Shown here: positions 1 through 35,609 of the stretch, piece by piece
Position numbering within the stretch: the first letter of the stretch is position 1
Layout of the letters: each line of letters begins with the position of its first letter
From: Moraxellaceae bacterium
Lineage (GTDB): Bacteria; Pseudomonadota; Gammaproteobacteria; Burkholderiales; Rhodocyclaceae
Assembly: GCA_031119205.1 (NCBI GenBank)
Contig: JAVHYF010000013.1
Span: 1 to 35,609 of the forward strand
Length of the DNA: 35,609 bases
Direction of reading: 5' to 3'
The notes under the pieces: model-generated
Databases searched by the model: none
The model's input: the letters and a program-made list of their open reading frames with translations, nothing else
Told to the model about the DNA's origin: nothing
Program-made: the position numbers and the translations under genes

Positions 1-1259
<1,259 letters not shown>

Positions 1260-1294
1260 GCGCGATGCGCTGCGAGATGCGGCGGAAAGCGAAG

Positions 1295-1327
1295 CTGTGC
1301 CCAGCCCGTCAGAAAGGACTGGCACAG
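1295..1327 (+). terminator. Hairpin downstream of gyrB, possible terminator
   Basis: CTGTGCCCAG (1295-1304) pairs with CTGGCACAG (1319-1327), leaving one bulged C and a 14-base loop. It starts 36 bases after the gyrB stop. No U-run follows, so it may be a Rho-assisted end or 3' stabiliser rather than an intrinsic terminator. Confidence 0.35.
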
Positions 1328-1399
1328 CCCTCGAACAGCTCCAGCGCACGCCGCGCCTGAGCGTGTCCGGCGCGCACTTCGGGCACGCGCGCCGCCGGC

Positions 1400-1849
1400 T
1401 CAGGCCTTGGCGCGTGGCTTCAGGCGGAAGCTGATCCCCATCCGGTTGAGGGCGTTCATGGCAGCGATGGTCAGCGTCAGGTCCACCAGGTCTTTCTCCC
1501 CGAACACCGCCGCAGCGGCCGCATAGGCCTCGTCCGATGCGTGCGTCTCGCTGACGCGGGTGACCTCCTCGGACCAGGCCAGCGCCGCGCGTTCCTGCTC
1601 GGTGAAGAGGTAGGCCGCCTCGTGCCACACGGGGACCAGCACGATCTTCTCGACCGACATCCCCTCCTGGATGAGATCCCGCGTGTGGATGTCGATGCAG
1701 TGCGCGCAGCCATTGAGTTGCGAGACCCGAAGAAAGACGAGGTGGACCAGTCCGCTCGGCAGGCTCGTCCCGGTCGTGACGAAGTGGTGCAGGGCGCCCA
1801 CGGCCTTTGCACCTTCGGGCGAGACGGCGAACCAATTTGCGCGTTGCAT
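1400..1849 (-). CDS. AhpD-like carboxymuconolactone decarboxylase family protein
   Basis: A protein of 149 residues in the AhpD/CMD superfamily of small helical proteins, often peroxidase-linked disulfide reductants. The motif NGCAHCIDIH gives the CxxC pair Cys48 and Cys51 with His55, the redox/proton-relay arrangement of AhpD-like proteins. An Ala-rich C-terminal half ends in MNALNRMGISFRLKP. I chose ATG 1849 because AAAGGA (1859-1864) lies nine bases upstream. ATGs at 1858 and 1867 are in frame but badly spaced from that site. It stands alone, convergent with gyrB; no ahpC is adjacent. The substrate is not predictable. Confidence 0.85.
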   Translation of the reverse strand: MQRANWFAVSPEGAKAVGALHHFVTTGTSLPSGLVHLVFLRVSQLNGCAHCIDIHTRDLIQEGMSVEKIVLVPVWHEAAYLFTEQERAALAWSEEVTRVSETHASDEAYAAAAAVFGEKDLVDLTLTIAAMNALNRMGISFRLKPRAKA

Positions 1850-2124
1850 GCGTTGCATTCCTTTCATGTGTGGAGGACGTGACAGCCGCGACGGGCCGGG
1901 CCATCGTGTGTGAGACGCGCGACGTCCAGTGTTTGTGACGGCTTCGGCGAGCCACCCGAAGACATCGTCCCTGCACCGCTGGAATGCCTCCGCGCTCCTC
2001 GACGCCGAAGTCGTGCTGCGCTTTGGCGATGGGGAAGGAGCGATCGCGAGCCCCCGCGGTGCCATCGCTGCCTGTGGCCGCGCCACCGGCGGGCGGCGTT
2101 GTCCCGCTCCTGGGGCGGTCGCGC

Positions 2125-2790
2125 TCAGCGCACGTACTGGCAGCCGAGCCTGAATTGCCGGTCGCGCGCGGTCTGGCGCCGGCCGCGGATGTCGTCCAGC
2201 GTTGCCGGGTCGTTGGGCTGACGGGCCCAGGCGTCGAGCTGGGCGATCAGCGCGGCCAGTGCACGGCATTCGGCGCCGGGGTCGACATCCACGTTGCGCG
2301 CCACCGCCTCTTCATGGGCCCGCTGCGCCTGCGCCGCCGCGCGGTTGCTGCGCACATGCGCGTCGCGCTGCTCGGGGGTGAGGCCGTCCGCGAGGTTGAG
2401 CCCCGGTTCGATGGCGACCTGCACCTGGCGCGCGCCCGCGGGGCATGGGCCATCGCCATAGCCCACCGTGCGGCCGTCCACGGTCACGCACTTGGCGATG
2501 GTGAGCGAGGCGGGGCGCGCAGGGACCGGCGGTGCAGGCAGTGCCGGCGCGGGAACAGCGGTGCGGGCGCCGACAGGCGCTGGAGGCAGCGCCGTACGCT
2601 GCTTCGCCCGCACGCGGGCGCGGTCGTGTTCCCACCACGCGTGGGCGCCCCACGCGGCCAGCCCCACCACCAGTGCGCCGGCAACGAGCCACAGCCAGCC
2701 GTGTTGCGCCGGCTGGGGCCGCAAGGCGCGCTCCCAACCCGCCGAGCGCCCACGGTGCGTGTCGAAAGGGTCGTTGTCGTGGAGCGGCAT
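2125..2790 (-). CDS. Single-pass membrane protein with a DUF4124-like Cys motif
   Basis: Not a characterised protein. The 221-residue product has a hydrophilic N-terminus, one membrane segment (about 32-52), a Pro/Ala-rich linker (67-95) and a globular part beginning AKCVTVDGRTVGYGDGPCP. That stretch resembles the DUF4124 motif of beta- and gammaproteobacterial envelope proteins (Cys, short strand, then G-D-x-P-C). Four Cys lie after the membrane segment, consistent with a periplasmic domain and disulfides. A helical stretch of about 140-200 follows. The start is uncertain: ATG 2790 gives a natural N-terminus, while an upstream GTG at 2829 is in frame; neither has a convincing ribosome site. 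Confidence 0.6.
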   Translation of the reverse strand: MPLHDNDPFDTHRGRSAGWERALRPQPAQHGWLWLVAGALVVGLAAWGAHAWWEHDRARVRAKQRTALPPAPVGARTAVPAPALPAPPVPARPASLTIAKCVTVDGRTVGYGDGPCPAGARQVQVAIEPGLNLADGLTPEQRDAHVRSNRAAAQAQRAHEEAVARNVDVDPGAECRALAALIAQLDAWARQPNDPATLDDIRGRRQTARDRQFRLGCQYVR

Positions 2791-3162
2791 CTCCGAAGTG
2801 TCGCCAGGAACGTGCGCGCCGGCGAACACCCTGCGACCCGTCGATGTGCCGCCCCGCAGGGGTGCCCCGGTCGCGCATCGGACTCACCAGCCTGATGCAC
2901 CCATGTCAGCCGCGACGCCCTGATTGTTTCCATCCCGTGAACGCACTGGCTCGCAGGCATGCGGGTTTTTACTTAGTTCGCGGCGCACAATTCATTCCAA
3001 CAGAGCAGCAGCCGACAACAACCAACCAACAGGTTCGACGGTTGCTCTGGGTGAGCCAGGCCCGCTGCGGTGGCCGCCCCAGCCGAAGAGATGAACTTCG
3101 GCCAGGACGGCGCCCCCCGATACCGGTTCGAAATTCATCCACTGACTTCGAAGGAAACTGTC
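2791..3162. other. Intergenic region, 372 bp
   Basis: A divergent spacer between the membrane protein gene and the small secreted protein gene. It has an A/T-richer stretch around 2960-3020 where promoters for either gene could lie, but I could not pick a convincing -35/-10 pair. The ribosome site AAGGAA of the rightward gene is at 3151-3156. No RNA gene or repeat was recognised. Confidence 0.5.
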
Positions 3163-3534
3163 ATGAAGACCTCTCAAATCCTCGGCGCGATCGTTCTCTC
3201 GGTGCTCGGCGTGGCCAGCGCCTCGGCCGAAACCTACCAGGGCGTGCAGACTGTGAACTCGGTGCGCACCCGCGCCGAAGTGGCCGCCGAAGGCGCGCAG
3301 ATCGCCCGCGCCGGCAACGTGTACGGCGACGTGGCCCAGGCTGGCGTGACGCCGGCCCGCACCTCGGCGCTGGCCCGTGCCGACCTGCGCAACGAAGCGG
3401 TCGCCACCGCCCGCGCCGGCAACATCTACGGCGACGGCGCGCAGCAAGGCGTGCTGGCCCTGGCCGGCCAGCGCGATCGCGCCGAAGTGCGTGCCGAAGC
3501 CCGCGCCGCCGCACGCGCGCCCGAGCTGTTCTGA
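3163..3534 (+). CDS. Small secreted DUF4148-like repeat protein
   Basis: A 123-residue protein with a Sec signal peptide (MKTSQILGAIVLSVLGVASASA, cleavage near 22) and a mature part built of imperfect repeats. The units RAEVAAEGAQIARAGNVYGD and RNEAVATARAGNIYGDGAQQ are each followed by GV, and a partial third unit starts RAEVRAEARAAA. This pattern is familiar from abundant small periplasmic proteins of Comamonadaceae and Burkholderiaceae, often labelled DUF4148; their function is unknown. The start is supported by AAGGAA six bases upstream. An intrinsic terminator follows, so the gene is monocistronic. Confidence 0.8.
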   Translation: MKTSQILGAIVLSVLGVASASAETYQGVQTVNSVRTRAEVAAEGAQIARAGNVYGDVAQAGVTPARTSALARADLRNEAVATARAGNIYGDGAQQGVLALAGQRDRAEVRAEARAAARAPELF

Positions 3535-3583
3535 TCGGCCGCTCCGCGCGCAGCACGGCCCGGCCGTGCAGGCGCGATGCACG

Positions 3584-3618
3584 AAGCCCGTCACCCCCCG
3601 GTGACGGGCTTTTTCTTT
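3584..3618 (+). terminator. Intrinsic terminator
   Basis: AAGCCCGTCACC (3584-3595) and GGTGACGGGCTT (3600-3611) form a perfect 12-bp stem with a CCCC loop, followed by TTTCTTT. It ends the transcript of the small repeat protein 49 bases after its stop. Confidence 0.9.
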
Positions 3619-3751
3619 GCCCCTCGACGGGCCGAATCGTGGAAGTGCAATCGGCCGCCAGCGCACGCCAGCCGGGCGCTGGCACCCAACTCGTCACGTT
3701 CGTGACGATCTGCGGGAGGGCGCCGGCACCATCCCGCGTGCCGCCCGCCGG

Positions 3752-4063
3752 TCAGCGCAGCGGCAGCTTGTTGGTGAAGGTGGCAATGGTCTGCGCCAGC
3801 CGCGCGACGCCGCCGGTGCCGCTGGCCGCGCGGCCGACGAGCGCGCCGCCGGCCGCCGCCTTGGCGAGCTTGCCGATCACGGAGCGGCTGCGGCCCGCCG
3901 AGAGCAGCAGCAGCACGCCCACCCCCAGCACGATGGCGTGTTCGCCGGGGAAGTCGGGACGCTTCGCATCGGCCTCTTTCAAGGCCTGCAGCCACGGCTT
4001 GCGGGGGGCGGCGGCAGACACGCTGGGGTCGGCCAGGTCGACGGGGTCTTGCGAGGGGGTCAT
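3752..4063 (-). CDS. Small hypothetical protein with one hydrophobic segment
   Basis: Unrecognised. The 103-residue product has a charged N-terminal half (DPVDLADPSV, RKPWLQALKEADAKRPDFPGEH) and then a hydrophobic stretch AIVLGVGVLLLLSAGRSRS (about 44-62). A Gly/Ala-rich tail ends TNKLPLR. This could be a single membrane pass with an amphipathic C-terminal helix, as in small inner-membrane or stress proteins. Two in-frame ATGs (4063 and 4069) are possible; AGAAG six bases before 4063 favours the shorter form. It lies downstream of xthA on the same strand across a spacer of about 160 bp. Confidence 0.6.
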   Translation of the reverse strand: MTPSQDPVDLADPSVSAAAPRKPWLQALKEADAKRPDFPGEHAIVLGVGVLLLLSAGRSRSVIGKLAKAAAGGALVGRAASGTGGVARLAQTIATFTNKLPLR

Positions 4064-4224
4064 GGGCATCTTCTCTTCGTCTTCGTGAAGGTCGCGGGGC
4101 TCGCCGGCTCGATCGGCCGGGCCGTGGCCGCCTGCGGATGCGCAGATTCTTCCGCAAGCCCACGGTGCCCCGCGAAGCGCCGGGCCGCATGCCGCCGTAG
4201 GCCGCCGCGCCGGCGGGCGCGACC

Positions 4225-5010
4225 TCAAGCGCGGGGCAGCGCGAGTTCGACCCAGGCCGGCGCGTGGTCGCTGGCGCCGGGCTGGCCGCGCACCTCGCGG
4301 TCCACCCCGGCGGCGCGCAGGGCGGGCAACAGGTCGGGGCTGAGCAGCAGATGGTCGATGCGCAGCCCGGCATTGCGCGGCCAGCGCTGGCGCCAGTAGT
4401 CCCAGAAGGTGTAGATGCGCTCGTCGGGATGCAGGGCGCGGATGGCGTCGGTCCAGCCCTGGGCCAGCAGGCGCTGCCAGGCGGCGCGGCTCTCGGGCTG
4501 CAGCAGGGCATCGTCCTGCCAGGAGGCGGGGTTGTAGATGTCCAGGTCGGTGGGCACGACGTTGAAGTCGCCCGCCAGCACGGTGGGCAGCCCGCCCGCC
4601 AGCAGGCGCCTGGCATGCGCGTTGAAGCGCTCGAACCAGGCGAGCTTGTAGTCGAACTTCGGCCCGGGCTGGGGATTGCCGTTGGGCAGGTAGAGGCAGC
4701 CGACGGTCACGCCGTCGACCACCGCCTCGAGGTAGCGCGCCTGCGTGTCGCCGGGCAGCGGGTCGGGCAGGCCGCGGCCGGTCTCGAGCGGCACCTGGCC
4801 ACGCGCCAGGATGGCGACGCCGTTCCAGCTGGGCTGGCCGTGGAAGAGCGCGCCGTAGCCGGCCTCGGCGAAGGCGGCGGCAGGAAAGCGCGCGTCGGGC
4901 GACTTGAGCTCCTGCAGGCAGGCGACGTCGGGCTGCGCCGTGTCCAGCCAGTCGAGCACCCGCGGCAGGCGTCCGTTCACGCCGTTGACATTGAAGGTCG
5001 CGATCTTCAT
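4225..5010 (-). CDS. xthA: Exodeoxyribonuclease III (AP endonuclease)
   Basis: A 261-residue member of the endonuclease/exonuclease/phosphatase superfamily, subfamily ExoIII. It cleaves DNA 5' to abasic sites and degrades 3' ends in base-excision repair. Visible motifs in order are MKIATFNVNGVNGRL (Asn7 metal region), CLQELK (Glu34), GCLYLPNGNP, AGDFNVVPTDLDIYNP (the Asp/Asn pair of the active site), TFWDYWRQRWPRNAGLRIDHLLLS, and SDHAPAWVEL near the end, which carries the catalytic Asp-His. Length is normal. The start ATG is unambiguous because the family begins M-K-I-A-T-F-N. The long upstream spacer suggests it has its own promoter. Confidence 0.95.
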   Translation of the reverse strand: MKIATFNVNGVNGRLPRVLDWLDTAQPDVACLQELKSPDARFPAAAFAEAGYGALFHGQPSWNGVAILARGQVPLETGRGLPDPLPGDTQARYLEAVVDGVTVGCLYLPNGNPQPGPKFDYKLAWFERFNAHARRLLAGGLPTVLAGDFNVVPTDLDIYNPASWQDDALLQPESRAAWQRLLAQGWTDAIRALHPDERIYTFWDYWRQRWPRNAGLRIDHLLLSPDLLPALRAAGVDREVRGQPGASDHAPAWVELALPRA

Positions 5011-5170
5011 GGCCCCGATGCTCGCGCAAGCGCGCGGGCTGCGCTGTCGGCGGGCACGCTGGCCCGGCGATGCACCGCGGCCGTGCCTGGGCGGGGGCGC
5101 GGTGCGCCCCGTCCGAGCGCCCCAGCGAAATCGTCAACTTCTTGTGACAAAGTGGTTGAAACGCCCACCA

Positions 5171-5200
5171 GGCGGGCGCGAGCAGCTATCAAAAAGAGAG
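5171..5200. repeat. Candidate dispersed comamonad intergenic motif
   Basis: GCGAGCAGCTATCAAAAAG within 5171-5200 is a sequence I recall many times in intergenic DNA of Comamonadaceae. A looser relative, GATGCTCCTGATTTCATAGC, occurs at 7071-7090. The attribution rests on memory only; within this window there is no second exact copy. Confidence 0.3.
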
Positions 5201-5293
5201 CGTTCGCGTAAACGATAGGGTGCGCCCGACTCTTGCTAAACAGAATCGGCGGCGGCGCATTCGTGCCCCGCCTTCCGATCCGAGCGCCCCAGG

Positions 5294-5356
5294 GCCGGGC
5301 TCCGCCCCGCCCGCCCCCCGAGGGGGGCAAGACAACTGGGGGCGGCCCGGCGTTTT
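5294..5356 (+). promoter_or_regulatory. Leader stem-loop with T-run before the secreted-protein gene
   Basis: Outer arms GCCGGGC (5294-5300) and GCCCGGC (5345-5351) enclose an inner perfect hairpin, GCCCCCC-GA-GGGGGGC (5313-5328), and are followed by GTTTT (5352-5356). The form is that of an intrinsic terminator, but it points into the gene starting at 5378 and no rightward gene lies before it. It could be an attenuator in that gene's leader or a block to stray rightward transcription. Confidence 0.45.
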
Positions 5357-5377
5357 CTTGAGAGGATGTCCATCGCC

Positions 5378-5875
5378 ATGAAGCTGTTCCGCCTGTCCTG
5401 CCCCGCCGCCGCCCTGGTGCTGGGTGCCGCCGCCCTGGGCCTGTCGTCTGCCGCGCATGCGGTGATGGCGAACCCGCCGATCCAGATGGCGCCGCAGGGC
5501 GTCGAGTTCATGTGCGGCGGCAAGAACAAGGACGAGATCGCCTTCATGGAGATGGTGGCGCCGCGCTGGGCCGCCACCTTCGAGTTCGCCGTCTCGCGCG
5601 GACCGCGCGGGCAGTTCCCGGAATCGGTCGAGGTGAAGGTGATCGACAAGTACACCGGCGCCGAGGTGATGCAGGCCGCCTCCAGCGGCCCCTTCATGCT
5701 CGCGCGGCTGGAGCCCGGCACCTACGACGTGCAGGCCACGCTGGGCAACCTCACGCTCACGCAGACGGTGAACGTGGCGCTGGGCGTGCCGGGGCGTGCG
5801 CTGTTCCTGTGGCCGTCGAATTTCGACATGGCGGCCGCCACGATGCCGCGCCAGGCCGTCGCGCAGGGCAAGTAG
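5378..5875 (+). CDS. Secreted protein, tandem paralog 1
   Basis: A 165-residue exported protein with a signal peptide (about 1-28, ending SSAAHA). The mature start, NPPIQMAPQGVEFMCGGKNKDE, is shared with the next gene. The middle (PRWAATFEFAVSR) and the segment SGPFMLARLEPGTYDVQATL read like a beta-sandwich carboxypeptidase-regulatory/Cna-B-like fold, where P-G-x-Y is typical. No catalytic residues are evident. The start is placed at ATG 5378 (MKLFRLS); an in-frame ATG at 5366 abuts the GAGAGG site and is less likely. Function is unknown; it is probably periplasmic or surface-exposed. Confidence 0.8.
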   Translation: MKLFRLSCPAAALVLGAAALGLSSAAHAVMANPPIQMAPQGVEFMCGGKNKDEIAFMEMVAPRWAATFEFAVSRGPRGQFPESVEVKVIDKYTGAEVMQAASSGPFMLARLEPGTYDVQATLGNLTLTQTVNVALGVPGRALFLWPSNFDMAAATMPRQAVAQGK

Positions 5876-6007
5876 CGGCCGCGGCGCCGGGCGGGCGCCT
5901 CGATCTTTAAGCAAGTCCTAAGGCACGCGGGCCACAGTCGGTCCCGTGGTCGCCGCCCTGTTCGTTCATCGCCCCGGCCACCCGAACCCGAACGAAAGGA
6001 ATCCATC

Positions 6008-6514
6008 ATGGCTCGCAAGCTTTCCCATGCACGCCCCGTCGTGGGCACCCTCATGCTGTGCGCCGGTGCGCTGTTCGGCGCGCTGTATGCCGGCACCGCG
6101 GTGCACGCCGCCACCTACAACCCGCCGATCCAGATGACCAAGGCCGGCGTGGAGTACATGAGCGGTGGCATCGGGCACGACGAGGCCCAACTCATGGAGA
6201 CCGTCGAACCGCGCTGGCCGGCGAGCTTCGAGTTCGCCGTGAAGGACCACCAGAAAGCGGACTTCGCCGCCGATGTGCGCGTGACGGTGCGCAACGCCGA
6301 GACCGGCGCCGTGGTGCTCGACCGCGTCGACGCGCACGGCCCCTTCATGGTCGCTCGCCTCGACAAGGGCCGCTACCAGGTCGACGCGACGCTGGCCGGC
6401 CAGACGCTGCAGCAGGACATCACGGTCAACGGCACCGGCCCGGCCAAGGCGCTGTTCCTGTTCCCGGCCGGCACCGATATGGCGAGCAACGCCGTCGCGC
6501 CGGCGGCGCGCTGA
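6008..6514 (+). CDS. Secreted protein, tandem paralog 2
   Basis: A 168-residue paralog of the preceding gene, 132 bp downstream. Shared blocks are NPPIQM, GVEYMSGGIGHDE, EPRWPASFEFAV, GPFMVARLDKGRYQVDATLAG and KALFLFPAGTDMA. The signal peptide runs to about residue 34 (AVHA). A clear site AAAGGAA lies before the ATG. The spacer of 132 bp could carry its own promoter. The two copies have diverged considerably outside the blocks, so the duplication is old. Paralog 1 has a Cys in FMCGG where this copy has Ser (YMSGG). Confidence 0.8.
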   Translation: MARKLSHARPVVGTLMLCAGALFGALYAGTAVHAATYNPPIQMTKAGVEYMSGGIGHDEAQLMETVEPRWPASFEFAVKDHQKADFAADVRVTVRNAETGAVVLDRVDAHGPFMVARLDKGRYQVDATLAGQTLQQDITVNGTGPAKALFLFPAGTDMASNAVAPAAR

Positions 6515-6552
6515 GCCTCGGCTGAACGCCAGGCCCGCCCGAGCGCCCGACC

Positions 6553-6942
6553 ATGCTGCAGCGACGCCCGGACGGGCCGGCCCCGCCCAGGCACCTGCGT
6601 GCCATCGCCCCCGCCGCCGACGGGCCGGCCGCGGCAGACCCCCCGCCGCGCGGGCTGTCGGCCCACATCCTGCCGACCTCGGCCACGATGATCGGCGTGT
6701 GCATGACCGTGCTGTCGATCGGCCACCTGCGCCGCGGCGGCGACTCGCGCGTGGTGCTCGACAAGCTGCTGGCCGTCGACGCGCTGATCTTCCTCACCAG
6801 CGCCGTGCTGTCCTTCATGTCGATGCGCAGCCGGCGCGCCGGCCGGCCGCAGCGCTACGAGGGCTGGGCCGAGAGCGTGTTCCTGCTCGGGCTCGGCGTG
6901 CTGGCGCTGGCCGCGGTGGTGCTGGCCTTCGCGATCGAGTGA
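6553..6942 (+). CDS. Small integral membrane protein
   Basis: Unrecognised. The 129-residue product has a Pro/Ala-rich N-terminal tail of about 40 residues and then three hydrophobic segments: about 43-56 (TSATMIGVCMTVLSIG), 75-90 (ALIFLTSAVLSFMSM) and 108-127 (SVFLLGLGVLALAAVVLAFA). A basic loop, RSRRAGRPQRYEG, lies between the last two. The start is unsure because no ribosome site precedes ATG 6553; ATG 6688 would give just the membrane core. It follows the secreted pair by 38 bp and may be co-transcribed with it. Confidence 0.6.
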   Translation: MLQRRPDGPAPPRHLRAIAPAADGPAAADPPPRGLSAHILPTSATMIGVCMTVLSIGHLRRGGDSRVVLDKLLAVDALIFLTSAVLSFMSMRSRRAGRPQRYEGWAESVFLLGLGVLALAAVVLAFAIE

Positions 6943-7184
6943 GCTGCGCGCTCGGCGGGCCGTCCGCAGGACTTCTCGTTTTCCATCTTTTCTCCGGCAC
7001 AGCGCTGTGGCAGACGGCGCGAGAACGCTTCAAGCCAAATCGGGCCGAAGCGCCCGCCGGACGGGCGTGAGATGCTCCTGATTTCATAGCAAAACCACGC
7101 GCCGCCACGTGAGTGGCCGTCGGCCCTGCGCGATGCAGCCCGAGCGCAATCGTCGTATGCTGCGCTGCAGCAAACCGGACCCCC

Positions 7185-8378
7185 ATGCCCCTCGCCCCCC
7201 TGACCCTCCTGACCACGTTGCTGCACGTGTTCATCGGCCTGCGCCTCGTGCCGGCGCTGGCGGGGGTGACGACGGGCTGGCCGCTGGTCGTGGTGCTGCT
7301 CGTGGTGTCGGCGTTCACCATGCCGCTGCCCTTCCTGCGCCGCCGGGGGCCCAGGCACGGATGGCCGGCCGCGCTGCAGTGGCTGGGTCTGCTGTCGATG
7401 GGCTGGTTCTCTTCGCTGCTGCTGCTGACGCTGGCGCGCGACGCCGGGCTGCTGCTGGCGTGGGGTGGCAGCTGGGCGCTCGGCGCCACGCCGGACTGGC
7501 CGCGCTGGCAGGGGCTGAGCGCGCTGGGCGCGGTGGCGCTGGCCACGGCCGTGTCGGTGGTCGGCTTCTTCAACGCGCGCCGCACGGCGCCCGTGCGGCG
7601 GGTCGAGGTGCCGATCGAAGGGCTGCCCTCGCAGCTGCGCGGTTTCACCATCGCGCAGCTGAGCGACATCCACGTCGGCCCGACGATCCGCCAGCGCTAC
7701 ATCCAGCGCATCGTCGACACGGTGAACGGCCTGGGCGCCGACATGGTGGCCATCACCGGCGACCTGGTCGACGGCACCGTGCCCGAGCTGCGCGAGCACA
7801 TCGCGCCGCTGGCCCAGCTGCGCGCGCGGCACGGCACCTTCGTCGTCACCGGCAACCACGAGTACTACGCCGGCGCCCATGCCTGGATCGACGAGCTGCG
7901 GCGCCTGGGCCTGCGCGTGCTGCTCAACGAGCACGTGGTGCTGCAGACGCGCAACGTGCACGGCGCGCAGACCGACGAGGAGATCCTCGAGAGCGCCTTG
8001 GTGGTGGCCGGCGTGACCGACTACACCGCCGGCCATTTCGACGCGTCGCACGCCAGCGACCCGCAGCGCGCGGTGCGCGACGCGCCGCCGCTGGTGCACA
8101 CGCGGGTGCTGCTCGCGCACCAGCCACGCAGCGCGCCGGCCGCGGCCGAGGCGGGCTTCCAGCTGCAGCTGTCGGGCCACACGCACGGCGGGCAGTTCTT
8201 TCCCTGGAACCTGTTCGTGCCGCTGCAGCAGCCCTTCACGGCGGGCCTGCACCGGCTGCACGAGATGTGGGTCTACGTGAGCCGCGGCACCGGCTACTGG
8301 GGCCCGCCCAAGCGCTTCGGCGCACCGTCCGAGATCGCGCTTATCACATTGACGCGGCCCCGTCCGGCGGCGCGCTGA
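7185..8378 (+). CDS. Membrane-anchored calcineurin-like metallophosphoesterase
   Basis: A 397-residue protein with three or four N-terminal membrane segments (about 5-130) followed by a metallophosphatase domain. The di-metal signature is complete: DIH (Asp161, His163), GDLVDG (Asp193), GNHE (223-226), AHQP (311-314) and GHTHGGQ (331-337). This resembles YkuE/YaeI-type enzymes, some of which hydrolyse UDP-2,3-diacylglucosamine or other phosphodiesters; the substrate here cannot be assigned. The start ATG 7185 has no strong ribosome site, but it begins immediately before the first membrane segment. The segment 6943-7184 upstream is non-coding. Confidence 0.9.
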   Translation: MPLAPLTLLTTLLHVFIGLRLVPALAGVTTGWPLVVVLLVVSAFTMPLPFLRRRGPRHGWPAALQWLGLLSMGWFSSLLLLTLARDAGLLLAWGGSWALGATPDWPRWQGLSALGAVALATAVSVVGFFNARRTAPVRRVEVPIEGLPSQLRGFTIAQLSDIHVGPTIRQRYIQRIVDTVNGLGADMVAITGDLVDGTVPELREHIAPLAQLRARHGTFVVTGNHEYYAGAHAWIDELRRLGLRVLLNEHVVLQTRNVHGAQTDEEILESALVVAGVTDYTAGHFDASHASDPQRAVRDAPPLVHTRVLLAHQPRSAPAAAEAGFQLQLSGHTHGGQFFPWNLFVPLQQPFTAGLHRLHEMWVYVSRGTGYWGPPKRFGAPSEIALITLTRPRPAAR

Positions 8379-8500
8379 TCGGCCCTTCCCGGCCACGTCC
8401 TACCGGGGAAATCGGCGAGGCGGAAAGCACCGCACGCAGCGGCTGCCCATACTCCCTGAACCGTAGCTGAATGAAACAGCCGGTTGCAGGAATCCTCAAG

Positions 8501-9061
8501 ATGCACAACAACAGGATGACGATGGCCGCCGCGCTGCTGGCGCTGGCCGCCACCGGCGCGGCCGCGCAGGGCAGGCAGGACGCCTCGCCCGCCGTGTATG
8601 TCGAAGGTGGGCAGACCCTGCACGGCAGCGGCAACAGCCAGATGGCCGGCATCGGCGTGATGCTGCCCTGGGCGCCCAACCCGTCGTGGCAAGGCGGTGC
8701 GCGGTCCTTCTACTGGGATCTGTTCGCGAGCCAGTGGCGCGGGCCCTACGAGGGCGAGCGACGCAGCATCTCGCAGATCGGGGCCATCGCGACCTGGCGC
8801 TACCGTTTCGACGGCGGCGCCTCGCCCTGGTTCGTCGAGGCCGGCATCGGCGCCAGCGTGATGGACCGGCTCTACCGCACCGACGGGCGCAGCTTCAGCA
8901 CCACCTTCCAGTTCACCGAGGCGATCGGCGCGGGCTACAGCTTCGGCACCCACGGCCGGCACGAGCTGTCGCTGCGGCTGCAGCACTTCTCCAACGCGGG
9001 CATCAAGAAGCCCAACCCGGGCGAGAACTTCGTGCGACTGCGCTACGCCTACCGCTTCTGA
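8501..9061 (+). CDS. pagL: PagL-like lipid A 3-O-deacylase
   Basis: An outer-membrane eight-strand beta-barrel esterase that removes an acyl chain from position 3 of lipid A. The 186-residue product has a signal peptide (ending TGAAAQ), alternating barrel strands, and the family C-terminal block LRLQHFSNAGIKKPNPGENF. In that block His162 and Ser164 match the catalytic His-Ser of PagL, and Glu175 is the likely third member. The last residue is Phe after RLRYAYRF, as expected for Bam-inserted barrels. The start is placed at ATG 8501, with AGGAA eight bases upstream; ATG 8471 would add ten residues. Confidence 0.85.
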   Translation: MHNNRMTMAAALLALAATGAAAQGRQDASPAVYVEGGQTLHGSGNSQMAGIGVMLPWAPNPSWQGGARSFYWDLFASQWRGPYEGERRSISQIGAIATWRYRFDGGASPWFVEAGIGASVMDRLYRTDGRSFSTTFQFTEAIGAGYSFGTHGRHELSLRLQHFSNAGIKKPNPGENFVRLRYAYRF

Positions 9062-9132
9062 GCGAGGGCCATGGCGCCCGCGCCGCGGGCCGCCTACGAT
9101 GCGGCTCTTTCGGAAGAGTCGAGGAGCGGACG

Positions 9133-9840
9133 ATGCGATCGATGTGGATGCGCCTGGCGGGCGCGTGCGTGCTCGCCGTCGGGATGGCACTGGCCGGCTG
9201 CGACAGCAAGGAGCCGGAGCAGCGCGCGGCCTTCATCCAGTTCCTGCAGACACGCGTGCTCGATCGGCCCGGCGTGCGCGTGCCCAAGCCGAGCGACGAG
9301 CAGAAAAAGCCCTTCGGCGACTACGCGCGGCACTACGCCGTCATCGCCGACTTCAACGAGTCGATGAACCAGTCGGTGGGCCAGCCGATGGAGGCGGTCA
9401 TCGCCAAGGGCTCGCCGCGATCGATCGGCGACATCGTGGCGCGGCGCGACGACATCCGCACCGCGCGCGAGGGCGTCAAGCAGATGCGCACCGCGCTCGA
9501 CGCGAACCTGGCCAAGGCCGATGCCGCCCACGCCGCCCTCCGGCAGCCGGACGACCTGAAGGCGGTGTTCGACAAGGCCTATGAAAAGACGGTGACGCTG
9601 CCGGCAGCGACCTTCCGCGAGGTGTTCCCGGCGCTCGATGCGGTGCTCGACGGGGCCGTGCGCATCGGCGACTACATCGAGGCGCACCGCGCGCAGATCC
9701 AGATCGCCGGCAATGCCATCACCGTGAGCGACGCGAAGGTGCAGGCCGAGCTCAACGCGATGCTGCAGGCGCTCAACGGCCACGCCAGCGCGATCAATGC
9801 CGCACAGCGCAAGCTGCGCACGGTGGTCAGCGGCAGCTGA
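9133..9840 (+). CDS. DUF3053 family lipoprotein
   Basis: A 235-residue lipoprotein with a lipobox at ALAGC (Cys23) after a short basic, hydrophobic signal, so it is predicted to be lipidated and periplasm-facing. The mature protein is mostly alpha-helical and charged (RAAFIQFLQTRVLDRPGVRVP, DEQKKPFGDYARHY). This matches my memory of the DUF3053 (YiaF-like) family, whose function is unknown. GAGGAG precedes the ATG. The gene converges on the UdgX fusion gene with only six bases between the stops. Confidence 0.8.
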   Translation: MRSMWMRLAGACVLAVGMALAGCDSKEPEQRAAFIQFLQTRVLDRPGVRVPKPSDEQKKPFGDYARHYAVIADFNESMNQSVGQPMEAVIAKGSPRSIGDIVARRDDIRTAREGVKQMRTALDANLAKADAAHAALRQPDDLKAVFDKAYEKTVTLPAATFREVFPALDAVLDGAVRIGDYIEAHRAQIQIAGNAITVSDAKVQAELNAMLQALNGHASAINAAQRKLRTVVSGS

Positions 9841-9846
9841 AGAACT

Positions 9847-11403
9847 TCAGCGCGCGGCCTCGAGGCTCGCGATGTCGCTGGCCTGGGCGAGGTCCTCGAG
9901 CCAGGCGCGCCATGCCTCGTCGCGCTCCGCGGGGTCGCCGCGCAGCAGGGCCGAGGGGTGCAGCGTGATCAGCACGCGCCGGCCCTGCGGCCCTTCGAGC
10001 CACTGGCCGCGTTCGGCCGTCACCGCCACGGGCCGGCCCACCAGCGCACGCGCGGCGGTGGCGCCCAGGGCGATGAAGGCGCGCGGGCGCACCTGTGCAA
10101 TTTCCGATTCGAGCCAGTGCAGGCAGGCCGCGGCCTCGCGCTGGCCGGGCGTCTTGTGGATGCGCCGCTTGCCGCGCAGCTCGAACTTGAAGTGCTTCAC
10201 CGCATTGGTGACGAAGAAATGCTCGCGCGACCAGCCAAGCTCGGCCACGGCGCGGTTGAAGAGCTGGCCCGCAGGCCCCACGAAGGGCCGGCCCACCAGG
10301 TCCTCCTGCTCGCCGGGCTGCTCGCCCACCACCATCAGCGCCGCATGGATCGGCCCCTCGCCCATCACCGACTGGGTGGCGTGCGCGCCGATGGGGCACT
10401 CGCGGCAGCGCTCGGTGGCGCGCTTGAGCGCAGCCAGTGCGGCCTTCGGGTCGTCGGGCAGGGCCGCGCCGGGGTGCGGGTCCAGCGCACGGGCCTGCTG
10501 CACCGGCTGCACGATGCGCCGCGCCGGCGACGTCGGCGCGGCCTCCACCATGCGGCCCGAGCGTTCGGTGGCCTGCGCCGTGAGCGGCGCGATGAGCGCG
10601 GCCTCGGGCAGGTTGTGCCAGTACTTCACGGGCATCTCCTTGCGCATCATGTCGGTCTTCAGCCGTGCGGGGTTGAAGATGTGCGCGTAGTAGGTGAGCC
10701 ACAGCGCCTCGCCCGCATCGGCCGGCGGCGCATCGGCGCGCGAGGCGCCGGGGCCGAAGCGCAATTCGCCGGGTGGCAGCGATGCGTCCGAGGCCTTCTG
10801 GGGGGCTGCGGTCGGATCGGCTTGCGCGGGTGTCCACTGCACCGAGCACTCGGGCGTGAGGATGGCCCAGTGCATCGCCGTGAAGCGGCGCACGAAGAAG
10901 GGCGCCACGGCTTCGACGATGTGGTGGTCGGGCTCGAACCAGGCCACGTGCAGCGGCGGCTCGCCCTCGCGCTCGAGCGGGCGAAAGCGCACGAAGGCCT
11001 TCATCTTGTGCAGGTCGCGGCGCACCGCCTGCATCATGTGGCGTGCGCGGGTGCGGTCGGCATCGAGCGGATCGTGGCGCAGCGCACGTTCGTGCACCAA
11101 GCGCCACAGCAGGCGGTAGAGCAGGGCGAAGCGGGCCGGGTCCTGGTGCAGCACCACCTTCTCGCACAAGGTGAGAAAGGCCGGCGGCACGACGAAATTC
11201 ATCGCGCCTTGCGCAGGCGGGACGGGCGCTGCGGGCCTTTTTTGCTCTGAATCCGCGATCGGCACGAAGAGGTCTTCCGCCGCCCCTGCCGGCGTGTGCC
11301 AGGCCACGTCCTCGGGCGGCACCAGGTGTGCCAGCAGCCGTCTCGCCTCGCTTCGAAAGCCGGGCCAGTCGGTTTCGCTGCTGAGAGTGACGGTATGGCG
11401 CAT
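9847..11403 (-). CDS. DUF4130-UdgX fusion: uracil-DNA crosslinking repair protein
   Basis: A 518-residue fusion. Residues about 1-265 match the DUF4130 family (TIGR03915 as I recall) that accompanies a radical SAM partner; visible blocks are HDPLDADRTRARHMMQAVRR, RFTAMHWAILTPE and DMMRKEMPVKYWHNLPE. Residues about 320-518 are a family-4-like uracil-DNA glycosylase of the UdgX type. This part has CRECP (Cys333, Cys336; Fe-S ligands), GEQPGEQEDLVGRPFVGPAG (360-379) and the UdgX-specific R-loop KRRIHKTP with His416. LGATAARALVG and LHPSALLR follow. In mycobacterial UdgX the equivalent His forms a covalent bond with the abasic sugar after uracil removal, so suicide crosslinking is expected. It lies 101 bp after the radical SAM gene on the same strand. 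Confidence 0.92.
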   Translation of the reverse strand: MRHTVTLSSETDWPGFRSEARRLLAHLVPPEDVAWHTPAGAAEDLFVPIADSEQKRPAAPVPPAQGAMNFVVPPAFLTLCEKVVLHQDPARFALLYRLLWRLVHERALRHDPLDADRTRARHMMQAVRRDLHKMKAFVRFRPLEREGEPPLHVAWFEPDHHIVEAVAPFFVRRFTAMHWAILTPECSVQWTPAQADPTAAPQKASDASLPPGELRFGPGASRADAPPADAGEALWLTYYAHIFNPARLKTDMMRKEMPVKYWHNLPEAALIAPLTAQATERSGRMVEAAPTSPARRIVQPVQQARALDPHPGAALPDDPKAALAALKRATERCRECPIGAHATQSVMGEGPIHAALMVVGEQPGEQEDLVGRPFVGPAGQLFNRAVAELGWSREHFFVTNAVKHFKFELRGKRRIHKTPGQREAAACLHWLESEIAQVRPRAFIALGATAARALVGRPVAVTAERGQWLEGPQGRRVLITLHPSALLRGDPAERDEAWRAWLEDLAQASDIASLEAAR

Positions 11404-11504
11404 GCGTCTCAAGCTAGGGGGGGCGACACGGCCCGTGTGTAGGTGGCCGGCGCGCGGCGCGGGCGGCGCAGTCGTGCACCGCAGCGCGCGCGCATCGAAG
11501 CGCG

Positions 11505-12782
11505 TCAGGCGTCGAAGAGACTGCGCTGCACCGGCGGTGGTGCGAGGCGGGCCTTGAGGTCCTCGGCCTCCAGGACGCGGCCCGGCCGATGGTCGGCCAG
11601 CACCACGAAGGGCATGACCTTGCGCAAGGGCACGCGCAGGCGCTTGAGGTCGTCGCTGCGCAACCGGCGCACGCGGCGCGTGGCCAGCAGCTGCTGCACC
11701 GTGCGCACGCCCAGGCCGGGCACGCGCCACAGCAGCTCGCGCGGCGCGGTGTTGAGGTCGACCGGGAAGCGTTCGCGGTGCGCCAGCGCCCAGGCCAGCT
11801 TGGGATCGACATCGAGCGCGAGCATGCCGCCCTGCGCGGGCGCGACGATCTCGCTCGCCTCGAAGCCGTAGAAGCGCAGCAGCCAATCGGCCTGGTAGAG
11901 CCGGTGCTCGCGCACCAGCGGCGGCGCCACCAGCGGCAGCGACGAGGACGCATCGGGAATGGGGCTGAAGGCCGAGTAGTAGACGCGCCGCAGCCGGTAC
12001 GCGCCGTAGAGCTGGGCGCTGCTGGCCAGGATGGCCGCGTCGTCCGTGGCGTCGGCGCCCACGATCATCTGCGTGCTCTGGCCGGCGGGCGCGAAGCGCG
12101 GCGCCGCGGCACGGGCCGGCCGCGCGCGCGGCAGCGACACGGTGGGTGCCGACTCGGCCTGCGCCTTCTGGGCCTTGGCCTCGTCGATGTGCACCGTCAG
12201 CCGCGCCATCGAGCGGCGGATGGCCGCGCCGTCCTTCTCGGGCGCGAGGCTCTCCAGGCCCTGCACGGTGGGCAGCTCGACGTTGATGCTCAGCCGGTCG
12301 GCGTAGCGGCCGGCCTTGTGCAGCAGCTCGGGCGCCGCATCGGGGATGGTCTTGAGGTGGATGTAGCCGCGGAAGTCGTGCTCCTCGCGCAGCACGCGCG
12401 CGACCTCGACCACCTGCTCCATCGTGTAGTCGGGGCTGCGGATGATGCCGCTGGAGAGGAACAGGCCCTCGATGCAGTTGCGCCGGTAGAAGTCGAGCGT
12501 GAGCTGCACCACCTCGTCGACCGAGAAGCGCGCCCGCGGCACGTTGCTGGTGACGCGGTTGACGCAGTACAGGCAGTCGTACTGGCAGAAGTTGGTCAGC
12601 AGGATCTTGAGCAGCGAGATGCAGCGCCCGTCGGGCGCGTAGCTGTGGCAGATGCCGGAGCCCTCGGTCGAGCCGATGCCGCGGCCGCCGACCGAGTGGC
12701 GCTTCTCGGTGCCGCTGGAGGCACAGGAGGCGTCGTACTTGGCGGCGTCGGCGAGGATGGCGAGCTTGCGCTGAAGAATCAC
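11505..12782 (-). CDS. Radical SAM DNA modification/repair protein (UdgX partner)
   Basis: A 425-residue radical SAM protein of the family named 'putative DNA modification/repair radical SAM protein' (TIGR03916 as I recall). The cluster motif is NFCQYDCLYC, with Cys66, Cys70 and Cys73 (CxxxCxxC). The N-terminal MILQRKLAILADAAKYDASC and GICHSYAPDGRCISLLKILL are family hallmarks. A helix-hairpin-helix DNA-binding region (VDLNTAPRELLWRVPGLGVR) lies in the C-terminal third. The chemistry is unknown; the constant pairing with DUF4130 and UdgX implies action on damaged or modified bases. The start is GTG 12782, with no clear ribosome site, and it overlaps a LexA-like palindrome. Confidence 0.92.
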   Translation of the reverse strand: MILQRKLAILADAAKYDASCASSGTEKRHSVGGRGIGSTEGSGICHSYAPDGRCISLLKILLTNFCQYDCLYCVNRVTSNVPRARFSVDEVVQLTLDFYRRNCIEGLFLSSGIIRSPDYTMEQVVEVARVLREEHDFRGYIHLKTIPDAAPELLHKAGRYADRLSINVELPTVQGLESLAPEKDGAAIRRSMARLTVHIDEAKAQKAQAESAPTVSLPRARPARAAAPRFAPAGQSTQMIVGADATDDAAILASSAQLYGAYRLRRVYYSAFSPIPDASSSLPLVAPPLVREHRLYQADWLLRFYGFEASEIVAPAQGGMLALDVDPKLAWALAHRERFPVDLNTAPRELLWRVPGLGVRTVQQLLATRRVRRLRSDDLKRLRVPLRKVMPFVVLADHRPGRVLEAEDLKARLAPPPVQRSLFDA

Positions 12783-12802
12783 TGGATGAATTTACAGTGA
12801 TT
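12777..12802 (-). promoter_or_regulatory. LexA-type operator (SOS box) at the radical SAM gene start
   Basis: A perfect 8-bp inverted repeat, AATCACTG (12777-12784) and CAGTGATT (12795-12802), with a 10-base spacer. Its core is CTG-N10-CAG, the invariant skeleton of the LexA operator; on the minus strand it reads CTGT-N8-CCAG, one base from CTGT-N8-ACAG. The minus-strand TAAATT inside the spacer could be a -10 element, which would place transcription start at or next to the GTG codon (leaderless mRNA). The latter is inference. Confidence 0.65.
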
Positions 12803-12840
12803 TCGCAATGGGCGCCACACCGCCCGTCGCCCGGCGCGCG

Positions 12841-13101
12841 CTACTTCTTCGACTGGCCGGCCGGGTCGCTGGAGGCGGGTGCGCCTTCGCCCGAACCGGG
12901 CGCAGGTGCCGGCGTGATGGGCTGCACCGCGGCGCCCGAGCCCGTGGGCTCGCTCGGATGGGGCGCGCTGCTCGAGGTGCCCGGGGATGCGGCGGCCGGC
13001 GGGCTGGCCGCGGGCGTGGCGGTGTCGTTGCCGCTCTTGCCGCACGCGGCGAGGGCGAGGGCGGTCACGCCGAGGGCGAGAAGGCGAGGAAGAAGGGTCA
13101 T
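12841..13101 (-). CDS. Small Pro/Ala/Ser-rich lipoprotein
   Basis: An 86-residue protein with a signal peptide and lipobox LAAC (Cys20). It is followed by a low-complexity tail of Ala, Ser, Pro and Gly ending DPAGQSKK. AGGAG lies seven bases before the ATG. It is likely an unstructured periplasm-facing lipoprotein. No family was recognised; the tail is too simple for homology judgement. Confidence 0.7.
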   Translation of the reverse strand: MTLLPRLLALGVTALALAACGKSGNDTATPAASPPAAASPGTSSSAPHPSEPTGSGAAVQPITPAPAPGSGEGAPASSDPAGQSKK

Positions 13102-13148
13102 GGCTGTCTCCTGAAGAGGGATGGGATGGGCCCCGCGAGGGCCCTCGA

Positions 13149-14192
13149 TCAACGCGACGCGCAGGCGCCGTCAGCGGCCAGGCGGCGCGCCTGCGCCTCC
13201 ATGGCCAGGTAGAGCACCACCGCGACGGCGAGCGGTGCCCAGTAGTACACGGCGCGGTAGCACAGCACCGCGGCGATCAGCGCCGTGGGCGTCAGCGGCG
13301 GCGCCAGCAGGGCGACGAACACCGCCTCCAGCACGCCCAGCCCCGCGGGCACGCGCGACATGAGGCCGGCCACCGCACCGATCAGCAGCACGCCCAGCGC
13401 CATGGGGTAGGGCACGCGGTCCTGCAGCAGCACGAACATCGCGAGCCCCATCACGCCCCAGTTGGCGCACGACAGGGCCAGCTGCACGAAGGCCACGCGC
13501 AGGCTGGGCAGCGCGATCTCGTGGCCGCGCACGGTCCATTCGCGCCGGCGCGAGAACGCGCAGGCGAGCAGATAGGCCACGGCGACGGCGACCAGCCCCG
13601 CGCCCAGCGCGCGCAGGGCGGTGCGGCCCAGGTGCCAGTCGTCCGGCAGGGCCAGCGGCCACAGCAGGAAGGCCAGCCCGGCCAGCAGGAAATAGCCCAG
13701 CCAGTTGGTGAGCATGCTGATGCCGACCACGCGCGTGATCTGCCCCGGCGCCAGGCCGAGCCGCGAGTACAGGCGCACCCGCATGCCCACCGCCCCCACG
13801 ATCGTGCCCATGTTCAGGTTGAAGGCGTAGCTCACGAAGGTGATCGCCATCACGGTGGGCACCGGCAGGCGGTGCCCCGTGTAATGCCGGCCCACGAGGT
13901 CGAAGCTGGCGTAGATGCAGTGGCTCAGCGCGGCCAGGCCGGCCGCCACGAGCAGCGTGCGCAGCGGGTAGGCGCGCATGGTGGCGAACACCTGCGCCCA
14001 CTCGATGGCGCGCGCCTGGCTCACCAGCAGCACCGCCACGAAGGCGAGGAAGCCCAGCACGACGAGGCGCTTGGCCCAGGGCCACCACGGCCGCTCGCGC
14101 CAGGCTTGCAGGCGCTGTCCACCGCGCGGCTTCGCCCGCACCTCGCCCGTGGGCAGGGTGCTGGACGGCGCGGCGGTGGAGGAGGGCGCCAT
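13149..14192 (-). CDS. ybhN: YbhN/UPF0104 family integral membrane protein
   Basis: A 347-residue polytopic membrane protein with about eight hydrophobic segments, of the UPF0104/LPG-synthase transmembrane family. Recognisable blocks are FVSYAFNLNMGTIVGAVGMRVRLYSRLGL, here split by a Gly-rich turn, and the C-terminal GAVAGLMSRVPAGLGVLEAVF, which is the family signature (PGGLGVxE-like). It is the last gene of the ybhP-clsB-ybhN order known from E. coli, 31 bp after clsB. A role in phospholipid handling is inferred from that linkage. Confidence 0.88.
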   Translation of the reverse strand: MAPSSTAAPSSTLPTGEVRAKPRGGQRLQAWRERPWWPWAKRLVVLGFLAFVAVLLVSQARAIEWAQVFATMRAYPLRTLLVAAGLAALSHCIYASFDLVGRHYTGHRLPVPTVMAITFVSYAFNLNMGTIVGAVGMRVRLYSRLGLAPGQITRVVGISMLTNWLGYFLLAGLAFLLWPLALPDDWHLGRTALRALGAGLVAVAVAYLLACAFSRRREWTVRGHEIALPSLRVAFVQLALSCANWGVMGLAMFVLLQDRVPYPMALGVLLIGAVAGLMSRVPAGLGVLEAVFVALLAPPLTPTALIAAVLCYRAVYYWAPLAVAVVLYLAMEAQARRLAADGACASR

Positions 14193-14223
14193 GGCGGCTC
14201 GCGTCGGGTTCGTTCACACCGCC

Positions 14224-15471
14224 TCAGGCGGCGTCGGTCTGGGCGACGGACCCGTCGTGGCCGCGCTCGCGCGGCGGCTCCGTCGGCACGGCGGGCTTGA
14301 GCCTGGGCGCATGGCGCGGCAACCAGCCGGCCCACGAGGGGTACCAGCGCATGAAGTGGAAGACGAAGAAGCTGCGCACCAGGCGCCAGCCGCTCCATTC
14401 GCCCAGCGTGTCGGCCTCGACCTGCTTGCAGCTGTGGCGCATCAGGTGGTCGAGGCGTTCGGTCAGCACGCGGTTGAAGTCCGCGTCGCGAATGATGACG
14501 TTGGCCTCGAGGTTGAGCGACAGGCTCAGCGGGTCGAGGTTGCTCGAGCCCACGGTGCTCCAGCGGTCGTCCACCAGCGCGACCTTGCCGTGCAGCGGCC
14601 GCTCGCAGTATTCGTAGATGCGCACGCCCGCGTGCAGCAGGTGGTGGTAGAGCATGCTGGCCGCGGTCTTCACGATCGGCATGTCGGGCTCGCCCTGCAG
14701 GATGAGGCGCACGTCGACGCCGCGGCGCGCCGCGCGCCGCAGCTCCTTGATGAGCCGGTAGCCCGGAAAGAAGTACGCGTTGGCAATGACGAGGCGGTGC
14801 CGCGCGGTGCGGATGGCGGCGCGGTAGTGACGCTCGATGTCGGTCGTGTGGCGACGGTTGTCGCGGGTGACGAACATCACCTCGGCCTGGCCGGTGGGGG
14901 CGTTCTCCACGTCGGCGGTGCGACGCAGGCGCCGGCGGAACCAGCCGGCCCCCTTGCCGCCCACCGCGATCGCGTGCAGCACGAAGCGGTGGATCTCGCT
15001 CACCACCGGCCCCGTCAGCTCGACCGCGTAGTCCTGCTTGGCCTTGGGACCGAAGTCCATCACATGGTCGGCCGAGTAGTTGATGCCGCCGACGAAGGCG
15101 CGCTGGCCGTCGATGACGACGATCTTGCGGTGCATGCGGCGGAACACGTTGAGCCGTTGGCCCAGGAAGCGCGTGCCGGGGTCGAACACGCGCACGCGCA
15201 CCCCGGCCTGCCCCAGGCTGTCGAGGAAATCGGCCGACAGGTCGGGCGAGCCGAAGCCGTCGATCATCAGGTCGACCTTGACGCCCTTGCGCGCCGCGTC
15301 GCACAACGCCGCATGCAGGCCGCGGCCGATCTTGTCCTCGAAGAGGATGAAGGTCTCGACGATCACCTCCCGCTCGGCGGCACGGATCGCCTCGAACACG
15401 CGCGGGAAGAAGGCTTCGCCGTTCTCCAGCAGTTCGACCTGGTTGCCGGGGTACCAGCGGCGTTCGCTCAT
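14224..15471 (-). CDS. clsB: Cardiolipin synthase B, phospholipase D superfamily
   Basis: A 415-residue enzyme that makes cardiolipin by phosphatidyl transfer at the inner membrane. Two HKD active-site motifs are complete: HRKIVVIDG (His114, Lys116, Asp121) followed by FVGGINY, and LHGKVALVDD (His294, Lys296, Asp301) followed by TVGSSNLDPLS. The opening WYPGNQVELLENGEAFFPRV and the absence of N-terminal membrane helices are typical of ClsB rather than ClsA. I chose ATG 15471, with GGGAG seven bases upstream; ATG 15477 is also in frame. It sits 22 bp after ybhP and 31 bp before ybhN, so the three are very probably one operon. Confidence 0.93.
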   Translation of the reverse strand: MSERRWYPGNQVELLENGEAFFPRVFEAIRAAEREVIVETFILFEDKIGRGLHAALCDAARKGVKVDLMIDGFGSPDLSADFLDSLGQAGVRVRVFDPGTRFLGQRLNVFRRMHRKIVVIDGQRAFVGGINYSADHVMDFGPKAKQDYAVELTGPVVSEIHRFVLHAIAVGGKGAGWFRRRLRRTADVENAPTGQAEVMFVTRDNRRHTTDIERHYRAAIRTARHRLVIANAYFFPGYRLIKELRRAARRGVDVRLILQGEPDMPIVKTAASMLYHHLLHAGVRIYEYCERPLHGKVALVDDRWSTVGSSNLDPLSLSLNLEANVIIRDADFNRVLTERLDHLMRHSCKQVEADTLGEWSGWRLVRSFFVFHFMRWYPSWAGWLPRHAPRLKPAVPTEPPRERGHDGSVAQTDAA

Positions 15472-15493
15472 GGGCATGCTCCCGTCTTGTCGT

Positions 15494-16288
15494 TCACAGG
15501 TCGATCTCGGCCACCAGCGGCGCATGGTCCGAGAGGTGCGACCAGGGTTGGCGCGGCAGCACCACGGGTGCGTGGGCCCCCGCGTTGCGCACGTAGATGC
15601 GATCCAGCGGCAGCATCGGGAAGCGCGACGGAAAGGTCTTCGCGGCGCGGCCGTTGGCATGCTTGAACACTTCGCGCAGGCCCGCGCCCTGTTCCAGCAC
15701 CTCGTGCGCCCGGTTGCGCCAGTCGTTGAAGTCGCCGGCCACCACCAGCGGTGCGTCGGCCGGCACCTCGTCGCGCACGATGTGGCACAGCAGCTCCAGC
15801 TGCTGCTGGCGATGCGCTTCCGCCAGGCCCAGGTGGGCGCAGATCACGTGCACGTCGACCGTGCGGCCCGGCAGGCGCAGCACGCAATGCAGCAGGCCGC
15901 GCTTCTCGGGCCCGGCCACCGACACGTCGTGGTTGCGGTGGTGCACGATCGGAAATTTCGACAGCACGGCATTGCCATGGTGGCCGCGCGGGTACACCGC
16001 GTTGCGCCCGTAGGCGAACTGCGGCCACATGGTGTCGGCCAGGAATTCGTAGTGCGGCGCTTCCGGCCAGTTGTCCACCCTCTTCTGGTGCCGCGAATGC
16101 GTGCCCAGCACCTCCTGCAGGAAGACGACGTCGGCCCCCACCGTGCGCACGGCATCGCGCAGTTCAGGCAGGATGAACTTGCGGTTGAGTGCCGTGAAGC
16201 CCTTGTGGGTGTTCACCGTCATCACCTTCAGCGATTTCGGTGCGGCAGCCGCCACCAGGGGCAAATGGGGTTCGGAGAGAAGTGCCAC
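15494..16288 (-). CDS. ybhP: YbhP-like endonuclease/exonuclease/phosphatase family protein
   Basis: A 264-residue EEP-superfamily hydrolase. Motifs in order are [12 protein letters not shown] (Asn26), [11 protein letters not shown] (catalytic Glu), [24 protein letters not shown] (Asp/Asn pair), LDRIYVRN and [10 protein letters not shown] (terminal Asp-His). The set is complete, so it should be active, on a phosphodiester or phospholipid-type substrate rather than clearly DNA. It is first of the ybhP-clsB-ybhN operon. The start codon is GTG 16288 after a G-rich stretch; in-frame alternatives inside would cut into the first strand. Confidence 0.9.
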
Positions 16289-16514
16289 CCCCCGGTTTGT
16301 ACGGGGCCCCCCGCGCCGTGGCTGTAGGAAGGTGTCAGCTTCTTGCCGTCCGAATTTCGCGGATGCCGCCGGCTTGGGTGCGTGGCGCTCCTACAGCCGC
16401 AGCCCGCACGCCCCGACAGGCGCCTGCAGGGCCGCCTCCTAACTTGGTGCTTCGCTGGTGCCTTCGCCAAGGGGCAGCACCCACTCCCACCCGTGATTGC
16501 TCAAGGAGCCTCGC

Positions 16515-16937
16515 ATGAAATCGCTCAGCTTTTCCGCCCTGGTCACTGCCGGCCTGCTGGCCGCAACGGCCGCGGCCCACGCGCAGACCACCTCGGTGCC
16601 TGCCACACAACCCGGCGTCGCCGGCCAGGCCAGCACCATGACGCCCGCGGGCGTGCCCAACCCCCCGCAGCGGCCCGACTACAGCCAACCCAACTCGCGC
16701 GACGGCGTGCGCATGGGCGCGGTGTGGAACAACCACAACCAGGCCAACACCAACACGCCGGCCGGCGAGGCCAGCACGATGCGCAACAACCAGCCCAACA
16801 CCACGCCGCAGGTGGGCGAGCGCACGCGCGCCGAGGTGCGCCAGGAGACGCTGCACCAGCCCCGGCCCTTCGGCTATACGGGCGAGCGTCCGGCGGTCGC
16901 GACCAACCCGATCGACACCACCGGCACGCCCAAGTGA
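16515..16937 (+). CDS. Small secreted low-complexity protein A
   Basis: A 140-residue exported protein with a signal peptide ending AAAHA-QTT. The mature part is Asn/Pro/Thr-rich and probably unstructured (QPGVAGQASTMTPAGVPNPP, NNHNQANTNTPAGEASTMRN), ending IDTTGTPK. AAGGAG (16503-16508) supports the start. The repeated pair ASTM..-PAG and the C-terminal TPK recur in the small secreted gene at 19116, so the two may be distant paralogs. No function is known. Confidence 0.75.
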   Translation: MKSLSFSALVTAGLLAATAAAHAQTTSVPATQPGVAGQASTMTPAGVPNPPQRPDYSQPNSRDGVRMGAVWNNHNQANTNTPAGEASTMRNNQPNTTPQVGERTRAEVRQETLHQPRPFGYTGERPAVATNPIDTTGTPK

Positions 16938-16967
16938 CCGGGTGCGGCAGTGTTCGCCGCGCCCGAC

Positions 16968-17006
16968 AAAAAGCCCGCTGCGCACCGAGCGCGGCGGGCT
17001 TTTTTC
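16968..17006 (+). terminator. Intrinsic terminator
   Basis: Left arm 16968-16983 (AAAAAGCCCGCTGCGC) and right arm 16989-17004 form a 16-bp stem with one wobble, a loop of ACCGA and a T-run to 17006. It ends the small secreted protein A transcript 30 bases after its stop. Confidence 0.92.
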
Positions 17007-17029
17007 CTTCGCCGGATAGCCCCCCAGAC

Positions 17030-17111
17030 GAAAGGCACCCCCGCTGGGTGCAGCGAAGCTCGCGCAGCGGGGAGCGTGGGGCCTTTCTCATGACCGGCCG
17101 TCTTCGGCCGG
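17030..17111. repeat. Structured intergenic element (nested inverted repeats)
   Basis: GAAAGGC (17030-17036) plus CCCGCTG (17040-17046) pair with CAGCGGG (17065-17071) plus GCCTTTC (17081-17087). A separate perfect hairpin, CCGGCCG-TCTT-CGGCCGG, occupies 17094-17111. The element lies just past the 3' end of the leftward Spy-like gene and may terminate it or stabilise its mRNA. Confidence 0.5.
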
Positions 17112-17120
17112 TCCGCGATC

Positions 17121-17687
17121 TCAACCCTTGGTCGGGGCCTGGGCCTCACCGTGCGGGCGATGGCCGTGGGGACCGTGGCCGCGCGGGCCCATGCGCAGGC
17201 TCTCGGCGTCGAAGGTCTTCTGCTGCGCCGGCGTGAGCTGCGCGTAGAAGGCCTTGGTCGCGTCGGCGCGCTTGGCGAACATCGCGCTGCGTTCGGCCTG
17301 GCGGGCCTGCATGCGGTCGATGCGCTCGGGCGTCGTCAGCTTCTCGAATTCCGCGCGGCGCGCCGCACGGTCCTCGGGCTTGGGCATGGCCGGCGGCTGC
17401 AGCGCCGTCGTGTAGCTGGTCCACGCCGACTGCTGCTGTGCGCTGAGCTGCAGCTTGTCCTTCAGGGCCGCGAGGCGCTGGGCGCGGTGCTGTTGCATGC
17501 GTTCGAAGCGCTGAGCGAAGTCCTTCTTGCGTTCCATGCGCGGCTTGGCGTCCGCCGAGGTGGCCGCGGCCTGGGCCTGGGTGGCCGACAGCGGCACGTT
17601 GGCGGGAGGCGGGGTCTGCGCGGACGCGGCGAAAGCGGCAGAGGCCAGTACGCCGGCCCAGACCATCCGTTGGCGAAGAGAGATCAT
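17121..17687 (-). CDS. Spy/CpxP-like periplasmic LTxxQ protein
   Basis: A 188-residue exported protein with a signal peptide ending AASAQ (about 24). The mature part is a long charged alpha-helical stretch with two LTxxQ-type motifs (LQLSAQQ at 80-86 and QLTPAQQ at 150-156), as in Spy and CpxP, the periplasmic chaperone and Cpx-pathway inhibitor. Arg and Lys are abundant (MERKKDFAQRFERMQQHRAQR). The C-terminus is His-rich (GPRGHGPHGHRPHG), suggesting metal binding. AAGGA precedes the ATG. It is monocistronic. A role in metal or envelope stress is inference from the family and the His tail. Confidence 0.82.
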   Translation of the reverse strand: MISLRQRMVWAGVLASAAFAASAQTPPPANVPLSATQAQAAATSADAKPRMERKKDFAQRFERMQQHRAQRLAALKDKLQLSAQQQSAWTSYTTALQPPAMPKPEDRAARRAEFEKLTTPERIDRMQARQAERSAMFAKRADATKAFYAQLTPAQQKTFDAESLRMGPRGHGPHGHRPHGEAQAPTKG

Positions 17688-17840
17688 GCGAGTCCTTCCT
17701 TTCGTGGAAATGCTGCCGCGGTGAAGAGTGCAGCAGGTGAGACGGAGTGTGGAAGGCGCGAATGTCCCGGCAGTGAGGGCGGGGTCAACGCGGCGTGATC
17801 GAAGGTAAAGATGCCGTGAATGCACACGGCGGGGCGCCGC

Positions 17841-18920
17841 TCACTTGGGCCGCGGTCGCTTCAGGGTGCGGTCGGGCACGCTCAGCCGGCCGGCGCGCAG
17901 TTCGCCGACCGCGTTGGCCACGGCCTGTGCGACGTTGCACACCTCCTGCTGCAGCGCCTCGTCCGCATCGAGCGTGTCGTGGCTGGTGGCATAGGGTTCG
18001 TAGTAGCCGAGGTAGCGGTCCAGCCGCGCCTGCTGGCCGGCGTCGACCAGGCCCATCCAGTCGAGCCAATCGCTGAGGTTGCGGCGCAGGCTCTCGATGC
18101 CGGCGACGTCGCCGTGCACGATCACGCCGTACACGCGGCCATCGAGGTGCTTGGGAAAGTCCCAGCCCTGCAGTTCCAGCGCCTTGGCCTCTTCGGCCTT
18201 CTTGCCGTGCGTGCTGGTCGGGTCGGGGTTGCCGCCATCGGCGCACACCAGCCGGTCGATCATGAGCTTGAGCGGACTCGTGGCCTGGTACCAGTGCGTG
18301 GGCGTGAGCACGATCACGCCATGCGCCGCGACCCAGCGTTCGTAGATCTCGTTCATCCAGTCGCCGGTCTGCCGCAGCGAATGGTTGGGGTAGCAGCTGC
18401 AGGGCCAGTGGCACAGCGGCATGGCGGTGGAGACGCAGCCCTTGCAGGGGTGGATCTGCCGGCCGTATTCCGAAGTGACGAGGCTGAGGTCGAGCAGGTC
18501 GACCTCGATGCCGGCCGCCTCCAGCGTCCGCTGCGCCATCTGCGCCATGCGCCAGGTCTTCGACACCTCGCCGGGGCAGGTGCCGTCGTTGCGCGGCGAG
18601 CCGTTGACCAGCAGCACGCGCGAGCGCGTCTCGCTGCGGCCCCAGGCGGCCTGCGCGGCGTCGAGGCGGGCCTTGGTGTCCAGCCATTCCACGGCCAGGT
18701 CGTAGGCGGGGTCGGCGTAGCCCGCGCCGGCCTTGCGCGTGACAGGCGCCTTGCGCCCCTCGTCGTAGGCGTCCCAGGCGATGGCTTCCAGCCGCGCAAG
18801 CGCGTCGGCCTCGGCACCGAAAGCCGGGTCCTGGAAGGGCTGCATGAAGCGCAGGTGGAACTCGCTGCGTTCGAGGTGGCCGGGCGCCTGGCCCTTGCGG
18901 ATCGGAGGGGAGGTGGACAT
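17841..18920 (-). CDS. Flavodoxin-fold NAD(P)H/FMN-dependent oxidoreductase with a Cys cluster
   Basis: A 359-residue protein. After an N-terminal alpha-helical extension of about 100 residues there is a flavodoxin-like domain: VLLVNGSPRNDGTCPGEVSKT (FMN phosphate loop, 102-122), then VIVLTPTHWYQATSPLKLMIDR (203-223), the family flavin-binding loop. Between them lies a Cys-rich insertion, PCKGCVSTAMPLCHWPCSC (Cys159, 162, 170, 174, 176), which could hold an Fe-S cluster as in Isf-type flavoproteins, though the spacing differs. The substrate is unknown. It is monocistronic, with its start at ATG 18920. Confidence 0.8.
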   Translation of the reverse strand: MSTSPPIRKGQAPGHLERSEFHLRFMQPFQDPAFGAEADALARLEAIAWDAYDEGRKAPVTRKAGAGYADPAYDLAVEWLDTKARLDAAQAAWGRSETRSRVLLVNGSPRNDGTCPGEVSKTWRMAQMAQRTLEAAGIEVDLLDLSLVTSEYGRQIHPCKGCVSTAMPLCHWPCSCYPNHSLRQTGDWMNEIYERWVAAHGVIVLTPTHWYQATSPLKLMIDRLVCADGGNPDPTSTHGKKAEEAKALELQGWDFPKHLDGRVYGVIVHGDVAGIESLRRNLSDWLDWMGLVDAGQQARLDRYLGYYEPYATSHDTLDADEALQQEVCNVAQAVANAVGELRAGRLSVPDRTLKRPRPK

Positions 18921-19115
18921 CGTGGCGGGAGTCTGCGCAGCGGCTCCACCGCGCACTGCCAGCGCTCGCCTTACCGCTCGTGCGGCTGGCAGCGCGTCGC
19001 AAGGGGGGCGGCATCCTACAGGCGCCATGCGGCGGGAGGCGCAATGTGCTCCGTCGCGGCGAGGGATGAGCCCGCGCCCCGACCTGTCGTATCCCCAACT
19101 TCGGAGCCTTCCACC

Positions 19116-19436
19116 ATGTCACCTCGCCTGATCGCCCTGCTCGGAACCGCCTGCCTCGTCGCGGGCGTGCATGCCCAATCCAATCCCCCCGGCGTGGCCG
19201 TCCCGCCCAACACCCCCGGCGTGGCGGGCGGCAAAGCGGAAAGCGCGGCCGAGGCGCGCAAGAACATGCGTCCCCAGGGCGAGGTCCGACCACAAGGCGG
19301 CGACCAGCCCCGGACGCCGGAAGGCGGCGGTGTCGGCACCGACCGCGCCGCAGTCGCGGGTGAACGCCGCGCAGAGACGCGCGACCAGCGCCGTCCCGGC
19401 AAGCCCAAGACGACGCAAGGCGGCACGCCCAAGTGA
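19116..19436 (+). CDS. Small secreted low-complexity protein B
   Basis: A 106-residue exported protein with a signal peptide ending GVHAQ. The mature region is Pro/Gly/Arg-rich and highly charged (NTPGVAGGKAESAAEARKN, ERRAETRDQRRPGKPK), ending TQGGTPK. The PGVAG near the mature start and the TPK end match small secreted protein A at 16515, although the middle differs. GGAG about ten bases upstream supports the start. It is divergent from the flavodoxin-fold gene across 195 bp. Function is unknown. Confidence 0.72.
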   Translation: MSPRLIALLGTACLVAGVHAQSNPPGVAVPPNTPGVAGGKAESAAEARKNMRPQGEVRPQGGDQPRTPEGGGVGTDRAAVAGERRAETRDQRRPGKPKTTQGGTPK

Positions 19437-19443
19437 GCCCGCC

Positions 19444-19468
19444 CGCCGGTTCATGCGTCGAACCGGCG
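19444..19468 (+). terminator. Hairpin between convergent genes, possible terminator
   Basis: CGCCGGTTC (19444-19452) and GAACCGGCG (19460-19468) form a perfect 9-bp stem with a 7-base loop, eight bases after the stop of small secreted protein B. There is no T-run, so termination would be partial or Rho-aided. It lies between two converging genes. Confidence 0.5.
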
Positions 19469-19517
19469 TGGAAACCTTGCGCGACGGGCGCGGCCTGCCA
19501 TCAAGAATGACAGCAGC

Positions 19518-20249
19518 TCAGTGCAGCGCCTCGAGTTCCCAGGACACGTTCTGCCAGGCCACGCCGAAGCCCGCGCCGCCCGCGGTGGCGTGGGGTCCGG
19601 CGAGGGCTTGCCGCGCCCAGTCGGCACCCGCGCGGACGCTGTCGATCACCGGCACGGGCACGGCCGGCGCGATGGCCGCCGCCATGCCGGCCAGCCCGGC
19701 GCCGCCCAAGACCACCGCGTCAGCGCCGAAGCGCGCGATGGCGTCCTGGCACGCCTGAACCAGTAGCGCGTGCGCGGCGACGGGATCGGCCGCCAGTTGC
19801 GCGCCGGTCGGCGCGATGGTGTGAATGCCGGCCAGCGACGCACCGGGTTCCAGCGCGAGCGCCAGCCGCTCGAGCATCGGCTTCCATCGCTCGCCGCCGG
19901 TGACGACGGCGTAGCGCCCGTGCCGCGCCGCGGCCAGGAAGGAGGCTTCGGCCAGCCCGCCGACGGGCACGCCGGCGCCTTCGCGCAGCGCGAACAGCCC
20001 CGGGTCGCCGAAGCAGCCGATGAGCACTGCGTCGGCCGCGAGTCCCTGCGCCTTCGCCACCGCCCACGCGTCGAGCACCGTGTGCTGCGCCACCGCGTAG
20101 CTCGCCTCGGAGGCGATATAGGGTGCACCGAAGCGCGCGGTCAGCGTGTGCACGTCGATGCCCGCGCCGACCGCGGCCTTCACATGCTGCTGCAGCAGCG
20201 CGCTGACGCTCGTCGAGGTGTTGGGGTTGATGACCAGCAGCGAGGGCAT
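19518..20249 (-). CDS. Asp/Glu/hydantoin racemase family protein lacking the second Cys
   Basis: A 243-residue member of the family that includes hydantoin racemase (HyuE) and allantoin racemase (HpxA). The opening LLVINPNTSTSVSALL and the block GAPYIASEASYAVAQ are hallmarks. The first catalytic Cys is present in IGCFGDPGL (Cys79). The usual LGCAGM is LGGAGL here, so Gly183 replaces the second Cys. A two-Cys racemase mechanism therefore looks impaired; a one-Cys isomerase or decarboxylase is possible, as in arylmalonate decarboxylase. It is last in the ABC operon, 14 bp after the permease, so it probably acts on the imported compound. Confidence 0.88.
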   Translation of the reverse strand: MPSLLVINPNTSTSVSALLQQHVKAAVGAGIDVHTLTARFGAPYIASEASYAVAQHTVLDAWAVAKAQGLAADAVLIGCFGDPGLFALREGAGVPVGGLAEASFLAAARHGRYAVVTGGERWKPMLERLALALEPGASLAGIHTIAPTGAQLAADPVAAHALLVQACQDAIARFGADAVVLGGAGLAGMAAAIAPAVPVPVIDSVRAGADWARQALAGPHATAGGAGFGVAWQNVSWELEALH

Positions 20250-20263
20250 GTCAGCTCGTCATC

Positions 20264-21160
20264 TCAGCCGCCGCGCCTCTTCGACGCCCGGCGCCCCAGC
20301 AGCGCCGCGCTGCCCAGGGCCACGCCCATCACCGCGAAGGAGACGATGGTCGTGACCGTGCCCAGCGCGTAGATCGAGGGCGTGGTCACGGTCGAGGTGA
20401 GGCCCTGCAGCTCGAGCGGCAGGGTGTTGACGTCGCCGATGGCCTGCGAGGTGCGCGCGATCTCGTCCCAGCTGAGGGTGAAGCCGAACATGCCGATGCC
20501 GATCACCGAGGGGCCGATGAGCGGCAGCACCACGTGGCGAAAGCTCTGCCAGGGCGTGGCGCCGAGGTCGCGCGCGGCTTCCTCGTAGGCCGGGTTGAAG
20601 CGGTTGAACACCGCGAACATGATCAGCAGCCCGAAGGGCAGCGTCCAGGTGAGGTGTGCGCCCAGCGCCGAGGTGAGCAGGCCCAGCGCGGTGCCGTAGT
20701 TCTCCAGCGTGCCTTCGGCGCCCATCGCCGTGAGGGCCGACTTGATGCCGGTGTCCAGCAGGCGAAACTGCAGCCCGATGCCCAGCGACACGATGATGGA
20801 CGGCATGATGAGGCTGGCCACGGCGATGTAGAAGAGCGCATCGCCGCCCTTGAGCCGCTTGCGGAAGGCCAGCCCCGCGAGCACCGAGAGCACGACGGTG
20901 AAGGCCATCACCACCGCCCCCAGCATCAGCGAGCGCCGGAAGGCCGCCCCGATGTCCACCGTGCCCAGCCCCTCGGCCAGCTTGTGGAACCAGTGCAGCG
21001 ACACGCCCCGCATCGGGAACGTGAGGCCGCCCTCCGGCCCCTGGAAGCTCAGCACGAAGATCGTGAACATCGGCCCGTACATGAACACCACGAACAGCGC
21101 GAACACGATCGCCAGCGGCCAGAAACCGGGGGCGCGGCGGTCAGACATTCCGGCTTGCAT
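20264..21160 (-). CDS. ABC transporter permease, PotC-like
   Basis: A 298-residue inner-membrane permease with six predicted membrane segments. The cytoplasmic EAA loop EEAARDLGATPWQSFRHVVLPL contacts the ATPase. It is closest in style to PotC/YdcV permeases of the polyamine/opine/iron class. I chose ATG 21160 (MQAGMSDRRAPG), with AAAGAG six bases upstream; ATG 21148 is an alternative and a GTG/ATG further upstream is unlikely. It is the second permease of the operon, separated from the first by 185 bp of structured DNA. Confidence 0.92.
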   Translation of the reverse strand: MQAGMSDRRAPGFWPLAIVFALFVVFMYGPMFTIFVLSFQGPEGGLTFPMRGVSLHWFHKLAEGLGTVDIGAAFRRSLMLGAVVMAFTVVLSVLAGLAFRKRLKGGDALFYIAVASLIMPSIIVSLGIGLQFRLLDTGIKSALTAMGAEGTLENYGTALGLLTSALGAHLTWTLPFGLLIMFAVFNRFNPAYEEAARDLGATPWQSFRHVVLPLIGPSVIGIGMFGFTLSWDEIARTSQAIGDVNTLPLELQGLTSTVTTPSIYALGTVTTIVSFAVMGVALGSAALLGRRASKRRGG

Positions 21161-21345
21161 GTCAACTCTTTGTGGTCCGGCGCGCCACCCGCAGCAGAAC
21201 ACGGGCTTTGCTCCGGCCGACGAGCGCAGCGAAGTCTCCAGAGCACCCGAGGAACTGGCTTTGCCAGGCCTCTGGGTGCGCCCCCCTCCAAGCCGAAGGC
21301 GCCAGAGAGGGGGGAGCCGCGAAGCGGCTTGGGGGGTGCTTCACT
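21161..21345 (-). repeat. Structured spacer between the two permease genes
   Basis: GCACCC (21244-21249) and GGGTGC (21275-21280) close a long hairpin with inner GAGG/CCTC and CTGGC-TTT-GCCAG (21256-21268). A second set pairs CCCCCCTC with GAGGGGGG, and AGCCGC-GAA-GCGGCT follows. There is no coding potential. Such stems inside an operon often stop 3' exonucleases or lower downstream expression. Confidence 0.55.
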
Positions 21346-22263
21346 TCACAGCTCCTTGCGGATGTCGACGAGCCGCGTGAGCCCGTAGATGATCATGAGC
21401 ACGACCGCCAGCAGGATGACGGCGTTGGCGGCGGCGAGAGGAAACTGCAGGTAGCTGGTCTGCACCTGGATGATCTTGCCGACCGAGGCGATCTGCTGGC
21501 CGCCCATGACGCCGATGGTGACGAAGTCGCCCATGACGATGGTGATGACGAAGATCGAGCCGATGATGATGCCGGTCTTGGACAGCGGCACGATCACGTT
21601 CCACAGCGTCTGCCAGCCGCTGGCGCCGGCATCGGTGGCGGCTTCGAGCAGGCTGCGGTCGATGCGCATCATCGAGTTGAAGATCGGCACGATCATGAAC
21701 ATCGTGTACAGGTGCACGAAGGCCAGCACCACCGAGAAGTCGGAGAACAGCAGCCACTCGACCGGCTCGTTCACCAGGCCGATGCCCATGAGCGTCTGGT
21801 TCACCAGGCCGTTGCGCCCCAGCAGCGGCACCCACGAGATCATGCGGATCACGTTCGAGGTCCAGAAGGGCACGGTGCACAGCACGAAGAGCGCGGTCTG
21901 CATGCCCGAGGAGCGCACGTGGAAGGCCAGGAAGTAGGCCACCGCGAAGCCCAGCACCAGCGTGATGGCCCAGACCAGGAAGCAGAACTTGAGCGTGGAC
22001 AGGTACGTCGACAGCGTGACGCAGAAGTCGCCGTTGTCGGTGAGGTGCGAGCAGCCCTCGAAGATGCTGAGGTAGTTGCGCAGCGAGACGGCCGGGATCA
22101 GCTCGTACTCGTTGAAGTCCCACAGGCTCACCATGCCGATGAGCACCAAAGGGACGATGAAGAACAGCAGGAACACCAGCGCGAACGGCGCCGCCTGCCA
22201 CCACGCGGCGATGGTGTGCAGCGGCCGGGTGGCGGCGTGGGTGGCGGTGGCAGGGGCGCTCAT
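21346..22263 (-). CDS. ABC transporter permease, PotB-like
   Basis: A 305-residue inner-membrane permease with six predicted membrane segments (first LVFLLFFIVPLVLIGMV). The EAA loop is EAATDAGASGWQTLWNVIVPLSKTGI, here written in two parts: EAATDAGASGW then QTLWNVIVPLSKTGI. The periplasmic loop after segment 1 is long and contains two Cys (EGCSHLTDNGDFCVTL), possibly a disulfide. It pairs with the PotC-like permease. It is preceded by a repeat-rich spacer of 155 bp after the binding-protein gene. Confidence 0.93.
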   Translation of the reverse strand: MSAPATATHAATRPLHTIAAWWQAAPFALVFLLFFIVPLVLIGMVSLWDFNEYELIPAVSLRNYLSIFEGCSHLTDNGDFCVTLSTYLSTLKFCFLVWAITLVLGFAVAYFLAFHVRSSGMQTALFVLCTVPFWTSNVIRMISWVPLLGRNGLVNQTLMGIGLVNEPVEWLLFSDFSVVLAFVHLYTMFMIVPIFNSMMRIDRSLLEAATDAGASGWQTLWNVIVPLSKTGIIIGSIFVITIVMGDFVTIGVMGGQQIASVGKIIQVQTSYLQFPLAAANAVILLAVVLMIIYGLTRLVDIRKEL

Positions 22264-22418
22264 GAGAGTTCGGGATCGGGATCGGGATCGGGCAGCCGTA
22301 CGCGAAGGACGCGAAGATCACGCGAAGGGCGCAAAGAAGACATCAAAAGACATGGATGTTCTTTCGCGTTCTTCGCGAAACCTTCGCGCTCTTCGCGCAT
22401 GGATGTCCGTGCCCGTAC
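22264..22418. repeat. Repeat-rich intergenic element (GGGATC tandem plus CGCGAAG inverted repeats)
   Basis: 22272-22292 is three and a half copies of GGGATC. Then CGCGAAG-type units (22301-22338) are mirrored by CTTCGCG-type units (22359-22398), and CATGGATGT occurs twice. Together they can fold into a long imperfect stem. It sits between the binding-protein gene and the permease genes, where mRNA processing commonly sets more binding protein than permease. Confidence 0.7.
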
Positions 22419-23714
22419 TCAGGCCGCCACGAACTCGTTCCACTTGCGAACCATGTACTCGTTCTCGTCCATGACCGCGTTCCAGCAGGCGATGCCGCCC
22501 ATGCGCTGCTCGTAGCTGCCGCCGTCGCGCACCGCGCCGGCCTTGGCGATCACGTCGCCCTGCGGGCTCTTGATGTCCTGCGCGGCGGGCTTGCCTTCCA
22601 TCCAGTAGGCCCACTCGTAGGCCTCCATCTTGGCCTTGGCCGTCTCCAGCACGGCGCTGTAGTAGCCCTGGCGGTTGAGGTAGGCGCCGGCCCAGCCGTC
22701 GAGGAACCAGTTGATGAACTCGTAGGCGCCGTCGAGCTTCTTGCCCGACAGCGTGGCCGGCAGGCCGAAGCCCGAGGCCCAGGCGCGATAGCCTTCCTTG
22801 AGCGGCTGGAACACGCAGTCGATGCCCTTGCTGCGCACGGCCGTCACGGCCGGGCTCCACATCGACTGGATCACGACCTCGCCCGAGGCCATGAGGTTGA
22901 CCGACTCGTTGAAGTCCTTCCACAGCGCGCGGAACTGGCCGGCCTTCTTGGCTTCGATCAGGGTCTTGATCGTCAGGTCGATCTCGGCCTTGGTCATGTT
23001 GCCCTTGTCCTTGTACTTGTGGATGCCCATGGACTCCACGACCATCGCCGCATCCATGATGCCGATCGACGGAATGTTCAGGATCGCGGCCTTGCCCTTG
23101 AACTCGGGGTTCAGCAGCTCCTTCCAGGAATCGATCGGGCGCTTGATCAGGTCGGGGCGGATGCCCAGCGTGTCGGCGTTGTAGACCGTCGGGATCAGCG
23201 TCATGAACTGCGTCGGCGTGGCCGAGAACTTCTTGGAGCCGGCGCCTTCCAGGAACATCACCTTCTTGGGCGCGGTGCCCTGGTCGCCCACGGCCTTGCC
23301 GGCCACTTCACCCTTGGTGAACAGCGTGGTGATCTTGTCGGCGTTCTTGATGCGCTTGGAATCGATGGCCAGCAGGTTGCCGGTCGGGATGATCTTCTTC
23401 AGCGAGAAGTACTCGGTGTCGATCAGGTCGAAGCTGTTGGGCGCGGTGACGGCGCGCTTGGTCACTTCGTCGGTGGTGACGGGGATGTACTGGATCTCGA
23501 TCCCGGTATCGGCCTTGAATTTCTCCGCAATGGCTTTGTCCTGGTTCACCGCGGTGCCCAGGTAGCGCAGCACGATCTTCTCCTGCGCGTGGACGGCCGG
23601 AAACACACCTGCGGCCAGGATGCCCGCGGTGCCCTTCAGCACCGTGCGGCGGTTCTGGTTCGCGCTGGTGTCGACGCTGTCCTGCTTAGCCTTGTCGGAA
23701 TCGAATTCAGCCAT
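22419..23714 (-). CDS. ABC transporter substrate-binding protein, Tat-exported, PotD-like
   Basis: A 431-residue periplasmic binding protein (extracellular family 1/PotD group). The signal has a twin-arginine motif, NRRTVLKGTAGILAAGVFPA (Arg22-Arg23), cleaved near VHA-QEK, which suggests folded export through Tat. The mature start is IVLRYLGTAVNQDKAIAEKF. Later blocks such as FDLIDTEYFSLKKI and EFINWFLDGWAGAYLNRQGYY are typical of polyamine/opine-type binders. I chose ATG 23714 because GGAG lies six bases upstream; ATGs at 23720 and 23726 are badly placed. The ligand is not predictable from sequence alone; nitrogen-linked control suggests an organic nitrogen source. Confidence 0.92.
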   Translation of the reverse strand: MAEFDSDKAKQDSVDTSANQNRRTVLKGTAGILAAGVFPAVHAQEKIVLRYLGTAVNQDKAIAEKFKADTGIEIQYIPVTTDEVTKRAVTAPNSFDLIDTEYFSLKKIIPTGNLLAIDSKRIKNADKITTLFTKGEVAGKAVGDQGTAPKKVMFLEGAGSKKFSATPTQFMTLIPTVYNADTLGIRPDLIKRPIDSWKELLNPEFKGKAAILNIPSIGIMDAAMVVESMGIHKYKDKGNMTKAEIDLTIKTLIEAKKAGQFRALWKDFNESVNLMASGEVVIQSMWSPAVTAVRSKGIDCVFQPLKEGYRAWASGFGLPATLSGKKLDGAYEFINWFLDGWAGAYLNRQGYYSAVLETAKAKMEAYEWAYWMEGKPAAQDIKSPQGDVIAKAGAVRDGGSYEQRMGGIACWNAVMDENEYMVRKWNEFVAA

Positions 23715-23826
23715 TTTCATCTCCATGCCTGGTGGTCAGTGAAAGTGGTGCAACGGGTGTTGCAGCCTGTTGTTACTGGGGTGCCGGCCCCGTCGCCCCG
23801 GCTTGACGGGAAAACTATCGGTGGCT

Positions 23827-24819
23827 TCAGCTCGCGAGGCGATGCACGTCGCTGCTGTTCCACTGCGCAAACATCCGCTCGCCCGGCGAACACGGTGCGC
23901 GGAAGAAATCGGCCTCGGGCAACATCACCGAGAAATCGTCCTGCTGCGGCAGGTTCATGGTCACCAGCACGTAGGTGCCCTGGTACTCCACGCCCAACAC
24001 GTCGCCGGCCATGGTGTTGTCACCCGAGGCATCGCGCGACAGGCGCACCTTGTCGGCACGCAGCGCGATCTTTGCGTCGCCCAGGCGGATCACGTTGTGC
24101 CCGCCGAGGAACTTCGCGACGAACTCGGAGGCCGGCGCGTTGAACAGATCGTGCGGCGAGGCCACCTGCTCGATCAGGCCCTGGTTCATCACCACCACCT
24201 GGTCGGACAAGGCCATCGCTTCTTCCTGCGAGTGGGTGACGTGGATGAAGGTGAAGCCGAGGTCGTGCTGCCAGCGCTTCAGCTCGGCACGCATGCGGAT
24301 ACGCAGGAAGGGGTCCAGCGCGGACAGTGGCTCGTCCAGCAGCAGCACGCTGGGCTCGGTAATCAGCGCACGCGCCAGCGCGACGCGCTGCTGCTGACCG
24401 CCGGAGAGTTCGGAGGGCTTGCGCTGGGCGTAGGGCGTCATCGCCACGCGCTCCAGCAGGTCGTGCGCGCGCTTGTGACGCTCGGCCTTGCCGATGCCCC
24501 GCATCTTCAGGCTGAAGGCGACGTTGTCCAGCACCGACAGGTGCGGAAACAACGCGTAGCTCTGGAACATCATCGCGGTGCCGCGCTCGGCAGCGGGCAG
24601 CAGCGTGATGTTGCGGCCGCCCAGCAACACATCGCCGTCGCTGGCCAGCTCATGGCCGGCAATCATGCGCAAGGTGGAAGTCTTGCCGCAGCCAGACGGG
24701 CCGAGCAGGCAGCAATAGCTACCCGCGGCGACACGCAGGTCGATGGCATGCACGGCGGTGACGTCGCCGTAGCGCTTGGTCAGCTTGACGAGTTCCAGAT
24801 CCGCAGATTTCTGCTGCAT
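23827..24819 (-). CDS. ABC transporter ATP-binding protein, PotA-like
   Basis: A 330-residue ATPase. Walker A is GPSGCGKT (40-47), the Q-loop MFQSYALFPHL, the signature LSGGQQQR (138-145), Walker B LLLDEPLSALD (159-169) and the switch His is in VTHSQEEA. A C-terminal TOBE-like domain (about 240-325) fits the PotA/FbpC class. The start has an excellent site, GGAGG, six bases before ATG 24819. It is first in the five-gene operon. A sigma-54 promoter and an NtrC-like site lie upstream. The next gene starts 112 bp downstream. Confidence 0.95.
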   Translation of the reverse strand: MQQKSADLELVKLTKRYGDVTAVHAIDLRVAAGSYCCLLGPSGCGKTSTLRMIAGHELASDGDVLLGGRNITLLPAAERGTAMMFQSYALFPHLSVLDNVAFSLKMRGIGKAERHKRAHDLLERVAMTPYAQRKPSELSGGQQQRVALARALITEPSVLLLDEPLSALDPFLRIRMRAELKRWQHDLGFTFIHVTHSQEEAMALSDQVVVMNQGLIEQVASPHDLFNAPASEFVAKFLGGHNVIRLGDAKIALRADKVRLSRDASGDNTMAGDVLGVEYQGTYVLVTMNLPQQDDFSVMLPEADFFRAPCSPGERMFAQWNSSDVHRLAS

Positions 24820-24851
24820 GTGAGGCCTCCTCGACGGGTTCGAGGCCTTAA

Positions 24852-24867
24852 AGCATTGCGCATGCCA
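24852..24867 (-). promoter_or_regulatory. Sigma-54 (-24/-12) promoter of the ABC operon
   Basis: On the minus strand the sequence TGGCATG-N4-ATGCT matches the RpoN consensus TGGCACG-N4-TTGCW with two mismatches. The essential GG and GC are present at the exact spacing. Transcription would start near 24841, leaving a leader of about 22 bases that carries the GGAGG site (24826-24830). Confidence 0.68.
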
Positions 24868-24954
24868 GCAAACACACATCCGTTCAACACATTGATTCCA
24901 ATGAAAACAGCGACTGGACCAAGCCAGATTTTGTATGCAATCCAGCGACGTCTT

Positions 24955-24971
24955 TGCACGCAGTTGGCGCA
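24955..24971 (-). promoter_or_regulatory. NtrC-like enhancer dyad
   Basis: TGCACG-CAGTT-GGCGCA is 17 bases long, the length of the NtrC site TGCACC-N5-GGTGCA, with one mismatch in each half. It lies about 115-130 bases upstream of the predicted sigma-54 start, the normal distance for an NtrC enhancer. Confidence 0.5.
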
Positions 24972-25051
24972 CGAACGGAGTGCCTGCCTCAATGCAGGGC
25001 GCTGGCACTCAGCGGGTGAATGACTGGCTGCTCAGGGAGCCGTTAGTTCGC

Positions 25052-25080
25052 TTGGTCGCCGGACAGCGTGCGCATATAGA
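25052..25080 (+). promoter_or_regulatory. Possible sigma-70 promoter of the PEP-CTERM-like cluster
   Basis: TTGGTC (25052-25057) and TATAGA (25075-25080) are 17 bases apart, about 90 bases before the first gene. Each hexamer is only a partial match, so this is a weak call. Confidence 0.3.
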
Positions 25081-25170
25081 CTTCACGACAGTTCGCACGC
25101 CAGCACCGGGCGCGAACCTGCTTGTAAAGCCGTACATCCACATCTACCCCCGAGAAAAAGTGGAGGCGTC

Positions 25171-25853
25171 ATGCAACAGGTCCGGTTATGGGCAGGCCAT
25201 CTCCTGGCCTGCCTGGTGTTACTCCTGCCCGTCGCACCTGCAGCGCATGCCGCTGCGGTCTACCAATACACGTTCACCAGCGGAGCCCTGACCGATCCGG
25301 AGTGGACCTGGGAGTTCCTGGGCGAGCGCTTCAGCATCGGCTTTTCTCTGCCCACCCCATTGCGTACCGGCGATCTGGACGTCACAGGCGTGCAGGCCTG
25401 GGGACAGATCGGTGCCAACCGCCTGAGTTTTCCGCACCCGCCGCCCGCAACGGAATGGGTGCCCAACCCCTATGAACCCGGTGGCGAATGGGAGCAGCCG
25501 GTCTACCCCTATCTCACCTCCGGCTTCTCCCTGTTTGTGGGCACCTGGGGCCGGACGGCCTGCCCACCACCTGGACGATCAGCATCGGCCAGATCGAGCA
25601 CGTAGACCTCTACAGCTCGTCCCTCCTCGGCCTGTACAGCCGCTACGAAGGGCCGGACATCTGGTTCAACGAAGACGTCTATGCCGGCCCCTCCCGCTCC
25701 GTCAACACGGTTGCACGCAACACGGTGGTGCCGGGCACCTGGTCGCTCGCAGTCAGCGAAGTGCCGGAGCCTTCCACGCTCCTTCTGCTCGGTTGCGCTG
25801 CGCTGACGCTCCCACTCACGCGCCGCCGCACTACCCCGCTGCGCAACCCCTGA
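25171..25853 (+). pseudogene. PEP-CTERM-like secreted protein, copy 1 (frameshifted)
   Basis: First of four tandem paralogs. Frame 1 gives the signal peptide (ending PAAHA), then VYQYTFTSG, GERFSIGFSLPTPLRTGDLD and PPPATEWVPNPYEPGGEW, as in the other copies, but runs off at ACPPPGRSA and stops at 25605. The missing part continues in another frame from about 25545 (LGPDGLPTTWTISIG) to SEVPEPSTLLLLGCAAL plus PLTRRR, ending at 25853. One base lost near 25544-25546 (ACCCTGGGG to ACCTGGGG) explains it. This copy alone has canonical VPEP; the Cys pair of the other copies is absent. GGAGG lies four bases before the ATG. It may be a real pseudogene or a sequencing error. Confidence 0.8.
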
Positions 25854-25902
25854 CTACCCATCACCACCCATAACAACAACCACCCACCCCAAGGATAGAA
25901 CC

Positions 25903-26592
25903 GTGAGAACCCTGAAGATCAGCGCCCTGACACTCGTTGCCAGCATGCTGTTACCCATGGCGGTGCAGGCCGCCCCGCTGTACCAGTACACCTACACCAG
26001 CGGCATTTTCGGTGACCCCGCCACGACGGGGCCTGACTTCCTCGGCCAGCGCTTCACCATCGACATCTGGTCACCCGTCGCCTTCGGCCTGGGCAGCGTA
26101 GACACGGAGGGCATGCGCGCAAGGGGAACGGCGCCGGGTATCCAGATCGACTTCCCGCAACCACCGCCGACCACCTCGTGCCAGCCGGACCCCTGGTTTC
26201 CGGAAGGTGGCTGCACGCAACAACCCGACTATCCCTACGCCACCGCCAGCCAGCACCTGCAGGTGCTGGAACTCGACGGAAACGGCTTGCCCCTGGCCTG
26301 GGACCTGGCGCTTTACGGATCGTGGATCGAGGGATGGCGCTGGAACGAGAGCAGCTTCCTGTCGCTGATTTCAAGCTACTACAGCGACAGCTTCTTCGTG
26401 GAAGACATCTATGGCGGTACGCCGGTCAGTTCCGGCCTGATCGCGCGCAACCTCGAGGACACCGGCGGAAGCTGGCGCCTCACGGTTAGCGAAGTCCCGG
26501 CACCGTCCACCGCCCTGCTGGCTGTCGGCGCCCTGCTCGCCCTGCGGCTGGTGCGCCGTCCAGCTGCCACACAAACCAAGGAGTCAGCATGA
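25903..26592 (+). CDS. PEP-CTERM-like secreted protein, copy 2
   Basis: A 229-residue protein with a signal peptide ending AVQA, then APLYQYTYTSG and GQRFTIDIWSPVAFGLGSVD. The block PPPTTSCQPDPWFPEGGC (a likely disulfide) and PDYPYATASQHLQVLELDG follow. The C-terminus is VPAPSTALLAVGALLALRLV then RR (about 198-221). That tail has the three-part form of PEP-CTERM sorting signals (Pro-rich motif, hydrophobic helix, Arg cluster), with VPAP instead of VPEP. The start is GTG 25903 with AAGGAT upstream; its stop overlaps the next start as ATGA, so translation is coupled. Domain function is unknown; it is presumably anchored or released at the surface by an exosortase. Confidence 0.82.
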   Translation: MRTLKISALTLVASMLLPMAVQAAPLYQYTYTSGIFGDPATTGPDFLGQRFTIDIWSPVAFGLGSVDTEGMRARGTAPGIQIDFPQPPPTTSCQPDPWFPEGGCTQQPDYPYATASQHLQVLELDGNGLPLAWDLALYGSWIEGWRWNESSFLSLISSYYSDSFFVEDIYGGTPVSSGLIARNLEDTGGSWRLTVSEVPAPSTALLAVGALLALRLVRRPAATQTKESA

Positions 26593-27233
26593 GAATGCGT
26601 CCGCACTTCCTGTTCGCACTGGCATTGCTGCCGGGCCTTCCCGCGGCGGCCGCCGCGGCGCCGATCTATCACTACACCTACGAAAGTGGTCTATCGACAT
26701 CGGGCCTGATCGGTGAGCGCTTCACGATCGACATCTGGTCGCCCACGCAACTCGGTATCGGCAGCCTGTCTACGGCGGGCGTCACGGCCCGCGGCACGGC
26801 CCTGGGTACGCAGATTGATTTTCCGCTTCCGCCGCCGACCATCTCCTGCCAGCCGAACCCATGGGAGCCGGAAGGTGGCTGCGTGGACATGCCCGACTAC
26901 CCGTACGCCACATCCAGCCTGAGCCTGGCAGTGTCCAGTCTGGATGCCAGCGGCCTGCCGTCGGGCTGGGAGCTCTCGCTGCATGGCTCCTGGGTCAGCA
27001 GCTGGCGGTTCAACGACACCGCCATCCTCCTGCTCGACTCCTTCTATTCCAATGAAGGCTCCTATGTGGACTACATGCTGGACAGGGGCGGCCTCATCGC
27101 CGGTAACGACGGCGGCAACCGTGGCAGCTGGAGCCTTGCGATAACGGAAGTACCTGCGCCCCCCACTTTGCTGCTAGCCGGCTGCGCCCTTGCGGTGCTC
27201 GGGCTGACGCGCCGACGCACCCACACAACCTGA
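26589..27233 (+). CDS. PEP-CTERM-like secreted protein, copy 3
   Basis: A 214-residue paralog of copy 2. The signal peptide ends AAAAA; then come APIYHYTYESG, GERFTIDIWSPTQLGIGSL, PPPTISCQPNPWEPEGGC and MPDYPYATSSLSLAVSSLD. The tail is VPAPPTLLLAGCALAVLGLT then RRR (about 188-210). AAGGAG lies just before the ATG, inside the end of copy 2. Copies 2 and 3 are the closest pair by eye. The Asp/Ser/Gly-rich mature part with regular hydrophobic alternation suggests an all-beta fold. Confidence 0.82.
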   Translation: MRMRPHFLFALALLPGLPAAAAAAPIYHYTYESGLSTSGLIGERFTIDIWSPTQLGIGSLSTAGVTARGTALGTQIDFPLPPPTISCQPNPWEPEGGCVDMPDYPYATSSLSLAVSSLDASGLPSGWELSLHGSWVSSWRFNDTAILLLDSFYSNEGSYVDYMLDRGGLIAGNDGGNRGSWSLAITEVPAPPTLLLAGCALAVLGLTRRRTHTT

Positions 27234-27245
27234 GGATCATCCAGC

Positions 27246-27941
27246 ATGAAAAAGCTCTCCTTCCACCTGCTCCCGACCCTCGTAGTCGTAGCGCTGGGGC
27301 TTCCTGCCACCGCGATCGCCGTACCCCTCTACCAGTACACCTACACCAGCGGGGCACTCGACGAGCCGGTCGGCCCGGACGCCCCCATTTCGGAGTACTC
27401 CGGGCAGCGCTTCACCATCAGCTTCTCGACCTGGTCACCATTGGGCGTCGGCGGGCTGGATGTCACCGACGTGCGCGCCAACGCGAGCATCGGGGACCTG
27501 AGCTTCGGCTTCCCCATGCCGCCGCCCGCCATGACCTGCGTGCCGGATCCCTGGGGTCCGCCGGAAGCGCCCTGCATCGACATGCCGGCCCTTCCCTACC
27601 ACTCGACCAGCTTCAGTCTCACTGTCGAAGCGCTGGACGCCGGAGGCCTGCCGTCGGCATGGTTGATGAGCTTCAATCACATCTACCGCTACGATCCCCG
27701 CTCGTTCGACTATACCTATGACAATTTCATGTCGAACAACGTGGACTATCTGCACGAACATTTCGTATACGGCCACCCGCTCAGCGCAGGTCCGCTGGCC
27801 TGGAACATCAGCGAGCCCGGGGCCTGGAGCCTGGCGATAAGCGAGGTGCCGGCGCCGCCCACGCTGTTGCTGGCAACCGGTGCCTTGCTTGGCCTCGGCT
27901 ACGCGGCGCGGCGCCGGCCCCACGCTCGCCGGCCCGCATAG
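27246..27941 (+). CDS. PEP-CTERM-like secreted protein, copy 4
   Basis: A 231-residue paralog, 12 bases after copy 3. The signal peptide ends TAIAV; then VPLYQYTYTSGALDEPVGPD, GQRFTISFSTWSPLGVGGLD, PPPAMTCVPDPWGPPEAPC (Cys pair kept) and MPALPYHSTSFSLTVEALD. The tail is VPAPPTLLLATGALLGLGYA then ARRR (about 201-225). GAGGAT precedes the start. Its middle is richer in Tyr, Asn and Phe than the other copies. It is probably the last gene of the four-gene transcript; no clear terminator was seen after it. Confidence 0.82.
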   Translation: MKKLSFHLLPTLVVVALGLPATAIAVPLYQYTYTSGALDEPVGPDAPISEYSGQRFTISFSTWSPLGVGGLDVTDVRANASIGDLSFGFPMPPPAMTCVPDPWGPPEAPCIDMPALPYHSTSFSLTVEALDAGGLPSAWLMSFNHIYRYDPRSFDYTYDNFMSNNVDYLHEHFVYGHPLSAGPLAWNISEPGAWSLAISEVPAPPTLLLATGALLGLGYAARRRPHARRPA

Positions 27942-28104
27942 TCTGTATGTCGCCCGGCAATGCCCTCGCACCCCGTGCATTTCGCGCAGATGTCACGGGT
28001 TTGCGGGTCATCTCTGTCCCGGCAAGGAAACTATAAGGTCGCGCGCAGGTGAGCTCCCGGGGCTGCTGGTACCCTGCGCGCATCGATCACCACCAAGGAC
28101 GGGC

Positions 28105-28641
28105 ATGTCCCAGCCAGGCCCCACCCCGCTTACCGCCGTCGCCCTGTCCGCCATGGATCGCGACGCCTTCGTCGCGGCACTGGACGGCATCGTCGAGCAC
28201 ACGTCCTGGGCGACGGAACGCGCGTGGGCGGCGCGGCCTTTCGCCGACCGTGCGGCGCTGCATGCGGCCATCTTCGCAGCCATCGTGCAGGCCTCCGCCG
28301 AAGAACAGCTGGAGCTGCTGCGGCAGCACCCCGAGCTGGCGGGCCGGGCAGCGATCGCCAATACGCTGACGGCCGAATCCACCCAGGAACAGGACCGTGC
28401 GGGCCTGCGCAACTGCAGTCCGGAGGAGTATGCGCAGCTCACCGCACTGAACGATGCTTACGGCAAGCGCTTCGGCCACCCCTTCATCGTCGCGGTGACG
28501 GGCATGAATCGCCAGCAGGTCATGGCGCTGTTCGCGCAACGCCTGCAGAACGATCCTGACACCGAACGGATGGAAGCGCTGAAGCAGGTCGGGCGGATCA
28601 TCGGCATCCGCCTCGACGAGCGCGTGGCCGGGAACGCTTGA
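28105..28641 (+). CDS. uraD: OHCU decarboxylase (ureide pathway)
   Basis: A 178-residue enzyme that decarboxylates 2-oxo-4-hydroxy-4-carboxy-5-ureidoimidazoline to S-allantoin, the last step of urate breakdown. Family features are the catalytic His75 in RQHPELAG, the STQEQDRAGL segment (92-101) and FGHPFIVAVTGMNR (123-136). The conserved end IIGIRLDERV follows. The length is normal. AAGGAC lies just before ATG 28105. It stands without hiuH, puuE or allantoinase neighbours here. The nearest thematic link is the racemase-family ABC operon 3 kb to the left, separated by the PEP-CTERM-like genes. Confidence 0.93.
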   Translation: MSQPGPTPLTAVALSAMDRDAFVAALDGIVEHTSWATERAWAARPFADRAALHAAIFAAIVQASAEEQLELLRQHPELAGRAAIANTLTAESTQEQDRAGLRNCSPEEYAQLTALNDAYGKRFGHPFIVAVTGMNRQQVMALFAQRLQNDPDTERMEALKQVGRIIGIRLDERVAGNA

Positions 28642-28712
28642 GGAGCAGGCGCCCGCAGACCGCAGGCCCGCGGCACGGCACGCAGTGGGCCGCACCGGGA
28701 CCTGCCGGGCGG

Positions 28713-29942
28713 TTAATACACCTGCCAGTTCAGCAGCGCATTGACGAAGGTTGCGCTGTAGGCGCTGCGGGACTGGTCAGCACGGCGGGACTCGTTGCCG
28801 ACGCCACCGGTCAGGCGCAGGGAAGGACTGATCTGGTAGTTGGCGGACAGACGCGCAGTCAGCGTGTCTTCGTTGCCACGCGACAAGGTGCCGACGCCCA
28901 GGTAGTCACGCCAGCGCCAGTCGATCGACGGTGACAGGGTCAGCTTCGGGCCCGGCGACCAGTCGTAGATGGCACGGATGCCGGTGGTCTTGGCATAGCT
29001 GGCGCTCGCGTCGCTCACTTCACCGATCTGGCGATAGATATCCAGGCGCACCGCACTGGGGCCGCCCGAGCGCCACAGGTAGCTGGCGTTGCCGTACCAG
29101 CCCTTGAAGTCGCGGATGTCATAAGTGTCGTGCTCGCGCCACTGGTAACCGAACTTGCCGCTCAGGCGGGAGTGTCCGGCGAAGGCCCAGTTCCAGCCCA
29201 GCTCGACGGCATCCTGCTCGTAGCCGCTGTCGGACAGGATGCTGGCGGCCCGGTTCGGGAAGCGGTAGTCGGCATGGCGGCCGCGCAGGTCCACCCAGTT
29301 GCCGGCGCGCGATTGCTGGCGGACGCCGAGGTTGGCTTCCCAGCCATCGCGATCGCCCGACTTCTGCAGGTCGCTCTCGTTGCGGTAGCGGGCAGCATTG
29401 GCGCCGCCCACGATCTGCCAGCGCGCATTCGTGCCGAACACGGTGTCCAGACCCAGCGTGTCCGAGGTCACCATGTTCTTTTCCTGCGTGCGCTGGTCCG
29501 CCAGGTCCGCCAGGTAGTTCAGGTGCTGGTAACGCAAGCCGACCTCCGCGCGCTGCAGCGGCCGCACGCTCCAGCTCAGGTCGTAGCGCTGGCGCGTGTG
29601 GTCGAGCTGGTCGAAGCGTGCATAGCGAACCAGCGACGGTGCCGCCACGAAGCCCAGACGATGGCCATCGAAGTCGCGGTCGTAGTCGACACGCAAACCG
29701 GTCACCGAGATCCAGTCGCTGCGCTCACCGGTGTCCGTCCGGCCCGGAGGCGCAACGCCATCACCCAGGCGATAGGGGTTGGTGTCGTAGGTGATGTCCT
29801 GGCTGAGCGAGACATCCAGCGGCCCGTCGTCTTCCTTGCGCGTCTGCGGCACCGCCATCTGGGCGGATGCGATGCCGGCCGCCGTACAACCGATGACCGC
29901 CACGCAGACGGCAGACCTTGCTCTCCTCTTTGCTCTTTTCAT
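28713..29942 (-). CDS. epsL: EpsL-like outer-membrane beta-barrel of exopolysaccharide export
   Basis: A 409-residue exported protein with a signal peptide ending GIASAQ. Many amphipathic beta strands with periplasmic turns follow, ending LLNWQVY, a terminal aromatic motif of outer-membrane barrels. Blocks such as SLSQDITYDTNPYRLGDG and the overall layout fit the exosortase/PEP-CTERM-associated EpsL family, thought to help export polysaccharide. The start is ATG 29942; an in-frame GTG lies at 29954. It is last of the polysaccharide genes, 111 bp after the transferase, and converges with uraD. The family assignment is from memory of pattern, not alignment. Confidence 0.78.
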   Translation of the reverse strand: MKRAKRRARSAVCVAVIGCTAAGIASAQMAVPQTRKEDDGPLDVSLSQDITYDTNPYRLGDGVAPPGRTDTGERSDWISVTGLRVDYDRDFDGHRLGFVAAPSLVRYARFDQLDHTRQRYDLSWSVRPLQRAEVGLRYQHLNYLADLADQRTQEKNMVTSDTLGLDTVFGTNARWQIVGGANAARYRNESDLQKSGDRDGWEANLGVRQQSRAGNWVDLRGRHADYRFPNRAASILSDSGYEQDAVELGWNWAFAGHSRLSGKFGYQWREHDTYDIRDFKGWYGNASYLWRSGGPSAVRLDIYRQIGEVSDASASYAKTTGIRAIYDWSPGPKLTLSPSIDWRWRDYLGVGTLSRGNEDTLTARLSANYQISPSLRLTGGVGNESRRADQSRSAYSATFVNALLNWQVY

Positions 29943-30053
29943 TGTTGTTCTCACTTTGTTCTGGGTTGCTCTGAGTTCTCACGGGTTGATTCTTGATCGG
30001 GCATCCCCACCAGCACACACCCATGCATGCGGCGTCCAGACGCCGCCAGTGGT

Positions 30054-30791
30054 TCAGGACCGCGAGGCTCGCCCCTGGCGGACCACGAGGTAGAAGAAGT
30101 GCATGGTGTCGATGGTATAGCGCCTGAGCAGGCGGCGTGGCTCCAGGAACAGGCGGTACAACCACTCGCAGCGGATGCGCTGCACCCACATGGGCGCACG
30201 CTGGATATTCCCGGACATGAAGTCGAACAGCGCACCGATCGCCATCACCAACCCGGCATCGAGCAGGGCGTGGTGGCGGGCGATCCACTGCTCCTGACGC
30301 GGATTGCCCAGCGCCACCAGCACGATGTCCGTCCGCAGCGAATTGATGCGCGCGCACAGGGCCGGGTCCGCCAGGTCGCCATAGCCATCGGCGCACCCGA
30401 CGATCTCGTGGCCATAACGCGCACGGATCACCTCCCCGGCACGTTCTGCCACGCCCGGTCGGCCGCCCAGCAGGAACACCCGCTTGGGAAACGACAGGCT
30501 GGCCAGCAGCTGCGGCGTGAAGTCCGTGCCGTTCAGGTTCTCCTGGAAGGGCTGGCCGTAGACGAACTTCGCCGCGCCATCCATGGCCACGCCGTCATTC
30601 GCAATCAGCACCGGCGCCTTGCGGATCCAGTCGAGCAGGTCACGGCACTTCACGACGAAGTTGGCGTTCGCGAAGAACAGCACGGCCGGCTGGCCGCTCT
30701 CCAGGCGGTTGTCGAGTTCGGCGCACAGCGCCCTGGACGAGACATCCAGTACCGGGAATCCGGCAATGTCCTTGCGGGTGGCCGCCAGCAT
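30054..30791 (-). CDS. WecG/TagA/CpsF family glycosyltransferase (GT26)
   Basis: A 245-residue cytoplasmic-face transferase that adds an N-acetylmannosaminuronate-, ManNAc- or glucose-type sugar to a lipid-linked intermediate. Motifs are ANANFVVKCR (41-50), ANDGVAMDG (64-72; catalytic Asp region), LNGTDFTPQLL (86-96), LLGGRPGVAE, ALGNPRQEQWIA (160-171), GALFDFMSGNIQRAP (186-200) and the C-terminal EWLYRLFLEPRRLLRRY (209-225), which likely binds the membrane. Its ATG follows directly after the stop of the small ORF, with GGAGG eight bases upstream inside that ORF, so the two are translationally coupled. Confidence 0.93.
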   Translation of the reverse strand: MLAATRKDIAGFPVLDVSSRALCAELDNRLESGQPAVLFFANANFVVKCRDLLDWIRKAPVLIANDGVAMDGAAKFVYGQPFQENLNGTDFTPQLLASLSFPKRVFLLGGRPGVAERAGEVIRARYGHEIVGCADGYGDLADPALCARINSLRTDIVLVALGNPRQEQWIARHHALLDAGLVMAIGALFDFMSGNIQRAPMWVQRIRCEWLYRLFLEPRRLLRRYTIDTMHFFYLVVRQGRASRS

Positions 30792-30887
30792 TCAGTACAC
30801 CTCCCGGGCGGCACGTGGCGGGGCAGCCAGCTGTTCATGCCCCGTCGGCAACGACTCGTTCGCCACGGTCTGACCATTGCGCATCAT
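30792..30887 (-). CDS. Small coupled ORF, 31 residues
   Basis: Between the acyltransferase and the transferase is a 31-codon ORF beginning MMRNGQTVANESLPTGHEQL. It has AAGGAG seven bases before its first ATG. Its start overlaps the acyltransferase stop, and its TGA abuts the next ATG. It is hydrophilic, with no signal or membrane segment. It may be a real peptide or a spacer that couples translation of the flanking genes. An in-frame ATG at 30884 is the alternative start. Confidence 0.6.
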   Translation of the reverse strand: MMRNGQTVANESLPTGHEQLAAPPRAAREVY

Positions 30888-32047
30888 GGACGCACTCCTT
30901 CCATCAACGATTGTTCCTGCGTGCCACCGGATCGACGCTTGGCGCGCGCGGCGACGATACGTTTGCCAAGGCGGATGCACGGCTGCTCCACCCACTTGCC
31001 CAGCAGGTGCGAGAACGCCAGCGCGACGACCAGACTGCCGGCGATGAGGCTGAGGGCATACACGGGGCGCGAAGTCACGCCCAGCACATCCACGATGAAC
31101 CAGGCAGTCACGAAGATCGCCACCATGTGGATGCAGTAGAAGGCGTAGGACACATGGCCCAGCCAGGTCGAGAACCGGTTGCACAACACCGCCTTGACCA
31201 CCCGCGCACCCCATTGCGGCAGCATGCCGGCGGCCGAACCCAGCGCGACGAAGAACAGCAGGTACGAGGCCGCGGGCTGCCGGCGCCACATCGCCACCAC
31301 GAAGGCTGCCGCGCAGACGGCGAGCAGCATCGCGCGTTGCCGCGGATCGGTGGCCGACACCACCAGCTGGAACAGGATGCCGATGTAGAAGAGCCACAGA
31401 TAGGACGGCAGGAACGACCCCTGACGCAGGTACTGAGACAGCACGACCAGGCCTGCAAACACGGCCAGGTGGACCAGTGCGCCACGTGCACGCACCGCTG
31501 CATACAGCAAGGGCGCCACGAGGTAGAACTGCCACTCCAGCGTCAGGCTCCAGCCCTGCCCCATGAAGGCATAGGACGTGGAGGGCAACATGCTCTCCGG
31601 CACCAGTCCGTGCAGCAATGGAATGTGCAGCGCCAGATGCAGCCAGAAGTTGTCCGCGCTGTCCTGCAGGTAAGCCAGGCGGTCGAGGCGACGCGGCGCG
31701 TCCCAGGGCATGTTCTGCAGGAACTGGATGGACAGGTCCAGCACCAGCACCGACAGGAACAGGCCGACGAGATACACCGGGAATATCCGCAGGGCGCGCC
31801 GGATGAAGAACTCATCCAGTGTCGGCCGCCTGTGCAGCGACAGCGCGATGACGAAGCCACTGATCATGATGAAGGCGCCCACGGCGATGCTGCCATCCGC
31901 GAGCAGGCGCCCCCAACCCGAGCCCTTCTCGAGCGGCAGGGTCGCCATGGTGCTCACGTGGGTGACGAAGACCCAGAACGCCATCCAGCCCCGCAGCCCT
32001 TCGAGCTCGAGGTAGTTGTCGGCGCGCGGCACGCCCGCGGATGTCAC
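30884..32047 (-). CDS. Acyltransferase family 3 (OafA/YrhL-like) membrane protein
   Basis: A 387-residue polytopic protein with about ten membrane segments. It transfers an acyl (often acetyl) group to a sugar of the polysaccharide. The N-terminal YLELEGLRGWMAFWVFVTHV is the family signature (Arg19 and His30 conserved), and a helix with RRPTLDEFFIRRALRIFPVY follows. The start GTG 32047 overlaps the TGA of the pyruvyl transferase gene (GTGA), with GGGAG eight bases upstream. The C-terminal 30 residues are basic and cytoplasmic. The acceptor is unknown. Confidence 0.9.
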   Translation of the reverse strand: MTSAGVPRADNYLELEGLRGWMAFWVFVTHVSTMATLPLEKGSGWGRLLADGSIAVGAFIMISGFVIALSLHRRPTLDEFFIRRALRIFPVYLVGLFLSVLVLDLSIQFLQNMPWDAPRRLDRLAYLQDSADNFWLHLALHIPLLHGLVPESMLPSTSYAFMGQGWSLTLEWQFYLVAPLLYAAVRARGALVHLAVFAGLVVLSQYLRQGSFLPSYLWLFYIGILFQLVVSATDPRQRAMLLAVCAAAFVVAMWRRQPAASYLLFFVALGSAAGMLPQWGARVVKAVLCNRFSTWLGHVSYAFYCIHMVAIFVTAWFIVDVLGVTSRPVYALSLIAGSLVVALAFSHLLGKWVEQPCIRLGKRIVAARAKRRSGGTQEQSLMEGVRP

Positions 32048-32886
32048 GCCTGTGCTCCCTGCCCGGCCGCACCGCTCCAGCCACTTCCGCTGTGACGCGG
32101 TACCAGGCTCGGACGGCTGAAGTAGGCGCGCAGGGTGCCCACCAGGCCGTTCTGGTCGTACTCCGGCAAGGACGGCGGCGTCATGTCCAGCGCCTCTTCA
32201 ACCGAGTAAGCGCAACGCGGCGCGCGCTGCGTGCCGGTGTAGTAGTCGTTGTACTTGATGAAGCCCTCGCCCCAGGTTTCGCGCAGCCAGATGGCCGGAA
32301 TACCGTAGGCCTCGGCGATGATCACGCCGTGCAGGGACGACGAGATCACGCGGTCACAGGAGCAGATGTCATCCACCACCTGCTGCCAGGGGCGCTGCAC
32401 GTCGATGACGAAATGCGGCGACTCGACATAGTGCGCATGCCCGCGGAAATGTGGAATCACCCCCACGCGATGCGCGGTCGTGACCTTGGGTGAATAGAAC
32501 AACGGCACCAGCAGGCCGGGGTCGCCGTACAGCTCCGGACAAGCCTGGCCGGAGGAGATGATGACATCGCGGGTGATGGGGCCACGCACGGCCAGGGCCG
32601 TGATGTTCGGCACCACCATGCGACCGTTGTCGCGGAAGCGCGACCAGCGGTCCGGGCGGATGAAGTAGCGATGGTAGAAACCGGGATGGACACCGGTCCC
32701 CCACACGACGTCTCCGTCGCGCGCCATCTGCAGGACGGACCCCACGGCGAGCAGCTTGCCCGGCGCGTCCTCCTCGACGCGCTTCACATCCATGCCGGTC
32801 GCCCATTCCACGACAGCGGCGGACAACTCGTCGCCGAAGTTACGGACGCGGTTCCAGTAGTAGAGAGAAATTTCGGGACTCATCAT
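32044..32886 (-). CDS. Polysaccharide pyruvyl transferase family protein
   Basis: A 280-residue protein that likely adds a pyruvate ketal to a sugar, using phosphoenolpyruvate, in the cytoplasm. Family marks are SLYYWNRVRNFGDEL (7-21; the NFGDE motif), WGTGVHPGFYHRYF, ELYGDPGLLVPLF (118-130) and SSSLHGVIIAEAYGIPAIW (182-200), with His186 in SLHG. ATG 32886 was taken; GTG 32892 and ATG 32883 are in frame. The site for ribosomes is weak. It is followed by the acyltransferase with a 4-base overlap, so both decorate the same repeat unit in all likelihood. Confidence 0.9.
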   Translation of the reverse strand: MMSPEISLYYWNRVRNFGDELSAAVVEWATGMDVKRVEEDAPGKLLAVGSVLQMARDGDVVWGTGVHPGFYHRYFIRPDRWSRFRDNGRMVVPNITALAVRGPITRDVIISSGQACPELYGDPGLLVPLFYSPKVTTAHRVGVIPHFRGHAHYVESPHFVIDVQRPWQQVVDDICSCDRVISSSLHGVIIAEAYGIPAIWLRETWGEGFIKYNDYYTGTQRAPRCAYSVEEALDMTPPSLPEYDQNGLVGTLRAYFSRPSLVPRHSGSGWSGAAGQGAQA

Positions 32887-32962
32887 GAACACTCGCTTTC
32901 TTGGTATAGATAAAGTGCCCCCCGGCTACTCTCCCCTTGCTTTCGACTGCCCAGTTCCTTGA

Positions 32963-34462
32963 TCACGCAGCCCCCTTCGCCCGTGACTGCTTCGCCAGCG
33001 CCTTCATGCGCCCCAGCGATTTCACGGACTTGCGGAACGGCGGTACCACCACGCAAAACACCGCGAATGCTCCCAGCATTCCCGCAGCACCCGTCAGCAC
33101 GCTGGCCAGGCCATCCACACGCAATGCATGCGTCAGCCAACCCGAAGCGGCCGCACAGCTCGCATACACGGCAAACAACATCGCCGCGTTGCCAAGCAGG
33201 CGCCTGACCGGTGCGCCACTACCCTTGAGCCACCACAGGCCCCACAGCCAGTTGATGGCAAGACCAAGCGTGTAGCCCACCGCCACACCCAGCACCCCGC
33301 CCAGCGAACCGAGCAGGATGCAGGCGATGAGGACCGGCCGGCTGACCAGCGCGAGACGCAGGTTCTCCCGCGTCATGCCCTGCGACAGGAAGGCCCAGTA
33401 GCTCGCATAACCCGCCGCCTGGAACATGCCGCCCACTGCCAGCACATGGAAGAACGGGACGATCGCCTCCCACTTGCTGCCGAGGACCAGCAGCACCAGC
33501 GCATGCGCATGGACACAGACGAAGGCCAGGCCAGACAGCAGCAGATGGAGCAGCGCCGACTGCCCATAGACCAGGAATTCGCGATAGCGCTCCTTGTCGT
33601 CCCGCAGCCTCGACAGCACCGGCAACGCGACCGTGCCGGCCGGTGCCGAGATCTGCGTCAGCGGTGCCATCACGAACTGCGAGGCGCGGTTGTAGTGCCC
33701 CAGCAACTCCGGCCCGAACTTGTGGCCGATGACGACGGAATCCACGTTACGACTGAGGTACCCGATCATCTGCGTGAGCATCAGGTTCCAGCCATAACTG
33801 AAGAACGCCCCCATGCCCTCGCAACGCCGCGGCAAGCCAGGCAACCATCGACCGGTCATCACCAGCAGCAGCAGGATGCTGGCCGCCTGTCCCAGTTGCT
33901 GTGCGACCAGTGCCCAGTAGCCGTGGCCGCGCAAGGCCAGCACGATGCCGAGGCCCAGCGCGACGGCCTGCCCGGACACGTCGATGGCGGCGAGCGCGCC
34001 GAAACGCATGTCGCGGTTGAGATTCGCGCGGTACTGCGACGCCAGCCCGTTGATCAGGAAAGTGACCGACACCGCCTGGGCTACGGCCTGCAGCGCCGGC
34101 GTCTTGTACCAGGCAGCAATCCACGGCGCCGCGAGCAGTGTCACCGCCATCAGCACGAGGCCCATGCCGGCGTTCATCCAGAACAGGTTTGTCCGTTGCT
34201 GGACCGTCACCGAGCGCGCCTGCACGGACGCCGACGACAGGCCGAACTCGCGCAGCACCTCACCCACGCCGACGATGGCCATCACCATCGCCATCACCCC
34301 GTAGTCCTGTGGCGACAACAGCCGGGCAACGATGATGAGGCCGCCGAACTGGATGGCGATCTTCAGTACCTGCCCACCCATGGTCAGCGCAGCGCCTCGT
34401 AGCGCAACGGCACCCAGCCCCGCTTGCCGGGCGTCCTTGCCCGGTGGCTTCGGTTCCGTCAT
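32963..34462 (-). CDS. Polysaccharide flippase, MOP/Wzx-like
   Basis: A 499-residue membrane protein with about twelve to fourteen segments. It is predicted to move lipid-linked repeat units across the inner membrane. The N-terminal ALTMGGQVLKIAIQFGGLII, then VARLLSPQDYGVMAMVMA (45-62), and the cytoplasmic REFGLSSASVQ are typical of the WzxC/lipopolysaccharide-flippase branch. The C-terminus is basic (RKSVKSLGRMKALAKQSRAK). The start is ATG 34462 with AAGG upstream. It follows the family 2 transferase by 55 bp and precedes the pyruvyl transferase by 76 bp. Confidence 0.92.
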   Translation of the reverse strand: MTEPKPPGKDARQAGLGAVALRGAALTMGGQVLKIAIQFGGLIIVARLLSPQDYGVMAMVMAIVGVGEVLREFGLSSASVQARSVTVQQRTNLFWMNAGMGLVLMAVTLLAAPWIAAWYKTPALQAVAQAVSVTFLINGLASQYRANLNRDMRFGALAAIDVSGQAVALGLGIVLALRGHGYWALVAQQLGQAASILLLLVMTGRWLPGLPRRCEGMGAFFSYGWNLMLTQMIGYLSRNVDSVVIGHKFGPELLGHYNRASQFVMAPLTQISAPAGTVALPVLSRLRDDKERYREFLVYGQSALLHLLLSGLAFVCVHAHALVLLVLGSKWEAIVPFFHVLAVGGMFQAAGYASYWAFLSQGMTRENLRLALVSRPVLIACILLGSLGGVLGVAVGYTLGLAINWLWGLWWLKGSGAPVRRLLGNAAMLFAVYASCAAASGWLTHALRVDGLASVLTGAAGMLGAFAVFCVVVPPFRKSVKSLGRMKALAKQSRAKGAA

Positions 34463-34517
34463 GCCAGCCTTGTCCAGTGCAGCTTCCACAGGTCCGTCCC
34501 CGTTCCGTTTCCCGGCG

Positions 34518-35609
34518 TCACTTCGGCTCGGCCGCGTCCCGCTTGGAGCGCACCCACTCCACCTGCCTGCTCGACAGGAAACGGAAGTACAGCGGAATCT
34601 TGCCCAGCGTGTAGCCCACCACCCGCAGCAGGCCGCCGGCGGAAATCGCCTCGCGGCCGAAGCGGTGCCAGGCCAGCACGATGGCAATGCCGAACAGTGC
34701 CGTCGCCAGCACTGCCACCCACAGCGGCCACAGCGCCACACCGAAAGCCGCGACGACCACGCTCACCAGCGACAGGCCGACGATCATCATCGCCAGCAGG
34801 GCAAGCGGCGGCACACCCGCGTCCAGCGCGAGCGACAGCAGGCCGCGGCCCGGCTTCGTCAGGCCTTCGAGCAGCAGCTTCGGCACCTGTCCGACGATGA
34901 CGCCAAGGTGTCCATGCTCCCAACGTGTGCGCTGGCTGCGGGTGCCTTCCTCGTTCGAGGGGAAGGTGCTTGTCACCAGCGCGTCGGGGCAGAACAGCGG
35001 CGGCGTGCCGGCACGCGCCAGGTCGATGCCCATCTGCAGGTCTTCGACGATGTGGCCGCTGGCCAGGCTGGTGCGCTGGATGGCCTGCCAGGGGAATGCC
35101 ATGCCGGAACCCATCAGCTGGCACGGCAGGCCGAAACGATGGAAGCCCAGCGGACGCACGAGGTTCTTTACTAACCAGGCGAACTCGGCAATCGAACCAT
35201 TCCCGCCACGGCCCGGCGGCGTGCGCATCAGGTACAGCGCCTGCACCGGACGACCGGTCGCGGCTGCATCGGTGACTATACGGTCGAGTGCATGCGGCGT
35301 CAGCTCGCAATCCGCATCGACGATGACCAGCACTTCCGGCGCGTCCTGCGCCAGATGCTTCACGCCGAAGTCCAGCGCATAGCCCTTGCCACGCAGCGTC
35401 GCGTCCTGTCTCACCACGACCTCGGCGCCGGCCGCGCGTGCCACGTCCGCCGTGTCGTCGCTGCAGTTGTCCGCCACCACCAGCAGACGGTCGCCACGAC
35501 GCAATTGCGCAAGCACGGTGGCGACTGGTTGCAGGAGTCCGGTGGATTCGTTGTGCGCCGGCATCACCACCGCTACACGGGGACGGGTGATGGTGGCGTC
35601 GGCGCGGGC
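34518..35609 (-). CDS. Family 2 glycosyltransferase, partial (5' end beyond window)
   Basis: Membrane-bound GT2 enzyme, 363 residues visible; the frame is open to the window edge, with 13 codons before the first internal GTG. The N-terminal catalytic domain shows VVMPAHNES, DNCSDDT, RGKGYALDFG, IVDADCEL (DxD type, about 98-103), VEDLQMGIDLARAG (ED at about 189-190) and QRTRWEHGHL (QxxRW, about 226-230). Two or three membrane segments follow (PPLALLAMMIVGLSLVSVVV and later). The QxxRW motif means a processive or polymer-type member rather than a simple transferase. It is first of the visible polysaccharide genes; the cluster must continue to the right. Confidence 0.92.
   Translation of the reverse strand, partial: ARADATITRPRVAVVMPAHNESTGLLQPVATVLAQLRRGDRLLVVADNCSDDTADVARAAGAEVVVRQDATLRGKGYALDFGVKHLAQDAPEVLVIVDADCELTPHALDRIVTDAAATGRPVQALYLMRTPPGRGGNGSIAEFAWLVKNLVRPLGFHRFGLPCQLMGSGMAFPWQAIQRTSLASGHIVEDLQMGIDLARAGTPPLFCPDALVTSTFPSNEEGTRSQRTRWEHGHLGVIVGQVPKLLLEGLTKPGRGLLSLALDAGVPPLALLAMMIVGLSLVSVVVAAFGVALWPLWVAVLATALFGIAIVLAWHRFGREAISAGGLLRVVGYTLGKIPLYFRFLSSRQVEWVRSKRDAAEPK

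Follow-up and report, generated by a model that had tools for sequence, protein, structure and literature searches.

A tandem array of PEP-CTERM paralogs with a lineage-restricted mature domain adjoins an XrtB-type eps locus and looks like ordinary exosortase cargo

The window analyzed here, that is, the whole stretch of 35,609 nucleotides, corresponds to positions 1-35609 of contig C42 of a 4.63-Mb genome assembled in 90 contigs. Four consecutive genes of one protein family were found on its plus strand (25171-27941), with the coordinates, order and strand given for them in the initial annotation. To the left of this array, genes encoding an ABC transporter ATPase, a solute-binding protein and an Asp/Glu/hydantoin racemase lie on the minus strand. 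The features of the array and of its right flank are as follows.

25171-25853, plus strand: copy 1, PEP-CTERM paralog, frameshifted near 25545
25903-26592, plus strand: copy 2, GTG start, signal peptide, mature domain (25972-26484), VPAP tail
26589-27233, plus strand: copy 3, signal peptide, mature domain (26658-27140), VPAP tail, ATGA overlap with copy 2
27246-27941, plus strand: copy 4, signal peptide, mature domain (27321-27836), VPAP tail, all-beta model
28105-28641, plus strand: uraD (OHCU decarboxylase), not a member of the array family (PF09349, 172.9 bits)
28713-29954, minus strand: EpsL, end of an XrtB-type eps cluster (TIGR03014, 213.9 bits, under the curated 275)

The junctions had also been read correctly, copies 2 and 3 overlapping as indicated and copies 3 and 4 being separated by 12 bases. 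A purine-rich stretch resembling a ribosome-binding site precedes each of the four starts. A scan of 24900-28800 for sigma-70 promoters found none, and no sigma-54-like pattern was present on the plus strand of 24900-25170, just upstream of copy 1; over the window this pattern occurred at chance level (22 matches versus 20.9 expected).

All four proteins share the same architecture. Inspection of the translations revealed, ahead of each mature start, a signal peptide with a hydrophobic stretch and A-x-A-like sites and, at each extreme C-terminus, a transmembrane helix followed by a basic cluster. The tail motif is VPEP in copy 1 and VPAP in copies 2-4. Motifs YxYT(Y/F)xSG and GxRF(T/S)I and a YPY or LPY block occur in the four copies; the PPPxxCxPxPW...C block, which had also been ascribed to all of them, was confirmed in copies 2-4, but in copy 1 it lacks the cysteine and has Y in place of W. 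In single BLASTP comparisons, copies 2 and 4 matched with an E value of 3e-32, and copy 2 matched the first part of copy 1 with 1e-20. For each of the six pairs of copies, none of 500 shuffles reached the real score, so that the paralogy of the four copies exceeds chance. The description of the array as four tandem paralogs was thus right about the kinship, but it had missed that copy 1 is split over two frames: the first runs from 25171 to a stop at 25605, whereas a different frame, up to 25853, encodes the homologous second half and its VPEP tail. This split may reflect decay or an assembly error.

The mature domain matched no described family in Pfam, NCBIfam or PDB sequences, in agreement with the initial annotation, whose author did not recognize it. 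Pfam returned the tail motifs plus one weak match (Pax2_C, E 0.1), the best PDB sequence had an E value of 1.1, and PHROGs gave nothing for copies 2-4. NCBIfam PEP-CTERM models matched only the C-terminal part, i.e. the tail and no more than some 30 residues at the end of the mature part, with scores far under their cut-offs; a 12-bit NCBIfam match to the first part of copy 1 was taken as chance. The structure predicted for copy 4 was all beta and of fair confidence (mean pLDDT 80.9, pTM 0.72). Foldseek searches with this model gave nothing with an E value of 0.001 or lower (best values 0.21 in PDB and 0.089 in BFVD), and no polysaccharide-binding fold was recognized. The model of an Azoarcus member of the family was poor (pLDDT 60.3), with its first strands in an order similar to that of the copy 4 model. 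Lysine plus arginine made up 2-4% of the mature parts, in keeping with the scarcity of basic residues that PMC1569441 reports for PEP-CTERM proteins. Titles and abstract openings of the literature searched contained no account of the array family, and no paper in that literature combined exosortase, PEP-CTERM and XrtB, or FxDxF and PEP-CTERM.

The tails were judged PEP-CTERM-like from the start, and this was borne out by the succession of signal peptide, P-x-P, helix and Arg cluster and by partial matches to PEP-CTERM models. With PF07589 (cut-off 20.7 bits), the copy 1 tail was above the cut-off in the genome search (22.0 bits) and below it in the protein scan (19.4 bits), and with TIGR02595 (cut-off 16) it scored 18.1. 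Copies 2-4 reached at most 14.7 bits with PF07589, copy 3 having no match, and were absent among the matches listed for TIGR02595. In the whole genome PF07589 gave 20 matches at E<=10, of which 15 were above the cut-off; one of the 20 (L039) showed no tail on inspection. Since matches below the cut-off were also obtained in 13 of 14 control genomes, weak PF07589 matches alone mean little. A search of the genome for further VPAP tails, as had been proposed, detected them on four proteins outside the array family, L031-L033 (24.4-25.5 bits) and L026 (29.0 bits), all above the PF07589 cut-off; therefore, VPAP marks no separate system. L026 resembles GDSL lipases. These data also bear on the possibility that the tail is a mere membrane anchor, in which case the proteins would remain in the inner membrane, exposed to the periplasm, and would not be exosortase substrates. 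The replacement of the near-invariant Glu by Ala in copies 2-4 and their scores under the cut-offs would be compatible with it, but the Pfam cut-off is exceeded by VPAP tails elsewhere in the genome and VPEP paralogs of the same family exist (copy 1 and two genes described below), and we consider it very improbable.

The genome, where the lack of any exosortase would have spoken against exosortase sorting, was found to encode two. XrtA (339.6 bits versus a cut-off of 208) is on contig C41 together with an XrtA-associated tyrosine autokinase, and XrtB (370.6 bits versus 275) is in the eps cluster neighboring the array. Both are standard types, above the curated cut-offs, and the variant exosortase that had been postulated finds no support. 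Exosortases were present in 7 of the 12 genomes tested: besides the source genome, these were four of the Azoarcus genus with XrtA, G001 of the source's own genus with XrtB, and G003 with XrtQ. Within the source's genus, the tail test covered G001, G002, G004 and G007. Three of the six matches in G001 were above the cut-off, and the exosortase-free G002, G004 and G007 had no tail above it, as predicted by the co-occurrence rule of Haft 2006 (PMC1569441). A private system combining VPAP tails with a variant exosortase was rejected on account of the four VPAP proteins outside the family and of the standard exosortases.

Given two exosortases in one cell, the neighboring XrtB/eps locus was considered as the place of which the array would be the dedicated cargo, XrtB sorting these proteins onto or with the polysaccharide of that cluster. 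Vicinity speaks for it, the end of copy 4 being 0.77 kb from epsL. The eps cluster extends beyond the right edge of the window. There, exosortase B and an EpsI domain form one fusion protein, accompanied by EpsF, EpsE and EpsD as well as an undecaprenyl-phosphate glucose phosphotransferase. However, uraD precedes EpsL on the right, so that the array adjoins the XrtB-type locus and is not inside it, and its orientation is opposite to that of epsL. The placement of the array beside EpsL thus held for the distance, with uraD overlooked in between, and no link to the XrtB locus other than position was observed. The distribution of the family also argues against an XrtB partnership, since no member was found in the XrtB-bearing G001 of the same genus and the two Azoarcus genomes that bear the family, A. 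indigens DSM 12121 and Azoarcus sp. TTM-91, have XrtA without XrtB. In both of these, the family genes and XrtA are on separate contigs, and no eps genes were found among the five neighboring ORFs tested in one of them. All three bearer genomes do encode an exosortase.

The XrtB locus has a PEP-CTERM protein of its own, of the FxDxF type, encoded beside epsD (NF038126, 51.0 bits versus a cut-off of 50). Its tail is VPEAETYLMFLAGLGM, with the motif M.LAGL in the helix. This motif was found in all three above-cut-off tails of the XrtB-only G001, in none of 19 Azoarcus (XrtA-only) tails, in none of 13 other tails of the source genome that were scored, and in no array tail. Tail classes were compared by a small ungapped score with leave-one-out, using an XrtB set of four tails, one of them picked by its place in the XrtB locus; 17 of the 19 XrtA-only tails and the four XrtB-type ones fell on the correct side, one of the latter narrowly (-2.5). 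Scores towards XrtA (A-B) for copies 1-4 were 12.5, 1.3, 10.0 and 3.8, respectively. By this comparison XrtA would be clearly favored for copies 1 and 3 and weakly for copies 4 and 2, the poor separation of the last two between the classes being a point on the side of XrtB. Weighing these data together, we regard sorting of the array by XrtB as unlikely. M.LAGL may be a tail code for XrtB cargo, which, resting on four tails, is offered as a lead and not as proof. On a broader and tentative proposal, to which we give rather less than even odds, the helix and not the PxP would sort cargo in a two-exosortase cell, XrtB taking tails with M-x-L-A-G-L and XrtA the rest, VPAP included; the array would then be a lineage-restricted family of beta-domain surface proteins sitting beside XrtB and carried by XrtA. 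This testable guess on the division of cargo between XrtA and XrtB within one cell is the more useful by-product of the analysis.

Outside the array, the source genome contains two divergent tandem paralogs on contig C6 (84699-86235; E 1.6e-15 and 2.3e-12), both with VPEP tails. One of their neighbors encodes a Cthe_2159 carbohydrate-binding protein. Family searches used genome sets that may overlap, and those with alignments A3 and A4 scored at most 8-9 candidates per genome, so that weak members can be missed. Alignment A3, made of the mature part only, matched 3 of 395 genomes of the same taxonomic family, namely the source, A. indigens DSM 12121 and Azoarcus sp. TTM-91. Of the four genomes of that Azoarcus genus, two bear the family. 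In A. indigens, one counterpart is intact, its second tandem copy is broken over several frames, and one further gene lies on another contig. TTM-91 has two neighboring family genes, the second of which was absent from the 395-genome search and was found in a search of the Azoarcus genus. Alignment A4 gave no credible match in 398 other genomes of the order, a 17.4-bit fragment with an internal stop (G066) being dismissed, and no match in 397 other genomes of the phylum. With alignment A2, which includes the tail, the only hit besides the source among 101 genomes was the tail end of a different protein (G024), and none of 89 pattern matches in a scan of named genomes was a relative. Plasmid searches (P0007 and P0001) gave no match. 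The family is therefore small and lineage-restricted, outside the source being present only in two Azoarcus species in the genomes searched. The tail is kept by all 10 readable members: four in the window (copy 1 through its shifted frame), two on C6, two in A. indigens and two in TTM-91. The queries that detected the Azoarcus members were profiles or motifs drawn from the mature part. Tailless homologs in exosortase-free bacteria, the other finding that would have counted against the initial proposal, were not encountered in these searches.

A further reading, in which the array genes are duplicates in decay that no longer function, was considered in view of the frameshift of copy 1, the broken A. 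indigens copy and the failure to find the family in nearly all relatives searched. Against this, copies 2-4 are open and preceded by RBS-like stretches, and dN was lower than dS in 9 of 9 comparisons. For the single Azoarcus ortholog pair (n=1), dS was 0.33 and dN 0.04, evidencing purifying selection in that pair; among copies 2-4, dS was 0.97-1.15, near saturation, and dN 0.35-0.61. Loss of function of the whole array is thus improbable.

Combined, these results favor, with a probability of about 0.7, that the array is ordinary cargo of the PEP-CTERM/exosortase pathway, consisting of lineage-specific, tandemly expanding surface or matrix proteins that are probably sorted by XrtA. Each protein would be exported by Sec, and its signal peptide removed after an A-x-A-like site. 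The C-terminal helix would then anchor it in the inner membrane, the Arg cluster lying on the inner side, until an exosortase, more likely XrtA than the neighboring XrtB, cuts near VP(E/A)P and hands the protein on. A domain of roughly 155-190 residues, probably all beta, would thereby reach the cell surface or the exopolysaccharide matrix, possibly to bind polysaccharide there or to tether the matrix to the cell. The family would spread by tandem duplication and also undergo decay, the latter as suggested by copy 1 and the second A. indigens copy. The initial annotation had presented the array as its best candidate for an undescribed system, which the data did not support: both exosortases are standard, VPAP is not private, the two other species with the family have XrtA only, and the XrtB locus comes with an FxDxF protein of its own. 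What looks new is a protein family with a lineage-restricted domain, the pathway being one already known. With the array, the many lineage-specific PEP-CTERM proteins gain one more family whose domain has no description. It also provides a case in which adjacency to an eps/exosortase locus alone does not mean a dedicated system.

Array proteins resemble the PEP-CTERM class (TIGR02595, PF07589; PMC1569441) in their signal peptide, P-x-P, hydrophobic helix and C-terminal Arg cluster, in the presence of an exosortase and EPS genes in the genome, in a mature domain without known relatives, and in the lineage-specific expansion of paralogs; the same source describes the class as one of lineage-specific expansion, fast turnover and missing homology. 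They differ in that three of the four copies have VPAP and are under the curated cut-offs, in being four genes in tandem (more than 65% are single-gene operons in PMC1569441), in the Cys pair of three copies (Cys is reported there as very low), and in that no sigma-54-like site was found upstream, such a site being reported by Haft 2006 at 99 of 167 proteobacterial PEP-CTERM genes. The last three of these are minor departures from what is reported for the class. The FxDxF family (NF038126) is likewise represented by a PEP-CTERM protein of the same eps region, but its mature domain and tail are different; the second part of copy 1 scored 11.8 bits against a cut-off of 50, and copies 2-4 were absent among the matches listed. 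PepA, a flocculation-associated protein (NF033554), shares the tail and a proposed role in binding the matrix to the cell, but copies 1, 3 and 4 and the C6 pair matched it in the C-terminal part only (17.1-28.7 bits versus 80), copy 2 being absent among the matches listed. According to PMC9850573, overexpression of PepA in Aquincola moves EPS from the soluble to the bound fraction, and in PMC12188702 the cargo of Nostoc CrtB is proposed to hold polysaccharide on the cell. By analogy with these two cases, the array proteins may have a role in the exopolysaccharide matrix.

The array of four tandem PEP-CTERM paralogs is flanked on one side by a transporter/hydantoin-type racemase set and on the other by uraD (window 19518-28641). 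The surroundings of uraD were fetched from five relatives of the same genus (L085-L089), and a scan with the tail pattern revealed no PEP-CTERM tail near the gene in any of them. As assembled, the reading frame of copy 1 of the array is interrupted at window 25540-25555, which may reflect either genuine decay or an error of assembly. A second tandem copy of the family in Azoarcus indigens is split over several frames (locus L058, about 11300-12300), and its counterpart in Azoarcus sp. TTM-91 is open (L057:6419-7333). Immediately upstream of the paralog pair on contig C6 of the own genome lies a gene for a Cthe_2159 carbohydrate-binding protein (L016:4752-6377).

The exosortase search of G003, a relative of the same genus, returned a single match, exosortase Q (NF012182, 318.7 bits; L070, G003:C53:18533-19258). 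The XrtB locus of the own genome carries, directly adjoining epsD:

L017:14561-15082 (about C42:49560-50081), minus strand, FxDxF-family PEP-CTERM gene

The tail of its product shares the motif M.LAGL with the three PEP-CTERM tails that scored over the cut-off in G001, a relative having XrtB only. M.LAGL in the tail is a possible signature of XrtB cargo.
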